Of a stretch of DNA of 39,544 bases, positions 1 through 39,544 are shown piece by piece. A program made the translations under genes and the position numbers. Source of the stretch: a virus. The stretch lies in IMG/VR virus record IMGVR_UViG_3300047462_000128, positions 1 through 39,544 of that record. One strand, written 5' to 3'. Each line of letters opens with the position of its first letter. Position 1 is the first letter of the stretch. The notes beneath the pieces are model-generated. The model was not told the origin of the DNA. It searched no databases and saw only the letters and a program-made list of their open reading frames with translations.

Positions 1-219
1 AAAATAGAGAAGCTATAGCATTTGCAAAGTCGCTGGCGCCGCCCGCCAAGCCATTTCCGACCGCGCTGCCAAAACCAGAGGAGCCACCCACCGAACCGAG
101 CAAGCCTTGCAAGAGGCCGCTTGTGCCGCTGCTCGCAACTTGATTTTGGCCCATTGTACCGGCAGTGCTGCCAGCGAGGACTTGTGAGTTTGTTGTATTA
201 TTTTGTGCAAGTTGGTTTA
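1..219. repeat. Terminal redundancy of the window, left copy
   Basis: Bases 1-219 match 39326-39544 in the same orientation, with one visible difference: C at 97 against T at 39422. The repeat runs to the end of the window, so this is an assembly overlap of a circular or terminally redundant genome with a unit of about 39,325 bp. The ejection-protein gene reads through the junction without interruption, which supports true continuity. It is not by itself evidence for a physical direct terminal repeat. Confidence 0.9.
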
Positions 220-877
220 GAAATTCCTGATATGCATTGCTATAGGTGCTTTGTTGTGTTGTTTGCGGCAGGGCTTGTGCACCGAGTATGGTGTTCTCCG
301 CCCCGGTTGGGAGGGTGGAGTCACTTGCTAGTTGACCTGCCGCACTCAGCTTGTTTGCTTGGTTGGTGTCATATTGGGAGAGTGCCGTGCTTGAGAGATT
401 GCTCGCAAGGGTATTGTTGAGATTATTCGTGGCTTGGGAAACCGCATCCACATACCCACTACTATTCGTCCCCCCACTGCTTGCCCCAAAAGCACTTTGC
501 AGCGCCGGGATTGTTTGCTGCTGATATTGCTGCATCAAAGGTTGTGCAACGCTATTTTGAAAATAGCTGGAAAAGTCAGCTGGTGTGCTGTTTGCGATCC
601 CACCAAGGGTGTTAGTTGCCGTACCCAATCCTTGGGTTGCTCCGCTATTCTGCAAAGCTGTCTCGGTGCTCCCAAGATTGTTTAGGGTGGTGGTTTGTGG
701 CTGGGTGACTTGGGCTGTTAACGGCTGGCTATACGAGGGGCTTGCCGCCGTCCCGCCTGTCCCCACATTCACCCCAAGCGCCGCGAGCAGGCTCTGCAAA
801 CTTGTTTGCTGCTGCGGACCGATCGTCGAGTAGTTACTGGTGGATACGCTAGGTGAAGTCCCGGTCAAAAAACTCAT
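1..877 (-). CDS. Ejection (pilot) protein, P22 gp7-like by position; C-terminus crosses the junction
   Basis: An open frame starts at ATG 877-875 and runs off the left edge of the window. Using the repeated end, it closes at TAG 39324-39326, giving about 292 aa. Its start shares one base with the stop of the GNAT-like gene (TGATG), so translation is probably coupled. The protein is rich in Gln, Asn, Ser, Ala, Gly and Thr, with Q/N runs in the middle and a Gly/Ser-rich C-terminus ending in an Ala/Phe-rich tail. It shows no enzyme motif. It lies between the gp14-like gene and two large Ala/Gln-rich proteins, where P22 encodes gp7, which is ejected into the host with gp20 and gp16. The role is inferred from order and composition. 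The C/T difference between the two repeat copies changes Gly to Ser in this protein. Confidence 0.7.
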   Translation of the reverse strand, partial: MSFLTGTSPSVSTSNYSTIGPQQQTSLQSLLAALGVNVGTGGTAASPSYSQPLTAQVTQPQTTTLNNLGSTETALQNSGATQGLGTATNTLGGIANSTPADFSSYFQNSVAQPLMQQYQQQTIPALQSAFGASSGGTNSSGYVDAVSQATNNLNNTLASNLSSTALSQYDTNQANKLSAAGQLASDSTLPTGAENTILGAQALPQTTQQSTYSNAYQEFLNQLAQNNTTNSQVLAGSTAGTMGQNQVASSGTSGLLQGLLGSVGGSSGFGSAVGNGLAGGASDFANAIASLF

Positions 878-1407
878 CAGACTAACTCCCTCACATAAAT
901 CATCTTCGCATAACGTGTGTTATTTTCCACCCAAGAAAATGGGATGCACCCGACGTACTTGCCACCGAGCGCCTTCACAAAGGCCCTGGCCTTCTTGTTA
1001 GTCCAGGGGATTGTTGCCTGCACAATCAAGCTAGGCCCCGGAAAAGCCTCACGCAATTTCCAGAGGGCAAACTTCACAAAGTCCAGTCCAACCTTCCCAC
1101 GGGCAAAAGGCCGTATCGCGACGTGGCTCTCAAAATGCAACAGGCCCTGTCGAGCAAATTTCACCACACCAGCCAACTCGCCATCTGTCCAAAGACCAAA
1201 AACCAACCACGCCTCATTTCGCAACTCATCCGTAAAGTTGATCACCTCGATAGGTAGTTGCCCATCTTCTTTGGGGATTTCCTCCAAAAAGTGGTAAGCA
1301 AACAAATTGTAGTCTGCGATATCTTCCTGCACCTCAGCGAGGCGGCGGACCTCAATATTCTGAGGCTTCGAGGAAACGGAAAGACAACTGCGAGAGGAAG
1401 AAACCAT
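877..1407 (-). CDS. GNAT-like protein of the P22 gp14/DUF2824 type
   Basis: About 176 aa. The C-terminal half looks like a GNAT acyltransferase fold: a strand with HFESHVAIRP, then a charged RG-containing turn and helix near the acetyl-CoA pyrophosphate site, then the VQATIPWTNKKARAF segment and a terminal strand. In P22-type podoviruses a small protein of this kind (gp14, DUF2824) is encoded between the nozzle and ejection genes, as here. ATG 1407 was chosen because a G-rich ribosome-binding site (GGGGTGGG) lies just upstream; GTG at 1419 is an alternative. The start lies inside the end of the nozzle gene. Whether it acetylates anything is unknown. Confidence 0.6.
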   Translation of the reverse strand: MVSSSRSCLSVSSKPQNIEVRRLAEVQEDIADYNLFAYHFLEEIPKEDGQLPIEVINFTDELRNEAWLVFGLWTDGELAGVVKFARQGLLHFESHVAIRPFARGKVGLDFVKFALWKLREAFPGPSLIVQATIPWTNKKARAFVKALGGKYVGCIPFSWVENNTRYAKMIYVRELV

Positions 1408-3178
1408 AACCCACCCCACTAAGACGAAACCTGAAAAAGTCTCCAGTTATTTGGTAGTCCAAAACTTGTTTGGTGAAATTTTGCGTTCCAAAGTTAAACG
1501 TCCCGACAGTTTGATAGCTTGTTCCGCTGTCAGTGGAGATTTCACACAACACCCCATTCCCCATACCATACGCCGCGATACCGTCAAAAATCAACTTTTC
1601 TTCAAGGATTGGAAAGTCCTTGGAGACAAAATACCAGGGTATTTCCGCTCCATTCCAATTTCCTGTCTGAAAGTCGTAAGCATAAACTTGGCTGTCGGTC
1701 GCACTACATAACAGAAGGATGGGATAGTTTCCTTGAGAAGCGCGCGCGTTCCACGCAACCGTATCATCCAACCAACTCGCCCCCACACTCTCGGCCCACG
1801 AGAGCGCGCTTGTCGTGTAAGCGAAGCCCGCGCCTGTGATTTGCAGGGGCAAAGTGATGGGGAACCACGCTTTATATTTTTGTGAGTATCTGAGGATAGT
1901 GTCACAATAGGTTTTTCCTGTACTTGGGTAGAAAACCCACACTTCATCCAACTCTGCCACGTAAATGGCAAATAAACTTTGACTAGCTTCTGGGTTGAGA
2001 TTTCCTTCTGGTCCCAAAAAGTAATCGAAGACTGCATCTCCCACAGAAGTTACAGAATATCCTCCGCTGTACTGGAAAACCCCGCTTTGCGTAATGAGAT
2101 AATCAATATCTCGTGTTTTGATTAACCCATTACCACCTAGTGCCCCCGTCCCATTGACAGTGTATTGCCAAAAAAATACGGCATCAGTTGTTCCCCAATA
2201 AACCCCGCTCATAATACTTTGCTCACGCGCAAGTATCAGCGTAGTCCCGATCACCGTTGCGGCGACTATCTCATCCGGCGTGTCGGTGAGGTTGTCATAT
2301 CCCGTGATTGCGTAGGAAGTCCAATCGGTGGAGGAAACATTTGAGGACCGCCGCACCCGATAGGGGTAAACCGTCCCTCCTTCTGTGGTCCCGATTGCAA
2401 GCGTAAAGCCAAAGAAACGTATCACAATGCGGGCGGTAGAGGCAATGGAAGCCAAACCGGCTAGGGGAGCCAATAATCCACCCTGATAGCACTGCACCGG
2501 GTCAACACCGTTAGTCCAAATCAGGGAATTTACTGTGGGATCAACCGTCCAAGAGATTGGGTAGGCGCCTCCGTTGAAGGTGGTGTAGAAGGAGGCAGTG
2601 ACCCCGTTTGCAATGATCTGCCCGGCGGCGAGGGCGTTTGCACAAGTAATCACACTACCCACAATCGAAGTGACCGTGGAGGTGAAATAGTTACCACCAA
2701 CCAAGGGAATTGATACCACATTCCCGACAGCTACGCCACTGGTACTTCCGACTGTTATTGCCACAGGCAAATTAGTGAAGGGGCCAAAATTGCTGGAAAA
2801 AGAGCTTCCCCACGGCGTTGTGTTATAATTGGTCCCTGTAATGACTTTCGTCACCACTGGCGTCATGGCAATTTGCCAGTCTTTGATCCCACTATTATAG
2901 GTGTAGAAAGCAACACTTGTCACGAGGCATAGGGTGAGCACCCCGCTTGTTAACTCAAACGCAATCGTCTGAAGGGGAATTCCTGCTACCCTCGTACCAT
3001 AAGAGCGGTATCCCGTATCAACTTGGAGCACCCCGTTAATATACACAAGATTTTGCATATCACTTGACTGGGTGTCACCAATTTGGTCTTTCGGCTGCGA
3101 AAGGTTAATCCCACCCCCAAAGTTTGCAAGGGTCGTGTATTTTGGGGTTATGAAACCGGGCGGCGGTGGATTTGGCAT
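1352..3178 (-). CDS. Tail nozzle / stabilisation protein, P22 gp10-like by position
   Basis: 608 aa. It starts with a Pro-rich stretch followed by a short motif with FGGGINLSQPKD, similar in kind to the N-termini of podoviral tail nozzle proteins. The rest is beta-rich, with repeated aromatic/Gly strand patterns such as YWGTTDAVFFW, DEVWVFYPSTG and KYKAWFPITLP that resemble propeller blades. There is no signal peptide or membrane segment. It follows the adaptor and fibre genes and precedes the gp14-like gene. The ATG at 3178 lies one base after the stop of the preceding 87-aa ORF. It probably closes the portal-adaptor channel; this is inferred from order and composition. Confidence 0.65.
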   Translation of the reverse strand: MPNPPPPGFITPKYTTLANFGGGINLSQPKDQIGDTQSSDMQNLVYINGVLQVDTGYRSYGTRVAGIPLQTIAFELTSGVLTLCLVTSVAFYTYNSGIKDWQIAMTPVVTKVITGTNYNTTPWGSSFSSNFGPFTNLPVAITVGSTSGVAVGNVVSIPLVGGNYFTSTVTSIVGSVITCANALAAGQIIANGVTASFYTTFNGGAYPISWTVDPTVNSLIWTNGVDPVQCYQGGLLAPLAGLASIASTARIVIRFFGFTLAIGTTEGGTVYPYRVRRSSNVSSTDWTSYAITGYDNLTDTPDEIVAATVIGTTLILAREQSIMSGVYWGTTDAVFFWQYTVNGTGALGGNGLIKTRDIDYLITQSGVFQYSGGYSVTSVGDAVFDYFLGPEGNLNPEASQSLFAIYVAELDEVWVFYPSTGKTYCDTILRYSQKYKAWFPITLPLQITGAGFAYTTSALSWAESVGASWLDDTVAWNARASQGNYPILLLCSATDSQVYAYDFQTGNWNGAEIPWYFVSKDFPILEEKLIFDGIAAYGMGNGVLCEISTDSGTSYQTVGTFNFGTQNFTKQVLDYQITGDFFRFRLSGVGYGFFLSQLSFRFLEASEY

Positions 3179-3179
3179 C

Positions 3180-3443
3180 TTACGTTGTCACAGTTAACCA
3201 CGCAGTCCCGCTCCACACACTCCAAACACCTGTGTCCGTTGCGAAGTATGTTTGTCCTGCGAAGGTTCCGCTAGGGGGTTTCAGTGTCGCTGCTCCTGAA
3301 GACGTAAGCTGGGAGTTGATAACCCTCGCCACTTCGTTCAGGTACCTCACAAGATAACTCCCCAAAACGTCGAACGCTTTCTGGGTCATCGGATCGCCCG
3401 CCGTTAAGCGTGGTAGGGATACGTTGGTTATAAGGTTGGCCAC
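3180..3443 (-). CDS. Small fibre-like structural protein (87 aa), unknown role
   Basis: It starts at GTG 3443 with GGGAG about nine bases upstream. The N-terminal half is helical and probably oligomerises. The C-terminus carries a motif of the type YFATDTGVWSVWSGTAW, common in short head or tail fibre proteins of phages. Its 5' 173 bases lie inside the 144-aa ORF in another frame. It is immediately followed by the nozzle gene. It may be a fibre base or trimerisation unit; this is inferred from the motif and position. Confidence 0.6.
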   Translation of the reverse strand: MANLITNVSLPRLTAGDPMTQKAFDVLGSYLVRYLNEVARVINSQLTSSGAATLKPPSGTFAGQTYFATDTGVWSVWSGTAWLTVTT

Positions 3444-3705
3444 TTGTCAGGGCTCCCATTAAAGCGGTGAAGCTGTTCTGCATTTCATTCACGAGTTTAT
3501 CGAAACTTGCCGCAGGGCGATTGCTCGCCCGGATAACCTCAATGTGGTACTGTTGCATTTGAGTAAAGGCGCACCCTTTTTCCACCTTTGTTTCCCCGGC
3601 ATTGTCTTGCCAGAGGGTCTCCCACCACGCGGGACAGGCACGCTCTGCTTGCGGGTCGTTACTCCGTGGGCACTTTTCACAGTTGAAGGCACCTTTGAAT
3701 GACAT
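3271..3705 (-). CDS. Cys-containing virion-region protein (144 aa), unknown function
   Basis: The ATG at 3705 overlaps the stop of the fibre gene (TAATG). The N-terminus has CEKC at residues 9-12, then ACPAWW and GCAF, so four cysteines could bind a metal. The middle is amphipathic helix (ASFDKLVNEMQNSFTALMGAL). From about residue 87 onward the reading frame overlaps the 87-aa gene and becomes low-quality Arg/Ser/Glu sequence, as if it were a read-through of the next gene's DNA. Only the first two thirds may be under selection, or the ORFs may be joined by frameshifting. The function is not recognised. Confidence 0.55.
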   Translation of the reverse strand: MSFKGAFNCEKCPRSNDPQAERACPAWWETLWQDNAGETKVEKGCAFTQMQQYHIEVIRASNRPAASFDKLVNEMQNSFTALMGALTSGQPYNQRIPTTLNGGRSDDPESVRRFGELSCEVPERSGEGYQLPAYVFRSSDTETP

Positions 3706-4436
3706 TAGTTTTTCGTTCCCACAATGACATTAGCATAAGAGGGCCGCCAAGTGCCATCATTACTAAACCCGTGGCTGTGGGCAGCCCCCGCACCTTGGCT
3801 ACCTGTTTGGACACTACCCGCGCCAAAGGGCGTTCCACCCCCTCCAGCAAAACCCGATGCCGTTATCAATGACTGTGCGATAGTGTGGGAGTGCGGGGGG
3901 AGTTGTGAGATCGTAAGACTTGTACCCCCGATTGTCACCCCCGCGATGTTCCACGAGCCCCCGGTTTGGCCACCCTTATCACCCGTACCTCCGGTCGCCA
4001 CCCGAATTACCCTGTCGGTAAAACTGCTGTTCAGTGTCCACCCAACCGGCACAGTCGCTTGAAGGAACAGCATATTTGTCCCGCTAGGTATCACACTTGT
4101 CTGGTTTAGCGCACCCCCGGCTGTAATCTGCGTCACCTCACCGGCGTTGTCCTGAAAAAACAGCTCGTTTTTGGAGTTGGCCCCTGTTTTGGTATAAAGT
4201 GAACTGCCGCTGGCATTGGGTGTGGGATCACTCGGCTGGTATTGTAGCTGCACAACTGTGTGCATACCATCATAGGCATCACCGTTGAGGGAGTGATTAA
4301 CGGCAAAACGCTCACCCACCCCTGCTTTTGTATCCCGGATACGCTGCGCACCGAGCGACCTATCCTCCGTATCTGCGGGGGTGGCCAAATATGCGCTATT
4401 CCAAGTGTAAACAAAACTATAGGTCGGTCCTGGCAT
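3705..4436 (-). CDS. Collar-domain tail fibre protein, candidate receptor-binding protein
   Basis: 243 aa. The C-terminal third has the phage tail-collar / fibre-tip signature: LPPHSHTI, a Gly-rich stretch, AHSHGF and a final WRPSYANVIVGTKN. The paired H-S-H motifs coordinate metal along the trimer axis in T4 gp12-like and lambda Stf-like tips. The segment before it (SGTNMLFLQATVPVGWTLN) is the usual start of a collar domain. The N-terminal ~100 residues are probably the attachment part. It sits between the adaptor and nozzle genes, an unusual but not unique place for a fibre. It probably acts in host recognition beside the large esterase spike. Confidence 0.75.
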   Translation of the reverse strand: MPGPTYSFVYTWNSAYLATPADTEDRSLGAQRIRDTKAGVGERFAVNHSLNGDAYDGMHTVVQLQYQPSDPTPNASGSSLYTKTGANSKNELFFQDNAGEVTQITAGGALNQTSVIPSGTNMLFLQATVPVGWTLNSSFTDRVIRVATGGTGDKGGQTGGSWNIAGVTIGGTSLTISQLPPHSHTIAQSLITASGFAGGGGTPFGAGSVQTGSQGAGAAHSHGFSNDGTWRPSYANVIVGTKN

Positions 4437-4439
4437 GGG

Positions 4440-5150
4440 CTACTCTCCCCCAACTGAAGTAATCCACGGATTTGCCCAATAAGCACCACTTAGAGGCCCG
4501 TTGTCATCCGCGGTGCCAGATGTATCTAGGTCTGGCCTATCTGCGTCGGCCCTCATTGCGATCTGCAAAAGATTTTGCCCCACGCTATCCCACTCCTGCG
4601 CCTTATCATACCGGCCAAAGCTGCGCCACAAATAACCACTCGCAAACGCCACGAGGCACTCATCTTTCCCCGTGTAGTCTGAAGTGTTTGTCAAGGGTGT
4701 GGTTAGGGTGAAAGGTGTGGGGTAGGTGGTCACCCTCACAACAAGAGGGTAAACCGCGTCAGGAACGGGCATGAAAACAAGTTGTTGGTTCCAATCCGCA
4801 TAAACCAAGGGAATGTAGGCAGCTACTGCTTCGGGTGCCGGGTACATTCGGTCAAATTTTCGCCAGGGCATGTTTCGCAGCTTCCGGCTATCTATCCCAT
4901 CCTGCAAAACAATGCTGTGAACTGTCTTCCAACTACTTGAATAGGGAAGATACTTATCTGCGGCCGGAACGCCAGTGAAGTTGGTTGCGCTGTTGACGTA
5001 GGTTTGCAGCTCTTTGAAGTCTTGCGCTTCGCTCACCTTGTCTTGTGCCATATTCAAGGCTTTGAGGATCCGCGCGAATGTCAGGTCCGTTCGGTTCCCA
5101 ACATTCGCGTTGATCTCGGTTTGAAAGTCACTTAGGGCTAAGAGGCCCAC
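4440..5150 (-). CDS. Head-to-tail adaptor protein, P22 gp4 position
   Basis: 236 aa from GTG 5150, chosen because AGGGAG lies eight bases upstream. The N-terminal helices (ILKALNMAQDKVSEAQDFKEL) and the middle RKFDRMYPAP segment resemble phage adaptor proteins of the SU10/podovirus kind. A beta-rich stretch and a C-terminal helix-turn region (DECLVAFASGYLWRSFGRYDKAQEW) follow. It sits just downstream of capsid and decoration genes, as gp4 does in P22. It probably forms the ring below the portal. Unlike P22 gp4, no muramidase signature is visible. Confidence 0.65.
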   Translation of the reverse strand: MGLLALSDFQTEINANVGNRTDLTFARILKALNMAQDKVSEAQDFKELQTYVNSATNFTGVPAADKYLPYSSSWKTVHSIVLQDGIDSRKLRNMPWRKFDRMYPAPEAVAAYIPLVYADWNQQLVFMPVPDAVYPLVVRVTTYPTPFTLTTPLTNTSDYTGKDECLVAFASGYLWRSFGRYDKAQEWDSVGQNLLQIAMRADADRPDLDTSGTADDNGPLSGAYWANPWITSVGGE

Positions 5151-5168
5151 CTTGCTGTCTCCCTTCCC

Positions 5169-5630
5169 TTAATATGGGAAGTCGCAGCAAATGACCTTGT
5201 TCGCACTATCTACCATAAAACCAACGATGGACTGCGCCACGGCCGTTGCAACCGTCAAGCCTCCAGCGGTCGCACCGTTCGCCGTCAAGCCTGCACCAAA
5301 AGCCGGTGTGCCGCCTGTGGTAAAGGTCACAGTCGCCACCCCTTCAATCTGTATCCAGCCATACTGGACCGTCCCGGCTGCAACCGCCGCTTGGCTAACG
5401 CCCGCGCCGAGGTTGCTGTTGGCGCCGTCCACCGAAGTCTCATTCAAATTAAGCCCAGAGGTCGGAACGTAGCAAACAACGCTGCCCGCCGCCACCGCCG
5501 TGGTGCCTGAAAACTGCACCCACTTGTAAACGCGGGCACCTTCAAACCGCAGGGTGCCCACACCTTCTTTATCCACTGTCTTCACATCCGTCAACGCGGT
5601 GATGAAGACCTTCTTAATGCCGTTTGCCAT
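5169..5630 (-). CDS. Head decoration protein
   Basis: 153 aa, starting at ATG 5630 with AGGAG eight bases upstream. It is small, beta-rich and Gly/Ala/Val/Thr-rich, with strands separated by GTTAVAAGS and GGTPAFGAGL. This pattern is typical of capsid-stabilising decoration proteins. It is directly downstream of the major capsid gene with only twelve bases between them, which supports the call. No catalytic motif is present. The C-terminus carries Cys-Cys (VICCDFPY). Confidence 0.65.
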   Translation of the reverse strand: MANGIKKVFITALTDVKTVDKEGVGTLRFEGARVYKWVQFSGTTAVAAGSVVCYVPTSGLNLNETSVDGANSNLGAGVSQAAVAAGTVQYGWIQIEGVATVTFTTGGTPAFGAGLTANGATAGGLTVATAVAQSIVGFMVDSANKVICCDFPY

Positions 5631-5642
5631 CTTGCGGTCTCC

Positions 5643-6671
5643 TTATTGTGTGTTGATGGAAGAGATAACACCGTGAACCCGGCGCCGATTGGTTGTCAGG
5701 GTTGCCGCAGTGGCAATCTGCGCCGCCCGATCATTCACCTGATCAGGAATGGGTTTCCACTCTGTCATGGTGAAATACATGCTCGGATCATAGATCAGCT
5801 TCAAAAACCGGCTGTTCAAGAAATACATACGCTGGGTGATCGTCGGGGACCACACCATCGGAATTTGCTTGAACGTCTGATTTTCAAATCCGGCATCGCC
5901 GAGTTTGTTGTTGGTGATACGAAGGTAAGAGAGTGTGCTTTGCTCGTACCACTCATATGTCTGTTGATCGGAGAGGATGATATCCGGTCGATCACCAATC
6001 CTGTTGTTCATGCAGTTGTTGAGCGTGTGGCGCATATTGTTGACGCCGTTTGCAGCAAAGCTGCTGCCGGCCATCGACATATATTGGTTTTGCCACCAGG
6101 TATAAACCGAGCTGTCAATCCCACCAACGCTTATCCCACCCCCACCCGGCGTGGTTTGCGGAGCGTCCGCCACTAAGCACTGCAAGCCGTCGATTGCAAA
6201 ATCCGCGCCCGGAATGGCGTCGGTTGCGCCGGCCGGGATCGTCGTACCAGCCCCTCCGGTCAAAACCGATTCAAACTGCTCGATCAGCGCCTGCTCGGTG
6301 TTTTCCATCTTGCTGTTCATCAGCGACATAATTTTGGATTTACCAGCATTTTGCTGGTCATCCACGCCGAAACGCACGATGCTCGCCGCAACGTATTTCC
6401 ACTGGAACTGCGCGACGGTGAGAAACTCGAAGTCGTTCAGCGGCACCGTGCTGCCCTTCTGAAGCCACACGATGTTGCTGTTCGCTGCATACTCCAAATT
6501 CTCTTCGATGAAACGTCCGCCGCGCTGCGGGATCATCCGGCCGTTTTCCTTCATCCAGTACCAAAACGGCGTGGCATTGAAAACGTTGTCGGCGGTCCCT
6601 TCTTGGCGGTTTTGCCAGGTCGTGGTGTAGAGATTATCAAGAAACTGCGTATAACTCGGTTGGGTCGCCAT
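5643..6671 (-). CDS. Major capsid protein (HK97-fold expected)
   Basis: 342 aa, with a good ribosome-binding site (GGAG, eight bases) before ATG 6671. The N-arm (SYTQFLDNLYTTTWQNR) is followed by FWYWMKENGR and GGRFIEENLEY, a pattern seen in capsid proteins of tailed phages. Further support comes from DIILSDQQTYEWYEQ, a long domain-A-like region, and a C-terminal strand with GVISSINTQ. It is flanked by scaffold (upstream) and decoration (downstream). The fold assignment follows from membership of tailed-phage capsid proteins and was not computed. Confidence 0.8.
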   Translation of the reverse strand: MATQPSYTQFLDNLYTTTWQNRQEGTADNVFNATPFWYWMKENGRMIPQRGGRFIEENLEYAANSNIVWLQKGSTVPLNDFEFLTVAQFQWKYVAASIVRFGVDDQQNAGKSKIMSLMNSKMENTEQALIEQFESVLTGGAGTTIPAGATDAIPGADFAIDGLQCLVADAPQTTPGGGGISVGGIDSSVYTWWQNQYMSMAGSSFAANGVNNMRHTLNNCMNNRIGDRPDIILSDQQTYEWYEQSTLSYLRITNNKLGDAGFENQTFKQIPMVWSPTITQRMYFLNSRFLKLIYDPSMYFTMTEWKPIPDQVNDRAAQIATAATLTTNRRRVHGVISSINTQ

Positions 6672-6676
6672 TCACA

Positions 6677-7372
6677 TCACTCCGAAAAAATCGGCTCCCC
6701 ACCAAGCTCCGCAACCACGCTATCCCACGCGCTTGCGGCCGCCTCGGTCGGTGCCATTTTGCTATTGCCTTCACTCCCTGAACCGTTCGAGGGCAAAAAG
6801 CCGCCGAAATTGATTTTTTTGGGAGCAGCGGCGCCCTCACCGGCCGCAGGAAACTTCTTCGCAACTTCGGCAATCTTCTCTGCCGGAGCCTCGTTTTTGG
6901 CAAGGTGATATAGGTCCGTGGGTGATAGCGTCGGATGACGCTTGGCCAGGTCCATCATTTCATCCTTGTATTCCAAAAGATCGGGGAACTTCGTCAAGGC
7001 ACTGTCGAGCTGTTTCTGCACATTCGACGTGGTGACGTTAGTGCGCAGTTGCCCGATTTCGTCCTTCAGGCTTGCGAGCACACTCTTCTCCAAACTTTTT
7101 GTGATCCGCTTCGTGATCACATCCATAAACTGGGTCCGCGGAAGCGTCTCAAGGGTGTTGGGATCAATGTCCCCCTCATCGGGCTCGGGTTGGCGTTGCT
7201 GGATTTGCGACACTGGCTGTTGAGTGGGTTGCTTCAGCTGCGCTAACACCTGCCCCATCGTCGTGTTTAAGGTGCCGATCGAGGCTTGGAAATCCTTTAC
7301 CCAACTGGGCTGCGGCTCGCTGCTTGGTGCGACTGCTGCTTGGGGTTTCGGTGCCGGTTGTGATCCGCTCAT
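6677..7372 (-). CDS. Capsid scaffolding protein
   Basis: 231 aa, acidic/charged and largely helical. The N-terminus is Pro/Ala/Gln-rich and disordered. The middle (QFMDVITKRITKSLEKSVL and TSNVQKQLDSALTKFPDL) suits a coiled dimer, and the C-terminal tail could bind the coat protein. It precedes the capsid gene by five bases, the classical scaffold position. The start ATG 7372 has GGAG ten bases upstream. It probably guides procapsid assembly and leaves before packaging. Its first 197 bases overlap the preceding ORF in another frame. Confidence 0.75.
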   Translation of the reverse strand: MSGSQPAPKPQAAVAPSSEPQPSWVKDFQASIGTLNTTMGQVLAQLKQPTQQPVSQIQQRQPEPDEGDIDPNTLETLPRTQFMDVITKRITKSLEKSVLASLKDEIGQLRTNVTTSNVQKQLDSALTKFPDLLEYKDEMMDLAKRHPTLSPTDLYHLAKNEAPAEKIAEVAKKFPAAGEGAAAPKKINFGGFLPSNGSGSEGNSKMAPTEAAASAWDSVVAELGGEPIFSE

Positions 7373-7580
7373 TTGCTTGTTTCTCCGCTTCCTGTGACCG
7401 TCGGGTCATGATTGCACGATAGATGTGCGGTATTTGCATCTCAAGCCGGGCTTCCGTCATCGTGCCTAGCTGCGGTACGAAGGTCTTGATCAAGCCGTTG
7501 CGCGGAACAACGAGGATAAGCACCCCATCCTCTGGCGCAGTTTCTGACAAGATATCTTCGAGTGAAATGTCGTCCGTCAT
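7176..7580 (-). CDS. Small acidic protein of unknown function overlapping scaffold gene
   Basis: 134 aa from ATG 7580; a longer frame from 7655 lacks an obvious reason to be used. The first ~75 residues look protein-like: MTDDISLEDILSE, then VLILVVPRNG, and a helix with Arg/Glu. The last ~65 residues fall inside the scaffold gene in the other frame and are Ser/Ala/Arg-rich low-complexity. It could be a real capsid-region accessory protein whose tail is merely the antiselected frame. No family is recognised. Confidence 0.5.
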   Translation of the reverse strand: MTDDISLEDILSETAPEDGVLILVVPRNGLIKTFVPQLGTMTEARLEMQIPHIYRAIMTRRSQEAEKQANERITTGTETPSSSRTKQRAAAQLGKGFPSLDRHLKHDDGAGVSAAEATHSTASVANPATPTRAR

Positions 7581-7623
7581 GCTTATTTTCCTATGGTTGA
7601 GATTATCAAGAAGCAAGCCTATT

Positions 7624-7941
7624 CTATACCCAGCGCAGCCGGCTCTTGACACCAAACAAACTTCCCATATCAGCCAGGTAGTGGGAAGTCACCCCATTGC
7701 GTTCGCAGGCATCCTGTAGCTGTTTTGCATTGGAACAATGAACCCCATCAACACCAACGTGTTCATAGAAATCCTCGTGGAATTTGACGTGCCTCTTTGG
7801 CTTGAAGACGCGCTCGAACTTTCCAAGGGGACAATTGTCGCACAAAAGACCCCTCGCTTCTTTCTCTTCCATTTCAGCAATGGTGAAAAACTCTTCTCGT
7901 ATTTGGAGGCAGTCGTTGCATTGATAGGTGTAAAGGGGCAT
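7624..7941 (-). CDS. FmdB-like zinc-ribbon protein
   Basis: 105 aa. It begins MPLYTYQCNDC and has a second CDNC near residue 34, the usual CxxC...CxxC arrangement of FmdB/regulatory zinc ribbons. The rest is charged and mixed (RVFKPKRHVKFHEDFYEHVG). It lies between portal and the scaffold region. The 30-bp dyad at 7943-7972 sits directly upstream, between the portal stop and this start. AAGGA is inside the dyad, about twelve bases before ATG. The role is unknown; metal binding is inferred. Confidence 0.65.
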   Translation of the reverse strand: MPLYTYQCNDCLQIREEFFTIAEMEEKEARGLLCDNCPLGKFERVFKPKRHVKFHEDFYEHVGVDGVHCSNAKQLQDACERNGVTSHYLADMGSLFGVKSRLRWV

Positions 7942-7942
7942 T

Positions 7943-7972
7943 TGCGAAAAGGTTTCCTTATATTTCTTCGCA
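7943..7972 (-). promoter_or_regulatory. 30-bp dyad element, site B
   Basis: The plus strand reads TGCGAA, 18 bases, TTCGCA. On the minus strand the right half is AAACCTTTTCGCA pointing at the FmdB-like gene, and the left half begins TGCGAAGAAATA as at 31373. It fills the gap between the portal stop (7974-7976) and the ATG at 7941. TATAAG occurs inside it on the minus strand and may act as a -10 box, but no good -35 is seen. Confidence 0.55.
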
Positions 7973-7973
7973 C

Positions 7974-9707
7974 TTATTGCACACCTGAAGGTGCCATATG
8001 TGGAGAGAGTTTGCCTTGTTTCCTAGCAACCGTGTGAGGGTTGTTTTCAGCAAATTGCTGAGCACTCATCGCCGCTTGCTGTTGTGCTTGCGCTTGCTGC
8101 TGAAGCTCTTGGGGCGTCATCAACAAATGGTCGTACTGTGCCCCATGCAGCTCACGTAGGAGGTATTGCGTGGTGCGAAACTTGTTAACGTAGGGATTTG
8201 CCATCAAGATGGGATAGAGGGTAAGCGCCGTTTGCTTTCGGATCTGCGCCGTTTCAGGTAAACCACTATCAGGATCAATGTTGATATCATACGTCCCCCT
8301 TTGCAGCATCTCCGGGGTGAATTGCACCCACTGCGTGGCGCCTTCATCCCCCACAATATCAACTACTTGGCCTTGTGTCCAAAATTGGAAAATCACCACA
8401 TGCATCCCAGCCACAATATCGCAAAGGCTATCTGCCACCGCATCGCGTCGTTCGTCAATCCTAATCTGGGTTGCCTGATTAACAATGCTGGCCTCGGTCG
8501 CGCTCCTGTCACTACTGCCGGGCGCATACTCACCAAACTGGTTGGCGCCCAAACCCATAATTTCCTGGGCTTCTTGTTCAACCATCTGCAGGCTCTGCGT
8601 CAATCCCTCGGGTATTGCAGCCACCAAATTAAAGGGCTCGAAACTTCCCATCTCATCAACCTCGAAGGCGGCACCCACATCACTAGAGGTCATCTTCTCA
8701 ATCTCATCGGGCGTGATGACATTCCTCTTCACGGCCATCTTCATAATCGAAAGGCGGCGGTGTTTCATTATGATCGTGCGGGTTTCGTTCGCCTCCCTCT
8801 GTTGCGGATCAAGAATTTGGGCGTCCGGCACACCCCAAAAAGCATCTTCCGAATTGTTGAAAACGATCGGGTAGAATGAGAAGCGGCCGGTTTGGGCGAG
8901 AAACTTGTCATCGTCAATTAAGAGGACTTTTTGGGAATGGTTTGGAGCAATGACGAAGACCTTCCCAAACTTCTTATCTCTTATCTCATAGAGAACAACC
9001 TTATCAGCGGCAACGTTTGCATCAGCCCCCATAAGGTTGCTTCCAATAGGGCGGTGTGTCTCCATTCCAAGAGTATTCTTGAAGCGTGGGTCATTTTTGA
9101 GGTCAGCAAGGCTAACCATAATCTCGTGTGCAACCCACCGAGCCTCGTCAAGCGAAGTGCACCGATCGGGAACGACAAAGTGACGCGGGTGCACCCGTTG
9201 CACCCACGGCATATTCGGCTCGATCAGGGAATCATACTCCAGCCGCTCGCCCCTCTTCTTCTTACTGTCAGGCGCCTCAGTGTTAAAGGCATCAGGTGTG
9301 GGGGTGTATTGGGCACCAAAACCCAACTTCAAAATACCCGTTCCGCACATGAAAGCGTCCTGGATTGCCAGCTTCATTTGACCCTTGAGGCGCAACCGGC
9401 GGATCAGTTTGTTATCTACCCTTTCAAGGATTTGGGCAAACACCGCCATTTCATCCCCCGGCATAGTTTGGAGGATTGATACTGTTGGGTCACGAAAATA
9501 CACCCGCGGAACCATAGTGCGGACCATCTTGAAAAATAGATTCACGGGCATCACGCCCGCGTCCCACTCTCCCCGATACATCTTTTGCCAATAGTCCCAC
9601 TTTCCTTGATAGGCACGTTTCTTGCGCCACTCAATCCCTTTGCGGATTTGGCCAATCCAATAACCCACATCAGGCTCGCCGGTCCGACTATACCCATTGT
9701 CGCTCAT
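7974..9707 (-). CDS. Portal protein
   Basis: 577 aa from ATG 9707, which overlaps the preceding stop as ATGA; a start at 9722 would add five residues. The N-terminal helices (WRKKRAYQGKWDYWQKMYRGEW), then NLFFKMVRTMVPRVYFRDP, a 'wing' with YDSLIEPNMPWVQRVHPRHF, and a long C-terminal helical region with GANQFGEYAPGSSDRSATEA are typical of podoviral portals. The C-terminus is very Gln/Ala-rich, like a barrel. It forms the DNA channel and docks the terminase. It follows terminase and the ATP-grasp gene. Confidence 0.85.
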   Translation of the reverse strand: MSDNGYSRTGEPDVGYWIGQIRKGIEWRKKRAYQGKWDYWQKMYRGEWDAGVMPVNLFFKMVRTMVPRVYFRDPTVSILQTMPGDEMAVFAQILERVDNKLIRRLRLKGQMKLAIQDAFMCGTGILKLGFGAQYTPTPDAFNTEAPDSKKKRGERLEYDSLIEPNMPWVQRVHPRHFVVPDRCTSLDEARWVAHEIMVSLADLKNDPRFKNTLGMETHRPIGSNLMGADANVAADKVVLYEIRDKKFGKVFVIAPNHSQKVLLIDDDKFLAQTGRFSFYPIVFNNSEDAFWGVPDAQILDPQQREANETRTIIMKHRRLSIMKMAVKRNVITPDEIEKMTSSDVGAAFEVDEMGSFEPFNLVAAIPEGLTQSLQMVEQEAQEIMGLGANQFGEYAPGSSDRSATEASIVNQATQIRIDERRDAVADSLCDIVAGMHVVIFQFWTQGQVVDIVGDEGATQWVQFTPEMLQRGTYDINIDPDSGLPETAQIRKQTALTLYPILMANPYVNKFRTTQYLLRELHGAQYDHLLMTPQELQQQAQAQQQAAMSAQQFAENNPHTVARKQGKLSPHMAPSGVQ

Positions 9708-9958
9708 TCGCTCTGGTCCCAATCCCGTTGTATTGTGTAGCCAAGCATTGCCACGCTTGCCACTAGTGCGGTGTAACCTCCGCTACCAGCCGCATAGGCG
9801 TAGGAAAGGAAACCATTGGCTAGTTGGAAGCTACAGGCAAGGCTTGTGATCTCCCCTTTTTCTGCACGAGCGAGTAGACTTTTGAGCGTCTGCACCACAC
9901 CCTCTTGAGGGCCTTCTGTTTTGTAGTCCCCGAAAGGCTTGATGATCTCCGCACTCAT
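9704..9958 (-). CDS. Small protein of unknown function (84 aa) before portal
   Basis: ATG 9958 overlaps the ATP-grasp stop (ATGA), and its own stop overlaps the portal start in the same way, so all three genes are coupled. The sequence holds a helix (VVQTLKSLLARAEKGEI), then SLACSFQLANGF and a moderately hydrophobic C-terminal stretch (ALVASVAMLGYTIQR) that could be a weak membrane segment or a core helix. No family is recognised with confidence. It is similar in kind to small phage proteins with an AE-GEI...A pattern. Confidence 0.6.
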   Translation of the reverse strand: MSAEIIKPFGDYKTEGPQEGVVQTLKSLLARAEKGEITSLACSFQLANGFLSYAYAAGSGGYTALVASVAMLGYTIQRDWDQSE

Positions 9959-11232
9959 GGCTGCACCCATCCCCAATCAACCAACTTCTTCATGTCACCA
10001 TTTACTCGCTTTCCAATATCAAGTCGATATTGCTTATTTGAGCAACTAATGTTTTCGAGGGTCCGATAGACACGTTCGCGGGCTTCCCTGACATAATCCT
10101 CACCCAACTTCCTCCCCCGCGCAGTGGCCTTTAGGACCAAACCATCTGCCGGCGCCACCTTAAACATATTGTCTTCATGATCGGCGTACACATTGCAAAG
10201 AAAAATGTGGTTAATGTTGTCGACTCCCACCCCGCCGATGGGGTCACCCCAATCTTTTTGCTTCACATCTTCCAAAGGGTAAGGCGGGACAGAAAGTCTC
10301 ACCGCGATCATACTATCCTGCGTGAGGTCCATCTCTTTCTTGGTCCCCATCGCGGTTTCAAAGAACAAATCCAAAAGAGGCTCTCTCAGTCCTTCAGCCA
10401 AAGCCTCGATAGCGTCATATCCAAATCGTGCAGTTGCCTCCAAAGCATACGCACCCTTCTCATTAACAATACAGTTGATATCAACTGGCCCGCGATATCC
10501 GATCTTAACCAAAAAAGGCTTGAGGCGCTCCACGGTTGCTCTTGTGAGTTTATTGCTATCACGAGCAAGGACAACATTGCCCATACAGCCAGTATTAGGA
10601 CCCAAATTTCCTTCCATAAAACGTTTTTCTTCAAATGTATGATTAAATGGTCTGATAAAGTCCCTTCCATTAAACCAACCCTCCGTGCTAACTTCTACAC
10701 CAGCGACAATACGCTGGACAATCATACTTGTGTTCGGTTTGTAAGTACCAAGTGCCCAAGCCAACTCGTCTTGGTGCGCGATCACCAAAGTTTTCCCTGT
10801 TCCGATATTCCCGTCGGGTTTGAGGACAAAGCCCTCTTGAAAATCAAGCCCCGCCAACGCCTCTTTGGCATCTTGTACACATTTGAAGGGGAAGGTTTCG
10901 GGGGTGGTGATGCCAAGTTTCTGGAAAATTTCCATACCTTTTTGGCGGTCCAGCTCCATCTCATCCATGATTTCGGAACAGGCCAAGTATGGTTTGCCCA
11001 TCCGACGAAAAACCTGTTCGAGGTGACCAAAGCCCACCATGTCACACACCACAAGATCGCTCCACGCCAGCTTTTCTCTCCACGAGGTGGGTCGATCAAT
11101 TATCCCAATGCCGCTCTTTTCATAATCGTGGTTCTTAATCCACATCGCAACATCATTGCCCTCACTCGTCAGGCGCTGCGCAATCCCAAGGCCATCCCCA
11201 GTATCACTGATGATAAGTATTTTCACTGTCAT
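9955..11232 (-). CDS. PurD-like ATP-grasp ligase (GAR synthetase-related)
   Basis: 425 aa, about the length of bacterial PurD. After an N-terminal Rossmann-like part (KILIISDTGDGLGIAQRL) it has the linker helix and GITTPETFPF, comparable to the PurD IPTA..F segment. Next comes the ATP-grasp loop VLKPDGNIGTGKTLVIA. GPNTGCMGNVV matches PurD's GPNTGGMGAY closely, and EATARFGYDA matches its E-N/A-RFGDPE metal/ATP site. The C-terminus ends with the PurD-like RLDIGKR. The N-terminal substrate part is more diverged and lacks the APGNAGT signature, so the substrate may not be phosphoribosylamine plus glycine. The neighbours are terminase and portal, not purine genes. It could make purine precursor or ligate an amino acid to another molecule. 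Confidence 0.8.
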   Translation of the reverse strand: MTVKILIISDTGDGLGIAQRLTSEGNDVAMWIKNHDYEKSGIGIIDRPTSWREKLAWSDLVVCDMVGFGHLEQVFRRMGKPYLACSEIMDEMELDRQKGMEIFQKLGITTPETFPFKCVQDAKEALAGLDFQEGFVLKPDGNIGTGKTLVIAHQDELAWALGTYKPNTSMIVQRIVAGVEVSTEGWFNGRDFIRPFNHTFEEKRFMEGNLGPNTGCMGNVVLARDSNKLTRATVERLKPFLVKIGYRGPVDINCIVNEKGAYALEATARFGYDAIEALAEGLREPLLDLFFETAMGTKKEMDLTQDSMIAVRLSVPPYPLEDVKQKDWGDPIGGVGVDNINHIFLCNVYADHEDNMFKVAPADGLVLKATARGRKLGEDYVREARERVYRTLENISCSNKQYRLDIGKRVNGDMKKLVDWGWVQP

Positions 11233-12832
11233 CCACTCCCGTCGCTATGGGGAAGCCGTCGTCAACCCCCTTGTCATATCGCGTACCCAACTCTTCAATT
11301 ATCGCCTCCAGGGAAAAGATTTCATTTCTTTTCGCCTTCTTGTTGTGCCTTTCTACCCCTTTGTAGAGGCGCTCGGCCACATTAGCCATCCGCTCAAACA
11401 TGGAAAGGGCAAACACACTGGCAATGATATGGTCATCGTGACAGCCAATTTCAGCACCCAACCTTCCACTGGCGTCCTCAACAAAAGTTTGGCACTCCAT
11501 CTGCAAAAGAGGTGAGTAGATTGTGACAAGTCCCTCACGCATAGCACCCCGAAACCTTCCACACATAAGGTTCTTTGAGACATCACTTGTGTAGGTTCCC
11601 CACTCGGCAAGCTTGCGCAACTCCACCTTGTCTTCTCGCGCACGGGCTTTTGCTCGCCCACTCACAGTTTGCGCAATTCGGTCCTTGCGATAGTGTTTGA
11701 TGATCTCCGCGCTGAAGAGGATACCGTGATTGTTTCTCTCAAAGTTAAGGAAAGCATCGTTAAATTCCTCAAGATAGTGAGAGCACTTCACCGCAAATCG
11801 GTCGGCCTCAATTCGGTTGTTGGTGTATTCAAGAACTTGCTCACCGCTTTCGATGTCAAAAATTTCCAAAACCGCAGCATCCTGTCCCACACCCCCCGCG
11901 GGATCAGCCCCCGCCGCATAGAAGCGACCTTCCATCGGGTGGCCCCGGAGGCGGTAAGTCCAAGGGTCTTCTTTCTTCCACTTATCGCTGTGGGTAAATG
12001 CAATTTTGCTGAAAAAGGAATTGCCGGTCGCTTGGAAACACTCATCAAGAGTACAGGGATACTGTTCCTTAAATTGCTGGATGTCCCCATCCAACTCAGA
12101 AATCTTCATCCGGCGCCACTTAAGCTGGGGTACGGTCAAACCGAATGACGCAATCACTTGCGGTTCTTCCAAAGCCTCATCAGCCAAAAACTCTTCCTCA
12201 TTGTGGATGGCATATTCATCCCGGTCAAGCCAAGAAACGAAATGTAGCTTGTAACCTTGCCCTGCGATAGCCCGCATACATGCACGGTGGAACCAATTCC
12301 CTGTCCCACGTCCTGTGCTCTCCACATATATGTGCCCATTTGGGCTAACTGCTTGGAAGAGACCGCTCAACAATGGCCCAGGATTTTCCCACCTGCTCAC
12401 CTCACTACAGTGCAAATCCGTTATAGTATCACCCACACCAAAATCAGCATTACCCGCCGTGCCTATGTAGATGCTGCTATCCATTTTCCCAAACGTAATG
12501 AAGTTTTGGGTACTGTATTTGATATCGGGCTCTGCGCCCTTCATGTGCTTGATCATGTACTTGATACGTTCAAGCAGTTTTTGCGTGGCGTTGGCGCTGT
12601 GGGATACAATAACACACCGCCTGTTGCGATAAATCAAGCAGCGCGCAAGAAAGAGTCCCAAAATAAGCATGGAAAAACCAAGTTGCCGGGCCTTCGCAAT
12701 AATGTCTTTTCCGCTACTCGACTCAAGAAACCGACGCTGTTCCCGATTAAGCACAAAATCAACGTCCCGCCCTTCCTTGTCAGGAATACGGAACATTGTC
12801 TCTATGATGATTTGTTCGGGAACAGCAGCCAC
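11204..12832 (-). CDS. terL: Terminase large subunit
   Basis: 542 aa from GTG 12832. The ATPase part shows a Walker A variant in AKARQLGFSML (adenine-binding residues and P-loop as in gp28/Terminase_6-type proteins), CVIVSHSANATQKLL, a Walker B with DLHCSE, and a coupling motif near VESTGRGTGN. The nuclease part has AGADPAGGVGQDAAVLEI (first Asp), a middle FNDAFLNFERNNHG and GCHDDHIIASVFAL near the end, as in RNase H-like packaging nucleases. The C-terminal tail is charged. It ends 29 bases inside the ATP-grasp gene. Its small subunit is 5.7 kb away, which is unusual. Confidence 0.88.
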   Translation of the reverse strand: MAAVPEQIIIETMFRIPDKEGRDVDFVLNREQRRFLESSSGKDIIAKARQLGFSMLILGLFLARCLIYRNRRCVIVSHSANATQKLLERIKYMIKHMKGAEPDIKYSTQNFITFGKMDSSIYIGTAGNADFGVGDTITDLHCSEVSRWENPGPLLSGLFQAVSPNGHIYVESTGRGTGNWFHRACMRAIAGQGYKLHFVSWLDRDEYAIHNEEEFLADEALEEPQVIASFGLTVPQLKWRRMKISELDGDIQQFKEQYPCTLDECFQATGNSFFSKIAFTHSDKWKKEDPWTYRLRGHPMEGRFYAAGADPAGGVGQDAAVLEIFDIESGEQVLEYTNNRIEADRFAVKCSHYLEEFNDAFLNFERNNHGILFSAEIIKHYRKDRIAQTVSGRAKARAREDKVELRKLAEWGTYTSDVSKNLMCGRFRGAMREGLVTIYSPLLQMECQTFVEDASGRLGAEIGCHDDHIIASVFALSMFERMANVAERLYKGVERHNKKAKRNEIFSLEAIIEELGTRYDKGVDDGFPIATGVDDSENTYHQ

Positions 12833-12845
12833 GGTAGTTACTCAA

Positions 12846-12995
12846 TCACATCTTTTTGCCCATCTTCATCATCTTGCCCTTTTTCATCGGTCCGCTCCCC
12901 GACATCTTCATCTGTTCCATTTTGGAGCCGGTGCTTGCCTTGGCGGCTTTCACCATCATTTTGCGGCTCTTGACCTTCGGTGCTTTCACGCTCAT
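12846..12995 (-). CDS. Met/Lys-rich basic microprotein (49 aa)
   Basis: A short frame from ATG 12995, with AGGAG seven bases upstream, the best ribosome-binding site in this area. The composition is extreme: about a quarter Lys and many Met, with KSRKMMVKAAKAS, then MEQMKMSGSGPMKKGKMMKM. It has no Cys and almost no acidic residues. It probably binds nucleic acid or another acidic partner, or is a packaged basic peptide. It lies just upstream of the large terminase. A longer frame from 13103 is less likely. Confidence 0.6.
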   Translation of the reverse strand: MSVKAPKVKSRKMMVKAAKASTGSKMEQMKMSGSGPMKKGKMMKMGKKM

Positions 12996-13026
12996 ATCTA
13001 GTCTCCTGTTTGTGTGTTGTGTTGTG

Positions 13027-13479
13027 TTACGAGATAACGGACCAAGACGCCCCGCCGTCAAGGGATACCAAAAGGAAACGGGTGACAACCCCCGCTCCAC
13101 CAAGCGTTACCGCATATTGGGTGGAGATGCTGCCCGTGAACGTGAGGGTGCCATTCCCTGCGCTGTTTTGTGTCACATACAACTCCAACAAAACACGGGT
13201 GTTTGAGCCCAAAGCACTGTTAGCAATCCCCACTGTGAGGGCGCTGTACCCCGCGGCGAAACCAATAGATTGGACACTCCCATTCGCCACCACATCCAGG
13301 GTGATAGCGCCGCTTCCTCCAACAACGGGTGCGGCGATCGGCGCAGTTTGTAAGCTGCCCGCTAGGTAAGGTACAGAAACCACAAGGTTCCGCACATCTT
13401 GCGGCGTGATCGAACCAGCCGCCTGCCCATCAGCAAATTGTGTAAGAAGTGTGGCTTGGGTTTCGATTGCTTGTGACAT
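13027..13479 (-). CDS. Beta-rich structural protein of unknown role (150 aa)
   Basis: It starts at ATG 13479, overlapping the stop of the previous gene (TAATG). The N-terminus is helical with TPQDVRNLVVSVPYLAGS, a segment often found at the beginning of phage fibre or spike accessory proteins. The remainder is Gly/Ala/Thr/Val strands ending in FLLVSLDGGASWSVIS. It belongs to a run of three small beta-rich genes downstream of the tail spike. Probable fibre or spike accessory; no enzyme motif seen. Confidence 0.6.
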   Translation of the reverse strand: MSQAIETQATLLTQFADGQAAGSITPQDVRNLVVSVPYLAGSLQTAPIAAPVVGGSGAITLDVVANGSVQSIGFAAGYSALTVGIANSALGSNTRVLLELYVTQNSAGNGTLTFTGSISTQYAVTLGGAGVVTRFLLVSLDGGASWSVIS

Positions 13480-13895
13480 TAGATTTCCAACAATTGTAGG
13501 AGGAAAGACAAGTTGCCGATGGTAGCGTCAGGCGAACTCGGTGCCATGATGGAAATTACCGTTCCAGGGTTAATATAGAAGTTTCCACTTCCAGTAAAAG
13601 CCCAATTACCCACGGCTACACCAGTAAAGAAAGATAAGGTTCCTACTTGGGAATCACTACCTGCCAAGGAACTTCTAGCAAGGATACTAAACACAGTGTT
13701 GTTGCTTGCAAGTGTGTTTGCAATAGCACCGCAGTAGCTGAAGTTTCCTTGAGAAGGCCCCAGCAAAGATTGCTGTGTACCTATTGGTGAGTTGATAAAC
13801 TGCGCGACAACCTGGTTTGCTCCCGGCATACCCGCAAAGTAGAGTGTTTGCCGCAGGGCAAATTGCAACCTTATTTGGGAGCTGTTGATGATCAT
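13479..13895 (-). CDS. Structural protein of unknown role (138 aa)
   Basis: ATG 13895 overlaps the previous stop (ATGA). The sequence is hydrophobic/beta-rich, with GNFSYCGAIANTLASNN, FFTGVAVGNWAFTGSGNFYI and a C-terminal IGNLSFLLQLLEI. It has the look of a small beta-sandwich that assembles on a virion surface. It sits between the 254-aa and 150-aa genes and is probably co-translated with both. No recognisable family. Confidence 0.6.
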   Translation of the reverse strand: MIINSSQIRLQFALRQTLYFAGMPGANQVVAQFINSPIGTQQSLLGPSQGNFSYCGAIANTLASNNTVFSILARSSLAGSDSQVGTLSFFTGVAVGNWAFTGSGNFYINPGTVISIMAPSSPDATIGNLSFLLQLLEI

Positions 13896-14656
13896 ACTGT
13901 GATACCACTCTTATTCAAGAGGATGTAGCGGATTTGGGCGACGACATTCAAAAAATCTGTGTTGCTGCCACTCCCAAACGCCGTGAGGTCAGCCGCGAAC
14001 ATAGAGGCGTGAAATACGTTGTTGGGACCGGAATTGTTCGACAACCCTGGCCCAAACGCCCCGATCTTAAGCGGTGCCCCTTGGGTTGATAGGGCATTGG
14101 TATTGGCAGCCGTTGAGGTTGTGCCATTTGTCAGGTCATAAACTTGCTGGTTTACCCCCGGCCGATACACAAAAGCGTAGAGTTTGGGACTTGCGGGTGT
14201 GAGGGCCGCCCCCCCGATGAAGTTAAGATTAAGCGCAGTTGCGCCTATGGTTAAACTCTGCACACTATTAAGGTTCCACGTAAAGGAAGCGGGCGCAGTG
14301 TCGAGGGTGTTTCCCACAAGCTGTCCATAGGTAGTCGCCGTGCCGCTTACCCACGTTGGAATTTGACATGCCATGAAGACGGTCAGGGCGGTAGCTGCTT
14401 GTGGGTAGAAGTTGGTGATAATTCCATTGACGTTCGCGCCCAAACAAGTAAGGCTATTGGCATTGATCACCGGAGTGCCCAACAACGTGCCTGAATTGGC
14501 GCTAATGTCCTGGCTCGTGGCAGCCTGTAAGAGGCTACTTTCCCCTCCAAAAAACCTTGCCCACGAGGGTGCCGCAGAGGTAGTTTTGGGCACCCATGTC
14601 ATCCCAGGCTTACTGAAGTTGGCCCCGCCAACTTGGAAGATTGTTCCTGTTGTCAT
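13892..14656 (-). CDS. Lectin-like virion protein (254 aa)
   Basis: It starts nine bases after the spike gene ends. The pattern of strands (TALTVFMACQIPTW, ATTYGQLVGN, SFTWNLNSVQSLTIG, KLYAFVYRPGVNQQVYDL, LKIGAFG, FHASMFAADLTAFGS) resembles concanavalin-A/LamG-type sandwiches found in phage spike and fibre proteins. A terminal helix (FLNVVAQIRYILLNKSG) follows. It may bind host surface sugar. This is based on pattern only. Confidence 0.5.
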   Translation of the reverse strand: MTTGTIFQVGGANFSKPGMTWVPKTTSAAPSWARFFGGESSLLQAATSQDISANSGTLLGTPVINANSLTCLGANVNGIITNFYPQAATALTVFMACQIPTWVSGTATTYGQLVGNTLDTAPASFTWNLNSVQSLTIGATALNLNFIGGAALTPASPKLYAFVYRPGVNQQVYDLTNGTTSTAANTNALSTQGAPLKIGAFGPGLSNNSGPNNVFHASMFAADLTAFGSGSNTDFLNVVAQIRYILLNKSGITV

Positions 14657-14665
14657 CGTGCTTTC

Positions 14666-17356
14666 CTAGCCCGCAACTAGCGGAAGATTATATGCCATAC
14701 AGCCGTTAAAGAGAGGGAATGGCAACCCTATCGGGCTTGGGAATGTCAATCCGGTCAGGCCTGTCGGGTCAGTGTATGCTGCGACGTTTTCCACGGGCAT
14801 CTGGCCTCCAAAATCTTGGTATTGATAGGTTTGGGGGGTCACGGCAGCGTCGCTGTCGAAGACATTGCCCAACCCTCCGTGCGTTGAGCCGTCCGCGTAT
14901 TGGATGGTGCCAGGGTAGGCGATGGTCCGCTGAGTTGTGATGTCTATTGTTGCGCTTCCCACAATGGCTACGCTCGTAATTGGGTTGACACCGCCTGCGT
15001 CGGTAATCACATGACCACCGTCAGCAAACATAATGGGTTGGCAAATTTTGAAGGCGGGTCGAAACTGCACAGGTGGCACAGGCATGTAGTAATTGATGCG
15101 GACAGTGTTTCCCCGACACGTAATACGAAAGGGGTACATCGGCTTCCACCCTTTGCCCTGCAATATCCTCCGCAAAACTTTTGCGGCCATTGCTCCCGTC
15201 CACCGTTGCCCGTTCGGCGTAGGATGGATACCTGTTGTGGGCCGATAATAAGTCGGGCCAATAACGTAGAAATCAGGCACTGGTGGGTTGAGTGCCATGT
15301 TGTATTGGGCCATCACAATAGCGTCATTCAACGTGTCGGTGTTGCTAAGCTGCGGTCCTGTTATTTGGTCCATCAAAAAGAATGGAGGGCGGTTCTGCCC
15401 AAAAGCAAGGGCAAAATCCATGCGGAGGTTTTGGATAAGAGTTGTCAGTGCCGTCGTGTAGACAGCTTGTGTTGTTCCAGCTACGACATCCTGATTGCCT
15501 TGCCGGTAGATGATCGCAGGGCAACAAATTGCTGAGGCAGGTGCCAATAAGGAATAGGCAGCCTGCCCAGCAGACGCGAAAGCAACGGCACCCGCCAAAA
15601 ACCTACTGTAGTAATTGGTTCCCTTGGAAAGAGACGCCACAGACTGCCCGGCAATCGCACCGTTGAACACACCAAAGTTAATCGGAGTGTTTGCGCTGCT
15701 GTCCAACTGGGACATTTGACTCAATTCATTTGCCGTCGAAATGTTCGGGTCTTCACCAAAGGATCCCCCATTATTTGTAGCGTAGAGGCTGATTGTCCCG
15801 CTCGTTGTCCCGTTTACGGCAAACCCATTACTTCCACTTGTGAGGGTGAGGCTAGTTGGGGTGATTGTCCCAATTGTGCGGGACATATCAGAAATTCCGT
15901 TATTGTTTATGTAGCCAAGGCCGCCTGTGAAACCTCTTGTCTGGAATAGCTGGGGCAATTCCCCGGCCGGAAATGCCTGCGTGAGGTCAAAAGTTGGTTG
16001 TCCCGCACCGCCCACCGCAGTCAGTGTTTCAATCCCTCCCATGTAAGTGACTAGGGTGCCTGTGCAGCTAGTGAAGGTTATGTTGTTTGTGGGACTGGTT
16101 GAAACCGCGATTGTCCCACTTATGCTCATCATGCCGCCTTGAGAAGGGACTTGGGCAAGACCAGTTGTAGGGTTTTGATTAACAGACACAAGCGGCGTCA
16201 GCACCGCCCCGCCGACCGGGGTGTAGGTTGTTCCAGATTGGGAGAGAGGCCGCGTGTCTGTTCCCAACATCACGTTCCCATTCACGGGAATAACGGATTG
16301 AGTCGGCGAGGCTTGGTCAGCCTGCGCCTCACTTTGTCCATAGTTTCCCAGCACGTTAATCTGGGCCGTAGGCCGTTGGCCCGTGACATTGTTTTGCGTG
16401 TTGACAAGGATGCTTTCCGACAAGGCAAGTACGTCGCTGCTCAAAAGGTCAGTCGCGCTAAAGGTGCTGGTGGCAGCGACGGCTCCGTAGGTTTGAATCA
16501 AACCAACAGCACCGCCCGGATCAGTGATAGCAAAGCCGTTTAGGTTACTAACCTGATTAAAGTTGACGTTTGCAAATGTGGCCGCGGTGCCTTGGGAATA
16601 GATGCTCCCATCAGGGGCAAACCGTGTTAACAATCCACCCCCTGGGTCAATCATCAAGGTCGAGCCGTCCCCTGTATTACTGCTGATAGTGATGCCACCC
16701 GCCACGCCCACACCGCCCTGCGCCACTGGGTTGGAAAGTGGTAAGTAGAGGCCAGGAAGGGCAATGATCACACTCCCATTAGAGAAGATGATATTCCCCA
16801 CAGATAGGCTTCCAAGTGTCCCCGCGGAGTTACCCGCTACAGTTGTGGGTGGGGTTCCCGCAGTTGTTACAAAATACGCGGTTTGGTTTGCCGGTGCTGT
16901 GTTGAGACTTGGGGTGTTGGTTGCTGCGTTGTAGCCGCTTGATTGAAAATTCAGCCCCGCGATGATAGTCGCCTCAGCCGCCAACCGCGCGGCCGTCTCA
17001 CTCGCGATGGAGCTGGAAAGGGCGAGGTCACCCGTTGTACGAAGTGTGGTTTCGGTCGTTATGCTGATTTGGAGGGAGGTATCCACCGCAAGGCGTGTCG
17101 CGGCTTCGCTTGTGATGCTGGTCCCAAGCAAGCCCTCCGCAAGAGTTGCTCGTGTGATTTCGCTCGAAAGGGAGATGGAGTTGGCAGGGGTAAAACCAAG
17201 GCCAGTTATTACCTCAGTCGCGGTGATGGCACCAGGGGGTAAACCGCCTGGAAGGTTTCCATTAACATCAAGGGCTACAATCCCCAACGGCGTGTTGACG
17301 GGGATATTGCTCAGCTCGACAGGAAAAATAGGACTGTTGGTTATGGTGCCACTCAT
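14666..17356 (-). CDS. Tail spike with SGNH/SASA-like carbohydrate-esterase domain
   Basis: 896 aa from ATG 17356, one base after the preceding stop; the longer frame starts at a TTG and is less likely. Residues ~1-330 form a fibre: NGNLPGGLPPGAIT, repeated helical ETAARLA/SEAATRLA units and beta-rich stretches. Around residue 342 the motif YGQSEAQ gives a block I Ser, as in sialate-esterase-like SGNH hydrolases. MLGTDTRPL follows, and near residue 711 GIHPTPNGQRWTG gives the block V Asp/His-type HP...G. A C-terminal beta domain ends at LPLVAG. It probably removes acyl groups from capsule, exopolysaccharide or O-antigen during adsorption. The substrate is unknown. Confidence 0.75.
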   Translation of the reverse strand: MSGTITNSPIFPVELSNIPVNTPLGIVALDVNGNLPGGLPPGAITATEVITGLGFTPANSISLSSEITRATLAEGLLGTSITSEAATRLAVDTSLQISITTETTLRTTGDLALSSSIASETAARLAAEATIIAGLNFQSSGYNAATNTPSLNTAPANQTAYFVTTAGTPPTTVAGNSAGTLGSLSVGNIIFSNGSVIIALPGLYLPLSNPVAQGGVGVAGGITISSNTGDGSTLMIDPGGGLLTRFAPDGSIYSQGTAATFANVNFNQVSNLNGFAITDPGGAVGLIQTYGAVAATSTFSATDLLSSDVLALSESILVNTQNNVTGQRPTAQINVLGNYGQSEAQADQASPTQSVIPVNGNVMLGTDTRPLSQSGTTYTPVGGAVLTPLVSVNQNPTTGLAQVPSQGGMMSISGTIAVSTSPTNNITFTSCTGTLVTYMGGIETLTAVGGAGQPTFDLTQAFPAGELPQLFQTRGFTGGLGYINNNGISDMSRTIGTITPTSLTLTSGSNGFAVNGTTSGTISLYATNNGGSFGEDPNISTANELSQMSQLDSSANTPINFGVFNGAIAGQSVASLSKGTNYYSRFLAGAVAFASAGQAAYSLLAPASAICCPAIIYRQGNQDVVAGTTQAVYTTALTTLIQNLRMDFALAFGQNRPPFFLMDQITGPQLSNTDTLNDAIVMAQYNMALNPPVPDFYVIGPTYYRPTTGIHPTPNGQRWTGAMAAKVLRRILQGKGWKPMYPFRITCRGNTVRINYYMPVPPVQFRPAFKICQPIMFADGGHVITDAGGVNPITSVAIVGSATIDITTQRTIAYPGTIQYADGSTHGGLGNVFDSDAAVTPQTYQYQDFGGQMPVENVAAYTDPTGLTGLTFPSPIGLPFPLFNGCMAYNLPLVAG

Positions 17357-17357
17357 G

Positions 17358-17693
17358 TCATTGCCCTGTGTGGAAAGGATGAGGCCAAAGCCAAGCGCCA
17401 AGCGGAATTAAAACCGCCATTATGCCCATTGCAGCTGCTACGGTTTTCCAAAGCATGACGGTCCCAGCAAGTTTACCATCCGCATAGCTTGCACGGGTGA
17501 GAAGTGTATCCAGTTTCTCACTGTTTTTGTTGGAAATTTCCTCCACGTCGGAGAATCTTCCAAGGTTTTCAGTGTGCTGCATGGTTTGAAGGGTGCGCAA
17601 CTGTGAAACGTCCTTATCAAGTGCTGCAAAAGCCCTCTCTAAGTAGGTGACACGGGACGGCAAGCCCGGATCAATTTCGTGGTCATCCGCCAT
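17358..17693 (-). CDS. XhlA-like coiled-coil/membrane protein, possible holin component
   Basis: 111 aa. Residues ~10-75 are a charged heptad-like coiled coil (RVTYLERAFAALDKDVSQLRTL, then EEISNKNSEKLDTLL). Residues ~80-103 are one hydrophobic segment (MLWKTVAAAMGIMAVLIPLG) followed by AWLWPHPF. This is the layout of haemolysin XhlA-type proteins, which act with holins. It is immediately upstream of the spike gene. The muramidase gene is far away in the other block, so a lysis role is an inference. Confidence 0.55.
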   Translation of the reverse strand: MADDHEIDPGLPSRVTYLERAFAALDKDVSQLRTLQTMQHTENLGRFSDVEEISNKNSEKLDTLLTRASYADGKLAGTVMLWKTVAAAMGIMAVLIPLGAWLWPHPFHTGQ

Positions 17694-17711
17694 TCCGTGT
17701 CACCCAAAGGG

Positions 17712-18104
17712 TTAGAGTTTGAAGAAAGCCTCAATCTCGGAGAGGATGGGACCAAACAAATCGCCCCACTTCGCCACCGCCGCAACCTGTTCTGCCGTGC
17801 CATATGCGGCAATCGAAGGGGCAAGTTTAATGGCGGTCGTCAACGCCGTGGCGGCCGTGGAGAGAGCACTGGCGTGGGAGCCAATGCTATCCAAAACTGA
17901 GTTTGCAACCGCCTCCCCCGCGTTGAGACCGGTGGCAACGGCGCCGCCGATGGGGCCGCCGAGGAAAGGCTCCACCACACTGGCGACGGTGTTCACCGTG
18001 GTTTCCACCTGAGTTGCTCGCTGCTCGGTGGAAATACCAGCTGTGGGTACGGGGTTCGGCGCCGGCTCCAGCTGGGACGGCGGATTGTTTGCTGTATCAT
18101 CCAT
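17712..18104 (-). CDS. Ala/Gly-rich amphipathic protein (130 aa), unknown
   Basis: The N-terminal ~30 residues are Pro/Asn/Gln-rich. Two moderately hydrophobic helices follow (TVASVVEPFLGGPIGGAVA and ALTTAIKLAPSIAAYGTAE), and a C-terminal amphipathic helix ends at ILSEIEAFFKL. It lies next to the XhlA-like gene, so a membrane-active role is possible, but the segments are only weakly hydrophobic. There is no known motif. Confidence 0.5.
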   Translation of the reverse strand: MDDTANNPPSQLEPAPNPVPTAGISTEQRATQVETTVNTVASVVEPFLGGPIGGAVATGLNAGEAVANSVLDSIGSHASALSTAATALTTAIKLAPSIAAYGTAEQVAAVAKWGDLFGPILSEIEAFFKL

Positions 18105-18144
18105 AACGTATTCTCCTATGTGCGGAATTGGGTCCGCTGTCCCA

Positions 18145-18495
18145 CTACGGCCCTACGCCCTCAAGGGTAAGGTTCGTTGTTCCATCACCTGCTGTCACCA
18201 CCGCACGGACTTTGCGAAAAATATCGGTTAGGGTGATAAAGCCGGGAGTTAAGCTGTTGATAGTGGCGCCATTAAACCAGCGGGAAGAGGCGTCAGGAAC
18301 ACCAAACTCAGTGGCACCCGCACCGCCTCCGGTCTCCAACCACGAGTCAGGCGAGTACTGGATAACGACCGTGCCACCAGTGCCCAGCACCCCACTGAGG
18401 TAGAAGGTGCGGGTCATGTTGGCGTAGGTTCCCGCGTGGGTGCAGGGGAAACTCGCCCCTGTAGTGCCATTGGTCGCGTTGCTCAAAAGGATCAT
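18145..18495 (-). CDS. Small beta-rich virion protein (116 aa), unknown role
   Basis: ATG 18495 overlaps the small-terminase stop (ATGA). The strand pattern (TRTFYLSGVLGTGGTVVIQY, SPDSWLETGGG, FGVPDASSRWFNG, VRAVVTAGDGTTNLTLEGV) resembles small phage head-decoration or beta-sandwich proteins. It occurs in the packaging/lysis part of the cluster. The function is not established. Confidence 0.55.
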   Translation of the reverse strand: MILLSNATNGTTGASFPCTHAGTYANMTRTFYLSGVLGTGGTVVIQYSPDSWLETGGGAGATEFGVPDASSRWFNGATINSLTPGFITLTDIFRKVRAVVTAGDGTTNLTLEGVGP

Positions 18496-19019
18496 TCACT
18501 CTTTCCTTCACTCGTCCGATCAACTACTATGGAGACTTTTGACACCTGTCCAGCTTCTGTTCCCTCAAGTAGTTGCTTAACGATGTCCTCAGCCGTCAAG
18601 CGCGTAGCGGTGTCAGTCTTCGCCTGGTAGAAGCCGTTTGCCCTAAACCATTTGTCGGCTGCACTCAACTGCACGGCCGGATCAGGATTTAACATGCTTT
18701 GACGAATTACTCCCACCGCTAGGGGCATGAGGGCGCGAAACTCGTCATCCACTTCCTTAAAACGGCTGCTGATCACCTGCTTTACAAGAGGGTCATTCAG
18801 GGTGGTGGAAACCCACGCAAGGCTTTTTTGCATGATCTCCGCAACTTCGCGGTTGGGCTTTCCCATCAAATGCAAATTGATCGCCTGGTAGTGTACGCCT
18901 TTCAGCTTCTCCAGGTTGTAACTTCTGCGCACCCTACTTGAGGTGTAACCCGGCACCCGGCCCTGAGAGTGGTATGGTTTGGGCGGATCGGGCGCGGGTG
19001 GAAGGATTTCACTTTCCAA
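18492..19019 (-). CDS. terS: Terminase small subunit candidate
   Basis: 175 aa. The N-terminus is Pro-rich and basic. Residues ~45-75 form a helix-turn-helix (INLHLMGKPNREVAEIMQKS, then LAWVSTTLNDPLVKQVI) in which a NREVAE-type helix and WVS...LNDP recognition helix are typical of small terminases. A helical oligomerisation part (FRALMPLAVGVIRQSMLNPDP, AVQLSAADKWFRANGF) follows, and a C-terminal tail could contact the large subunit. It probably recognises the packaging site. The large subunit is 5.7 kb downstream with spike, membrane and other genes between them. Confidence 0.7.
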   Translation of the reverse strand: MESEILPPAPDPPKPYHSQGRVPGYTSSRVRRSYNLEKLKGVHYQAINLHLMGKPNREVAEIMQKSLAWVSTTLNDPLVKQVISSRFKEVDDEFRALMPLAVGVIRQSMLNPDPAVQLSAADKWFRANGFYQAKTDTATRLTAEDIVKQLLEGTEAGQVSKVSIVVDRTSEGKSE

Positions 19020-19152
19020 GTGGCTTTACCTTTCCACTCTTAGTTGCACGGGGTTTTGCTTTAGCGATGGTGGTGCCGGGCAGGGATTTGCCTTCCTTCA
19101 CCTTTTCCCGGAGCAAAGCTTTTCCAAAAGTCTCTTTCCTACTCCTCTTCAT
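19009..19152 (-). CDS. Very basic microprotein (47 aa), unknown
   Basis: ATG 19152 lies inside the end of the preceding gene; the frame closes eleven bases inside the small-terminase gene. The sequence is Lys/Arg-rich (KRSRKETFGKALLREKVKEG, then AKAKPRATKSGKVKPLGK) with almost no hydrophobic core. A nucleic-acid-binding peptide is plausible. The ribosome-binding site is weak. The longer frame to 19230 has little support. Confidence 0.45.
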   Translation of the reverse strand: MKRSRKETFGKALLREKVKEGKSLPGTTIAKAKPRATKSGKVKPLGK

Positions 19153-19555
19153 GTTGGGGAGTCCCTGCCTCAATCGCATCACAAATTGCCTCATGCTCTT
19201 CCCAGGGGAGGTTGAGCAATTCACACACAAACCGTTCTAGCTTGTCGGCCTTCGCATGTTGATCACGGTATGGGCAGTCGGGAGCATCACCAGGCTCTCC
19301 CAAACCACCCTCGGCCAAAAAACGCATATCAAACTCGTCAACGGCTTGTGTGGGAATCCTTTGCTCGTTGCAAAGCAGGGCCTCCAAAATTTCGTGCATC
19401 GCGATCGCCAACTCGCTGCGCCAATTCCCACTGCGTGAGACTTTGATAACAAGCTGCCCATACCGATCCCAATACCAATCACCCAACGTTTCATATCGCT
19501 GCGCTTTGTGGGGCGTGGAGAAAACCTGTATGCTCAACACCACCCTGCTCCCCAC
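19139..19555 (-). CDS. HExxE-containing phage protein of unknown function
   Basis: About 138 aa from GTG 19555; GTG 19543 or 19540 could also be used, with GGGGAGCAGGG just before them. The middle has LAIAMHEILEALLC and then FDMRF, a His-Glu-x-x-Glu arrangement that could bind metal and resembles minimal metalloprotease-like helices. Later Cys/Asp/His residues (DAPDCPYRDQHAKAD) and an acidic tail follow. It lies between the nuclease-like gene and the small-terminase cluster. Activity is not claimed. Confidence 0.55.
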   Translation of the reverse strand: MGSRVVLSIQVFSTPHKAQRYETLGDWYWDRYGQLVIKVSRSGNWRSELAIAMHEILEALLCNEQRIPTQAVDEFDMRFLAEGGLGEPGDAPDCPYRDQHAKADKLERFVCELLNLPWEEHEAICDAIEAGTPQHEEE

Positions 19556-20139
19556 TTCGGCTGCGTGCTGCGGAACGGCAAGAAATTCATCCCGACCTCT
19601 TGGTCAACCGCCTGATCAAGATGCCGTATGAGATGGACCTTCTCGCCGCCCGCATCGCAAGGATCATAGGCGGGTGCAACCTCGACTAGGTGGAAACTCC
19701 AAATTCGTGCGGCGGGGGCTCCACCACCCCTGATTAAACCCCCGCCGCCTTCTCGACAAGCAGTGCCAAGAGGGCGCTCCAGCCCAACGCCTTCCAGGGC
19801 CGCTTGGAGAACTGGTAGATACTTCGACCGCAGTTGGGTGAAGGCAGTACTTGTGTGCCGCCGCTTCACCTCCACGATTGTGATTCGCCCGCGGGGAATG
19901 TCGAACAGTACACCATCCGGGGAAAACAAGCGCTGTCCTGCAACTTGGGGGCAGCTCCCTTCGGTCGCCTCGAACCATAAGTTGGCCGCATACGCAGTGC
20001 CGTACTGGGCCTCGAAGAAACGGCTCACCTTTGCCTGATAAACCAGCCCGGCGCGCACCGATCCGCGCCCTCGGACCTCGGAAGCGGCAAAGACTGGTGG
20101 CGCGGTCAGCCGTACCCTAAGTGCGGGCGCGGTCATCAT
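19534..20139 (-). CDS. PD-(D/E)XK-like nuclease candidate
   Basis: 201 aa. The core at residues ~70-100 reads FSPDGVLFDI, then ITIVEVKRRHTS, then QLRSKYLPVLQ: an Asp in PDG, a strand and E-V-K, followed by a helix with Gln/Tyr, as in PD-(D/E)XK nucleases such as VRR or resolvase-like enzymes. The C-terminal part is mixed, with HLVEVAP. It is the second gene of the leftward block. It might process DNA ends, junctions or host DNA. A longer N-terminal extension is basic. Confidence 0.6.
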   Translation of the reverse strand: MMTAPALRVRLTAPPVFAASEVRGRGSVRAGLVYQAKVSRFFEAQYGTAYAANLWFEATEGSCPQVAGQRLFSPDGVLFDIPRGRITIVEVKRRHTSTAFTQLRSKYLPVLQAALEGVGLERPLGTACREGGGGLIRGGGAPAARIWSFHLVEVAPAYDPCDAGGEKVHLIRHLDQAVDQEVGMNFLPFRSTQPKWGAGWC

Positions 20140-20296
20140 GCTCTTGCGATCCTTTTACACCTTGTGCCGGCTTTTCGTTGATTGGCTTCGTGCCGGCGTG
20201 GGCGGCGACCGCAACGGCAAACAGTTTTTCTGCCTGCGCCCCACGGGCTTTGGCCGCGCCGCTTGATAGCATCTTCGCAAGTGTGGGGTTGGTCAT
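20117..20296 (-). CDS. Small Ala/Lys-rich protein (59 aa), first leftward gene
   Basis: ATG 20296 has GGAGA about eight bases upstream and follows the GTGGC tandem repeat. The protein (LAKMLSSGAAKARGAQAEKL, then an Ala/Val helix and a charged tail) is short and helical. A frame extending to 20380 would translate the repeat and is unlikely. It overlaps the next gene by 23 bases. The function is unknown; it could be a leader for translational coupling. Confidence 0.5.
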   Translation of the reverse strand: MTNPTLAKMLSSGAAKARGAQAEKLFAVAVAAHAGTKPINEKPAQGVKGSQEHDDRART

Positions 20297-20309
20297 GGCA
20301 CAAGTCTCC

Positions 20310-20331
20310 GTGGCGTGGCGTGGCGTGGCGT
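20310..20331. repeat. GTGGC short tandem repeat
   Basis: A pure run of GTGGC, about 4.4 copies, lies 14 bases upstream of ATG 20296 on the leftward leader. On the transcribed strand it reads as a GCCAC repeat just before GGAGA. Slipped-strand length change would alter the leader without touching the gene. Confidence 0.85.
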
Positions 20332-20427
20332 GATTTGGTGGCGCGACCACCTTAATGGAGGATGCGGCCTGCGACCTCAAAATGCAACCCTTTTTAGGCG
20401 GTGGGCGGGGACAGGAAACCTCATAAG

Positions 20428-20444
20428 TGCGAAAAGGTTTTCAC
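20428..20444 (-). promoter_or_regulatory. Dyad half-site, site D
   Basis: On the minus strand this reads AAAACCTTTTCGCA, identical to the downstream half of site B and near-identical to sites A and C. It points toward the leftward genes, with TTCGCA ending about 131 bases before ATG 20296. The partner TGCGAA is not seen at the 18-base spacing. Confidence 0.45.
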
Positions 20445-20511
20445 CAACTTGAAAAATTTCTCAGAAATGGTCCCCCGGGGGGTTCGCATACCCCGTCAAG
20501 GGGTCTGGCCG

Positions 20512-20526
20512 GCATACCAGCCATGC
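20512..20526 (+). repeat. GCATACC repeat, copy 1
   Basis: GCATACCAGCCATGC. The last bases are part of the hairpin AGCCATGC-N7-GCATGGCT at 20519-20541. Copies 2 and 3 share GCATACC-N2-CCAT[GA]C. Confidence 0.6.
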
Positions 20527-20541
20527 TGTGGGTGCATGGCT
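20519..20541. promoter_or_regulatory. Inverted repeat, 8-bp arms with 7-base loop
   Basis: AGCCATGC and GCATGGCT are perfect complements around TGTGGGT. The hairpin overlaps GCATACC copy 1. The same arrangement recurs at copy 2, so it may be an operator or an origin/packaging structure. Confidence 0.55.
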
Positions 20542-20606
20542 AGGACTATTTTCCTATATGCTGTAGACGCATAACAGCTACGCAAAAATAACATGCACGA
20601 CACATA

Positions 20607-20635
20607 GTTGCGCCCGCCAGGCTGGATGGCGCAAC
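20607..20635. promoter_or_regulatory. Inverted repeat GTTGCGCC / GGCGCAAC
   Basis: Two perfect 8-base arms at 20607-20614 and 20628-20635 with a 13-base spacer. The right arm is also the beginning of the first GGCGCAACAATCTTGCT copy. Confidence 0.5.
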
Positions 20636-20676
20636 AATCTTGCTCCCCGCGGCGGCCACGGCGCAACAATCTTGCT
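20628..20676 (+). repeat. Two direct copies of GGCGCAACAATCTTGCT
   Basis: Identical 17-base copies at 20628-20644 and 20660-20676, 32 bases apart, about three helical turns. A weaker relative (GGCGC...ACATCTTGC) follows near 20717. This spacing suits a protein-binding array. Confidence 0.7.
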
Positions 20677-20692
20677 GTGCATCCCGCGCATA

Positions 20693-20707
20693 GCATACCA
20701 CCCATGC
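20693..20707 (+). repeat. GCATACC repeat, copy 2
   Basis: GCATACCACCCATGC. It runs into the hairpin CCATGCGC-N7-GCGCATGG at 20702-20724, the same design as copy 1. It starts 181 bases after copy 1. Confidence 0.6.
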
Positions 20708-20724
20708 GCGCCCTCGGCGCATGG
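20702..20724. promoter_or_regulatory. Inverted repeat CCATGCGC / GCGCATGG
   Basis: Perfect 8-base arms around GCCCTCG, overlapping GCATACC copy 2. Loop length (7) and arm length match the structure at 20519-20541. Confidence 0.55.
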
Positions 20725-20866
20725 CACACATCTTGCCGCGCTAACCCGCCGTTACCATTTCGCTTGTGAGATGATGCGGCCACCGTGTCGAAGTGCGAAG
20801 AAGTTTCCCACACGGAACGAAAAACGGCGATTTATTGCCTTTTGGGAACAAAAACGCCCGGCGAAG

Positions 20867-20896
20867 GCGCCACTATGCGCCACTATGCGCCATTCG
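20867..20896 (+). repeat. Tandem 10-bp repeat GCGCCACTAT
   Basis: Two exact copies at 20867 and 20877 and a partial third at 20887 (GCGCCATTCG). The third runs into GCATACC copy 3 at 20896-20910. Confidence 0.7.
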
Positions 20897-20910
20897 CATA
20901 CCTGCCATAC
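20896..20910 (+). repeat. GCATACC repeat, copy 3
   Basis: GCATACCTGCCATAC, 13 of 15 bases shared with copy 1. No flanking hairpin is formed here. Confidence 0.5.
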
Positions 20911-20938
20911 GGTTTTAACCACCAAAAGAACGGCAAAA

Positions 20939-20968
20939 TGCGAAAAGATTTCTAGTAAAATCTTCGCA
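20939..20968. promoter_or_regulatory. 30-bp dyad element, site E
   Basis: TGCGAA, 18 bases, TTCGCA. The inner bases are also partly symmetrical (AAGATTT and AAAATC). It is 84 bases upstream of the first rightward gene and probably controls the early block. TAGTAAAAT in its centre could form a -10 box, but no clear -35 is seen. Confidence 0.6.
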
Positions 20969-21052
20969 CTCATGCCATAACTCTTTTGCGGGAATCATCC
21001 CTCACCCCGGCGGGAATTGTCCCTCCCACCGAGAAAGCAAAGGATATCTAAC

Positions 21053-21292
21053 ATGGTCGATACAACAAATTTTCGAGCCCGCTACGCGAAGCCGGGCAGC
21101 TCAAGTTACATAGAGTATGAGTTGGGCTTCAACGGCCGTCACCATTACCTTTTACGGGAAGGTGAAGATTACGCCGGTTTGTGGTTTGATGACAATAAGG
21201 TTCTTCAAGATTATGACGGCATCTTCGAGTTACCCGATCGCGCCCGCGCCACCATCATCGCGGCGGGCTTTTCCCTAGGGGACATAGGATGA
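21053..21292 (+). CDS. Early protein of unknown function (79 aa)
   Basis: First rightward gene. ATG 21053 has AAAGGA eight bases upstream; a longer frame from 21017 lacks this. The sequence is compact and mixed alpha/beta, with TNFRARYAKPGSSSYIEYEL, then HHYLLREGEDYAGLWF and a helix RARATIIAAGFSLG. It contains no Cys and no known motif. Its place next to the control hub suggests expression straight after infection, perhaps in host takeover or defence evasion. That is inferred from position only. Confidence 0.6.
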   Translation: MVDTTNFRARYAKPGSSSYIEYELGFNGRHHYLLREGEDYAGLWFDDNKVLQDYDGIFELPDRARATIIAAGFSLGDIG

Positions 21293-21465
21293 ACCGCACC
21301 CTCATCATCCGCCGCTACCGCGCACAAAGATCACACTTCCTCGCCCTCCTAAAGCGCCGCCATCTCGTAGAGGAAGCTGTCATGGCGCGGGCTATCACGG
21401 CGCTCCGGGATGCTCATGCCGCCCTCATCTCGCTCCCGCCCACCGATCTTGTTGGTTTCGACTAG
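21289..21465 (+). CDS. Small basic helical protein (58 aa)
   Basis: ATG 21289 overlaps the preceding stop (ATGA). The protein reads NRTLIIRRYRAQRSHFLALL, then a helix with HLVEEAVMARAITALRDAHAAL and a short LPPTDLVGFD tail. It is a strongly Arg-rich amphipathic helix pair. It could bind RNA/DNA or a host protein. Coupled translation with its neighbour is the main evidence that it is real. Confidence 0.55.
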   Translation: MNRTLIIRRYRAQRSHFLALLKRRHLVEEAVMARAITALRDAHAALISLPPTDLVGFD

Positions 21466-21549
21466 GGCATTGCGGGCATCGCGGGCATGGTCCGATCCCA
21501 TGCCCTCTCGCCTCCCTCCCCTTTCCCTCTCATAGCCTCCCTAAAGGTG

Positions 21550-21578
21550 TTGCATCTTCCCTCACCTTATGCTATAAG
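21550..21578 (+). promoter_or_regulatory. Sigma70-type promoter, extended -10
   Basis: TTGCAT (21550-21555), 17 bases, TATAAG (21573-21578), preceded by TGC, so an extended -10 is present. It is about 68 bases upstream of ATG 21647. The leader then carries GGGCGG-N6-CCGCCC, a short hairpin. Confidence 0.7.
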
Positions 21579-21646
21579 AGAGAAAGAGGATGGCCTTCAT
21601 CCTCCCGCGCGGGCGGCGTTATCCGCCCTATCTCACGGAGTTTACC

Positions 21647-22240
21647 ATGTCCAACCCTGTCATGCCGGGCGAACGCACTCGCAAACTTAAGTACGGCTCC
21701 ATCGCCGAGGCAGCCGCCTCCGGCGCAATCACCATCGCGAGCGCAAAAGAGGGCGGAAAAGCGGTGACCTTCGCCATTTCCGACATTCCCGCCTCGCTGA
21801 AAAACCACATTATCCTTTTCGGCGTTAAGAACCTCGTTTCCGATCGCGTTGCCCATATCGAAGACGCCAATGCCAAAATCACGGCCATGTCGGAGATTTG
21901 GGAGAACATCAAAAAAGGCGAATGGTCCGAGAAGCGTTCGGCGGGCGAAACCGAGGACGGCTTGAACCAAACCGCGATGGATTTCGTAACGGCGGCTTCC
22001 ATCCTCTTGAAGAAGCCGGTCGAACAACTCACCGGCGCCCTACTCGCCCTCGACCCGGCCGCGCGGAAATCTTACATCAAAGAGAAATCCGCCCATTCCG
22101 CCATCAAGGCCCACCTCGCCACCATCGCCGCCGAGCGGGCGAAGGAAAAGGCAAAGACTCTTGCGAAAACGGCCAAGCAAGAGGATGTTGCCTTCTCCCT
22201 TGATGACCTCGAAGGGGAAGGCGAGGGCGAGGGCGAGTAA
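21647..22240 (+). CDS. Early protein with acidic tail (197 aa), unknown
   Basis: It starts at ATG 21647 with GGAG seven bases upstream. The N-terminal part is KLKYGSIAEAAASGAITIAS and a beta/helix region; then RVAHIEDANAKITAMSEIWE and long Lys/Ala/Glu helices follow. The C-terminus is a run of Gly-Glu pairs (EGEGEGEGE), as in DNA-mimic or ssDNA-binding-protein tails. It has its own promoter and two downstream terminators, so it may be strongly expressed. It could be an ssDNA-interacting or DNA-mimic protein. No family is recognised. Confidence 0.65.
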   Translation: MSNPVMPGERTRKLKYGSIAEAAASGAITIASAKEGGKAVTFAISDIPASLKNHIILFGVKNLVSDRVAHIEDANAKITAMSEIWENIKKGEWSEKRSAGETEDGLNQTAMDFVTAASILLKKPVEQLTGALLALDPAARKSYIKEKSAHSAIKAHLATIAAERAKEKAKTLAKTAKQEDVAFSLDDLEGEGEGEGE

Positions 22241-22258
22241 TCCTCACATCGTAACGGA

Positions 22259-22292
22259 TGCCGGGGGCGAAATCCCCCGGCAATTTCTCTTC
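22259..22292 (+). terminator. Hairpin terminator candidate 1
   Basis: TGCCGGGGG (22259-22267) pairs with CCCCCGGCA (22274-22282) around CGAAAT, followed by ATTTCTCTT. The stem is strong; the T-run is interrupted. Confidence 0.6.
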
Positions 22293-22333
22293 GCATTTGC
22301 TATTGACACATCCATCCTTCCCCTCGCCGGAAT

Positions 22334-22367
22334 AGAGGGTAGCTTCACGGCTACCCTCTTTCTTTTG
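22334..22367 (+). terminator. Rho-independent terminator
   Basis: AGAGGGTAGC (22334-22343) and GCTACCCTCT (22350-22359) form a perfect 10-bp stem with a TTCACG loop, followed by TTCTTTTG. It ends the transcript of the 197-aa gene. Confidence 0.8.
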
Positions 22368-22525
22368 ACAACCCTCCCTCCCGATCGCGGCGGCGTACGA
22401 CGGACCCTCCCGCCTCTATCCCATGCGAGACGGCCGCCCGGCTTCGCCCCATGCCCCTCCCCGATCTCCCCGGCCCTACCCTACCCGCCCGCCCCCCTCG
22501 CCGCCTACGGCCATCCCTAGCCTCT

Positions 22526-22541
22526 CCATAACCTTATCGCC
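22526..22541 (+). promoter_or_regulatory. Dyad half-site, site F
   Basis: CCATAACCTTATCGCC differs by one base from CCATAACCTTTTCGC in site A. It points rightward. No TGCGAA partner is present at the expected distance. Confidence 0.4.
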
Positions 22542-22616
22542 TAAAGATACCCGGTAGCGTTCAACACGTATTCGCACCCCCCTCCCCCTTCCTTCCTGCC
22601 GAGACGTTTCTCTTTT

Positions 22617-22646
22617 TTGATACGCAGGGAGTGTTGTTTCTATACT
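22617..22646 (+). promoter_or_regulatory. Sigma70-type promoter
   Basis: TTGATA (22617-22622), 18 bases, TATACT (22641-22646): one mismatch to each consensus box. It lies in the AT-rich island about 210 bases upstream of ATG 22858, so a long leader or small RNA is possible. Confidence 0.6.
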
Positions 22647-22784
22647 ATCTCTATTAAATATATAGAGAATAAAAATAAACCCCAGGTTGTACGTCTCATA
22701 ATATAGACTAGTCTCACTGCGAACATAGATGGGGGGGGGTCGCAATACGTTCTAAACCCTACCGGCTCTCTCTTTCGCACTCTC

Positions 22785-22813
22785 TTGCACTCTGCCATCC
22801 TCCATACTATCCT
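22785..22813 (+). promoter_or_regulatory. Possible promoter before the 79-aa gene
   Basis: TTGCAC (22785-22790), 17 bases, TATCCT (22808-22813), about 45 bases before ATG 22858. The -10 box is weak. Confidence 0.35.
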
Positions 22814-22857
22814 CGTCCTCGCGGAAAGGATTCCGCGACTTAATCGGAGTTACTCAC

Positions 22858-23097
22858 ATGAAAATAGATGAAAACAAGCGAAAAGAGGTTATTACTGACG
22901 GAGTATCCATCCCCGCCTGTCACATGGCGCACATCACAGGGTTGATAGGGCCGGATAGCTATTTCACGCAATTTGCCGGCTATCTCTTCTATCAAGGGAC
23001 ACTTTTCGGTTACACCGATGCGGTGCATTTTGGTGACGTGTATCATATGGGCTACGTCACGACGATCCTGCTAAACTATGACGAGGCAACGTCGTGA
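22858..23097 (+). CDS. Early protein of unknown function (79 aa)
   Basis: ATG 22858 has GGAG eight bases upstream. The protein has a charged N-terminus (KIDENKRKEVITDGV) and a His/Tyr/Gly-rich middle (CHMAHITGLIGPDSYFTQF, AGYLFYQGTLFGYTDAVHF). It is probably a small globular beta-rich protein. It overlaps the next gene (GTGA). No motif is known. Confidence 0.55.
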   Translation: MKIDENKRKEVITDGVSIPACHMAHITGLIGPDSYFTQFAGYLFYQGTLFGYTDAVHFGDVYHMGYVTTILLNYDEATS

Positions 23098-23453
23098 AGG
23101 AGGCGCTCCTCTATCGGCCACCACCACCAGAGTTACTCCTGTTCGCAATGGCCTTCAACGAGCGGAATAAGGAAAGGGGCTACGCCTTCAGGGGGTCACC
23201 CGAGCCTTCTGCCGATGCCCTCGGCAAAGTCACGGCCCTTTCCCGTTGGCGCTCTCGCACCCTCTCGCGTTTTGCCAATTTTGACATGCCAATGGGGATT
23301 GATGGGGAGGGTGCCGACAGCTTTCTCAAAGAGTTTGGACTCACGTGGGTTGATCTCAACTCTCTCGTCTTTCGGACTGACCCACGCCGGGCAGTTTCAT
23401 CCCCTTTGCGCAGCCTCATCATCTATCTCCCCCACATCACCACGTTTGAGTAA
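23094..23453 (+). CDS. Early protein of unknown function (119 aa)
   Basis: GTG 23094 overlaps the preceding stop (GTGA). The N-terminus has a Pro run and LLLFAMAFNERNKERGYAF; the middle is basic (LSRWRSRTLSRFANF) and the end is SSPLRSLIIYLPHITTFE. It has no Cys and no recognisable motif. The initiation codon and coupling suggest low, dependent expression. Confidence 0.5.
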   Translation: MKEALLYRPPPPELLLFAMAFNERNKERGYAFRGSPEPSADALGKVTALSRWRSRTLSRFANFDMPMGIDGEGADSFLKEFGLTWVDLNSLVFRTDPRRAVSSPLRSLIIYLPHITTFE

Positions 23454-23561
23454 ACCACTATGACACAGCCATCCCATCATCCATCAACCATTTCCCAGGG
23501 GCAAGGCGGCACTCGCCACATCCTTGAGCGCATCATGAAACACGAAAGAGAAGGAACACTT

Positions 23562-23801
23562 ATGAGCAAGTTATTCACGCTTCGCAACCTTTCCGTCATC
23601 TCTTATTGCAACGGCTTCACCCACTGGCATTATCGGGGCAACTTCGCAAGCGCGTTGGAAGGAGGCTTCTTCTCCGATGCAAGAGATCTTATTGCCTTTG
23701 GCGACATGATAACGGTTTCGGATGAGACTTCATGTGGAATCATCTTCGCCAGCCACGACGAGGGCCGCAACATGGTCATGCGGCCACTACTTGCGGTTTA
23801 G
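23562..23801 (+). CDS. Small WHYRG-type phage protein (79 aa)
   Basis: ATG 23562 has AAGGA six bases upstream; a longer frame from ATG 23460 has no good ribosome-binding site. The pattern FTHWHYRGNFASAL, then GGFFSDARDLIAFGDMITV resembles a widespread small phage protein (WHYR...A...GYF.DA..L...GD.I.V) usually found near structural genes. If so, it is displaced here into the early block. The function is unknown. Confidence 0.6.
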   Translation: MSKLFTLRNLSVISYCNGFTHWHYRGNFASALEGGFFSDARDLIAFGDMITVSDETSCGIIFASHDEGRNMVMRPLLAV

Positions 23802-23838
23802 TTGGTGAGGAAGTTACCACACCTCCCATAGCGTAGCA

Positions 23839-23888
23839 CCCTCCCACCACTCACGTTCCCTTACGGTTTCACTTGTTTGGTGGGAGGG
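23839..23888. repeat. Inverted repeat CCCTCCCACCA / TGGTGGGAGGG
   Basis: Perfect 11-base arms at 23839-23849 and 23878-23888 with 28 bases between them, directly before a TGCTATAAG promoter. It could be a terminator for the preceding gene or a regulatory structure; no T-run follows. Confidence 0.55.
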
Positions 23889-23892
23889 AAAG

Positions 23893-23922
23893 TGCTATAA
23901 GATTTCTCATAACCTTTTCGCA
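23893..23922 (+). promoter_or_regulatory. Extended -10 promoter with dyad half-site, site C
   Basis: TGCTATAAG at 23893-23901 is an extended -10 box; the -35 (TTGTTT, 17 bases upstream of TATAAG) is weak. CATAACCTTTTCGCA begins about +1 and ends at 23922, twenty bases before ATG 23943. In the position where the upstream TGCGAA is expected stands TGCTAT. The half-site would lie over the transcription start, as an operator. Confidence 0.55.
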
Positions 23923-23942
23923 TTCCCATAAGGAACCACCCC

Positions 23943-24284
23943 ATGCAAAAGCCAGATCCCCTTGGCATCGACTGGTCAACCCTCCCGCCCCAGGTTGCCA
24001 AGGTTGCCAAACCCCCCGCCATCTTCCACCAGGCAGACATCGTGTATGCCCCCGCTCTCTTGCGCGAACCCGATGCCATTGTCCTCATCCTGCGCAGGAT
24101 GACTTGCCTCGTTTGCCACAGCGTATCCGAAGCGCCGGAGGAAAACCTCTTCACACGGACCGGCGGCCGCTTTAGCCAAACCCGCCAATCCATTGACGCC
24201 TTCGCCGGGGTGCGGCGGGAGACCAAAATAATCCACCTCTCCGCCACCTTTTGCGGCAACTGTTTCAAGGTCAAAGCGCCGTGA
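23943..24284 (+). CDS. Zinc-binding protein candidate (113 aa), CxxC pair
   Basis: ATG 23943 has AAGGA upstream. The C-terminal half has CLVCHS near residue 55 and FCGNCF near 106, two CxxC knuckles that would form one zinc site. Between them is TRTGGRFSQTRQSIDAFAGV. The N-terminus is Pro-rich. It is the first gene behind the site C promoter. Possibly regulatory or protein-protein; the function is unknown. Confidence 0.55.
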   Translation: MQKPDPLGIDWSTLPPQVAKVAKPPAIFHQADIVYAPALLREPDAIVLILRRMTCLVCHSVSEAPEENLFTRTGGRFSQTRQSIDAFAGVRRETKIIHLSATFCGNCFKVKAP

Positions 24285-24526
24285 GTGGTGTGAGGGGACC
24301 CAAGAAGCGAGAAATCCCTTACGAACGGATTAGCAATATCGCTGTCCCACGTGAAACCTACGCCCAAGTGCGGCTTCTGCTACTCGATCCGGTGACCAAA
24401 AAAGTCAAATGGGGTGCCATGTCACAGTTGGTGACGCGCCTCCTCCAAGATTGGGTGGATAAGCAGCGCGTCACGGCCGTCACAACCGTCCCCCACACCT
24501 TCTTAAAGGAAAGCCCTGAAGAATGA
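24281..24526 (+). CDS. Ribbon-helix-helix-like protein (81 aa)
   Basis: GTG 24281 overlaps the preceding stop (GTGA); a frame from 24251 exists but is less likely. The pattern ERISNIAVPRETYAQVRLLL, then WGAMSQLVTRLLQDWVDKQR fits a strand followed by two helices as in CopG/Arc-type ribbon-helix-helix proteins. It could be a repressor or a DNA-bridging protein, and a candidate ligand of the dyad sites. This is a fold-level guess. Confidence 0.5.
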   Translation: MSGVRGPKKREIPYERISNIAVPRETYAQVRLLLLDPVTKKVKWGAMSQLVTRLLQDWVDKQRVTAVTTVPHTFLKESPEE

Positions 24527-24789
24527 TCCAACGCTCTTCCTTCGACCCCACCCAAACAGTGGCCGAACCAATCAACGACCTCGAATACATGCAGGACTTG
24601 CGTTCGCGGGTACTAGCGGGCGAGCACGTCTCAAGCGAAGAGTATTCCCGCGTGTTGGAAAGCCTGCGCCGTTCCCGCACGGCGGCACCGGCGGTGAAGC
24701 CCCGCACTTCGCGAGCCAAATCAACAAAGCCTGCTCTACCAGCAACAGAAGCCACCGCAGCAGCCGACGCCCTTTTCGCTTTCGATTGA
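24523..24789 (+). CDS. Charged helical protein (88 aa), unknown
   Basis: ATG 24523 overlaps the previous stop (ATGA). The N-terminal half is DLEYMQDLRSRVLAGEHVSS, then EEYSRVLESLRRSR, probable helices. The C-terminal half is Lys/Ala/Pro/Thr-rich and disordered, ending ALFAFD. No motif is known; it resembles small accessory proteins of replication modules. Confidence 0.5.
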   Translation: MIQRSSFDPTQTVAEPINDLEYMQDLRSRVLAGEHVSSEEYSRVLESLRRSRTAAPAVKPRTSRAKSTKPALPATEATAAADALFAFD

Positions 24790-24796
24790 GGGCGCG

Positions 24797-25060
24797 ATGA
24801 CCTTAGCACCAGCCCGTGCCCGCATTTGCTATGAGTGTCGCGCCGCCTTATGCGCCATGCGTGCCACACCCGAGGATGACTGGCCACTCTGCTTCACCTG
24901 CGGACGCGCCATCACCCTTGAAGCCTGTGCCAACATGGACGAGGCCAACATTCTTGAGGCTTCCATCCCAGGTATTACCAAGCCCACCTTAACAGAAATA
25001 AGGAACCTAGTCAATGAGCACCGCAAACACAAAACCACCCTTCCCCACCGCAATAGATAG
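24797..25060 (+). CDS. Zinc-ribbon protein (87 aa)
   Basis: The N-terminal half has CYEC at residues 12-15, another Cys near 19 and CFTC near 32-35, typical of a small zinc knuckle. The C-terminal half is a helix with KPTLTEIRNLVNEHRKHK. It overlaps the exonuclease gene by 47 bases. It may assist the recombination enzymes that follow. Confidence 0.55.
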   Translation: MTLAPARARICYECRAALCAMRATPEDDWPLCFTCGRAITLEACANMDEANILEASIPGITKPTLTEIRNLVNEHRKHKTTLPHRNR

Positions 25061-25961
25061 CACAATGCGAGCGGCCTTTTCCGCTTGCCCGGCCAAATTC
25101 CGCAACTCTTACGTGATGAAGAAAACCTCAAGTGGCCCCATGTCGGTTCACCTTGTTTTTGGTGGTGCTTACGCAAGTGGCCTTGAAGCGATGCGCCGGG
25201 CCTTCTACGAACGCGGCACCCCGCTCCGCGAAGCCAAAACCCTAGGTCAAGAAGCCATCATGTCTTATTGGGTGAGGACGGGCTTCACATCAACACCCGA
25301 GGGCACACCCAAAACTCTCGTGCGATGCGTGGATGCTTTTGACAGCTACCTCAAAATCTTCAACCCCTCTGAGGATTATCTCCGTCCGGTGCGCCTCCAA
25401 GAGGGTCTGCCCGACGCAGCAATCGAGTTTTCCTTCGCCCTCCCGATCCCAACACTTTACCACCCCACAAGCGGTGACCCTCTCCTATACACAGGGCGAT
25501 TTGACATGCTCGCGACCACCAACGCGGGCGCCCTTTACATCGTGGATGACAAAACGGCCGGCCAACTTGGCAAAGCCCTCACAACTTCCATGCGCCTCAA
25601 ATCCCAATTCACCGGCTATATGTGGGCCTGTCAACAATACGGCTACAATCCCACAGGCGTCGTCATCCGCGCCACGCAGGCGCTCAGAACTAAAATCGAG
25701 CACGCCGAGCTGATCGAGCAGCGCCCGCCCTTCGCAATCGAGTGGTGGCTCGCCCAACTCCAACGCGATGCCGCAAGGATGATCGCGATGTGGGAAACTT
25801 CCCAATGGGACCACTCCTACGATGAGGCGTGTGGCTCCTATGGCGGCTGCGAATTTCAGGACGCTTGCGCGGTTGAGGATGAAATCACCTACCTGAACAA
25901 CTTCTACACCCACCGCGACTGGGATCCCCTAGCCCTCGCAAAAGATAGAGACGCCCCCTGA
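25014..25961 (+). CDS. Cas4/AddB-like Fe-S exonuclease (PD-(D/E)XK)
   Basis: 315 aa; AAGGA lies nine bases before ATG 25014. C25 (SACPAKF) and a C-terminal set C273, C279 and C285 (CGSYGGCEFQDAC) match the one-plus-three cysteine Fe-S cluster of Cas4/AddB. The active site is GRFDM (D164), VDDKTA (D178/D179, K180), and a helix QFTGYMWACQ with the motif IV Gln/Tyr. This predicts a nuclease that resects DNA ends. Together with the Sak4-like ATPase, ssDNA-binding candidate and ligase it forms a recombination/replication module. Confidence 0.8.
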   Translation: MSTANTKPPFPTAIDSTMRAAFSACPAKFRNSYVMKKTSSGPMSVHLVFGGAYASGLEAMRRAFYERGTPLREAKTLGQEAIMSYWVRTGFTSTPEGTPKTLVRCVDAFDSYLKIFNPSEDYLRPVRLQEGLPDAAIEFSFALPIPTLYHPTSGDPLLYTGRFDMLATTNAGALYIVDDKTAGQLGKALTTSMRLKSQFTGYMWACQQYGYNPTGVVIRATQALRTKIEHAELIEQRPPFAIEWWLAQLQRDAARMIAMWETSQWDHSYDEACGSYGGCEFQDACAVEDEITYLNNFYTHRDWDPLALAKDRDAP

Positions 25962-25968
25962 TATATGT

Positions 25969-25992
25969 CGCGCCTCCGGGATGGGAGGCGCG
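25969..25992. promoter_or_regulatory. Strong hairpin between exonuclease and zinc-ribbon genes
   Basis: CGCGCCTCC and GGAGGCGCG form a perfect 9-bp stem around GGGATG. There is no T-run on either side, so it is more likely an mRNA structure or processing site than a terminator. Confidence 0.5.
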
Positions 25993-26036
25993 CAAAGTTA
26001 AAACCCAAAAGACATCTAGTAAAGGACACCACCCCT

Positions 26037-26234
26037 ATGAAAATACCCTACGCCAAACTTGTCTCTGCAATCCGAAAGAGAGAGACTTCCCTTGACAACC
26101 CTGGCTTTTGCCTCTCTTGCGGGGAAGAGCAGGAAGGTTGTGAGCCGGATGCACTCGGCTACACTTGCGACTATTGCGGCGAGCCTCGTGTGTATGGCGC
26201 GGAAGAAATTCTCTTGAGGGGGGAATTTGAATAA
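26037..26234 (+). CDS. Zinc-ribbon protein (65 aa)
   Basis: ATG 26037 was chosen (AAAGGA about eleven bases upstream) rather than 25965. The protein has FCLSCGEEQEGCEPD and YTCDYCGEPRVYGAEEILL, two CxxC knuckles with an extra Cys between them. This is a common small phage zinc-ribbon with unknown role. Its stop overlaps the ligase start (TAATG). Confidence 0.65.
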   Translation: MKIPYAKLVSAIRKRETSLDNPGFCLSCGEEQEGCEPDALGYTCDYCGEPRVYGAEEILLRGEFE

Positions 26235-27136
26235 TGGCACCTTTTCGCCCCCTCTTGGCTTACGACGCCACGAAGCAGCCACTCACATTCCCACTCTACG
26301 CATCGGCCAAGATTGATGGCATCCGCTGCCTAATCACCTGGGGCGGACCAGTCACGCGAACACTAAAGCCAATCCCCAACCACTTCATACGGAAGAGCCT
26401 CTCTGCTCTTCCGTACGGCTTGGACGGTGAATTGATCGTCGGCACATCCTTCCAGCAATCCACAAGCGGTATCATGTCACAAGAAGGTGAACCCGATTTC
26501 ACTTATTGGGTGTTTGACCACTTCGACTTGGCAGGTGATAGAGACTTCATCTATCGGCTAGAAGGCTTGGTGCAAATCTTAACCAAGTTTCTCGACAAAA
26601 ATCCCCAATTTCGCAACATCGTCAGGCTTCTCCCTCACCGCCTTTTGGGGAACCAACAAGAACTCGACCTCTTTGAGGAAGAGTGCCTCTACCAAGGTTT
26701 TGAGGGTGTGATGGTTCGATCGCCCACGGGCAAATACAAACATGGAAGAAGTACAGCAAATGAGCGGATTCTTGGCAAAATCAAACGCTTTGCGGATCGG
26801 GAAGCTACAGTCCTTGGGATTACCCCGCTATTCCGCAACCAAAATCCTGCTCAACTCAACGCTCTTAATCTCACTGAGCGATCCCATGATGCCAGTGGCA
26901 AAGTGGAAACAAACCTCTTGGGCAGTTTGGTTGTACGTGACCCAGGGTTCGCGTCGACGTTTGAGATCGGCTCCGGGTTCACTTCCGCGCAGAGGAAGCG
27001 GTTGTTTGACAACCCGCCCCTCGGCCAAATCGTCAAATACAAATACCTTCCACACGGAACAGTGGAAAAACCCCGCCACCCCATCTTTCTGGGCTTCCGC
27101 CACCCAAGTGATGTATCCATAGGCGAAACCCCATGA
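26234..27136 (+). CDS. ATP-dependent DNA ligase
   Basis: 300 aa. Motif I is KIDGIR with the adenylated Lys at K26; motif III is DGELIV (D64-E66); motif IV is FEGVMVRSP; motif V has GKIKRF. The C-terminal OB fold begins with TVLGI and ends around IVKYKYLPHGTVEKPRHP. The length is close to T7-type phage ligases. It seals nicks during replication and recombination. It lies between a zinc-ribbon gene and a DUF6197-like gene, overlapping both starts. Confidence 0.88.
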   Translation: MAPFRPLLAYDATKQPLTFPLYASAKIDGIRCLITWGGPVTRTLKPIPNHFIRKSLSALPYGLDGELIVGTSFQQSTSGIMSQEGEPDFTYWVFDHFDLAGDRDFIYRLEGLVQILTKFLDKNPQFRNIVRLLPHRLLGNQQELDLFEEECLYQGFEGVMVRSPTGKYKHGRSTANERILGKIKRFADREATVLGITPLFRNQNPAQLNALNLTERSHDASGKVETNLLGSLVVRDPGFASTFEIGSGFTSAQRKRLFDNPPLGQIVKYKYLPHGTVEKPRHPIFLGFRHPSDVSIGETP

Positions 27137-27453
27137 AACCCTCCGAAATCCTGCGCGCAGCGCGGGCGAAGATTGCTACGCCGGAGCGGTGGACGAAGGG
27201 CCAATTTGCGAGGGACGCCACAGGTTATTGGGTTTCTTATGACAATTCGGATGCAGTTGGCTGGTGCGCGGAAGGGGCCGTTTACGCAGTGCTGCTCGGT
27301 CATGTTAAAGCCGACGATTTGTTTGTGTTCTTGGACCGCGCATCAGGCGGAAACACGCCATTTTTCAACGACGCCCCCTCCACCACGCACGCCGATGTCA
27401 TGGCTATGTTCGACCGCGCGATTGCGCTGGCGGAAGCGGAGGAAGTCAAATGA
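27133..27453 (+). CDS. DUF6197-like protein
   Basis: 106 aa. The pattern ILRAARAKIATPERWTKGQF, then WCAEGAVYAVL, FFNDAPSTTHADVMAMFDRA and a terminal Ala/Glu helix corresponds to a widespread family (DUF6197) of phage and bacterial proteins without known function. ATG 27133 overlaps the ligase stop (ATGA). Confidence 0.65.
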   Translation: MKPSEILRAARAKIATPERWTKGQFARDATGYWVSYDNSDAVGWCAEGAVYAVLLGHVKADDLFVFLDRASGGNTPFFNDAPSTTHADVMAMFDRAIALAEAEEVK

Positions 27454-27587
27454 CCACCATCCTCTTCGCAGCCCTTGTTTTCCTAGCCTTCTACCGTTTC
27501 GCACCGGAAGTCCTCTACTTCCTTGCTCTCTGTTTCCTATTCGCCCTACTCACCTACACTTTCCTCATCTACTTCCCCTCGTTTTGA
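27450..27587 (+). CDS. Very hydrophobic 45-aa membrane protein
   Basis: ATG 27450 overlaps the preceding stop (ATGA). Nearly the whole sequence is Phe/Leu/Tyr/Ala: TTILFAALVFLAFYRFAPEV, then LYFLALCFLFALLTYTFLIY. It would form two short transmembrane helices joined by RFAPEV. It may be a small holin or membrane-perturbing peptide; the muramidase is 1.6 kb downstream in the same direction. The function is not proven. Confidence 0.55.
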   Translation: MTTILFAALVFLAFYRFAPEVLYFLALCFLFALLTYTFLIYFPSF

Positions 27588-27600
27588 AAGGACCAACACC

Positions 27601-28374
27601 GTGCCCCTACCAAAATTCAACATCATCCTGCAAGGCCCCACGGGGGGCGGCAAAACTCATGCCCTACGCACCCTCGTCGAAGCGGGCCTCGAACTCTTTG
27701 TCATAGCAACCGAACCCGGCATTGCCAACGTGCTTGGCGACCTCCCCCAAGAGGTTTGCCACTGGCACTACATCGCGCCCGCCCTTCCCGATTGGGATAC
27801 GATGAAGACAGGCGCCACAAACATCAACTCAATGGGGATCGACCAACTTTTGAAGCAGACTGGCCAGCGCCACGAGTATCGTCAATTTATCGAACTCTTG
27901 GATGTGTGTGCCAACTTCACCTGCGACCGCACGGGCCTCTCTTATGGTGCGGTTGACAGTTGGCCAACCTCCCGCGCCCTGGCGGTTGATGGCCTCACCG
28001 GCCTATCCATCATGGCGATGGACCTCGTGGTGGGGAACAAACCCGTCAAATCTCAAGCAGATTGGGGCATGGCGATGGATAACTTGGAGCGACTCATCAC
28101 CAAATTCACCACCGGCACCCGATGCACGTTTGTGCTGATTGCCCACCAAGATAGGGAGATGGATGAGATCACCGGCGGGACAAAAATCACCGTCTCCACC
28201 CTCGGCCGCAAACTCGCGCCCAAAATCCCGCGTTTCTTCGATGAAGTAGTTTTGGCCGTGCGCGAGGGAACCAATTTCAAGTGGTCCACAGCCGAGATGG
28301 GAGTTGATTTGAAGGGAAGAAAACTTCCTATCAGCGACAATCTCTCCCCGGACTTCTCCCAACTCTTTTCATAA
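27601..28374 (+). CDS. Sak4-like RecA-fold ATPase
   Basis: 257 aa from GTG 27601, with AAAGGA eight bases upstream; the longer frame from 27523 overlaps the hydrophobic gene. Walker A is GPTGGGKTH (residues ~12-20), Walker B is ALAVDGLTG (Asp ~129), followed by VLIAHQDREMDEITGG, a sensor/His region, and a C-terminal FFDEVVLAVRE strand. These match phage nucleotide-binding proteins of the Sak4/AAA_24 type. It probably anneals or exchanges strands with the DUF669-like protein. Confidence 0.75.
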   Translation: MPLPKFNIILQGPTGGGKTHALRTLVEAGLELFVIATEPGIANVLGDLPQEVCHWHYIAPALPDWDTMKTGATNINSMGIDQLLKQTGQRHEYRQFIELLDVCANFTCDRTGLSYGAVDSWPTSRALAVDGLTGLSIMAMDLVVGNKPVKSQADWGMAMDNLERLITKFTTGTRCTFVLIAHQDREMDEITGGTKITVSTLGRKLAPKIPRFFDEVVLAVREGTNFKWSTAEMGVDLKGRKLPISDNLSPDFSQLFS

Positions 28375-28384
28375 GGACCACGGT

Positions 28385-28615
28385 ATGCCAACAGAACTTG
28401 AGAAAGCAATCAACCGGTTTGCCCGCGCGAAGCTACAGCTTCGCCGCAGCGCTGATTGGCCGCAGGCCCGGAATGGGCAGCATGTCGAAAACCAACGCCA
28501 GGTTTTCCAAGAACTTGCCTTGGAGGTTGTCCTCCAGCGAGAGCTAATTCGTCAAGCTATCGACGAATTGGTTGAGGCGGAAATGGAGCGCATCCAGTCT
28601 GCCTCACAAGCCTAA
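28385..28615 (+). CDS. Helical protein (76 aa), unknown
   Basis: ATG 28385, ten bases after the ATPase. Basic N-terminal helix (ELEKAINRFARAKLQLRRSA), then a Gln-rich turn and an acidic helix (LALEVVLQRELIRQAIDELV). It lies between two recombination genes. It may be a coiled accessory; no motif is recognised. Confidence 0.5.
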   Translation: MPTELEKAINRFARAKLQLRRSADWPQARNGQHVENQRQVFQELALEVVLQRELIRQAIDELVEAEMERIQSASQA

Positions 28616-28653
28616 CAAACCAGTAACCTCAACAGTAACGAAAGAACAGAAAG

Positions 28654-29109
28654 ATGAGCATTTTCAATCCCGACACTTTCCTTGGCGCCACCACAACAGA
28701 AGCCCTTGACACAAAAGTCCCGCGGGTTCCAGATGGTATTTGGAAAGGCCAAGTGAAGAGCCTCAATTTTCGCACCCTCGAAGCCTCGGCTGACAAGGGT
28801 GAGCGTACCATCATGGAGGTCACGTGGAGTATCCTCGATGAGAGCGTCAAAAAAGAGACCGGCTTGCCCGAACCAACTGTGCGGCAGACGATCTGGCTTG
28901 ATCTTGATGCGCAGGGCAAACTCGCGGCGGGCGCCGGCAAAAACGTCAGCATCGGTCGTCTCCGCGAGGCTCTTGGGCAAAACAAACCCGGCAAACCCTG
29001 GGCACCCGCCCACCTTGTTGGGGGTATGGCGAAGGTGAGCGTGAAGAGCACCGTCAACAAACGCGATGGTGAAACCTATTCCGAGGTGGATAAGGTAGCC
29101 AAAGCCTAA
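28654..29109 (+). CDS. ssDNA-binding protein candidate, DUF669-like
   Basis: 151 aa. N-terminal MSIFNPDTFLGATTTEALDT, then IWKGQVKSLNFRT and a TIMEVTWSILDE strand, QTIWLDLDAQGKL, a basic helix and AKVSVKSTVNKRDGETYSEV. This is the shape of DUF669 proteins, found next to Sak4-type ATPases and thought to be phage SSBs. A terminator follows. It probably protects ssDNA during replication or recombination. Confidence 0.65.
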   Translation: MSIFNPDTFLGATTTEALDTKVPRVPDGIWKGQVKSLNFRTLEASADKGERTIMEVTWSILDESVKKETGLPEPTVRQTIWLDLDAQGKLAAGAGKNVSIGRLREALGQNKPGKPWAPAHLVGGMAKVSVKSTVNKRDGETYSEVDKVAKA

Positions 29110-29120
29110 CCAAGCAACCT

Positions 29121-29154
29121 GGGTGGGCATCACTTGTGTGCCCACCCTCTTTTT
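29121..29154 (+). terminator. Rho-independent terminator
   Basis: GGGTGGGCA (29121-29129) pairs with TGCCCACCC (29139-29147), followed by TCTTTTT. It separates the recombination genes from the muramidase gene. Confidence 0.85.
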
Positions 29155-29168
29155 GGAGTAACTGTGTA

Positions 29169-29738
29169 ATGCAAGCAAACTTTCCCACAATCCTATCTGC
29201 CGTCCTTGCCCTCGAAGGCGGGTTCAGTGACAACCCTGTCGATCCTGGCGGGATAACAAATCTTGGTGTGACTGCCCGCACGTGGGCCTCCTATATTGGC
29301 GTAGATGTCGCTAACGTGAGCGAAAGCGTTATACGCAGCTTAACGGTTGCAGATGTGGAACATCTCTACCACGATATGTTTTGGAATCCCATCCAAGGAG
29401 ACGCTCTCCCCAGTGGTATTGACGCGATGGTTTTCCACATGCAAGTCAACGCGGGCAAAGTTGGGGTGAAAATCCTCCAACAATACTTAGGTCTAACACC
29501 TGTTGACGGCCAACTTGGTCCTAAAACACTAGCTGCCCTGAAAATTTCCCTAACACAAACCAACATCATCACCAGTATACTTGTTCTTGGCTATCGCCAG
29601 GACACTTACTACAGATCGCTCCCTGGTTTCCCCACCTTCGGAAAAGGTTGGCTCAACCGTGTTTACACCATGCGGACCCTCGCCATCAGGTTGGCGAATG
29701 GAGTTGTGCCGCCGACATCGGATAAGGCGCTCGCCTAG
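29169..29738 (+). CDS. GH108-type N-acetylmuramidase (endolysin)
   Basis: 189 aa from ATG 29169; a frame from 29136 would cross the terminator. The N-terminus has the GH108 signature LEGGFSDNPVDPGG and ITNLGVT, with catalytic Glu at E16 and D25 in the DPGG turn. Then DVEHLYHDMFWNPIQGD and the PG_binding_3-like C-terminal part (VDGQLGPKTLAAL) follow. It hydrolyses peptidoglycan for host lysis. It has no signal peptide, so it needs a holin or similar. It is preceded by a terminator and followed by an extended -10 promoter. Confidence 0.85.
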   Translation: MQANFPTILSAVLALEGGFSDNPVDPGGITNLGVTARTWASYIGVDVANVSESVIRSLTVADVEHLYHDMFWNPIQGDALPSGIDAMVFHMQVNAGKVGVKILQQYLGLTPVDGQLGPKTLAALKISLTQTNIITSILVLGYRQDTYYRSLPGFPTFGKGWLNRVYTMRTLAIRLANGVVPPTSDKALA

Positions 29739-29750
29739 TGACCCGAGCGA

Positions 29751-29759
29751 TGTTATAAT
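29751..29759 (+). promoter_or_regulatory. Extended -10 promoter TGTTATAAT
   Basis: TGT followed by consensus TATAAT at 29754-29759, 24 bases before ATG 29784. The -35 region is poor, which is expected for extended -10 promoters. A short hairpin (CGCTCG/CGAGCG, 29728-29749) is just upstream. It would drive the unknown 80-aa gene and the methyltransferase. Confidence 0.6.
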
Positions 29760-29783
29760 CCATCTTTAATGTGTGAGGGAAAG

Positions 29784-30026
29784 ATGAAACTTACAGTTGT
29801 GATACGGCTCCCAAACACCACAGGTAGCGCGGATTGGGTTGGCCGCGAAACTGTGGTCTTTGACGGCCCTCAGATGGCAGCAAGTATAGACTTTGGCCAC
29901 CTAAAAATCAGCGGAATCACCCACATAGACGGGAACAACCTTGATAGCCCCTCTCAGGTAGTCTTCCCACCCCACCAGTGGCTTTCCTATCTCGCTACCC
30001 CATCCGACCCCAAGGAAACCCCCTAA
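29784..30026 (+). CDS. Unknown protein (80 aa)
   Basis: ATG 29784 was taken because GAGGG lies just before it; ATG 29769 is possible. The sequence is beta-rich: KLTVVIRLPNTT, RETVVFDGPQMAASIDFGHL and ISGITHIDGNNLD, with a Pro-rich end. It starts the transcript that carries the ParB-methyltransferase. No family is recognised. Confidence 0.55.
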   Translation: MKLTVVIRLPNTTGSADWVGRETVVFDGPQMAASIDFGHLKISGITHIDGNNLDSPSQVVFPPHQWLSYLATPSDPKETP

Positions 30027-30027
30027 C

Positions 30028-31371
30028 ATGCCCATCATCCCCCTCGACACTATCCACCTCAAACCCGGCCGTATCCGCACGGAGTTTGACGGTGAAGCCA
30101 TCCACCGCCTCGCCAATGTAATCCTAGAAGACGGATTATTGCACGCCCCCACCGTAGATAAAGAAGGCAATCTCTTGGCGGGTGAGCGTCGTCTCCGTGC
30201 CATCACCCTCCTTTCCAAACAGGGCCTCGGTTTCATGTGGGCAAACAAGCGCATTGAGCCGGGCGAGTGCCCCGTGGAGGTTTTTCACTCCACCGAAGAG
30301 CTGATCCTTCTCCGCGCAGAATTGCGCGAGAACACCGAGAGAAGCGACATCACCTGGAAAGAGAAGGTCGCTGCTACGGAACGCCTCTTGAGGTTGCAGG
30401 GAATTGAACGCGAGATACGCGGGGAGCCCGCCCTCCCAGAGCGCATGATGATCCGGGAGTTGGCGACTGAACTTGGCAAAGAAAAAAAGAAATCCGTGCC
30501 AAGTTATGTAACTAACAAAACCCACGAAATCACGAGGGATAACCTACTCGCGGCGTGGCTGGATGACCCGGAGGTCAGTGCGGCAAAAACCGCCAATGAG
30601 GCTTATAAGATTGTGGAGGCAAAACTTGTGGAGGCAAAGCGCAAGGCCCTCTCTCGGGAGTTTAAGACCGCAGCACCCGTGATGCGCCACACCCTAATCC
30701 ACGGCGATGCGAACATCGAACTTGCGAAGTTGAGCAAAAACACTTTCGATGTGATTATCACAGACCCGCCCTACGGCGTTAACATTGATGGATATGCCAG
30801 CCTCCAAGGCGGTGTCGATCACCACTACGATGACAGTCCCCAAGTCCTAGAGGAATTGCTCCACACCTTCTCCACCGAGTTTTTCCGGGTCACCAAGCCT
30901 GAAGCCCACCTCTATATGTTTTGTGACTACACCTGGTTCGAGATCATCCGGGCCAAGCTTTATCCTTTGTGGTACGTTTGGCCGCGGCCGTTGATATGGC
31001 ACAGGAGTGACAGCACCGGCATGTTGCCCCGGCCGCAACACGGCCCACGGCGCAATTACGAGTGTATCCTTTACGCGATCAAAGGTGATAAGCGCGTGCA
31101 GTTTGTTGGAAATGACGTGATAAGCCTCCCATCCGACAAAGGGCTAACCGAAACAACCGCAGCGCGCAAGCCAGTCGATCTCTACGTGGAGCTTTTGCGC
31201 CGTAGCGTCGTGCCGGGAAATCAGATCCTCGATAGCTGTGCAGGGAGTGGCCCGGTGTTTGATGCGGCGGAACGCTTGGAGTGTATTGCGACGGGGATTG
31301 AGTTGAATGAGGCGCTGGTAGGCGTTTGCTCAGAACGGCTTAGGAATATAGCGAAGAGAGCTGGTTTGTAA
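30028..31371 (+). CDS. ParB-domain / DNA methyltransferase fusion (N6-adenine or N4-cytosine type)
   Basis: 447 aa. Residues ~1-90 are ParB/Spo0J-like: LKPGRIRTEFDGEAIHRLAN, then GNLLAGERRLRAITLL (GERR at 52-55). Residues ~95-215 are helical and linker-like. The methyltransferase has motif IV DVIITDPPYGV (DPPY from D246), a target-recognition middle and motif I ILDSCAGSGPVFDAA (D402), the beta-class order. No restriction endonuclease is beside it, so it probably modifies phage DNA for protection or regulation. The target sequence is not evident. It ends two bases before dyad site A. Confidence 0.85.
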   Translation: MPIIPLDTIHLKPGRIRTEFDGEAIHRLANVILEDGLLHAPTVDKEGNLLAGERRLRAITLLSKQGLGFMWANKRIEPGECPVEVFHSTEELILLRAELRENTERSDITWKEKVAATERLLRLQGIEREIRGEPALPERMMIRELATELGKEKKKSVPSYVTNKTHEITRDNLLAAWLDDPEVSAAKTANEAYKIVEAKLVEAKRKALSREFKTAAPVMRHTLIHGDANIELAKLSKNTFDVIITDPPYGVNIDGYASLQGGVDHHYDDSPQVLEELLHTFSTEFFRVTKPEAHLYMFCDYTWFEIIRAKLYPLWYVWPRPLIWHRSDSTGMLPRPQHGPRRNYECILYAIKGDKRVQFVGNDVISLPSDKGLTETTAARKPVDLYVELLRRSVVPGNQILDSCAGSGPVFDAAERLECIATGIELNEALVGVCSERLRNIAKRAGL

Positions 31372-31372
31372 A

Positions 31373-31402
31373 TGCGAAGAAATAATCCATAACCTTTTCG
31401 CA
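31373..31402 (+). promoter_or_regulatory. 30-bp dyad element, site A
   Basis: TGCGAA, 18 bases, TTCGCA. The left half reads TGCGAAGAAATA and the right ATAACCTTTTCGCA, nearly as in site B. It occupies the 48-base gap between the methyltransferase and the polymerase gene, seventeen bases before ATG 31420. It probably controls the polymerase transcript. Confidence 0.6.
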
Positions 31403-31419
31403 CTCGGAGCACCCACCCC

Positions 31420-33063
31420 ATGCGTCTTATCCAATCTGGCCCAAAAGATGCCCGCATTATGATAGTCGGGGAAGCCCCTGGGAGAGAAGAAGCCCAAAGC
31501 GGCCAACCCTTTATCGGTCCTAGTGGGAGTGAGTTAAACCGCCTCCTTTTGGAGGCCGGTATCAACCGCAGGGAGTGCTTCATCACCAACGTCTGCCACG
31601 CCCAAGCACACAAAAACGACATAGAGCTGTTTTTCCACACAAAAACAGAAGCAAAATCACTTGGCCTTGAGGTGTTTTGGGGGCGCTATCCCAACCAAAC
31701 AGTGAGGGATGGCGTGGCGCAGCTTCTTCGGGATGTCAACGAAGTAAAACCCAAACTAATCATTGCGCTGGGGAATACACCTTTGTGGGCTCTGACGGGC
31801 AAAACAGGTATCATGTCTTGGCGGGGCAGCGCCCTCTCGTGCGACGCAGGGGGCCTTGCCATTCCACTTCTTCCCACAATCCACCCGGCAAACATCCTTC
31901 GCGACTTCTCCAACCGCTACCTTGCTTTGCAGGATTTGCGCCGCGCCGTCAACTTTTTTGGCGACCGCACTTGCTGGTATGAGCCGACCCGAGCTTTCAC
32001 CATCCGACCAACCCTCGATAATGTCAGCAAATTTATCCAAAACCTTCTCTTCGCAATGAGCCTTAGTCCCACCACCATCGCCTGTGATATCGAGACCCGC
32101 CAAGGCCAAATCGCCTGTATCGGCATTGCGACTGACAAAACAAACGCTATCTGCATCCCCCTACTTTGCGTGGAGCGTCCCGAAGGCTACTGGAATGAGC
32201 ATGAGGAATTGCTTTTGTGGACCCTGCTCCGGCAACTTCTCACCCACCCCAACGCTCGGTGCATATTCCACAACGGCGCCTACGACCTCCAATACTTCGC
32301 GAAGCAAATGGGCTTCATGCCGCGGATTGCCCACGACACCATGCTAATGCAACACGTTGCCTTTCCGGGATTGAGAAAATCCCTCGCCGTTTGCGCTTCC
32401 CTCTACTGCACCTATCACCGATATTGGAAAGACGACGGCAAGGAATGGGACAAAACGCTGCCCGAAGAGCAGCTTTGGACCTATAATTGCACCGATTGCG
32501 TGAGGACTTATGAGATATGGGAAGAACTCACAAAAGTGCTTACCTCCCTCAATCTTGTGGAGCAATACACATTCCAAATCGAGGAATTATTTCCTACCAT
32601 CTTGGAGATGATGCTCAGGGGCGTCACCATTGACCTCGACTACCGCGCCTCCCTGGACCAAGGGCTCTCCCACAAACTCAATCAAATCGAGCAGTGGCTC
32701 ACCATCGCGACTGGCCACCCCCTCAACCCGCGCTCGCCGACCAAAATCAAACAGCTGCTCTATGAGGATTTGGGCTTGCCGGTAATCCGCAAGCGGGCGA
32801 CTGGACTTCCCACCACTGATGATGAAGCCCTTGAAAAAATCAAACTCCGCTACCCTTTGATACGCCCCCTTTGCGACAAAATCCTAGAAGCGCGCTCTGT
32901 GGGTGTCTTCCTAAACACCTTCGTCCATGCCCGCGTACCACCAGACGGTCGGATGCGGACGACGTATAACCTTGCCGGTACAGAGACTTTTCGTTTCTCA
33001 TCCAGCGAAGATAGCTTCGGTTACGGGACTAACCTTCAGAACATTCCAAAAGGAAACGAGTGA
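31420..33063 (+). CDS. Split DNA polymerase, N-part: uracil-DNA-glycosylase-like + 3'-5' exonuclease + polymerase thumb
   Basis: 547 aa. Residues ~1-190 are a family-4-type UDG domain: MIVGEAPGREEAQ, GQPFIGPSGSELNRLL and the TIHPANILR motif; the N-terminal CxxC of classical family 4 is absent, so the Fe-S cluster may be lost. Residues ~215-370 are a DnaQ/PolA exonuclease: DIET (D223), FHNGAYD and CTDC (D359). Then a family A polymerase thumb region ends at TFRFSSSED and TNLQNIPKGNE. The stop comes immediately before the place where motif A should begin. The rest of the enzyme is encoded at 33738. Confidence 0.85.
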   Translation: MRLIQSGPKDARIMIVGEAPGREEAQSGQPFIGPSGSELNRLLLEAGINRRECFITNVCHAQAHKNDIELFFHTKTEAKSLGLEVFWGRYPNQTVRDGVAQLLRDVNEVKPKLIIALGNTPLWALTGKTGIMSWRGSALSCDAGGLAIPLLPTIHPANILRDFSNRYLALQDLRRAVNFFGDRTCWYEPTRAFTIRPTLDNVSKFIQNLLFAMSLSPTTIACDIETRQGQIACIGIATDKTNAICIPLLCVERPEGYWNEHEELLLWTLLRQLLTHPNARCIFHNGAYDLQYFAKQMGFMPRIAHDTMLMQHVAFPGLRKSLAVCASLYCTYHRYWKDDGKEWDKTLPEEQLWTYNCTDCVRTYEIWEELTKVLTSLNLVEQYTFQIEELFPTILEMMLRGVTIDLDYRASLDQGLSHKLNQIEQWLTIATGHPLNPRSPTKIKQLLYEDLGLPVIRKRATGLPTTDDEALEKIKLRYPLIRPLCDKILEARSVGVFLNTFVHARVPPDGRMRTTYNLAGTETFRFSSSEDSFGYGTNLQNIPKGNE

Positions 33064-33485
33064 TGGATAACAAAGAGTTTATACGCTTGCTTAACAAAGA
33101 GAAGAGAGCTGCCAACACGTGGGCACACATCAAAAGCGGTCTCCGGCTCGCTATTGAAACAATCCACGAAGCTAACAAGAAATGGTGGATCGACCTTCAC
33201 ACAGACAAGCCTCTGGAGCGCAACGTTGGTGAGATGCTCATGCTCATTGTTAGTGAGATTGCTGAGGCGATGGAAGGTCACCGCAAAAACCTAATGGACG
33301 ACAAACTTACACACCGTAAGACGCTTGAGGTCGAGCTGGCAGACGCGATGATTAGGATTTTTGACCTTGCCGGGGGGCTTGGCCTCGACCTACCAGCCGC
33401 AATAGAGGAAAAATGCCTCTATAATGCTCACCGCTTGGACCACACCCCCGAACACCGCAAGGGCGAACATGGAAAGAAGTATTGA
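33063..33485 (+). CDS. MazG-like nucleoside triphosphate pyrophosphohydrolase
   Basis: 140 aa from ATG 33063, which shares a base with the polymerase stop (TGATG); GTG 33060 is possible. The all-alpha NTP-PPase motif is ISEIAEAMEGHRK-like: SEIAEAMEGH, then EVELADAMIRIFDLAGGLGL and EEKCLYNAHRLDHTPEHR, ending GKKY. It hydrolyses (d)NTPs and may also act on (p)ppGpp-like or damaged nucleotides. It lies inside the split polymerase locus, probably inserted there. Confidence 0.8.
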   Translation: MDNKEFIRLLNKEKRAANTWAHIKSGLRLAIETIHEANKKWWIDLHTDKPLERNVGEMLMLIVSEIAEAMEGHRKNLMDDKLTHRKTLEVELADAMIRIFDLAGGLGLDLPAAIEEKCLYNAHRLDHTPEHRKGEHGKKY

Positions 33486-33486
33486 G

Positions 33487-33732
33487 ATGGATAAGCCGGA
33501 ACAAAACGAGCCAACCTTTACACTTCTTGGCCGCGATCGCCAAGCCCCTGATGCCGTCCGCCAGTGGGCCTACGCACGGGAGCGCGCAGTCAACACGTGC
33601 TTCGCCCCTTTATCCGACCTGCAAAAAGTTGAGGCAGCCCGAAAAATTGCAAATGAAATGGAAGAGTGGCGAAAACTTCACCGGCCCCAAAGCGACACCG
33701 AGATCGCGAAACCAAACTTTTTGGGGAAATAG
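33487..33732 (+). CDS. Small protein (81 aa) between polymerase halves, unknown
   Basis: ATG 33487 is one base after the MazG stop. Its pattern EPTFTLLGRDRQAPDAVRQW, then AYARERAVNTCFAPLSDLQK and a helix AARKIANEMEEWRKLH resembles small phage proteins with a 'LLxRDxxAP..V..WA' motif of unknown function. It is one of two genes that separate the polymerase halves. Confidence 0.55.
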   Translation: MDKPEQNEPTFTLLGRDRQAPDAVRQWAYARERAVNTCFAPLSDLQKVEAARKIANEMEEWRKLHRPQSDTEIAKPNFLGK

Positions 33733-33737
33733 CAGCC

Positions 33738-34553
33738 ATGACTCTTCCCAACATTCGCAAGATGTTCAAACCAGACCAGGATCACATCATTTTCGAGGCC
33801 GACCTCGCTGGCGCTGATGCACAGGTTGTCGCCTGGGATGCCGATGATGCTGACCTCAAGCATATGTTTCGCAACAAACTCCCGGTCCACTGGGAAAATG
33901 CCAAGGCTATTTTTGGGGCCGTGGAACCCCGTCTGCTAACGGCCAAGTCCGACAACGAGGTGAAGGCCCATCCTGAACTTGACAAATACCGCCAATACGC
34001 AAAGGTTGGTGTCCACGCCACCAATTACGGGTGCAAGCCACCCACGCTCGCCAGCCACCTCAACATCACCGTGCCGGCCGCGGCCAAATTCCAAGAAGGG
34101 TGGTTCCGCGCCCATCCTGCAATCGCAAGGTGGATTGAGCGCACAGAAGATGAGTTGATGGCCACCCGGACCGTTCACAACGCCTTCGGCTACAAACGCT
34201 ATTACTTCGATCGGGTGGATGAGGTCCTCCCACAAGCACTTGCGTGGCGCCCCCAATCCACAGTCGCTATCTGCATCAACAAAGGAATGGTCGCCTTCCG
34301 CAAGTGGGTGAAGGAAGAAGGTTTGCGTGCCAACCTGCTCCTCCAAGTCCACGATAGCTTTGTTGGCCAAGTCCACAAATCTCACGCCCGCCTCGTCCTA
34401 CCCCACATCCAAACCCGATGCAGTATCACAATCCCCTACGCTGACCCTTTAACAATCCCCCTCTCACTATCTACGTCCGATCTCTCGTGGGGAGATTGTA
34501 AAAGCTATAGGTTGGGGGATTGGGAAGAGTGCGTCACCACCGCGATTGGCTGA
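33738..34553 (+). CDS. Split DNA polymerase, C-part: family A palm/fingers active site
   Basis: 271 aa. ATG 33738 begins MTLPNIRKMFKPD, which continues the sequence broken off at NLQNIPKG. Motif A is FEADLAGADAQ (D22), motif B is KYRQYAKVGVHATNYG (residues ~77-92), and motif C is LLLQVHDSF (D206), where most relatives have HDE. All catalytic residues for polymerisation are here, and the exonuclease is in the other protein. The two must associate to make a working enzyme. Ribosome binding is through GGGGAAA about ten bases upstream. Confidence 0.85.
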   Translation: MTLPNIRKMFKPDQDHIIFEADLAGADAQVVAWDADDADLKHMFRNKLPVHWENAKAIFGAVEPRLLTAKSDNEVKAHPELDKYRQYAKVGVHATNYGCKPPTLASHLNITVPAAAKFQEGWFRAHPAIARWIERTEDELMATRTVHNAFGYKRYYFDRVDEVLPQALAWRPQSTVAICINKGMVAFRKWVKEEGLRANLLLQVHDSFVGQVHKSHARLVLPHIQTRCSITIPYADPLTIPLSLSTSDLSWGDCKSYRLGDWEECVTTAIG

Positions 34554-35713
34554 AAGCCTATTTGGAATATACTGAAAACAGTGAGGCTCCCGAGGTCTTC
34601 CACCTATGGACGGGCCTTTCCACTATCGCGTCCACATTGAAGCGCAAGTGCTTCATCGACCAGGGAAAGTTTCAGTGGCACAGCAATATGTTTCTTTTCT
34701 TTATTGCACCACCGGGTGTTGTCTCCAAATCCACTACGGCCGATATCGGCACGAACTTACTTCGCCAAATAGAGGGTGTTACCTTCGGACCAAGCATTAT
34801 GACGTGGCAAGCAATGGTGGGTGCGTTCGTCGCGGCGACAGAGGAATTTATGAATGTCCGCGGCGAGGTGGAATTGATGTGCCCGCTGACGGTTGTAGCC
34901 AGCGAACTCGGAACCTTTCTGGACCCAACAAACCGGGAAATGATCGACTTGCTTGTGAGCCTATGGGACAGTCGCAATGTTCCGATCGAGAAATTGACGA
35001 AAGGTGGTGGGCTAGAGCGCGTCGAAAATCCGTGGATAAACTTAATCGGCTGTACAACGCCCTCCTGGGTGTCGCAGAACCTCACGAGTTATTTCTCCGG
35101 CGGTGGTTTTTCCAGCAGGACGCTCTATATCTACACAGAGACAAAGCGTAAACTCGTTGCCTATCCGGGCTCGCAGACACCCTTCAACAAAGACCTCGAA
35201 CGCACATTGGTTGAAGACCTCCAGCGTATGTCTCTCATCAATGGGCCGTACACCCTCACCCCCGAGGCGATTAAGCGGGGCGAGATGTGGTATGAGGAAC
35301 TACACACAGCCGATCACCCTTTCAAACACGATGAACGCTTCATGCACTACCTCGCGAGAAAACAGGCGCACGTCCACAAAGCCGCTATGCTTCGGGCAGC
35401 AAGTTTGCGGGATGAACGCCACATTATGGAGAGTGATCTTTTGTGGGGTATAGAGCGGGTAAGTGCTCTTGAACCCAATATGGTGAAGGCTTTTGGTGGC
35501 TTAGCCCGTGAAGAGATTGTTAACCTTCAAATGAAACTTTTGGAAATCATGCGGGTGAAGAAGAAACTAAAGAAGCAGGCCCTTTATCAGGAAGTGATGT
35601 TCTCAGTGGGTTATGAAACCTACACAAAGGCGCTAGAAGCAATCCTTGGGACGGGGATGGTGCAGCTCACCTCGGAGGCTACTGGTTTGACATTGGAGTT
35701 TGTGGGGAGTTAG
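34529..35713 (+). CDS. DUF3987-like primase/helicase-type ATPase
   Basis: 394 aa from GTG 34529; TTG 34520 is an alternative. EVFHLWTGLSTIASTLKRKC, then NMFLFFIAPPGVVSKSTTAD and MTWQAMVGAFV resemble DUF3987 proteins, where a W...L and a P-loop occur. The P-loop is G-V-V-S-K-S, lacking the Gly normally before Lys. LMCPLTVVASELGTFLDP resembles a Walker B/sensor region. C-terminal helices with REEIVNLQMKLLEIMRVKKK look like a winged helix. It could load or unwind DNA for the split polymerase. The last 35 bases overlap the opposing gene. Confidence 0.65.
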   Translation: MRHHRDWLKAYLEYTENSEAPEVFHLWTGLSTIASTLKRKCFIDQGKFQWHSNMFLFFIAPPGVVSKSTTADIGTNLLRQIEGVTFGPSIMTWQAMVGAFVAATEEFMNVRGEVELMCPLTVVASELGTFLDPTNREMIDLLVSLWDSRNVPIEKLTKGGGLERVENPWINLIGCTTPSWVSQNLTSYFSGGGFSSRTLYIYTETKRKLVAYPGSQTPFNKDLERTLVEDLQRMSLINGPYTLTPEAIKRGEMWYEELHTADHPFKHDERFMHYLARKQAHVHKAAMLRAASLRDERHIMESDLLWGIERVSALEPNMVKAFGGLAREEIVNLQMKLLEIMRVKKKLKKQALYQEVMFSVGYETYTKALEAILGTGMVQLTSEATGLTLEFVGS

Positions 35714-37703
35714 ACGAGGGTGCATTTGCCGTGTTGATCGCACCAACGGCGAAAAGGCGGGTCAGCCTCGGCCTCCACATCTCAATCATCCTATCCCACG
35801 CGGGTGTGTTTGGTGTCACCTTAGACGACGCATGGATGAAATTGCGTCCCACGACTGTGTTTGCCAACGTATCCAAGATGTTATAGGTGCCCTTCAAAAT
35901 CACGTGGGAAAGCATCACTTTACCAAGCAAACCAAGATGGACACTCCCAGCAAGAAGCCCCTCAACGGTCTGTTTTGCAGCTCCCATAGAAGACAGCCCG
36001 CTCGCCAATGCACCTGCTTGCGGGCTGATAAGATGGCTTCGCGCGTTAGCTGCGGCATCGGCCTTAACAAAGTCCCTTAGCTGATCAAAAACATCTCCCC
36101 ATTTACCCGTTTGAAACTCTTTTGCAACCTCAAGCCGCCCTGGTGTGAAGAAGTTGTTAAACTTCACCGGGTTGATGTGGCCTGTCGCCGGGTTGATGCT
36201 TCTTGCCACCCCTTGTTTGAGGGCAAGGTTAAGCACGTTTTGCTTTCCCGAATCACTCATCATAGGAGCCAAGACCTTTGCCGCATCTGTATCCGCAGTG
36301 TCAATCATCCCGTGGACGGCCAAGAGCTGCTCTTGAGGGTCTTTTGATAAGAGAGCCGCACCATATTTTTTGAGAGGGCGCAGCCTATCCACGTATTGTG
36401 ATTGCATCCCGTCGAACACTTTTTGCCCCGCAGGTGTATGGGTGAGGGCGTTGCGAAGGCTCTGGTCAAGTTGGGACTTTATTCCCAACAGCGCATTAGT
36501 TGCTTTGCGATTTCCCTCACCCACCGCGTTTTGCAGATGATCTCCAATCTGGGAAGAGAGTTGTGAGAGAGTGGAGAAATCGCTCTTTGCTTTCGGCAGC
36601 AAATCAAGACCCTGCGCCTCCAACTTTTGCACTACCGGCGCCATTTTGGGATCGGTCAAGGGTGTACTAAACTGTGCTTGGGTCTCCTCAAAATTCTTAC
36701 CCTTCGGAGCCACCAAATGATCCAGCGCCCTAATTGTACTCGACAGGGCTTGTTTGCTTACATCGTCTTTGGTGAGTTGCGGCAGCAAAGCCCTCGCTTC
36801 TTCCACCTTCGGTGTAATTTGCGAAAGGTCAACCCCTCCACTTTCCCCCACCATTTGGTCCAGTCGTTGCGAACGCATGGCAAATTGCTTGTCCATGTTT
36901 TGCACCTGGGCACTCACCTCAGCCATACCCTGCGACACATCGGGTTTCCAATTCTTCACCGCAAGCATTACTGCTTTGAGCGGTCCTTCCACCGCATGGC
37001 TGTTTGCAAGCTTTGTAACCAACTTACCCGCAAGGGCACCACCGCCGCCAAGCAACACACTAAGCGCCGCTCCGTCTTCCGCGCCACTAACCCGCTGCGT
37101 ATTTCGCTCTTCGGTTGTGTCACCACTCTCTTCCTGGGCCGCACCCGCGGCAGCGCCGCCGCCCACAACACCCAGAGCCTTCCCCGCACCCTCACCAAGC
37201 TTAACAGCTTCCGCAGCCTTGCCAATCACCTTAAAACTACCGAGAAGGCCACCCCCAAATAGAAGCGGCGCCGCCTGTCCGATGAATTGGCCTGACTGTC
37301 CCGCAAGGGTATCCCCACCACCTTGCCGGATCATGGCATTGCTGGCTTTGTCTGTGTAATTTCCCACCTGCTTACCGAGGTTTCCCAAATGAAGCACATC
37401 GGCGAGGGTCTGAACAGTCCCGCCAATCCCTTTCACAATCCCTGAATTTATTCCTTGTGCAAAGTCATCGATCACCGGGAGATGTGGCAAACTATCCACA
37501 TCTTTTTGGGCTTTTTCTACCAGCACCTGTTTCTGTGCATAGCTTTTCATCACCCCGTTGATCACATCCACGGACGTACCTGCGGGAAACTCGTGGAGGG
37601 AGCCATCCGCTGCTTGTGCGGTGATGGGCGCCACAGCTGTTTGCGGAGGTGCTTGAACAGGGGTCGGTGCAGGCGCCCCTGTCTGCGCTATTTGCCCACT
37701 CAC
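35679..37703 (-). CDS. Ejection protein, P22 gp16-like by position
   Basis: 674 aa from GTG 37703, overlapping the preceding stop (GTGA). The N-terminus is Pro/Ala/Gln-rich, then GTSVDVINGVMKSYAQKQ and two Gly/Ala hydrophobic stretches near residues 140-230 (LLFGGGLLGSFKVIGKAAEA; LGVVGGGAAAGAAQEE) that could insert into membrane. The rest is long helices. It is last in the series gp7-, gp20-, gp16-like. It probably enters the cell and helps form the trans-envelope channel. No lytic motif is seen. Confidence 0.7.
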   Translation of the reverse strand: MSGQIAQTGAPAPTPVQAPPQTAVAPITAQAADGSLHEFPAGTSVDVINGVMKSYAQKQVLVEKAQKDVDSLPHLPVIDDFAQGINSGIVKGIGGTVQTLADVLHLGNLGKQVGNYTDKASNAMIRQGGGDTLAGQSGQFIGQAAPLLFGGGLLGSFKVIGKAAEAVKLGEGAGKALGVVGGGAAAGAAQEESGDTTEERNTQRVSGAEDGAALSVLLGGGGALAGKLVTKLANSHAVEGPLKAVMLAVKNWKPDVSQGMAEVSAQVQNMDKQFAMRSQRLDQMVGESGGVDLSQITPKVEEARALLPQLTKDDVSKQALSSTIRALDHLVAPKGKNFEETQAQFSTPLTDPKMAPVVQKLEAQGLDLLPKAKSDFSTLSQLSSQIGDHLQNAVGEGNRKATNALLGIKSQLDQSLRNALTHTPAGQKVFDGMQSQYVDRLRPLKKYGAALLSKDPQEQLLAVHGMIDTADTDAAKVLAPMMSDSGKQNVLNLALKQGVARSINPATGHINPVKFNNFFTPGRLEVAKEFQTGKWGDVFDQLRDFVKADAAANARSHLISPQAGALASGLSSMGAAKQTVEGLLAGSVHLGLLGKVMLSHVILKGTYNILDTLANTVVGRNFIHASSKVTPNTPAWDRMIEMWRPRLTRLFAVGAINTANAPSSNSPQTPMSNQ

Positions 37704-39316
37704 TGTATAAGGTTCCCTTGCGCATCATATTTGTAGGTAGGGGCAGCGCCTTGGGCCGCTGCAGATGCAGATGTTGGTTCGGCGCCCGCATCACTTTGCG
37801 CCGCAGGTTGCTGCCCACTATCCAGGGGAATTGCAGAAGCATCAGCATCGCCCACCGCGCTTGCCGGCAAATACGGCAGGTATTGCGCAGCTAGCTGGTC
37901 ATCACTAAGATTGCCGAGATTATCTTTGTTCCATATGTCGGTCAACTCCGGCGGGACAATCTGACCAGCAGCTGCGGTATTGACCACAAGACTTTTCACT
38001 TGTCGATTGATCAAAGCACCGCCCGCTTGTATCTTCGCCATCGCGTTGGGCTCGGCCTCGGACCAAGTGGGCAAGAGATCCTGCACTTGCTGTTGGATAC
38101 CCTGCGCCCGACTTCCCCCAAAGGATCGTTCAATCGCACCCGCTTGGACGATGGCATGGTTACGGGCAGCCTCGTAGGCGTTCGCGATTGTGGCACTTGG
38201 CCCCAAGGGCGAAAGACCCAGCTTAATCAACATGCTGTTGATAATCCGGGAAGGCTTACCAGCCCCTTCTTTCTGCCCAACCGCCGCAAGTTGACCAAGG
38301 GTCTGCACTGTCCCTTGCCACGCCACAAGTGCCGCCGCTTGCTGCTGGATGGCTTGCGGCGCGGGTTTCCGTGCGTCAATCAGCGGCCCCACCCACGCCG
38401 TCGAGCCATCTTGATAGGACAAAAGTTTGCGATTATATCCCGGCGTGAACTGCTTCCACTCTTGCTTCACCGGGTTCATAGCCTTGGCCATCGCATCCAT
38501 CGCCCTACCAGTATCACCCTGGGCAAGATCCCCTAACGCTTGCGCCTTCGCAGACCCATTCGCCACCGAGGGCGGGGGATCGTTTGGCAGTGCCGCACTT
38601 GCTTGCTGAAGGGTCATCCCGCCCGTCGCTAGGCTGAGGGTCATTGCACCAAGGTCGGTGATCTTCTTTGGATCAGCGAGTGGTGGCGGCGCCCCTGGTA
38701 CTTTGGGCGCCGGGCTATTTGTCGCACCCCCTGCCACGTTGGGATCATTTGACAACGAGGTGGCGGTGGAATCTGGATCAGCTGAGGCGCCCATCCCAAT
38801 GATCGCTTTGGTAATCGCGAGTTGGTTGTGAGTCTCAAGCTGCGTTCGCTCGGTTTCCGCAGCGTAGTAGCCCGCCTGGGCCATCGAGGCAGCCGCACCT
38901 GCCCGATCTCCCACCGCCGAGGCTTGCGCCGCAATCGTTTCCGCGGCCGTCTTTGCCACGTTTGCCGCTGCCTGCTTCTGTTGAAGTTGCAGGATTTGAG
39001 GGGTTGCAGCAGAGGTAAGGCCATCAACCTTGTTTTGAAAACCCTGATCAACAATCTTCAGCTTATTGAGGGAAAGGTTTTGCTGGTCCAGTTGGTTCTG
39101 CACCATCTGTTCGTAGAGTTTTTGGCCTTGATCCCCCAACTTCCCTACGAGGAATTGCTGTTGCTGCTGGGGTTGCAACCCTTTTGCTTGCGCCAAAACT
39201 TGGGCGGTGTAGGAATTTGTAACCCCCTGTCCGAGTGCGCCTCCAAGAGTTTGGCCGAGCGCATTAGCCAGACCACCAGTGCCAACATTTGTTTGATCAA
39301 GATAAATAGTTGCCAT
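37700..39316 (-). CDS. Ejection protein, P22 gp20-like by position
   Basis: 538 aa from ATG 39316 (AGGTG about five bases upstream), seven bases after the stop of the gp7-like gene. Ala/Gln-rich: NALGQTLGGALGQGV at the start, a Gln run (PQQQQQFLVG), a coiled segment (LQQKQAAANVAKTAAETIAA), a Pro-rich middle and RSFGGSRAQGIQQQVQDLLP near residue 410. It resembles pilot proteins that are stored in the head and ejected before DNA. The assignment is from order and composition. Confidence 0.7.
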   Translation of the reverse strand: MATIYLDQTNVGTGGLANALGQTLGGALGQGVTNSYTAQVLAQAKGLQPQQQQQFLVGKLGDQGQKLYEQMVQNQLDQQNLSLNKLKIVDQGFQNKVDGLTSAATPQILQLQQKQAAANVAKTAAETIAAQASAVGDRAGAAASMAQAGYYAAETERTQLETHNQLAITKAIIGMGASADPDSTATSLSNDPNVAGGATNSPAPKVPGAPPPLADPKKITDLGAMTLSLATGGMTLQQASAALPNDPPPSVANGSAKAQALGDLAQGDTGRAMDAMAKAMNPVKQEWKQFTPGYNRKLLSYQDGSTAWVGPLIDARKPAPQAIQQQAAALVAWQGTVQTLGQLAAVGQKEGAGKPSRIINSMLIKLGLSPLGPSATIANAYEAARNHAIVQAGAIERSFGGSRAQGIQQQVQDLLPTWSEAEPNAMAKIQAGGALINRQVKSLVVNTAAAGQIVPPELTDIWNKDNLGNLSDDQLAAQYLPYLPASAVGDADASAIPLDSGQQPAAQSDAGAEPTSASAAAQGAAPTYKYDAQGNLIQ

Positions 39317-39323
39317 GTTTCAC

Positions 39324-39544
39324 CTAAAATAGAGAAGCTATAGCATTTGCAAAGTCGCTGGCGCCGCCCGCCAAGCCATTTCCGACCGCGCTGCCAAAAC
39401 CAGAGGAGCCACCCACCGAACTGAGCAAGCCTTGCAAGAGGCCGCTTGTGCCGCTGCTCGCAACTTGATTTTGGCCCATTGTACCGGCAGTGCTGCCAGC
39501 GAGGACTTGTGAGTTTGTTGTATTATTTTGTGCAAGTTGGTTTA
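39324..39544 (-). CDS. 3' end of the gp7-like ejection protein gene (second copy of the overlap)
   Basis: This is the same gene as at 1-877. The stop codon TAG (minus strand) at 39324-39326 is visible only here. Compared with the left copy there is T instead of C at 39422, giving Ser in place of Gly. It should be counted once. Confidence 0.85.
   Translation of the reverse strand, partial: NQLAQNNTTNSQVLAGSTAGTMGQNQVASSGTSGLLQGLLSSVGGSSGFGSAVGNGLAGGASDFANAIASLF
39326..39544. repeat. Terminal redundancy of the window, right copy
   Basis: Matches 1-219 with one difference. See the left copy for the interpretation. Confidence 0.9.

Follow-up and report, generated by a model that had tools for sequence, protein, structure and literature searches.

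The window analysed here, a single virus record of 39,544 bases taken at its full length, encodes between the genes for the terminase large subunit (terL) and the portal protein an ATP-grasp protein that is predicted to have the complete fold of PurD but that, going by the features tested in the sequence, does not appear to be a GAR synthetase. In relatives, the same position (hereafter, the slot) is occupied by an intact copy, by a full-length copy without the catalytic residues (a dead copy), by the N domain alone, or by no homologue, and purifying selection acts on the dead copies, with a strength that in one pair matches that on portal. The preferred reading, held with moderate confidence, is that of a late PurD-derived ATP-grasp ligase with changed substrates and, in the packaging-linked lineage, an additional non-catalytic role with pseudoenzymes.

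A PurD-type protein between terL and portal

The predicted gene, taken from an ORF listing and its translation, lies at 9955-11232 on the minus strand and encodes 425 aa from an ATG start (Table 1). This ATG, at 11232, falls within terL and is preceded by GGGAG. The stop codon shares an ATGA (9958) with the start of a small ORF, the stop of which shares a further ATGA with the portal ATG (9707). The gene thus sits in a packaging cluster coupled by overlaps, as an earlier note on this DNA had described. No homologue of the small ORF was found in the loci searched. An antisense open frame of 402 aa (10177-11385, plus strand) lies opposite the ATP-grasp gene and shows no sign of being a gene.

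Table 1. Coordinates of the ATP-grasp gene, its parts, and its neighbours in the window
Feature	Position	Strand	Remarks
PurD-type ATP-grasp protein	9955..11232	-	425 aa; Pfam, profile, phmmer, AF2, and structure-search matches
N-terminal pre-ATP-grasp domain, aa 1-92	10957..11232	-	SDTGDGLG where PurD has GGREHA
ATP-binding lobe, aa 115-172, includes K138	10717..10890	-	intact in window protein
E265-A-T267-A-R269 metal/carboxylate motif (PurD E-x-N-x-R)	10426..10440	-	alignment
C-terminal domain, GARS_C-like, YRLDIG motif (R403, D405) common with PurD	10003..10335	-	
Terminase large subunit, terL	11204..12832	-	29-nt overlap with ATP-grasp start
Small 84-aa ORF	9704..9958	-	ATGA overlaps with ATP-grasp gene and portal
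Portal protein, SU10/P22-like	7974..9707	-	profile matches, ATGA start

The protein had been called PurD-like on the strength of its GPNTGCMGN and ARFG motifs. Both are present in the translation, and Pfam GARS_A matches aa 101-271 (E = 1.7e-10; 41.5 bits, cut-off 27) and GARS_C aa 350-409 (E = 1.7e-5; 25.5 bits, below its cut-off of 34.8). An AF2 model made with 55 homologues as input (pLDDT 95.2) could be aligned to PurD 2yw2 over 389 residues (Z 37.0, rmsd 2.9), with the PurD fold covering the entire modelled length, N domain included. The N-terminal divergence claimed earlier is therefore real in the sequence, where GGREHA is replaced, but does not extend to the fold, the N domain of the model being PurD-like. 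PurD fills the 13 top rows of the VIA list (Z 31.2-37.0; next family, Z 25.7), a kind of list that rules out no PDB family, and Foldseek ranks 1-15. PurK, PurT, and PylC also have the ATP-grasp fold, but at Z values of about 23.6-25.7 they fall clearly under PurD, and a phmmer search at E values up to 1 left them unmatched; by the TIGR00877 profile and phmmer, PurD is the sole clear sequence family.

The window protein scores 76.1 bits against TIGR00877, the NCBIfam equivalog model of PurD, which has a cut-off of 288 bits and which in a control gave a match over that cut-off in 34 of 39 genomes. Searching 39 genomes with a profile of the phage family yielded one copy, from a MAG, at 275 bits, and next a match of 143 bits at an ordinary PurD site. 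In a FastTree phylogeny, a single branch (support 100) separates 125 phage proteins, including that of the window, from 34 PurDs, with a long-branch warning on L011 (L011:1-6317), which among the IMG/VR members of the first alignment is the most distant. None of the four family members scanned against PHROGs gave a match. By tblastn, one GenBank phage record was found to hold a full-length family copy, namely MW202796 (MW202796.1, 42137-43447; L012), in which no gene is annotated at that site. One scan of environmental phage contigs returned at least 504 stretches related to a divergent family profile, and a search of genome contigs returned four family loci (L092-L095), all on MAG contigs, one of which (L093) equals the viral contig L122 in length; these loci say little about hosts.

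The absence of other purine genes, also claimed earlier, agrees with a Pfam scan of 18 further window proteins, covering part of the small ORFs, in which none was seen. Phage-encoded ATP-grasp proteins thought to form peptide-type bonds occur in the amidoligase-ATP-grasp modules of the LUZ24, PhiM6, and RIO-1 type, credited to Iyer et al. (2009) in PMC6256558, and the window protein is like them to that extent. In the LUZ24-like phage UFV-P2, however, the ATP-grasp gene lies on the early strand with genes for an amidoligase, a COOH-NH2 ligase, and a glutamine amidotransferase, whereas in the window it lies between terL and portal, and no such partner was found among the 19 window proteins scanned in Pfam, which include the small ORFs in part.

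Some other window genes were noted as well. A family A DNA polymerase is divided between two ORFs (31420-33063 and 33666-34553; region 31420-34553, plus strand), the first with a uracil-DNA glycosylase domain fused at its N terminus, and a pyrophosphatase-like ORF (33060-33485; phrog_5658, 2e-51) lies between the halves. One ORF (30028-31371, plus strand) combines a ParB-N-like domain, matched below the cut-off, with an N4/N6 DNA methylase domain. An endolysin-like glycosyl hydrolase 108 (29136-29738, plus strand) lies apart from the late genes on the opposite strand, and the late block closes with a GNAT-like ORF (877-1419, minus strand; Pfam match at the cut-off, weak PHROG match to 'head morphogenesis'). 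A GNAT is likewise found among the structural genes of MW202796, a distant relative.

Active-site residues shared with and differing from PurD

For the comparison of residues, the window protein was aligned with the full-length phage members, 124 of the 128 in the non-redundant set, and with 34 PurDs (31 from genomes, that of E. coli, and two gut records found to be ordinary PurD). The two human gut 'Bacteriophage sp.' records, MT835525 and MT836742 (L215, L216; H2, H6), encode ordinary PurD with GGREHA, perhaps through bacterial contamination. E93, K138, K203, E265, and R269 are present in all 34 PurDs and in 125 of 125 full-length phage members, a conservation that is partly by construction, since these members were recruited by patterns including conserved motifs; the portal-based scan described below, by contrast, turned up many copies without the five catalytic residues. 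Also common to all phage members and PurDs are G215, G248, G271, and D405, and R403 is present in 124 of the 125.

Five PurD residues are exchanged throughout the 125 phage members—K for R96, D for E201, Y for D251, G for N253, and N for T267—and further replacements set the phage proteins apart at Q173 (122/125), C216 (122/125), Y272 (123/125), and A274, where PurD has E (120/125). The GGREH loop, found in 34 of 34 PurDs, reads SDTGDGLG in the window protein; at the R, E, and H positions of this loop, D (103), G (103), and L (61) are commonest among the 125.

In PMC8880213, the glycine contacts of A. aeolicus PurD are given as D212, R287, and E292, and the ATP contacts as K103, K143, E185, E192, and K214. 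Mapped onto the window protein, these glycine contacts become E201, R269, and A274, so that R287 alone is kept; the ATP contacts become R96, K138, Q173, E180, and K203, with position 180 being E in only 80 of the 125 phage members. So the phosphate chemistry appears to be retained together with the carboxylate-holding Arg, and two glycine contacts and the GGREHA loop are lost. Overall, the family resembles PurD (TIGR00877, PF01071/PF02843) in its three-domain fold, its E/K/K/E/R set, a GPNTG-GMG-like loop, and the C-domain YRxDIG motif, but differs from it in the changes corresponding to D212 and E292 (as numbered in that source), in the metal-site exchange of N for T, in the missing GGREHA loop, in the new invariant D251 and N253, and in belonging to a late operon in which no purine genes were seen.

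An ordinary auxiliary metabolic gene—that is, a viral GAR synthetase supplying purines late in infection—is thus very improbable. The full-length PurD fold and the standing of PurD as the only clear sequence family would suit it, but the missing loop, the replaced glycine contacts, a score of 76 bits against an equivalog cut-off of 288, the late position without other purine genes seen, and the retention of dead copies by selection all point away from it; its residues, its profile score, and its context were the grounds for rejecting this reading. The earlier expectation that the enzyme does something other than ordinary purine synthesis is probably correct, given this score and the active-site swaps, and nothing was found in support of late purine supply, an option that had been offered with it. 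Viral 'purD' auxiliary metabolic genes have been reported (PMC11097641, PMC12043954), and a PurD model could label the window gene likewise, the comparison with them being one of annotation alone.

Intact, dead, and missing copies in the slot

To avoid motif-recruitment bias, the slot was surveyed with portal and terL profiles, the best 80 loci being taken for each. Of the 148 loci obtained, 127 have both genes, with a homologue between them in 114 and none in 13. When portals were grouped at 95% identity, 74 clusters resulted from these best 80 loci per profile: 38 have a slot copy with all five catalytic residues, 24 a full-length dead copy (340-439 aa, at most two of the five residues), 1 a short copy (285 aa), 5 the N domain only, and 6 an empty slot. 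The gene is dispensable, as these six empty clusters indicate. Many relatives carry it, and absence from all close relatives, which the earlier note had named as the outcome contrary to its proposal, is not what is seen.

Each of the 25 dead copies from the same best 80 loci per profile has an N domain filled to 94% or more, and nine of them lack the ATP-binding lobe (aa 115-172). All nine lobe-deleted copies retain the C-terminal R.D pair, including L357 (via L310, on the same contig) and L382. The N-domain-only ORFs L351 (6.8e-7), L323 (9e-5), L325 (7e-4), and L377 (2e-3) are, in the ORF set, the four best non-full-length profile matches; each occupies the slot, and the following match has an E value of 0.9; L365 was counted with them from its likeness to L377 (49% over 112 aa). 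An RRWW..RNG tail of the N-domain-only proteins was set aside as a protein motif because the DNA of two of the ORFs encodes there the portal ribosome-binding site and start.

In the dead pair L282/L357, amino acid identity is 85% for the slot protein and 82% for both portal and terL, and the slot gene has a pS of 0.77 and a pN of 0.11, both being given in place of ratios because most pairs show saturation at synonymous sites. For comparison, slot identity in the six intact pairs tried lies within 6 points of that of portal and of terL. The other dead pairs tried, from a 14-member clade, show slot identities of 41-57% against 64-77% for portal; the slot protein there evolves faster than portal, and constraint is therefore weaker. 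This clade nevertheless has invariant residues of its own, and its model (12 rows as input; pLDDT 89.5) keeps the PurD fold (Z 32.3). Because L282/L357 is constrained and the clade model keeps the fold, some dead copies, at least, are functional proteins.

The dead copies could instead be decaying genes, their frame held open by coupling to portal and uninformative on function. The loss of the gene in 6 of 74 clusters (best 80 loci per profile) and the two N-domain-only ORFs whose final codons encode portal signals would fit such decay. Coupling, however, requires an open frame and not a conserved 355-aa protein, and neither the 85% identity of L282/L357 at saturated synonymous sites nor the invariant residues and confident PurD-fold model of the 14-member clade would be expected, making this reading quite unlikely.

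Since PurD has the same five residues, the intact state was treated as the ancestral one. The dead full-length label needs 10 changes on the portal tree, 6 of them forced by well-supported branches, and the slot-protein tree 3 intact/dead changes, 1 of them forced; for deletion of the ATP lobe, the numbers are 7 on the portal tree and 4 (1 forced) on the gene tree. The gap between the two trees may be due to recombination or to long branches. Catalysis was lost at least once, and probably several times. Furthermore, because the slot of many relatives holds a dead copy or just the N domain, the slot protein of the packaging-linked lineage probably does more than catalyse a reaction.

In this lineage the protein could primarily be a packaging or assembly factor, with the ATP-grasp fold as a scaffold for binding terminase or portal and with catalysis in second place. 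Full-length dead copies in 24 of 74 clusters and the N domain alone in 5, the filled N domain of all 25 dead copies (counts again from the best 80 loci per profile), and the portal- and terL-like constraint on L282/L357 argue for it. Against it, the catalytic set is complete in 38 of the 74 clusters, the 6 clusters with no homologue (same best 80 loci per profile) must package without one, and in the group II phages described below the intact enzyme lies apart from terL and portal; as a full account, it is rather unlikely.

Genomic contexts and proposed function

The gene-order check suggested earlier gave a uniform result: the order terL-ATP-grasp-portal was found in 59 of 59 non-redundant loci having both terL and portal. 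Among all 128 non-redundant loci, two have terL only, one portal only, and 66 neither. Many of these 66 belong to group II, in which the gene lies downstream of capsid and cell-wall hydrolase genes. A capsid-based scan for group II gave 80 loci, of which 29 extend at least 5.5 kb downstream; 26 of the 29 have an intact copy, none a dead one, and 3 no copy. Since this context exists away from terL and portal, packaging genes are not the constant partner, and the notion of a 'packaging-specific' gene is weakened by these intact copies, often just past a cell-wall hydrolase. No constant partner or substrate gene was found across the contexts compared.

In 33 of 128 loci a peptidoglycan hydrolase, of one kind or another, is encoded no more than five genes away, in 23 of them directly upstream; such hydrolases are more frequent in loci without terL and portal (27/66) than in the others (6/62). 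Partnership with a lysis cassette was dropped as a general rule, given only 33 of 128 loci. The largest cluster of hydrolase-like neighbours, which from a motif we take to be M15-like, had no match in a Pfam scan. Another gene, near the ATP-grasp gene in some loci (L157:9632-10408), has what we took for a TGT/DpdA-like appearance, an identity that was dropped when Pfam and PHROGs gave no match. On the 160-kb contig of L011, collagen-like, glycosyltransferase-like, radical-SAM-like, and epimerase-like ORFs were noted by eye.

Coupling to terL and portal, the hydrolases near 33 loci (directly upstream in 23), and the glycosyltransferase-, radical-SAM-, and epimerase-like neighbours of L011 could suggest a late amide ligase acting on a macromolecule, namely a virion protein, a peptidoglycan stem peptide, or a DNA base. 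This is nonetheless unlikely: the full-length three-domain arrangement predicted by the model serves small substrates in PurD, no partner or substrate gene is constant, the hydrolases occur chiefly where terL and portal are absent, and no amidoligase was seen in the 19 window proteins scanned. For the modification of DNA or a virion protein, as raised in the earlier note, no support was found.

The preferred reading, a PurD-derived ligase with changed substrates, would have the phage enzyme expressed late, judging from its place among late genes with overlapping frames. R269 would hold a carboxylic acid, which would be turned into an acyl-phosphate and then joined to an amine, so that the predicted chemistry is amide-bond formation. 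The acceptor would probably be a small phosphate-bearing molecule held between the N and C domains, a guess made because HAD-like phosphatases are fused or adjacent in both groups and because this half of the protein, with R403 and D405 in the C domain, is kept. A C-terminal HAD-like domain with a DxDxT-type motif is fused to the ATP-grasp protein in 17 of 128 loci, and a separate HAD-like ORF lies beside the gene in two group I loci (L098 and L120), these assignments being based on DxDGT-like motifs and sub-cut-off Pfam matches (E values of 9e-4 to 0.1). In PurK and PurT, a phosphorylated acceptor is held by the N and C domains. For PurD itself, the binding of PRA is still to be clarified according to PMC8880213.

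In the packaging-linked lineage, a second, catalysis-free function—ligand or partner binding, with the N domain most retained—would explain the retention of dead copies, under selection, in the slot. A bolder version, put forward tentatively, is that a purine-type enzyme captured by phages took on a new late substrate and was then repeatedly hollowed out beside terL and portal into a selected ligand-binding or packaging pseudoenzyme, the ATP lobe being deleted while the N and C halves stay.

No PurD-like gene between terminase and portal was recognised in the titles and abstract starts of the open-licence literature searched, and no description of a PurD-derived phage family with a pseudoenzyme series, as predicted here, was met there. 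The family is carried by hundreds of environmental phage contigs, and annotation as PurD would wrongly add it to the purine auxiliary metabolic genes. With enzyme, dead copy, N domain alone, and empty slot all seen at a single locus, the series amounts to a natural experiment in the conversion of enzymes into non-enzymatic viral parts, for which close phages at the slot locus provide testable pairs. If the hollowing-out reading is true, a metabolic enzyme would be seen turning into a structural or regulatory part of a virus, with all stages extant in phages.

Follow-up and report, generated by a model that had tools for sequence, protein, structure and literature searches.

A family A DNA polymerase very probably encoded as two subunits in an uncultivated virus, with a break at one palm loop that recurs among its relatives

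Based on gene anatomy, residue conservation, selection on split relatives, recurrence and complementary predicted folds, we favor the conclusion that two nearby genes, here called N and C, very probably specify the two chains of a single replicative DNA polymerase of family A, which is cut in a palm loop. The window (the whole 39,544-base record of an uncultivated virus) also carries terminase, portal and head protein genes. The loop in question is likely a recurrent break point, at which splitting, with or without later re-fusion, occurred on several occasions in an enzyme that works as two chains; the gap would serve as an insertion dock for HNH endonucleases and for genes of nucleotide metabolism (MazG, dUTPase, ribonucleotide reductase, exonuclease). 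From sequences and structural models we infer that the N and C chains bind each other and would be active jointly.

The protein of the N gene ends with ...TNLQNIPKGNE directly before the stop codon, and the protein of the C gene begins with MTLPNIRKMFKPD (Table 1). A MazG-like gene and an 81-aa open reading frame separate the two, and this arrangement, already described in a first-pass annotation of the DNA, agrees with the ORFs, Pfam and PHROG 5658. The same annotation held that the joined ends give the usual family A run-up to motif A, with hardly any residues lost or added. The Pfam profile DNA_pol_A is matched from position 5 to 133 by the N protein (5.5e-16) and from 140 to 370 by the C protein (1.1e-25), so that the N protein has the first third of the domain and the two parts together cover nearly all of it without duplication. 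The C gene contains motifs A, B and C and the N gene the entire exonuclease, a distribution which had been proposed as well and which Pfam and the conserved residues confirm. The stop codon of the N gene overlaps the start codon of the MazG-like gene (TGATG at 33061–33065), a single nucleotide separates the MazG-like stop codon from the ATG of the 81-aa ORF, and 5 nt lie between the stop codon of the latter and the ATG of the C gene at 33738; the tight stop/start coupling noticed earlier is, therefore, real. Downstream of the C gene, a DUF3987 primase-like gene is found at 34520.

Table 1. Positions of the putative polymerase genes, their domains and motifs, and the genes between them (positions in the window).
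Feature	Position	Strand	Evidence
Putative N subunit, 547 aa: family-4-like UDG, DEDDy 3'-5' exonuclease, thumb and first palm part of a family A polymerase	31420..33063	+	
Uracil-DNA glycosylase domain, residues 6-166	31435..31917	+	Pfam UDG 4.6e-25
3'-5' exonuclease domain, residues 218-374	32071..32541	+	Pfam DNA_pol_A_exo1
N-terminal part of polymerase domain, residues 410-544, including R525 and N538/Q540 (NLQN)	32647..33051	+	Pfam
Split junction: AAAGGA (codons K544-G545, Shine-Dalgarno-like), AACGAG, TGATG	33049..33065	+	
Cargo gene 1: MazG-like nucleoside triphosphate pyrophosphohydrolase, 140 aa	33063..33485	+	PHROG 5658 pyrophosphatase 1.6e-51
Cargo gene 2: 81-aa orphan	33487..33732	+	
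Putative C subunit, 271 aa: fingers and catalytic palm of a family A polymerase	33738..34553	+	Pfam DNA_pol_A 1.1e-25
Motif A, catalytic Asp D22 (Pol I D705)	33801..33803	+	conserved 75/75
Motif B / O helix, R85...K89...H93...Y97	33990..34028	+	residue alignment
Motif C, QVHD, catalytic D206	34344..34355	+	conserved 75/75

Both halves retain all catalytic residues. The exonuclease residues D223, E225, D289, Y355 and D359 are invariant in the 73 members aligned, and the DEDDy signature (four acidic residues and a Tyr) is complete in the N subunit. All family A hallmarks, namely D22, K89, Y97 and H205-D206, reside in the C half. D22 of motif A and D206 of motif C, the latter presumably equivalent to Pol I D882, are present in every one of the 75 members, the Lys of motif B (K89) in 73 and its Tyr (Y97) in 72 of them. 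On the N half, the primer-grip Arg R525, which we take to occupy the position of Pol I R668, is found in 73/73 members and Q540 in 72/73.

A side observation concerns two further positions of E. coli Pol I. Split and unsplit enzymes alike have His at position 762 (75/75 members), and at the steric gate, Glu710 of Pol I, 74 of the 75 have Asp. Viral polymerases classified so far have Phe, Tyr or Leu at position 762 (PMC6302109, PMC9069017). Since one survey retained only F, L or Y at this position (PMC9069017), a His762 group would have been filtered out.

Structure prediction was applied to each chain separately. The AlphaFold2 models reach a pLDDT of 94.8 (N) and 94.7 (C); the N-half model matches Klenow residues 324–684 (Z about 21) and the C-half model residues 683–928 (Z about 23). 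The two predicted folds tile Klenow without overlap, and the models place the break in the palm loop after NLQNIP and before motif A, at Klenow residues about 683–687. With thumb, exonuclease and primer grip on the N chain, and fingers and catalytic carboxylates on the C chain, an active site must span both chains. The models also bear on the domain list of the first-pass annotation, in which exonuclease and polymerase were correctly named and an N-terminal uracil-DNA glycosylase domain was overlooked: residues 1–184 of the N model match the Thermus thermophilus UDG 1ui0 (Z 23, rmsd 1.6 over 159). The NCBIfam model for family 4 UDG, TIGR00758, scores 85.6 bits, which is below its curated cut-off of 125.3; consequently, we name the domain UDG-superfamily, family-4-like only.

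A dN/dS analysis of both halves had been suggested as a check of function. The ratios are low in close split pairs, ranging from 0.06 to 0.11 for the N half and from 0.07 to 0.17 for the C half, which indicates strong purifying selection on both halves of such pairs. Where dS was usable, most unsplit pairs gave 0.01–0.13; a few were higher, including two near 0.29 which result from very few changes. The studied phage and its nearest relative share 60% (N) and 56% (C) of their amino acids, and their synonymous sites are saturated (pS about 0.8), for which reason the phage's own dN/dS is not measurable. In this comparison, codon position 2 is conserved at 0.75 (N) and 0.71 (C), and position 3 at 0.37 and 0.33, respectively.

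Relatives were collected by profile scans of IMG/VR. The scans returned 160 loci, some of them overlapping, and 109 polymerases were left after near-copies had been removed at 90% identity. Of these non-redundant relatives, 38 are split and 71 unsplit, counts which were drawn from the best-scoring matches and are not population frequencies. The break lies in one loop in all 38 split relatives, with NLQNIPKG[DN]E before the stop codon and M..LPN[IV]RK at the restart: the N halves end at most about nine residues past NLQNIP, typically with KG[DN]E(E), and the C halves restart immediately ahead of LPN[IV]RK. In unsplit enzymes, the length of this loop is variable, between 0 and about 30 residues. 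Finding the same break in 38/109 non-redundant relatives puts the split far beyond chance. An assembly error, which had been considered for the window, is ruled out by this identical break, which is also present in the record of Vibrio phage VS-ABTNL-3. Thus, the split described in the first-pass annotation stands, but it is not the single case it was taken for, being recurrent in many phages. Unsplit homologs, for which a search had been proposed together with a comparison of the breakpoint, were found as well and have the same neighbors; the comparison places the break in that variable loop. For instance, Microcystis phage Mel-JY34 and ctMlz233 encode the same UDG-exonuclease-polymerase in the same gene order but unsplit; their polymerase neighbors match, with a methylase upstream and a DUF3987-type protein downstream (tblastn, phage records).

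Four further split loci were found later, two of which are on contigs binned with bacterial genomes. Across the split loci, the N-C gene order is constant and the halves are always near each other. Searching viral contigs with the C-subunit protein alone yielded one distant locus only, and DNA patterns of the split junction used as query detected few additional contigs.

The Gly codon of the KG dipeptide is GGA in 23 of 38 split genes, compared to 9.3 expected from the codon usage of each gene (p 2.5e-6), and in 10 of 58 unsplit genes, compared to 13.0 expected. Under phylogenetic control the direction held (3.3 to 0.1 pairs), with five independent pairs, which are too few for significance. 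In the studied phage, the junction reads AAAGGA-AACGAG-TGATG. The last codons of split genes thus form a Shine-Dalgarno-like sequence, and the conserved KG peptide seems to double as a ribosome-binding site.

A tree was built from the alignment after the columns of the junction had been removed. On this tree the split and unsplit forms interleave, requiring six changes (bootstrap 5–8); eight were counted on a larger quick tree. A single origin, with all split enzymes in one clade, was rejected in an AU test (p 4.5e-6). With zero re-fusion six splits are needed, with one split eight re-fusions, and a two-rate model estimates the re-fusion rate near zero. From the interleaving and the rejected single clade it follows that splitting, or splitting plus re-fusion, was repeated. 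The split form spans deep branches of the tree. In several close pairs of unsplit genes (L143/L144, L126/L130), DNA identity drops from about 95% to about 70% at the split point, as would be expected if this were an exchange point.

At its shortest the spacer between the halves is a 4-nt overlap, and at its longest it spans 2.9 kb; the genes in it are unrelated and have their own starts. Among them are dUTPases (L037, L048, L071; by similarity also L159 and L174), ribonucleotide reductases (L072; by similarity L182), a DnaQ-type exonuclease (L009), Lon_C-like proteins (L027, L046) and methyltransferases (L028, L058). A cargo gene common to the split phages was considered and dropped, as the cargo is diverse and often absent. 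HNH endonucleases were recognized in only two of about 40 junctions (L038, L056), and the junction of the studied phage is devoid of a homing endonuclease. In one pair (L050/L056), the halves are 94–97% identical and an HNH gene is inserted exactly at the ATGA overlap in L056, the site being empty in L050. It is plausible that insertion of an HNH endonuclease caused some of the splits; a general endonuclease-driven origin is not established, because HNH genes occur in only those two junctions.

In the studied phage, the assignment of the first cargo protein relies on its PHROG pyrophosphatase match, the score for Pfam MazG-like being 14 bits with a cut-off of 27; relatives with 50–66% identity exist in other phages. 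For the 81-aa orphan, no match was obtained in Pfam, PHROGs, NCBIfam or, using tblastn, in phage records, and viral contigs gave a single weak match (36% over 36 aa) and none that was convincing. The nearest relative of the polymerase (L006, 59% identity) is split without gap or cargo, which means that the cargo is dispensable to the split arrangement. The MazG-like gene and the orphan were either gained in the studied phage or lost in L006.

Other explanations of two separate genes were weighed. The coding parts could be joined at the RNA level by a group I or group II intron or by trans-acting splicing, and group I introns are common in phage polymerase genes; an intron was also suspected by the authors who reported a split family A polymerase in the OM43 phages MEP401 and MEP402 (PMC10580990). 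However, no Rfam family was detected up to an E of 5 in 32800–34000, and at the gathering score there was no match in 13 other sources, including the split locus of MEP401. Since, in addition, junctions differ widely in length, contain ordinary genes with their own starts, and the stop codon of the N gene overlaps the start of the next gene, we consider splicing very improbable. Trans-splicing at the protein level by a split intein is more improbable still, to the point of being negligible. Such inteins exist in phage polymerases, e.g., in MIJ3 PolB (PMC6892783), and in one split relative (L153) the N half contains a cis intein at another place. Nevertheless, the same Pfam search that detects the L153 intein found no intein or Hint match in the N or C protein, and the halves end and begin within a few residues of the native sequence, which leaves no room for intein fragments.

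The two genes lying between the halves would also fit a relic, i.e., a polymerase broken by an insertion in a phage which relies on the polymerase of its host or on another one. This is highly unlikely given that both halves keep all catalytic residues and, in close split pairs, experience strong purifying selection, that the split form persists over deep branches, and that the nearest relative is split without any cargo. The earlier proposal of a functional two-subunit polymerase rather than a pseudogene is, thus, supported by residues, dN/dS, recurrence and the single-chain predicted folds. Finally, each half is confidently predicted to fold alone, so that the C half might be a reduced enzyme working by itself and the N half a glycosylase and exonuclease only, with no joint polymerase. 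Yet the C half has neither the thumb nor the TxR...NLQN primer/template grip, the grip is conserved in the N half although it is useless there alone, and gene order and close spacing are the same in every split locus; separate enzymes are, accordingly, very unlikely.

For the preferred two-subunit polymerase, we propose that the N subunit supplies UDG, proofreading exonuclease, thumb and the primer/template-gripping palm segments, and that fingers and all catalytic carboxylates come from the C subunit. Both chains would be produced from one operon, in which the last codons of the N gene, AAAGGA (K-G), would act as the ribosome-binding site of the next gene, and would assemble non-covalently with an active site spanning both. 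In evolution, the palm loop was split repeatedly, or split and then re-fused, and the open junction can house other genes (HNH endonucleases and genes of nucleotide metabolism such as the MazG-like gene here) without harm to the polymerase.

Split PolB and split PolA enzymes are already known; recurrence and a shared insertion dock appear to be new, and no paper describing a recurrent split at the NLQNIP loop was found in open-access text. The MEP401/MEP402 polymerase resembles the present one in being of family A, with an ORF for exonuclease and N-terminal polymerase, a C-terminal ORF and a small unknown ORF between. However, it belongs to a Zobellviridae lineage, no UDG domain is apparent in MEP401 gp13, which starts directly with the exonuclease, and the break is shifted downstream by about 13 residues (...RYGE before the stop codon, restart at MILNADAK). 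A parallel in a named phage is Vibrio phage vB_VspS_VS-ABTNL-3 (PVS_29/28/27, MF497422), which has the same polymerase family and split site, but another gene between the halves and only about 34–38% identity; its split polymerase is annotated and no paper on it was found. In the Aeromonas phages 25 and 44RR, PolB is split into 43A and 43B with a homing endonuclease or a non-coding spacer between, and 43A/43B of phage 25 co-purify with polymerase activity (PMC2988022). As in the present case, a phage replicative polymerase is made as two chains from nearby genes, which here are complementary and non-overlapping; in contrast, 43A/43B belong to an unrelated polymerase family with few cases, while here 38/109 relatives are split and the cargo is very diverse. 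The nrdA gene of Aeh1 was split by a free-standing endonuclease gene (mobE insertion) and is fully active, and T4 topoisomerase is also split (PMC2988022). Aeh1 nrdA, too, is an essential enzyme in two parts, but a ribonucleotide reductase with one described event.

A two-chain replicative polymerase reached repeatedly at one loop would be a natural experiment on how essential enzymes tolerate being cut. The loop would be a naturally tolerated site for engineered two-part polymerases, and a core gene can apparently turn into a landing site for other genes. Annotators can take neighboring “partial” polA genes in viromes as genuine rather than as errors, and surveys that require full-length PolA will overlook the phages with split polymerases.

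The polymerases of two relatives, L050 and L056, are 94–97% identical and differ at the split site, which is vacant in L050 and holds an HNH endonuclease gene in L056. In three close pairs of unsplit polymerases (L143/L144, L126/L130 and L140/L142), DNA identity of about 95% gives way to about 70% at the split site or close to it, and this switch suggests a recombination breakpoint there.

The family A polymerase is also divided in other ways. In MEP401 the break lies approximately 13 residues downstream of the window-type split site; an intron was suspected by the authors describing it (PMC10580990), but a search of this locus against intron families (Rfam, gathering score) returned no match. 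Unlike in the window, the polymerases of Caulobacter phage Kuura and ctLwi270 are broken between the exonuclease and polymerase domains. One relative has three pieces, namely UDG, exonuclease with the polymerase N part, and polymerase C part. Another is both split and intein-bearing, with the intein placed within the N subunit, adjoining the last exonuclease motif (YNC).

Window-type split phage polymerases are further encoded on 24- and 51-kb contigs (L181 and L182) binned in Ignavibacteria and Dokdonella genomes; given this gene, the contigs may be of phage origin. In the window itself, a ParB-like/methyltransferase fusion gene lies directly upstream of the polymerase, and a PurD-like ATP-grasp gene adjoins the terminase gene.

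Locations of features in relatives and in the window
Feature	Location	Strand	Remark
HNH endonuclease gene in split site	L056 4559-4999		
Vacant split site	L050 4070-4080		
MEP401 split polymerase	L168 6111-8221		
Three-piece polymerase	L011 1838-5213		
Kuura split polymerase	L166 3959-7366		
ctLwi270 split polymerase	L167 1658-4361		
Intein	L153 4887-7406		Hint/splicing domain; contig shared with L049
PurD-like ATP-grasp protein	window 9955-11232	(-)	phosphoribosylglycinamide synthetase domains
ParB-like N-terminal domain + N6/N4 DNA methyltransferase fusion	window 30028-31371	(+)	
Pol I Phe762 equivalent	window 34014-34016		residue conservation
Pol I Glu710 (steric gate) equivalent	window 33816-33818		residue conservation

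The position of Pol I Phe762 is His throughout the polymerase group (75/75), and the steric gate Glu710 is replaced by Asp in 74 of 75 members. The combination of His762 and Asp710 makes an uncommon nucleotide pocket in this group. Viral PolA surveys restricted to F, L or Y at position 762 (PMC9069017) would consequently drop these His762 polymerases.
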